Assembly: GCA_003556925.1 (NCBI GenBank)
Contig: PWQC01000010.1
Span: 1 to 14,994, forward strand
DNA length: 14,994 nt
Reading direction: 5' to 3'
Source of the DNA: Candidatus Nealsoniibacteriota bacterium
GTDB lineage: Bacteria > Patescibacteriota > Minisyncoccia > Minisyncoccales > GWA2-38-27
The notes beneath the pieces are model-generated. The model saw only the letters and a list, made by a program, of their open reading frames with translations. It ran no database searches and was not told the DNA's origin. Of the stretch, positions 1 through 14,994 are shown piece after piece (the stretch's first letter is position 1; each line of letters opens with the position of its first letter). The translations under genes and the position numbers were made by a program.

Positions 1-69
1 AATATAGAGGCAGCAATAAAGATTATAGAAGGAACGGCTAAAAATATGGGAATTGAGATTGAGACATGA
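1..69 (+). CDS. rplK: Ribosomal protein L11, C-terminal end only (partial at window edge)
   Basis: The first 69 bases read in frame 1 as 22 residues and a TGA stop. The peptide contains IEGTAKNMGIEIE, which matches the conserved end of bacterial L11 (E. coli ends with IEGTARSMG plus a short tail). L11 belongs to the GTPase-associated centre of the large subunit, with 23S rRNA and L10/L12. The rest of the gene lies before the window. Its stop overlaps the tmk start as ATGA, so the two are probably cotranscribed and translationally coupled. In most bacteria rplA (L1) follows rplK; here tmk does. The assignment rests on a short but distinctive peptide. Confidence 0.85.
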   Translation, partial: NIEAAIKIIEGTAKNMGIEIET

Positions 70-725
70 AAAAAGGCAGTTTCATAGTTTTAGAGGGAAT
101 AGATGGATCGGGCAAGGCGACTCAAGCAAAACTACTGGTTAAATATCTTAAAAAAAATGGGTTCAAGGTAAAAACTATTGACTTTCCCCAATATGGAACA
201 AAGTCGGCCGGCTTGATTGAAGAATATCTTACCGGTAAGTATGGGAAAATAGATGCTTACAAGGCTTCTATTTTTTATGCCGTTGATCGCTATGATGCTT
301 CTTTTAAAATTAAAAAGTGGCTTAAGGAAGGAAACATTGTTATCTCCGATAGATATATTAGCTCTAATGCCGGTCATCAGGGCGGTAAATTAAACAAAAA
401 AGAGAGAAAAAAATACTTTAATTGGCTTTATAATTTAGAATACGGACTTTTTGAGATCCCCAAACCAAAACTTACTATTATCTTGAAAACTTCTCCAAAG
501 CTATCTTATCAGATGTCTGCTCAGGCATCTGAAAGGAAAAAGATATACCTAGGCAAAAAAAAGGATATTCACGAAAAAGACATTAAGCACTTAGAAAGGT
601 CGCTTGAGGCTTATTTGGATTTAGCTAAAAATGATCCCAAGAACTTTAAGGTGGTTGATTGCCTTGAAAAGAACAAGATGATTAGCCCTAAAGAAGTTCA
701 TAAAAAGATAATAAAAATATTATGA
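66..725 (+). CDS. tmk: Thymidylate kinase (dTMP kinase)
   Basis: Phosphorylates dTMP to dTDP with ATP in the cytosol, the step after ThyA. The 219-residue protein has a P-loop at residues 11-17 (GIDGSGK) followed by Ala18-Thr19-Gln20, and the thymidylate-kinase DR motif at 95-100 (DRYISS) followed by a His-Gln pair (HQ, 104-105). A Lys/Arg-rich stretch around 157-170 is in the LID position. Length is normal for the family (about 205-220). The residue after the P-loop lysine is Ala rather than the usual Ser/Thr; I believe GKATQ occurs in other bacterial thymidylate kinases, so it need not mean loss of activity. The start is the ATG of an ATGA overlap with rplK, and the stop makes another ATGA with thyA. 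No clear Shine-Dalgarno is seen, so coupling is likely. Confidence 0.94.
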   Translation: MKKGSFIVLEGIDGSGKATQAKLLVKYLKKNGFKVKTIDFPQYGTKSAGLIEEYLTGKYGKIDAYKASIFYAVDRYDASFKIKKWLKEGNIVISDRYISSNAGHQGGKLNKKERKKYFNWLYNLEYGLFEIPKPKLTIILKTSPKLSYQMSAQASERKKIYLGKKKDIHEKDIKHLERSLEAYLDLAKNDPKNFKVVDCLEKNKMISPKEVHKKIIKIL

Positions 726-1543
726 AAAAATATCTCGATCTTTTAAATTATGTTTTAGAAAGTGGTAACGATAGGCCCGATCGAACGGGTACTGGTACCA
801 GGTCTATTTTTGGTACTCAAACAAGGTATGATCTGTCAGAAGGCTTTCCGGCCGTAACAACTAAAAAATTATTTTTTAATTCGGTAAAAGCAGAACTTCT
901 ATGGTTTATTTCCGGGAGTAGGGACATTGCTGATTTGCATAAAATGAATTGTCATATTTGGGACGCCAACTTTGACGCCGATTATTGGAAAGATAAAAAA
1001 GAATTTGAAACAGACGCAGGGAGGGTTTATGGGGTACAGTGGCGAGATTGGAAAGATTCAGAAAAAAAGAGTACTGATCAGCTAAAACAAGCTATAGAAA
1101 AAATAAAACAAAACCCCTATGATAGAAGAAACATTGTTACAGCTTGGAACCCGGGAGAATTAGATAGAATGGTACTCCCTCCCTGTCATCTTTTTTTTCA
1201 GTTTTATGTAGTAGGCAGGAAGTTATGCTTGCAGATGTATCAAAGAAGTTGTGATCTGTTCTTGGGAGTGCCTTTTAATATTGCTTCTTATTCTTTGCTA
1301 TTGCATATGGTAGCTCAGGTCACCGGGTATGAGCCTGGTGAATTTATTCATGTTATGGGAGATGCCCATATCTATCAAAACCACTTTGAACAAGTAAAAG
1401 AGCAATTAAAACGGAAGCCATATCCCTTACCAAAACTTAAATTAAATAAAGATATTAAAGATATAGACGACTTTACTGAGGAAGATATTGTATTGGAAAA
1501 TTATCAATATCATCCTTCCATTAAAGCCCCCATGGCTGTATGA
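722..1543 (+). CDS. thyA: Thymidylate synthase ThyA
   Basis: Converts dUMP and 5,10-methylenetetrahydrofolate to dTMP and dihydrofolate. The 273 residues cover the whole family length (E. coli 264). Visible signatures are the phosphate-binding Arg21 in RPDRTGTGT, the nucleophile Cys155 in LPPCHLFFQFYV, the Arg175 region YQRSCDLFLG, the dUMP-contacting Asn186 in GVPFN, and the conserved C-terminal tail IKAPMAV, whose last residues close over the active site. All catalytic positions appear intact. It is the folate-dependent ThyA and not the flavin-dependent ThyX, so it needs the dihydrofolate reductase encoded directly downstream. It overlaps both neighbours by four bases (ATGA). Nothing in the sequence suggests its own promoter. 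Confidence 0.97.
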   Translation: MKKYLDLLNYVLESGNDRPDRTGTGTRSIFGTQTRYDLSEGFPAVTTKKLFFNSVKAELLWFISGSRDIADLHKMNCHIWDANFDADYWKDKKEFETDAGRVYGVQWRDWKDSEKKSTDQLKQAIEKIKQNPYDRRNIVTAWNPGELDRMVLPPCHLFFQFYVVGRKLCLQMYQRSCDLFLGVPFNIASYSLLLHMVAQVTGYEPGEFIHVMGDAHIYQNHFEQVKEQLKRKPYPLPKLKLNKDIKDIDDFTEEDIVLENYQYHPSIKAPMAV

Positions 1544-2007
1544 AAATATCAATTATAGCAGCTGTAGATAAAAATTTGCTGATAGGCAAGAAAGATAAAT
1601 TACCCTGGAAAATTCCAGAGGATTTGCAATATTTTAAATTGAAGACTAAGGGAAAATCTGTTATAATGGGTAAAAGTACTTTTTTAGGTCTGCCTGGAAA
1701 ATTAAAAGAAAGAGATTTAATTGTATTAAGTGAAGAAAAACTTGAAGGAGTAAAAACAGCCAATTCTATAGAAAAAGCCTTAGATCTGGCAGATCATAGC
1801 CAAGAAATAATTATAGCCGGGGGAAAAAGTGTTTACGAGCAATTTTTACCCTTGGTTGATAAGATGTATCTTACTTACATTGATCATGAATTTGAAGGGG
1901 ATGTTTATTTTCCTAATTTTGATCAAAGTAAATGGTCGATTATTGAAGAAAAAATAAAACAAACAGACAAATATAAATTAAAATTTGTAACTTATAAAAA
2001 AATATGA
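1540..2007 (+). CDS. folA: Dihydrofolate reductase
   Basis: Reduces dihydrofolate to tetrahydrofolate with NADPH, regenerating the cofactor that ThyA oxidises. The 155-residue protein fits the bacterial type I family (about 160). It shows the N-terminal strand ISIIAAVDKNLLIG, the LPWKIPEDLQYF motif with the catalytic acid at Asp28 (E. coli Asp27), the cofactor-binding VIMGKSTF at 41-48, an Arg58 aligned with E. coli Arg57, which binds the substrate glutamate, and IIIAGGKSVY at 90-99. The loop between MGKSTF and IVLS differs from the usual RxTWESIGRPLPGR form and is one residue shorter than in E. coli. It starts in an ATGA overlap with thyA and ends in another with deoC. This order lets ThyA and its folate-recycling partner be made together. 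Confidence 0.95.
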   Translation: MKISIIAAVDKNLLIGKKDKLPWKIPEDLQYFKLKTKGKSVIMGKSTFLGLPGKLKERDLIVLSEEKLEGVKTANSIEKALDLADHSQEIIIAGGKSVYEQFLPLVDKMYLTYIDHEFEGDVYFPNFDQSKWSIIEEKIKQTDKYKLKFVTYKKI

Positions 2008-2657
2008 AAAAAATAAATCAAACAATAGAGCACACTAATATTAAAAAAAACGCCAAGGCCAAAGACATTAAAAAACTTTGCCAAGAGGCAATTCAATATG
2101 AATTTAGAGCAGTTTGCATTAATCCTGAGTGGGTTAAATTAGCCAGTCAAGAGTTAAAGGGGAGTGGCGTAAAGGTGGTCGTTTTAGTTGATTCTCCTAT
2201 GGGTCTTTCTTCTTCTGTTGAAAGACTAAAAATTTGTCAAAAAATTAAAAAAGACGGAGGGGATGAAATTGACGTAGTGATGAATATTATCGATTTGAAA
2301 TACGGCAGAGAAGATAAAATTTTGAAAGATTTAAAGGCGATTTGTCAGATTCTTCCCACTAAAGTTATTATCGGTTCTGGCTATTTGACCGACGAGGAGA
2401 TAGTTGAAGCCTCTAAAATAGTTAAAAAAGCAAAAGCTATCTGTGTTAAAACGGCTACCGAGGGTGATCCTTTAGAGAATAGAGAGATGAAAGAAAAGGC
2501 TCATCATTTAAAGCTTATGAAAAAAGCGGCGCCTGGTCTTTTAATAAAGGCCTCAGGTAATATTAGAAGTCATGACGATGTAAAAAAGATGATAAAAGCG
2601 GGGGCTGATATTATAGGAACCAGCAGTGGGATAAAAATCGTTAAAGATGCCAAATGA
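2004..2657 (+). CDS. deoC: Deoxyribose-phosphate aldolase
   Basis: Class I aldolase that cleaves 2-deoxyribose-5-phosphate to glyceraldehyde-3-phosphate and acetaldehyde, or runs in reverse. The 217 residues form one TIM barrel of the DeoC family: opening TIEHTNIKK, GDEIDVVMNI with Asp90, the Schiff-base lysine Lys149 in ICVKTAT, and the second active-site lysine Lys182 in IKASGNIRS, followed by the phosphate-binding IIGTSSG. These match the catalytic set Asp102, Lys167 and Lys201 of E. coli DeoC. The usual KTSTGF is KTATEG here, a small departure next to the catalytic lysine. It shares ATGA with folA and overlaps gatB by 11 bases. Placing deoC after thyA/folA suggests salvage or turnover of deoxynucleosides alongside dTMP synthesis. 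Confidence 0.93.
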   Translation: MKKINQTIEHTNIKKNAKAKDIKKLCQEAIQYEFRAVCINPEWVKLASQELKGSGVKVVVLVDSPMGLSSSVERLKICQKIKKDGGDEIDVVMNIIDLKYGREDKILKDLKAICQILPTKVIIGSGYLTDEEIVEASKIVKKAKAICVKTATEGDPLENREMKEKAHHLKLMKKAAPGLLIKASGNIRSHDDVKKMIKAGADIIGTSSGIKIVKDAK

Positions 2658-4065
2658 GTTAAAACCTACAATAGGACTTGAAATACACGTAGAGTTGAAA
2701 ACCGCCTCTAAGATGTTTTGTTCTTGTGTTAATGATGGATTTGAGAAAGAGCCTAATAGTCATGTTTGCCCCATTTGTCTGGGACACCCGGGGACCCTTC
2801 CAACCGTCAACAAAGAGGCAGTTAAAAAGGTAATAAAAACAGGAATAGCGCTTGGCTGTCAAATTCCGGAGTATTCTCAATTTGATCGAAAGAACTATTT
2901 TTACCCTGACATCCCGAAAGGATATCAAATTTCTCAAAATGACTTTCCACTTTGTAAAAAAGGATTTTTATCAATTAATAGAAAAAAGATAAGAATAAGA
3001 AGAATTCATTTAGAAGAAGACACGGGGAAGCTTTATCATGAAAAAGAATCTACATTAATAGATTTTAATAGAGGGGGCGTTCCTTTAATGGAGTTGGTAA
3101 CTGAACCCGATATCGAATCCGGTATAGAGGCCTCTTGCTTTGCTCGGGAGCTACAGACTATCTTAAGGTATCTTGATATCTCTGATGCTGATATGGAAAA
3201 AGGTCAGATGAGGATAGAGGTAAATATCAGTTTAAGCTCTCAAAAAAAGAGGTTGGGGACAAGGGTTGAGATTAAAAATTTAAACTCATTTCGAAGCGTG
3301 GAGAGAGCTATTAATTACGAGATAGAGAGACAAAAAAAAGAAAAAGTTGTCCAAGAGACAAGGGGTTGGGACGAATCAAGCCAAACAACAAAGAGTCAAA
3401 GAAAGAAAGAAGAGGCTCATGATTATAGATACTTTCCAGAGCCTGATATTCCTCCTCTCTCTTCTCGAGAATTTATTGGAGAGATTAAAAATGAGATCAA
3501 AGAGTTACCCCAGGCCAGAAAAGAGAGGTTTAAAAAAGAATACGGAGTTGACGAAAAGATTGCTCGAATTTTTGTTTTAAATAAGGACTTGGGCAATTAT
3601 TTCGAAGAGACGATTAGTGAACTCAAAGAGTGGCAAAAAGCGGGCAAGGGCGATGGAGACGCGCTTAAATTAGCCGTTAATTACTTAATTAGTGATATTC
3701 AAGGGCTTTTAATGGGTAAAAGCATAAAAACAATTCTGATTACTCCCGAAAACTTTGCTGAATTTATCTTTTTGATTTCAGAAAAAAAGATATCCAGTAA
3801 AATTGCTAAGATGATTCTTTTAGAGATGTTTAAAACCGGAGCTGATCCCTCTGATGTAATTGATGAGAAAAAATTACTTGATTTTGATGATCATAAATTA
3901 GAAGAGATCGTTGATAAGGTCATTTTAGAAAATCCTGAAGTGGTAGAGAATTATAGAAGGGGAAAGAAAGAAGTTGTGCAATTTTTAATCGGACAGGTTA
4001 TGAAATTTTCACAAGGAAAAGCTGATCCTCAAAAAACTCGAGAGAGGTTTTTAGAAAAAATTTAA
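2647..4065 (+). CDS. gatB: Asp-tRNA(Asn)/Glu-tRNA(Gln) amidotransferase subunit B
   Basis: Kinase/tRNA-binding subunit of GatCAB, which turns misacylated Glu-tRNA(Gln) and/or Asp-tRNA(Asn) into the amidated forms. The 472 residues are full length for the family. Seen in order: TIGLEIHVEL; a four-cysteine zinc-type site at Cys25, Cys27, Cys41 and Cys44 (CSC and CPIC); NYFYPDIPKGYQISQ; HLEEDTGKL; DFNRGVPLMELVTEPDI; GTRVEIKNLNSFR; and HDYRYFPEPDIPPL. The last roughly 150 residues form the helical and YqeY-like tail used in tRNA binding. gatA and gatC are not in the window, so the complex is encoded at more than one locus. The start at 2647 gives the conserved N terminus. The 3' end overlaps the convergent miaA by 15 bases. 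Confidence 0.97.
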   Translation: MPNELKPTIGLEIHVELKTASKMFCSCVNDGFEKEPNSHVCPICLGHPGTLPTVNKEAVKKVIKTGIALGCQIPEYSQFDRKNYFYPDIPKGYQISQNDFPLCKKGFLSINRKKIRIRRIHLEEDTGKLYHEKESTLIDFNRGGVPLMELVTEPDIESGIEASCFARELQTILRYLDISDADMEKGQMRIEVNISLSSQKKRLGTRVEIKNLNSFRSVERAINYEIERQKKEKVVQETRGWDESSQTTKSQRKKEEAHDYRYFPEPDIPPLSSREFIGEIKNEIKELPQARKERFKKEYGVDEKIARIFVLNKDLGNYFEETISELKEWQKAGKGDGDALKLAVNYLISDIQGLLMGKSIKTILITPENFAEFIFLISEKKISSKIAKMILLEMFKTGADPSDVIDEKKLLDFDDHKLEEIVDKVILENPEVVENYRRGKKEVVQFLIGQVMKFSQGKADPQKTRERFLEKI

Positions 4066-4920
4066 TTTAATTATTTTCTTTGCTTCTTGCCAATTTTTAA
4101 CCCAGATAATCTCTTTATCTCTTTTAAACCAAGTCATCTGTCTTTTAGCAAATTTTTCAATCTCTTTTGCAAGACTTTTTATCATCTCTTCGTAGTCTAT
4201 TTTTTCTTGTAAATATAGGGCGAGGTATCTATATTCTAGGCCAAGCTCTTCTAATCTTTTCCAGCTAAGGCCTGTTTTTCTTAGTCTTTTAACTTCTTCT
4301 ATCATTCCTTGTTCTATTCTTTTTAAAAGTCTTTTTTTGATTAAGGGTGGAAGGTTATCATTTTTTATTCCTATCTTTATAATCGGGTAGGGAAGTGGTT
4401 TTTCTTTTATCTCAGGGACGGGCTTTTTGGTCTTCAAAATTATTTCAATCGCCCTTATTAATCTTCTTGGATTTTTTTTATCTATTGTGTCGGCTCTTTT
4501 TGGGTCTAATTTTTTTAACAATTCAAATAAGTTTTCTTTTTCTATCTCTTTTCTCAATCTATAATCTGGGGGGACTGAAGGAAAGATCATTCCCTTGATA
4601 ACGGCGTCGATATAAAAGCCTGTACCGCCAACGATAATAGGAACATTGTCTCTTTTAATAATTTTTTTGATGGCTTTTCGGGCTCTTTCTTGGTATTGGA
4701 CTACGGTAAATTTTCTTTTAGGAGAAGCTACATCTAAAAGATGGTGAGGGATTCCTTTCATCTCTTCTTTGGTTATCTTGCCCGTACCTAAATTCATTCC
4801 TTTATAGACTTGTCTTGAATCGGCGGAAATTATTTCGGCTTTTTCGAGATAAAGAGCCGTTTTAATGGAGAGATCTGTCTTACCAGAAGCGGTGGGGCCC
4901 AAGATAACTATTATCTTCAT
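4051..4920 (-). CDS. miaA: tRNA dimethylallyltransferase MiaA
   Basis: Transfers a dimethylallyl group to N6 of A37 in tRNAs that read codons starting with U, giving i6A. I place the start at 4920: this gives MKIIVILGPTASGKT at the N terminus, as in the family, and an ATGA overlap with miaB. An in-frame ATG at 4944 would add eight unconserved residues and a 28-base overlap. The 289-residue product has the P-loop GPTASGKT (8-15), SADSRQVYKGMNLGTGK containing Asp34, the VGGTGFYIDA segment, a KNPRRLIRAIE stretch, and the late GLEYRYLALYL and KRQMTWFKRD motifs. It is the last gene of the minus-strand operon. Its product is the substrate of MiaB, encoded immediately upstream. Confidence 0.95.
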   Translation of the reverse strand: MKIIVILGPTASGKTDLSIKTALYLEKAEIISADSRQVYKGMNLGTGKITKEEMKGIPHHLLDVASPKRKFTVVQYQERARKAIKKIIKRDNVPIIVGGTGFYIDAVIKGMIFPSVPPDYRLRKEIEKENLFELLKKLDPKRADTIDKKNPRRLIRAIEIILKTKKPVPEIKEKPLPYPIIKIGIKNDNLPPLIKKRLLKRIEQGMIEEVKRLRKTGLSWKRLEELGLEYRYLALYLQEKIDYEEMIKSLAKEIEKFAKRQMTWFKRDKEIIWVKNWQEAKKIIKLNFF

Positions 4921-6098
4921 AGAGAGCTTAATCCCCAAGAGCAAGCCTTGGTCACCTTAATTTTTTTAAAATGGCCTATCTCGCTAGGGTTAATTTTGAT
5001 CTTTTTATTTGATTTGGTAACAGCGATATTTTTTTCTATTACTAAAACCTCAATTGTTTTGCCTAAATACTTTTTGTTGTTCTTTAAAGCTGTTTCTGCC
5101 AGTATCGCCGTTAATTCTCTTTCTCTTTTCTTTTTTTCTTTAGGGGAGACTGTGTCTTTTAATAAGTTTGCTTCGGTTCCTTCTCTGGGAGAATATTTAT
5201 TGATATATGCCATATCGTATCCAATCTCTTTGAATAGCTTTTTGGTATTTTCAAAATGTTTTCTTTTTTCTCCTGGAAAGCCGACAATTATATCGGTGGA
5301 AAGGGCGATTCCGGGGATTTCTTTCTTTATTTTTTTAATTTTTTCTTTATATGATTTAATGTTGTATGGTCGATTCATCTTTTTTAATATCTCGTCGTCT
5401 CCTGATTGAACCGGTAGATTTAAGTAGTTTATTCTGCATCTTTTCATCGCCTTTATTAATTCTTCTGAAAAATCTTTTGGATGAGAAGAGATAAACTGAA
5501 GCCAAAATTTGCCAGGGAGCTGATATACTTTTTTTAGTAATTCAGGAAAATTATGTTCATAACTGTTAACATTTTGACCGAGAAGCCATATTATTTTTGC
5601 CCCTTTTTTTATTAAATATTCTGCTTCTTTTATGATCTCTTCTGGCTTTCTTGATATTTCTCTTCCTCGAGTATAAGGAACGACACAATAGGTGCAAAAA
5701 TTATTGCAGCCAGTCATAATGGGAATAAAGTTGGATTGGTCGGGTTTTATCTTGAAATAATCCGGAATGATTTTCTTTTTTTTCTTTATAACTTTATGCA
5801 AGTCAGAAACATCTTTAATTTTAAAGATAAAATCAACTATCTTTTCAAATCTCTTTCTATCTTTGTCTAAAAGACAGCCGGTTAAACATATGGTTTTTTT
5901 TAGTTTCTTAATCTCTTTTATCTTTGCCTCAGCTCTATCAACTGCTTTTTGTCTCACTGAACATATATTTACTAAAATTAAATCAGCCTCTTTAATAGAA
6001 GAAGCAACTGAAAGACCATTATCTTTTAGAAAAGAAGAGAGCCTTTCAGAGTCAGATTTATTCATCTGACATCCGTAAGTGATTATAAAATAACGCAT
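4917..6098 (-). CDS. miaB: tRNA-2-methylthio-N6-dimethylallyladenosine synthase MiaB
   Basis: Radical-SAM methylthiotransferase that adds CH3S to C2 of i6A37, giving ms2i6A. The N-terminal UPF0004 domain has TYGCQMNKSDSER with Cys10, NICSVRQKA with Cys46, and LTGC with Cys75, the three ligands of the auxiliary iron-sulfur cluster. The radical-SAM CxxxCxxC is at Cys131, Cys135 and Cys138. The remainder holds SSHPKDF, LPVQSGDDEILKKMNR and DIIVGFPGE, typical of the MiaB/RimO/MtaB superfamily. The MNKSDSE motif and the adjacent miaA favour MiaB within that group. At 393 residues it is shorter than the usual 440-475; a compact TRAM-like tail is still visible at about 345-393. It starts one base after the upstream stop, with no Shine-Dalgarno. 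Confidence 0.92.
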   Translation of the reverse strand: MRYFIITYGCQMNKSDSERLSSFLKDNGLSVASSIKEADLILVNICSVRQKAVDRAEAKIKEIKKLKKTICLTGCLLDKDRKRFEKIVDFIFKIKDVSDLHKVIKKKKKIIPDYFKIKPDQSNFIPIMTGCNNFCTYCVVPYTRGREISRKPEEIIKEAEYLIKKGAKIIWLLGQNVNSYEHNFPELLKKVYQLPGKFWLQFISSHPKDFSEELIKAMKRCRINYLNLPVQSGDDEILKKMNRPYNIKSYKEKIKKIKKEIPGIALSTDIIVGFPGEKRKHFENTKKLFKEIGYDMAYINKYSPREGTEANLLKDTVSPKEKKKRERELTAILAETALKNNKKYLGKTIEVLVIEKNIAVTKSNKKIKINPSEIGHFKKIKVTKACSWGLSSL

Positions 6099-6099
6099 C

Positions 6100-7689
6100 T
6101 TAATATATTTTGTCTTTCTGCTCTTTCAAAAAATATCTCCATTGTTCTAGGAATCTGACAAAGCTCAAAAAAGGCATATCTATTAAAGCGCTAAAGGCGA
6201 CCGAAATAACATTATATTTTTTCCATCTTCCTGTTAACCACTTACCAAGTTGAATAATAGGAAGAGCAAAGGGGTCGAGGAGAAGATATAAGGCACTCTC
6301 TCTTTCTTCCGTCATGTGAAGCTCTTTGGCGTTGCTTCTTATCTTCATTCCGGAGAAAGCGATTAAAGAGAGAAAGATTATGAAAATAAAATAAGAGAGG
6401 GGAGGGAAGTTGATCATATAGAGCCCTGCTATGATTAAAGTCAAAAAAATCAAAAAGAAAAGAGAATAGAGAAGAGTAATGGTGCTTTTCATAAAAACGC
6501 TTCTCTTTGGGGCTATCTTAACTTCATAAAGAGGAGGATTGTTGCTTTCATAAATAATTTTCATAGATTCTATTAATACTTTTTCGGCGTTTCCTTCCGG
6601 TGGCGGTTTAATGGTGGCTACTAGTAAAACCATTAAAAAAGTAGGAACTAAGATATCGATAGCGATAGCTATTAAGGGAAAGCCGATTCCCATTAATCTG
6701 GTGATGGGCTGTTCAATGGCCAACAAGGCAATAATGTTGCTTAAAAAAATAGAAGTGGTTGAATAGATAGCGGCCCTTGATAGTCTTTTTTTAAGGGTTT
6801 TTAGTCTCTCATTGTAGGCCGTTTTTAATCCTTTTTCAACTTCTTCGGGCTGATTAAACGTGTCTTTTTTTTTGTCTAAGATATCTCCTATTAATAAAAA
6901 GGGCGTATTGTATTTTTGGCAGACTTGATAAAAGCTGTCTTTTAACTCATGTTCCAGAATTTTTTCGATCTCTTCTTGAATAAGGTATATATTTTTTGCT
7001 AAGTCTTCTTTTTTCCAGTTATGATACTTGTATTTGAAAAGATGGTAGCTGATTATAGGGTTGTCAAGTTTGAAAAGAGCTCTCTGGATAGCAATATATA
7101 GTTGAGTATCTTTATCTTCTTCTTTGATAGGTTTGAAATTAATTACTCCGTCTTGTAGGTATACTCTTTTTTTCATTACAGAAAACATATAATTAATTAA
7201 ACCTCTTTCCTTAGGGGAGGGAGTGAGTATCTCTTCAACTTCACAAGCGATAATAGAGCATAGCCAGTTATATAACTGTATCTTGGATTTTTTGGCTTTA
7301 GAAGGGGAGTTGGCTAAGATAAAGACATATCTATTAAGAACGCCTTGTACTTGTTCAATTTTGTAGTAGGGTATCTTGTCGTTAGGAAAGTGTCCTCCTC
7401 TTATTAATTCTAAAACCAAAGGTTCGCTTTTAAGAGAGAGATTTTTGAGAGATCCGTTAACCGGGTCTATTTGGCTAAAAATCTTTCTTTTTAATGATCT
7501 TTCTGCCGTTGCTCTTTTAAGTAGATGCTCTTCTTTCCAGTCGATAATGCCCCTTATTTTTTCATAAAAAGCGGCTACTCTTGAAGCAACTTCATCAACA
7601 TGAATAGTTTTTTCTTCTTTTTCCGGAGACTCTTCCCAGATTTCATATTTCTTTATTAAAGTTTCTGTTTCGGCTGATAGTCTTGGCAT
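6100..7689 (-). CDS. Uncharacterised four-helix membrane protein with large soluble N-terminal region
   Basis: I do not recognise a named family. The 529 residues split into a charged soluble part (about 1-300, mostly helical, no signal peptide, last stretch rich in Lys/Glu) and a membrane part. Likely transmembrane segments are about 306-325, 332-360, 401-426 and 428-450. A polar loop between the second and third carries KPPPEGNAEK (361-370). After the fourth comes a hydrophobic or amphipathic tail with LDPFALPIIQLGKWLTGRWKK and a Trp/Phe-rich, basic end. I see no catalytic motif, P-loop or cysteine pair. My impression, from memory only, is that similar C-terminal segments occur in unnamed CPR membrane proteins. 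The gene sits between thrS (34-base overlap) and miaB (one-base gap), so it is coexpressed with translation genes. The ATG at 7689 is the only obvious start; no Shine-Dalgarno is seen. Confidence 0.85.
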   Translation of the reverse strand: MPRLSAETETLIKKYEIWEESPEKEEKTIHVDEVASRVAAFYEKIRGIIDWKEEHLLKRATAERSLKRKIFSQIDPVNGSLKNLSLKSEPLVLELIRGGHFPNDKIPYYKIEQVQGVLNRYVFILANSPSKAKKSKIQLYNWLCSIIACEVEEILTPSPKERGLINYMFSVMKKRVYLQDGVINFKPIKEEDKDTQLYIAIQRALFKLDNPIISYHLFKYKYHNWKKEDLAKNIYLIQEEIEKILEHELKDSFYQVCQKYNTPFLLIGDILDKKKDTFNQPEEVEKGLKTAYNERLKTLKKRLSRAAIYSTTSIFLSNIIALLAIEQPITRLMGIGFPLIAIAIDILVPTFLMVLLVATIKPPPEGNAEKVLIESMKIIYESNNPPLYEVKIAPKRSVFMKSTITLLYSLFFLIFLTLIIAGLYMINFPPLSYFIFIIFLSLIAFSGMKIRSNAKELHMTEERESALYLLLDPFALPIIQLGKWLTGRWKKYNVISVAFSALIDMPFLSFVRFLEQWRYFLKEQKDKIY

Positions 7690-9374
7690 ATCTTTAAAAA
7701 ATTATTTAAACTTGTCTCTTTGATCTTTTTTTCTTTTCTCTTTCTCAGGCTGATCTTTTTTGATTTTAACTCTTTTTCTCCTATTACCACCATATAGGGT
7801 ATCTTTTGGAGTTCCGCTTTTTTTATCTTCTTAGAGACACTTTCTTCTTCGCTATTAATCTCTACTCTAATGTCTTTTAGCTTTTCTTTAATTTCTTTAG
7901 CGTATTCAAGGCACTTTTCATTTATTGGGATAATAACAACTTGAATCGGGGAGAGCCAGAAGGGAAAATCACCGGCAAAGTGCTCAATTAAAAGAGCTAG
8001 AAATCTTTCGTAAGAACCCAAGATTGCTCGATGAACCATTACCGGGGCGATCTTTTTTCCTGTTTTTGATACATAAAAAAGATTAAATCTTTTAGCTGTA
8101 GCGAAATCAATTTGAACGGTTGGGATCTGAACCTCTTTTCCCAAAGCGTCTTTAAACATAAAATCTATCTTTGGTCCATATAAAGCGGCCTCGCCTTCTT
8201 GTATCTCTGCTTTTAAGTTCATCTCTTTATTTATCTGCTTTAAAATGCTTTCACACTTTTTCCAATCCTTCTCTTCTCCAATGTATTTTTCTGGATGTTG
8301 ATAATCTCTAAACGATAAATAGACTTTGTGATTTTTCCACAACCCTAAAGAAGTATAAAATTCCTGGATAATTGAAATCATTCTTTTAATTTCATCTTTT
8401 ACTTGAGAGACCTGGCAAAAAGAGTGTCCGTCTTCAACCGTGATGGCATAGACTCGGTTTAAACCTCCGACTTCTCCCGCCTTTTCCGCCCTATACTGTT
8501 TGTCAGACTCCATATATCTAATGGGTAGTTCTTTATAGGATCTTATCTTAGAGGCGTATATCTGGGTGTGATGGGGGCATTGAACTGGCTTTAAAGCAAA
8601 GCTATGTCCAGAAACAGAATTAACATGGAATAACTCTTCGCTGAATTTTTTAGCGTGGCCGGATATTTCGAATAGATCTATCTTGGTTAAAGAAGGCGCA
8701 GAGACTTTTTCAAACCCATAACTTCGACAAATCGCTTCTACTTTTTTCTTTAATTGTTCTATTAAAGCCGTTCCTTTTGGGGTATACATGGGAAGGCCGG
8801 GCCCTACTATTTCAGAAAAGCAAAAAAGATCTAACTCTCTGCCTATCTTTCGGTGATCTCTTTTTTTGGATTCTTCTACCAAGTCAAGATATTTGTTTAA
8901 TTTTTCTTTGCTTTCAAATGCGATTCCGTAAATTCTGGTAAGCATCTGGTTTTTTTCGTCTCCCTTCCAATAGGCGCCGGCCACTCTGGACAATTGAAAA
9001 GAGTCAAGGTTGATTTCTTTAGTATTTTTAACATGGGGTCCCGAGCAGAGGTCAACGAACCCATTAACCTCGTAAAGGGAAACTTTTCCTTTTATATCTT
9101 TTAAGAGATCTAACTTAAAGGGCTCTTCTTTAAATATTTTTTGAGCTTCTTTTTTACTAATGAACCTTTTTTTAAAAGAAAGGTTCTTTTTTATCGTCTC
9201 TTTCATCTTATTTTCTATCTTTTTCAGTTCTTTTTCAGAAAAACTTTTAGGCATTAAAAAATCATAATAAAAGCCGTTTTCAATGGCCGGCCCCATGCCC
9301 AAAAAGGCTTGGGGGAAGATCTCTTTCACCGTTAATGCCAAAATATGAGATAGAGAGTGTCTTGTCTTTTCCAT
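7656..9374 (-). CDS. thrS: Threonyl-tRNA synthetase lacking the TGS domain
   Basis: Class II synthetase that charges tRNA(Thr). The protein has 572 residues against about 640 in E. coli. It begins directly at the editing domain: RHSLSHILA gives His6 and His10, and CSGPH gives Cys110 and His114, the four-residue editing site. The N-terminal TGS domain is absent, and the dnaE stop lies only nine bases upstream, so there is no room for it. The catalytic zinc ligands appear kept: Cys266 in VQCPHH, His317 in DGHSFC, and His448 in VHRAILGSYERF (motif 3). The usual MNCPGH is VQCPHH, and the usual FTQDDAH is ITVEDGH. The C-terminal anticodon-binding domain starts around 474 (SPIQVVIIP) and runs to the end. 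Editing and aminoacylation should both be possible. Confidence 0.95.
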   Translation of the reverse strand: MEKTRHSLSHILALTVKEIFPQAFLGMGPAIENGFYYDFLMPKSFSEKELKKIENKMKETIKKNLSFKKRFISKKEAQKIFKEEPFKLDLLKDIKGKVSLYEVNGFVDLCSGPHVKNTKEINLDSFQLSRVAGAYWKGDEKNQMLTRIYGIAFESKEKLNKYLDLVEESKKRDHRKIGRELDLFCFSEIVGPGLPMYTPKGTALIEQLKKKVEAICRSYGFEKVSAPSLTKIDLFEISGHAKKFSEELFHVNSVSGHSFALKPVQCPHHTQIYASKIRSYKELPIRYMESDKQYRAEKAGEVGGLNRVYAITVEDGHSFCQVSQVKDEIKRMISIIQEFYTSLGLWKNHKVYLSFRDYQHPEKYIGEEKDWKKCESILKQINKEMNLKAEIQEGEAALYGPKIDFMFKDALGKEVQIPTVQIDFATAKRFNLFYVSKTGKKIAPVMVHRAILGSYERFLALLIEHFAGDFPFWLSPIQVVIIPINEKCLEYAKEIKEKLKDIRVEINSEEESVSKKIKKAELQKIPYMVVIGEKELKSKKISLRKRKEKKIKETSLNNFLKICQDYQPKQKL

Positions 9375-9383
9375 GTCTATATC

Positions 9384-12300
9384 CTACTCTTTATTTATGA
9401 TTTCTTCAATACCTTCGGCTATGATCTGCAGATCTCCGTTTCTTTTACTTATCTTTCCTTTAAGGAATACTATCTTTCCCTCTTGTAGAGAATCATGGCT
9501 TTGAGCGGTTAGCTTGGGGAAGCAGATTACCTCTATCTTTTCACTTAAGTCTTGAAATTTTACAAAGAGCATAGCATCACCCTTTTTGGTATTTATCTTT
9601 TTAACGGAGTCGATAATTCCACCCATGGTAACTGTTCGATTCAGCATTAGATGAGTTATTCTTTTGATGGGGAAGCACTTCTTTTCTAATAAACCCTTAA
9701 GATCGTCTAAAGGATTAGCACTAACATAAAGACCCAATAACTCTTTTTCCCACTTTAATCTCTCTGCTTTTTTACTTACTTCCACCTCTTCTAATATAAT
9801 CTTATTATTAAAGTCTTTTTCTTGGTCAAAGAGGCCTGTCTGTCCATTTTCTTTTAATTTTGTCTTTTCTCTGGCATATTCCAGTATTTTTTCTATATTA
9901 TGTAAAAATAGATTTCTTTCTCCCAAATCATCTAAAGCACCTGCCTTTATAAGGCTTTCCAGCGACTTTTTATTCATATTTTTAGATCCTATTCTTTGGG
10001 CAAAATCAGCGATAGAAGTGAATTGACCACCTCTCTTTCTTTCTTTGGCGATTATTTCTGCGATGTTTTCTCCCACATTCTTAATAGCCAAAAGACCAAA
10101 TCTTATCTGTCTTTTTTCAGGAACTACGGTAAAGTTTTTTAAGCTTTCATTTACAGAAGGGGGAAGTACTTCTACTTTCATCTTTTCACACTCTTGGATT
10201 AAGAAGGCGATTCTTTCGGTATTAGTCTTTTCAGAAGTAAGCAGGGCTGCCATAAATTCAACTGGAAAATGAGCCTTTAGGTATGCGGTTTGATAGGCAA
10301 TCTTGGCATAGGCGCAAGAGTGGGCCCGATTAAAGCCGTAACTGGCGAAAGGAAGAATCCACTCCCATATTTTTTTGGCCACTTCCTTTGGAATCTGATT
10401 ATCTATTGCTCCGTCAATAAACTTTTTTTCCAAACTGTTTAACAGCTCTTTTATCTTTTTACCAACCGCTTTTCTTAAAATATCAGCCTCTTCTAAAGAG
10501 AAACCGGCCAATTGCTGGGCTATCTGCATCAGCTGTTCTTGGTATAAGATGATGCCGTAAGTGTTTTCCAGAATTGGCTTGAGCTTTGGATGGACATATC
10601 TTATCTCTTCTTTTCCGTGTTTTCTCTTGATATAGGTGGGAATAAGTTCCATCGGTCCGGGTCGATAGAGGGCGATCATAGCGTCTATATCCTCAAAACG
10701 GGTTGGCTCTAATTCTTTTAAATATCTTTTCATCCCATCGCTTTCAAGCTGAAAGATACCGGTTGTTTCTACTCTTCTGAAAAGATCAAAGGTTTTTTTG
10801 TCGTTTTCCGGGATATTGTCGATCTCTATCTTTTTCCCTTGAACGACATATATCCTAGATAGTGTATCTTCTATTATGGTTAGGTTTTTTAATCCCAATA
10901 GGTCCATTTTCAAAAGACCCAACGATTCAACTGCATACATATCATATTGGGTAACGATACTGTCATCTCCTTGAGTTGGATATTGTAGGGGAATATGCTC
11001 TGTTAAGGGAAGTTTGGAAATTACTACTCCACAAGCATGAGTGGAGGCGTGGCGTGCCACTCCTTCCAGCTTCTTTCCAAAATCGATAATAGTCTTTGCT
11101 TGATCATTGCTTTGATAGATCTCCTGAATTTCTTTCACCTCTTTTAAAGATCTACTTAAAGAAAAACCAAAGGGAATCATTTTAGCCAATTTATCACAAA
11201 AGTCATAAGGATATTGCAGGGCTCTTCCGACATCTCGGATGACTACTCTTGAGGCCATAGTACCAAAGGTAATTATTTGAGATACCTTATCTCTTCCGTA
11301 TTTTTGAGCAACATAGTTTATTACTTCTTCTCTTCTTCGATCGGTAATATCCAAATCAATATCAGGTAGACTGCCGGTCCGGCCAGGATTTAAGAACCTC
11401 TCAAAGATAAGCTGATACTTCATCGGATCTACGTTAGTAATATTTAAAAGGTAAGAAACTATAGAGCCACCGGCGGATCCACGACCCGGTCCAATGATAA
11501 TTCTTTGTTCTTTGGCCCAGTTAACAAAATCTTGCACGATTAGAAAATAGGAAGAGAATCCCAATTTAGAGATAACAGAGAGTTCATAAGAGAGTCTCTC
11601 TTTTATCTCTTTTCCTGCTTTTTCATATTTCTTTTTAATTCCTTCTTCGCAGAGTTTTTTTAGATAAGAATCAGCTGTCTCTTTTTCGGGAACCTTGAAA
11701 TAAGGAAGTTTTATCTTTCCCAGATCGAAATCAAAGTTGCAAGCGCGAGCTATCTTTTCAGTGTTTTTAAAAGCCTCGGGAACTTCTTTACAGAAATCTT
11801 TCATCTTTTGAGGATGGGTCATTGATAAATCATCACCCTTTAAACTTAATCTTTCTGGATTATTTTTGTCGGCGCCGGTATTGATAAGCATTAAGACATC
11901 TTGAGCTTCTGCATCTTCGCTGTTTAAATAATGGATATCGTTAGTGGCCACCAAAGGGATGGCTGTTTTTTTTGCCAGCGCTATTATTTTTTTATTAACG
12001 AGAATTTGATCTTTGTTATTTGGATGATTTTGAATTTCTAAATAGAAATTATCTTTACCAAAGATTTTTTGATATATTTCAGCCGCTTCTTGGGCTTCTT
12101 TGTCTCTTTTAGCTAAATACATTTGAGGGACTTTTCCTTGCAAACAGGCAGAGAGGGCGATCAATCCTTCGGCGTGTTCTTTTAATAATTCTTGATCAAT
12201 TCTTGGTTTATAATAAAAGCCCTCAAGGTGGGCTTTAGTTACCAGATTAACCAGATTCTTATACCCTTTTTCGTTTTTCGCCAAAAGAATTAAATGATAT

Positions 12301-12554
12301 CTTTTATCGTCAATCCCCGGTCTCTTCTGATCCATCCTCCCAACTGCTTCATAAAGTTCGCAGCCGATAATCGGCTTTATTCCTCTCTCCTTGGCTTTCT
12401 TGTAAAACTCTACTGCCCCATACATGACGCCGTGATCGGTTAAAGCTAAAGATTCCATGCCACACTCTTTAGCTTTATCTAAAAGCTGGTCTATCTTTGC
12501 TAAACCGTCTAAAAGAGAGAAGTGGCTGTGAACATGTAGGTGAGTAAACTTCAT
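9384..12554 (-). CDS. dnaE: DNA polymerase III alpha subunit with intact PHP domain
   Basis: Replicative DNA polymerase, C family, DnaE1-like. The PHP domain (1 to about 270) has all nine metal ligands when aligned by eye with the proofreading M. tuberculosis DnaE1: His7, His9, Asp16, His41, Glu66, His87, Cys137, Asp206 and His208. The Pol3 core has GPGRGSAGGS at 355-364, PDIDLD at 397-402 with catalytic Asp398 and Asp400, and the third Asp551 in KMDLLGL. Then come a helix-hairpin-helix region near 820-835, an internal sliding-clamp motif QTGLF at 905-909, and an OB fold at about 973-1050. The protein stops right after the OB fold at 1056 residues (E. coli 1160), so the tau-binding C-terminal domain is missing or minimal. 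No intein is seen. It is the first gene of the minus-strand operon. Confidence 0.97.
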   Translation of the reverse strand: MKFTHLHVHSHFSLLDGLAKIDQLLDKAKECGMESLALTDHGVMYGAVEFYKKAKERGIKPIIGCELYEAVGRMDQKRPGIDDKRYHLILLAKNEKGYKNLVNLVTKAHLEGFYYKPRIDQELLKEHAEGLIALSACLQGKVPQMYLAKRDKEAQEAAEIYQKIFGKDNFYLEIQNHPNNKDQILVNKKIIALAKKTAIPLVATNDIHYLNSEDAEAQDVLMLINTGADKNNPERLSLKGDDLSMTHPQKMKDFCKEVPEAFKNTEKIARACNFDFDLGKIKLPYFKVPEKETADSYLKKLCEEGIKKKYEKAGKEIKERLSYELSVISKLGFSSYFLIVQDFVNWAKEQRIIIGPGRGSAGGSIVSYLLNITNVDPMKYQLIFERFLNPGRTGSLPDIDLDITDRRREEVINYVAQKYGRDKVSQIITFGTMASRVVIRDVGRALQYPYDFCDKLAKMIPFGFSLSRSLKEVKEIQEIYQSNDQAKTIIDFGKKLEGVARHASTHACGVVISKLPLTEHIPLQYPTQGDDSIVTQYDMYAVESLGLLKMDLLGLKNLTIIEDTLSRIYVVQGKKIEIDNIPENDKKTFDLFRRVETTGIFQLESDGMKRYLKELEPTRFEDIDAMIALYRPGPMELIPTYIKRKHGKEEIRYVHPKLKPILENTYGIILYQEQLMQIAQQLAGFSLEEADILRKAVGKKIKELLNSLEKKFIDGAIDNQIPKEVAKKIWEWILPFASYGFNRAHSCAYAKIAYQTAYLKAHFPVEFMAALLTSEKTNTERIAFLIQECEKMKVEVLPPSVNESLKNFTVVPEKRQIRFGLLAIKNVGENIAEIIAKERKRGGQFTSIADFAQRIGSKNMNKKSLESLIKAGALDDLGERNLFLHNIEKILEYAREKTKLKENGQTGLFDQEKDFNNKIILEEVEVSKKAERLKWEKELLGLYVSANPLDDLKGLLEKKCFPIKRITHLMLNRTVTMGGIIDSVKKINTKKGDAMLFVKFQDLSEKIEVICFPKLTAQSHDSLQEGKIVFLKGKISKRNGDLQIIAEGIEEIINKE

Positions 12555-12589
12555 TAGACCATTCTACTTTTTTTTAAAATTTCCGTCAA
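12555..12589 (-). promoter_or_regulatory. Sigma70-type promoter for dnaE operon, predicted leaderless
   Basis: Reading the minus strand, TTGACG (12589-12584) and TAGAAT (12566-12561) are separated by exactly 17 bases; each matches the sigma70 consensus at five of six positions. Six bases (GGTCTA) separate the -10 element from the dnaE ATG at 12554, which puts the expected transcription start on the A of the start codon. No Shine-Dalgarno precedes the ATG, as expected for a leaderless mRNA. The -35 lies inside the spacer of the rnhB promoter on the other strand. Confidence 0.7.
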
Positions 12590-12608
12590 ATTATGTTATT
12601 ATACATTG
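12574..12608 (+). promoter_or_regulatory. Extended -10 promoter for rnhB, predicted leaderless
   Basis: On the plus strand TTAAAA (12574-12579) and TATTAT (12597-12602) are 17 bases apart. TG at 12594-12595 followed by one base makes an extended -10 (TGn), which would compensate for the weak -35. Six bases (ACATTG) separate the -10 from the ATG at 12609, the same distance as for dnaE, so transcription is expected to begin at the start codon. Its elements interleave with those of the divergent dnaE promoter. Confidence 0.6.
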
Positions 12609-13208
12609 ATGTTAAAAGAAGAAAGAAGGGCATGGAAAAAAGGTTTTAAGAGAGTGGCTGGACTGGACGAAGTCGGCCGAGGTTCTTTGTCTGGTCCGGT
12701 GGTAGCGGCAGCGATTATTATCGACCCATTAGTCAACCTTAAAAAATTTAAAGAAGTAAAAGATTCTAAAAAATTATCTGTCCGAAAAAGAGAATATTAT
12801 TATAATCTGATTATTAAAGATTCTTTTATCGAATGGAAGATAATTGCTCTTTCAGAAAAAAAGATAGACAAGATTAATATTTTAGAAGCAACTAAAAAAG
12901 CTATGAAAAAAGCAGGTGAGGAATTAAGGGCAGACTTTTTAATTATTGACGGTAATTTCACTCTTAAAAGAAAGCTTCCTCAAAAATCAATTATTAAGGC
13001 CGATGAAAAAGTTTTGTCATGTACCCTTGCCTCAATTTTGGCTAAAGTTTTTAGAGATAGATTAATGGAGAAGTATGATAAAAAGTATCCATTATATAAT
13101 TTTAAGAGCAATAAGGGCTATCCGACCAAAGAGCATTATCAACTAATTAAGAAACATAATACCTGTTTAATTCATCGGCAAAGCTTTACTCTTTATAAAA
13201 AAGAGTGA
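12609..13208 (+). CDS. rnhB: Ribonuclease HII
   Basis: Cleaves the RNA strand of RNA-DNA hybrids and starts removal of single ribonucleotides from DNA. The 199-residue protein shows the RNase HII signature AGLDEVGRGSLSGPV, with catalytic Asp20 and Glu21 and the GRG motif at 23-25; KDSKKLS at 51-57; Asp114 in LIIDG; Asp132 in KADEKVLS followed by ASILAKVFRD; and NKGYPTKEH near the end. The four-acid active site is therefore complete. I chose the ATG at 12609 over the TTG three bases earlier because ATG is the stronger codon and lies six bases after a good -10 element. It diverges from dnaE, so a replication polymerase and a repair nuclease share one control region. Confidence 0.95.
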   Translation: MLKEERRAWKKGFKRVAGLDEVGRGSLSGPVVAAAIIIDPLVNLKKFKEVKDSKKLSVRKREYYYNLIIKDSFIEWKIIALSEKKIDKINILEATKKAMKKAGEELRADFLIIDGNFTLKRKLPQKSIIKADEKVLSCTLASILAKVFRDRLMEKYDKKYPLYNFKSNKGYPTKEHYQLIKKHNTCLIHRQSFTLYKKE

Positions 13209-13225
13209 GAGACTTGTTTTTTTTT
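13185..13225 (+). terminator. Weak hairpin plus T-tract at the end of rnhB
   Basis: ACTCTTT (13188-13194) and AAAGAGT (13200-13206) form a 7-bp stem with a 5-base loop, extendable by G-U and A-T pairs, and include the rnhB stop codon. A run of nine T follows at 13217-13225. The T-run starts about eight bases after the stem and the stem is A/T-rich, so this is at best a poor intrinsic terminator. The T-run may instead be promoter spacer for rpmF. Confidence 0.3.
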
Positions 13226-13250
13226 GAAAAATATGTAAGATATAGCCTAT
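13214..13250 (+). promoter_or_regulatory. Possible promoter for rpmF
   Basis: TTGTTT (13214-13219) and TAAGAT (13236-13241) are 16 bases apart in the 42-base gap before rpmF. The -35 is poor (three of six) and the -10 is moderate. Transcription would start within a few bases of the ATG at 13251, so this mRNA would also be leaderless or nearly so. No Shine-Dalgarno is visible before rpmF. Weaker evidence than for the dnaE/rnhB promoters. Confidence 0.35.
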
Positions 13251-13523
13251 ATGGCAGTACCCAAACAAAGAAAAACTAAATCAAGGAGAAACCAAAGAAG
13301 AATGCACATCTTCTTAAAGAAGCCGGTTTTGGTTGCCTGCTCTCACTGCGGAAAGAAAATTCGCCCATATATTGTTTGTCGATATTGCGGTTATTATAAA
13401 AAGAAGGAAGTGATTGATGTCTTTGCCAAATTAGACAAAAAAGAAAAAAAGAAAAGAGAGCAAGAAATAGCCGATCAGAAAGATGCACCCAAAACAACAA
13501 TGGAGGAGCTTTCTAAAAAATAA
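13251..13523 (+). CDS. rpmF: Ribosomal protein L32 with charged C-terminal extension
   Basis: Small zinc-ribbon protein of the large ribosomal subunit. The N terminus [17 protein letters not shown] is the L32 signature. Two CxxC pairs, Cys30/Cys33 and Cys43/Cys46, form the zinc knuckle, so this is the cysteine-containing (C+) form. L32 is usually 56-65 residues; this one has 90. The extra part, from about residue 58, is strongly charged ([10 protein letters not shown]) and ends in TMEELSKK. It keeps the reading frame and ends at its own stop, so it is not a visible fusion. The gene sits five bases before nusB. L32 is often found with plsX/fabH in other bacteria; here it is grouped with nusB-rnc-rpsP. 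Confidence 0.93.
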
Positions 13524-13528
13524 TAGAT

Positions 13529-13963
13529 ATGGCTTCGAGGCATTTAGCAAGATCAGTGGTAATGCAGAGTTTATACGAGTGGGACTTTTATGACAAAAAA
13601 GACCATAATTTAGAATCGATTGTAGAAAGAAACATTCAAGAGTTTGCACCGGGGTTAGAAGACAAAGGATTCATTTGGGAACTGCTAACCGGAGTTATTC
13701 AAAAGATATCAAAAATTGACCGGATAATAGAAAAAGCAGCACCTGAATGGCCCGTTAATCAAGTCGCCATTGTCGATAGAAACATCTTAAGGATAGGTCT
13801 TTATGAACTTTTGTATGAAGATGAGAAAGAGGTTCCGCCTAAAGTAGCGATTAACGAATCGATAGAGTTGGCCAAAAACTTTGGAGGAGAAAATTCGGGT
13901 AAGTTTGTTAATGGCGTTTTAGGCACCGTTTATAAAGAGATGATAGAAAAAAATAATGCGTGA
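13529..13963 (+). CDS. nusB: Transcription antitermination factor NusB
   Basis: All-helical RNA-binding protein that, with NusE (S10), assembles on boxA of rRNA leaders to prevent premature termination. The 144 residues are family-sized. It opens with [18 protein letters not shown], corresponding to the Arg-rich first helix that binds boxA RNA, contains [15 protein letters not shown], and ends with the strongest NusB motif, [27 protein letters not shown]. The start is the ATG at 13529, five bases after rpmF; a GGAGGAG 20 bases upstream is too far to be its ribosome site and encodes rpmF residues. The stop overlaps rnc by eight bases. Pairing with rnc makes sense because RNase III processes the rRNA precursors whose transcription NusB supports. 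Confidence 0.95.
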
Positions 13964-14654
13964 TTTTTCTTTATTTGAGCAGAAGTTCAATTTAAAATTT
14001 AATAATGAAAACCTTTTAATCCAGGCCTTTACCCATAGGTCCTATTTAAACGAAAATAAAGATTTTAAACTTTTTCATAATGAAAGATTAGAATTTTTAG
14101 GTGATGCTGTTTTAGAGCTAGTAGTCACAGAATATCTTTATCTGAATTATCCTGAAAAGACAGAAGGGGAATTGACAAGTTGGAGAGCCTCCTTGGTTAA
14201 TTCTAATATACTGGGAGAGGTAGCCGGAAAGCTTGATTTTAATGATTTTATTCTTTTGTCTTCCGGTGAAGAAAAGCAGAAAGGAAAGGCAAGAAAATAT
14301 ATTTTGGCGAACGCTTTCGAGTCTTTTATTGGCGCTTTATATCTTGATCAGGGGAAAGAAGCTTGCGCGATCTTTATTGAAGAAAATTTAATTCCAGAAC
14401 TTGAAATTGTCTTGAGAGAAAAGCTTTATAAAAGTGCTAAAACAAAATTACAAGAAAGGGCGCAGGAGGAGATAAGTGTTACCCCAGCCTATAACCTCAT
14501 TGAAGAGACGGGGCCAGATCACAAAAAGGCATTTGAAATAGGAGTCTATCTGGATGATAATTTATTAGCCAAAGGAAAAGGATTTTCAAAACAAGAGGCA
14601 GAAGAAGATGCCGCCCAAAAAGCATTAGAAACAAAAGGTTGGAATAAAAATTAA
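13956..14654 (+). CDS. rnc: Ribonuclease III
   Basis: Double-strand-specific endonuclease for rRNA precursor and mRNA processing, active as a homodimer. The 232 residues hold the nuclease domain (1 to about 150) with [15 protein letters not shown] at 41-55, giving Glu43, Glu46 and Asp50, and [15 protein letters not shown] at 117-131 with Glu122. Asn119 stands where E. coli has Asp114, one of the metal-site acids; the essential Glu (E. coli 117) is kept. A double-stranded-RNA-binding domain follows at about 162-227 ([10 protein letters not shown] to [10 protein letters not shown]). The start ATG at 13956 overlaps the nusB end by eight bases. The Asn is probably a tolerated family variant and not a dead enzyme. 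Confidence 0.95.
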
Positions 14655-14664
14655 AATATATAAT

Positions 14665-14994
14665 ATGTTAGTAATAAGATTATTTAGAAAAGGAAAAAAG
14701 AAACAACCATTTTTCAAGATAGTTGTGACTGAAAAAAACAATCCTCCGATGGGGGGTGATTTTGTTGAAGAGATTGGATTTGTCAATCCAATAACGAAGG
14801 AAAAATCTGTGAAGGGGGAGAGAGCAAAGTATTGGATCTCTAAAGGAGCCCAGCCATCTGATACAGTCCATAATCTTTTAGTCACCGAAGGTGTTCTTGA
14901 AGAGGCAAAAAGGCCTGTTCATGGCAAGAAAAAAACAGACGGCAAAGAAGAAGAAAAACCAAAAGAAACCAAGACTGAAGATAAACCTGAAGAA
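14665..14994 (+). CDS. rpsP: Ribosomal protein S16, 3' end outside the window (partial)
   Basis: Small-subunit assembly protein. From the ATG at 14665 an open frame of 110 codons runs to the window edge without a stop. MLVIRLFRKGKKKQPFFKIVV, EIGFVNP and the core ERAKYWISKGAQPSDTVHNLL are the S16 family features. A normal S16 ends at about 80-90 residues. Here the frame goes on after residue 84 into a Lys/Glu-rich tail (GKKKTDGKEEEKPKE and more), so the protein has a disordered, highly charged extension of unknown total length. The gene starts ten bases after rnc and has no Shine-Dalgarno. In many bacteria rpsP is followed by rimM and trmD; whether that holds here cannot be seen. Confidence 0.93.
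   Translation, partial: MLVIRLFRKGKKKQPFFKIVVTEKNNPPMGGDFVEEIGFVNPITKEKSVKGERAKYWISKGAQPSDTVHNLLVTEGVLEEAKRPVHGKKKTDGKEEEKPKETKTEDKPEE

Follow-up and report, generated by a model that had tools for sequence, protein, structure and literature searches.

The window analyzed here, a stretch of 14,994 nucleotides, is contig C39 of a genome bin of 335,519 bases that is 61% complete, and the closest named relatives of this genome are one Candidatus Paceibacterota genome and several Nealsonbacteria genomes. Two of its genes, both predicted to be leaderless, form a divergent pair: dnaE, encoding DNA polymerase III alpha (positions 9384-12554, minus strand; 1056 aa; NCBIfam NF005298, 1395 bits against a cut-off of 1260), and rnhB, encoding RNase HII (12609-13208, plus strand; 199 aa; NCBIfam NF000595, 206.9 bits against a cut-off of 167). 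The gap between them measures 54 bases (12555-12608) and runs from the dnaE ATG (complement of 12552-12554) to the rnhB ATG (12609-12611). On the dnaE side the gene run consists of dnaE, thrS, an unnamed gene, a miaB family gene and miaA, and on the rnhB side of rnhB, rpmF (named by eye), nusB, rnc and rpsP; the promoters in the gap probably feed these two runs of core genes, each over a presumed operon extent. Between thrS and the miaB family gene, a 529-aa protein (6100-7689, minus strand) had no NCBIfam match at E <= 1e-20, and at 66-4065 on the plus strand lie genes that overlap by 4-11 bases and resemble tmk, thyA, folA, deoC and gatB (named by eye).

A first-pass annotation had read this gap, which holds both promoters on its two strands, as a pair of interleaved divergent promoters, and every hexamer, spacer and extended TGn that it named was found to the base. 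The dnaE promoter (minus strand) consists of a -35 element TTGACG (12584-12589), a 17-base spacer and a -10 element TAGAAT (12561-12566), and that of rnhB (plus strand) of a weak, putative and probably non-essential -35 TTAAAA (12574-12579), again with a 17-base spacer, and an extended -10, TGt-TATTAT (12594-12602), in which TGt occupies 12594-12596 and TATTAT 12597-12602. Both -10 elements end exactly six bases before the ATG of their gene, as the annotation had said, which places the predicted transcription starts at 12554 (minus strand) for dnaE and 12609 (plus strand) for rnhB. The interleaving can be read directly from the sequence: the dnaE -35 sits between the putative rnhB -35 and the rnhB -10, and the promoters thus overlap, while the two -10s are separate elements and not one shared symmetric -10. 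An in-frame TTG at 12606, just ahead of the rnhB ATG, offers an alternative start that would lie 3 bases from the -10, but the distance at which the rnhB -10 recurs in relatives is 6-7 bases.

To follow the gap through relatives, we collected 111 loci (L001-L111, L001 and L002 being the window itself), which gave 100 distinct dnaE loci after removal of repeats, and 34 distinct loci, window included, had a divergent rnhB within 400 bases of dnaE. The same-genus genome G001, whose DnaE N-terminus is 84% identical to that of the window, has a gap of 53 bases that reads TTGACT-17-TAGAAT-6-ATG on the dnaE side and TGaTATTAT-6-GTG on the rnhB side; it keeps both -10s, that of dnaE being identical, and both six-base distances, many other positions of the gap differ, and its rnhB would start on GTG. 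The putative rnhB -35 is not kept as such. Judged by these two gaps, what is conserved for rnhB is its extended -10, because the rnhB -35 is weak and its best match in G001 is TTTAAA with a 16-base spacer. Only two genomes of the genus were comparable at this gap, since the third, G002, has a dnaE match of just 39% identity; this match, together with a near-complete S1 match, points to possible contamination of G002.

Among the 34 gaps, an extended -10 (TGnTA...T, at least 4 of 6, with the same start-codon freedom in all bins) lies 6-7 bases before an ATG or GTG of rnhB in 17, and each of the other 21 two-base bins holds 0-2, which suggests that leaderless rnhB is widespread in order-level relatives. 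For dnaE, no peak at 6-7 bases appeared across the same gaps (5 of 34, vs 6, 7, 7 and 8 in the next bins), nor across the 99 distinct loci with enough upstream sequence (18 vs 14, 14, 14 and 15 in the next four bins), and a called -35/-10 promoter at exactly six bases was found in L001, L003 (the G001 locus) and L075. Alignment of the gap across relatives, which had been proposed as a check on the claim that both mRNAs are leaderless, thus bears out the -10 and its distance for rnhB in 17 of the 34 gaps; for dnaE it does so at the two genus loci, L001 and L003, and since the relatives show no 6-7-base peak, support for a leaderless dnaE stops at the genus.

These data raise the possibility that rnhB alone is leaderless, and that dnaE is transcribed from a different start with a short leader, or owes its -10 position to a functionless accident of the lineage. 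The missing dnaE peak would fit this, as would the TTGACT-17 promoters that lie 15-35 bases from the dnaE ATG in L022, L025, L038, L054, L066 and L071; however, TTGAC(G/T)-17-TAGAAT (TTGACT-17 in G001) ends exactly six bases before the ATG in both members of the genus, and when seven gaps are aligned, a TAAT that several relatives have close to their predicted start falls on the TA-ATG of the genus. We therefore consider a leaderless rnhB beside a leadered dnaE unlikely. The same alignment match suggests that the dnaE start codon may have moved onto the transcription start, for example through loss of the leader. At the level of sequence, the leaderless mRNAs predicted for this gap are well supported.

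The distance signal is not restricted to this locus. The genus sample comprised 21 stretches of the genome of the window (G000; 174,474 bases, window included) and 20 stretches of G001 (289,765 bases), with genes called by the longest-ORF rule and the first ATG as start; start errors arising from this calling blur the genus-wide distance signal. A first distance profile was biased, as TAA/TAG stops upstream of the first ATG and in frame with it raise the counts at distances 0, 3, 6, 9 and so on, and it was redone with the pattern TA[TC]NWT, a TG-extended pattern and an internal-ATG control. Before 180 heads of transcription units in the two genus members, a -10 at 6-8 bases occurred in 42%, where control distances averaged 8%, and a TG-extended -10 at exactly six bases preceded 21 of these heads (mean 0.59 at distances 16-49). 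Across 13 sampled genomes of the order the latter count was 42 of 734 heads (mean 2.24), and without the genus 21 of 554 (mean 1.65). Operon-internal starts showed a small excess (6 of 599, mean 0.85), and internal ATGs gave 0 of 1538 at distance 6, with 10 at 7, 7 at 1 and 7 at 13 as a codon-phase effect. By genome, the distance signal was strong in G000, G001 and G005 and near background in G010, G011, G078 and G084.

Operon-internal genes of the genus are preceded by an A-rich stretch and no Shine-Dalgarno (SD) motif, and SD-like motifs before heads stand at background in both members (G000, 0.11 vs 0.09; G001, 0.05 vs 0.05). In some order relatives they rise above background, highest in G013 (L180-L184; 0.32 vs 0.07), so SD use has not been lost evenly across the order.

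Divergent pairs with a -10 at 6-7 bases on both sides recur in the genus as well, in 2 of 14 pairs in G000 (controls 0 and 0) and 6 of 20 in G001 (controls 0 and 1), together 8 of 34 (controls 0 and 1 of 34); in the 13 order genomes there were 8 such pairs among 117, all within the genus (controls 0, 1 and 0). Besides dnaE/rnhB in both genomes, they comprise rpsF with an unnamed gene in G000 (L112) and smpB/ileS, cysS/dnaX, pth/signal peptidase, ruvA/uvrB and one unnamed pair in G001 (L136, L139, L141, L142 and L149), and the predicted starts of the eight pairs lie 54, 55, 56, 57, 62, 76, 88 and 330 positions apart. Thus, the dnaE/rnhB gap, as predicted, is one instance of a recurrent layout of the genus, and this layout is not specific to dnaE and rnhB because other divergent pairs repeat it.

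In the window (L001) and in L003, L022 and L054, the predicted starts are 54-55 positions apart, a spacing at which polymerase footprints, of the size that we take them to have, would overlap, and two polymerases probably cannot occupy the gap together. From the interleaving of the two promoters the first-pass annotation had concluded that expression of the two genes is mutually exclusive at any moment, which as a regulatory device would be a true switch, in which polymerase on one promoter silences the other and dnaE and rnhB are expressed in turn. This step is not supported, since excluding binding is not excluding expression. Predicted promoter overlap is common among relatives, but its size is variable: the starts are 58, 61 and 64 positions apart in L025, L066 and L071 and 38, 35 and 23 in L073, L075 and L076, and several of the 34 gaps are longer than 100 bases. 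Unrelated gene pairs have similar overlaps, and at five bidirectional promoters of E. coli, whose starts are separated by no more than 10-23 bp, basal transcription one way left the other way unaffected, although repression of one direction could follow when the opposite one was strongly activated (PMC12825309). For these reasons we give a switch very little credence and rejected it as the main reading. Competition for polymerase at the gap is plausible from the geometry, and between the dnaE and rnhB promoters it is probably weak; leaderless expression together with genome compaction would explain the layout better than a dnaE/rnhB switch.

That the elements are chance A/T matches in an A+T-rich gap, with the true promoters elsewhere or differently spaced, is hardly credible: promoter-like sites in the window are no commoner than in shuffles (46 vs 39.1 +/- 5.9) and the rnhB -35 is not conserved, but in a shuffle test devised after the claim was known a -10 stood six bases from both gap ends in only 19 of 20,000 dinucleotide-preserving gap shuffles (and in none of the 20,000 once both -35s, matching at 4 of 6 or better, were required too), and conservation in G001 and, for rnhB, in half of the 34 gaps, like the genome-wide tests, is independent of that test. 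A bare promoter scan, with its site count equal to chance, was rejected as evidence. The annotation had also singled out the six-base symmetry as the sign that lifts the gap above chance; the position is indeed rare in the shuffles, but the argument from symmetry is weak, because the dnaE distance of six is confined to few lineages while the rnhB distance is widespread.

Leaderless initiation raises the question of the anti-SD sequence. A strict pattern for the 16S 3' end matched 74 of 196 order genomes, and the other 122 gave no match; all 74 tails were read (among them loci L205-L234 and L275-L305), and CCUCC (CCTCC in the DNA) is absent after helix 45 in 73. The sole exception, G091 (G091:C43), may be a contaminant, because its helix-45 sequence differs from the rest and the contig measures just 3,255 bases. 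Variant tails occur in G005 (TCTCC) and in L223 and L226 (CCTCA). The 16S search of the window's own 61%-complete bin gave no match, nor did the strict pattern match the 16S end of G013; the 16S of the same-genus G002 is without CCTCC. In a class sample of 383 genomes, 59 were matched by the pattern, 40 of them outside the order, and 28 of these 40 keep CCTCC and 12 are without it. The proposal that both genes would be translated without anti-SD pairing is therefore supported by the 16S ends of order relatives. As separate observations, the 16S matches of L157 (G017:C6) and L158 (G002:C29) span about 2.5 and 2.1 kb, so these genes probably contain insertions, and G388:C15 (family f52) carries the 16S tail of the order genome G139, a possible contamination.

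The idea that leaderless use follows from the loss of CCUCC was considered and found no support, as the peak is also seen in CCUCC-keeping families (of 188 heads, 7 at a distance of 6 bases and 6 at 7 bases, mean 0.53); because these families also show little SD enrichment, the leaderless signal and CCUCC loss are not tightly linked. Loss of ribosomal protein bS21 was weighed as a possible cause. Its family (PF01165, E <= 0.001) matched 19 of the 25 genomes that keep CCUCC, 7 of the 8 from outside the order that do not, and 6 of the 21 from the order itself, where none of the six matches passed the PF01165 cut-off and the remaining genomes had no match. IF3 passed its cut-off in all 15 genomes searched, and all 15 have S1-like matches that stay below the rpsA cut-off, so neither factor separates the CCUCC groups.

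Our data suggest a model, which we regard as likely, whereby the gap holds compact, divergent and overlapping housekeeping promoters, each producing a transcript from the A of the start codon, and the resulting leaderless mRNAs are translated without SD pairing. A sigma-70-type RNA polymerase would bind either promoter, relying on TTGAC(G/T)-17-TAGAAT for dnaE and on the extended -10 (TGnTATTAT) for rnhB. Each RNA, having the A of its start codon as first base, would have no 5' leader, and the ribosome would initiate on the 5'-terminal AUG without SD pairing, in a lineage mostly without the 16S CCUCC; at the genes further along each run, several of them abutting or overlapping, initiation would be A-rich or coupled. 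On a broader scale we propose, tentatively and with somewhat less than even confidence, that this order of Patescibacteria works largely without SD/anti-SD pairing, that many of its core genes are started on the start codon and that about a quarter of the sampled divergent pairs of the genus are doubly leaderless. As these pairs are leaderless on both sides and most lie within 54-88 bases, one short DNA element would set both promoter strength and translation start, and there may be competition for polymerase between adjacent core operons.

How a ribosome recognizes a start codon when SD pairing is absent is an open question, and the gap provides predictions at the level of single bases (12554 and 12609). 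It also offers an evolutionary contrast, in that a similar dnaE promoter appears to have a leader in relatives and to be leaderless in the genus of the window, and the order nearly without CCUCC beside CCUCC-keeping families of the same class is a natural comparison. In the open-access papers covered by our searches we found no report of leaderless usage in Patescibacteria or the Candidate Phyla Radiation, no transcript map bearing on it, and no report of order-wide CCUCC loss or of double-leaderless divergent promoters.

Several known systems resemble parts of this picture. Many bacteria have leaderless ('TA-led') genes, whose -10 lies some ten bases ahead of the start codon, and the genes described here share with them this position, the TG-extended form and the occurrence at single or first operon genes; the abstract of PMC3160421, however, names Actinobacteria and Deinococcus-Thermus as richest in 'TA-led' genes, whereas ours are from Patescibacteria, where most relatives are without CCUCC and where some divergent pairs are predicted to be leaderless in both directions. 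With the bidirectional promoters of E. coli the gap has in common divergent transcription from one short stretch and possible polymerase competition, but those promoters share a symmetric -10 and start 10-23 bp apart, and here the -10s are separate and the predicted starts 55 positions apart; separate divergent promoters are not classed as bidirectional in the text of PMC12825309 available to us. Loss of CCUCC is already listed for Absconditabacteria, Campbellbacteria, Peregrinibacteria and Wolfebacteria (PMC10783764, Table 4), the terms 'candidate', 'Parcubacteria' and 'CPR' are absent from the main text of PMC6107228, and Era, which binds the CCUCC sequence, is lost in most members of the Candidate Phyla Radiation according to the part of PMC10582724 consulted. 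The resemblance to the bacteria without a CCUCC anti-SD in PMC10783764 and PMC6107228 lies in readable 16S 3' ends of the order that are without this motif and, in the genus of the window, in SD-scarce genes; the loss published there concerns one or two organisms per group, whereas here it extends to nearly all readable 16S ends of an order and to 12 of 40 elsewhere in its class.
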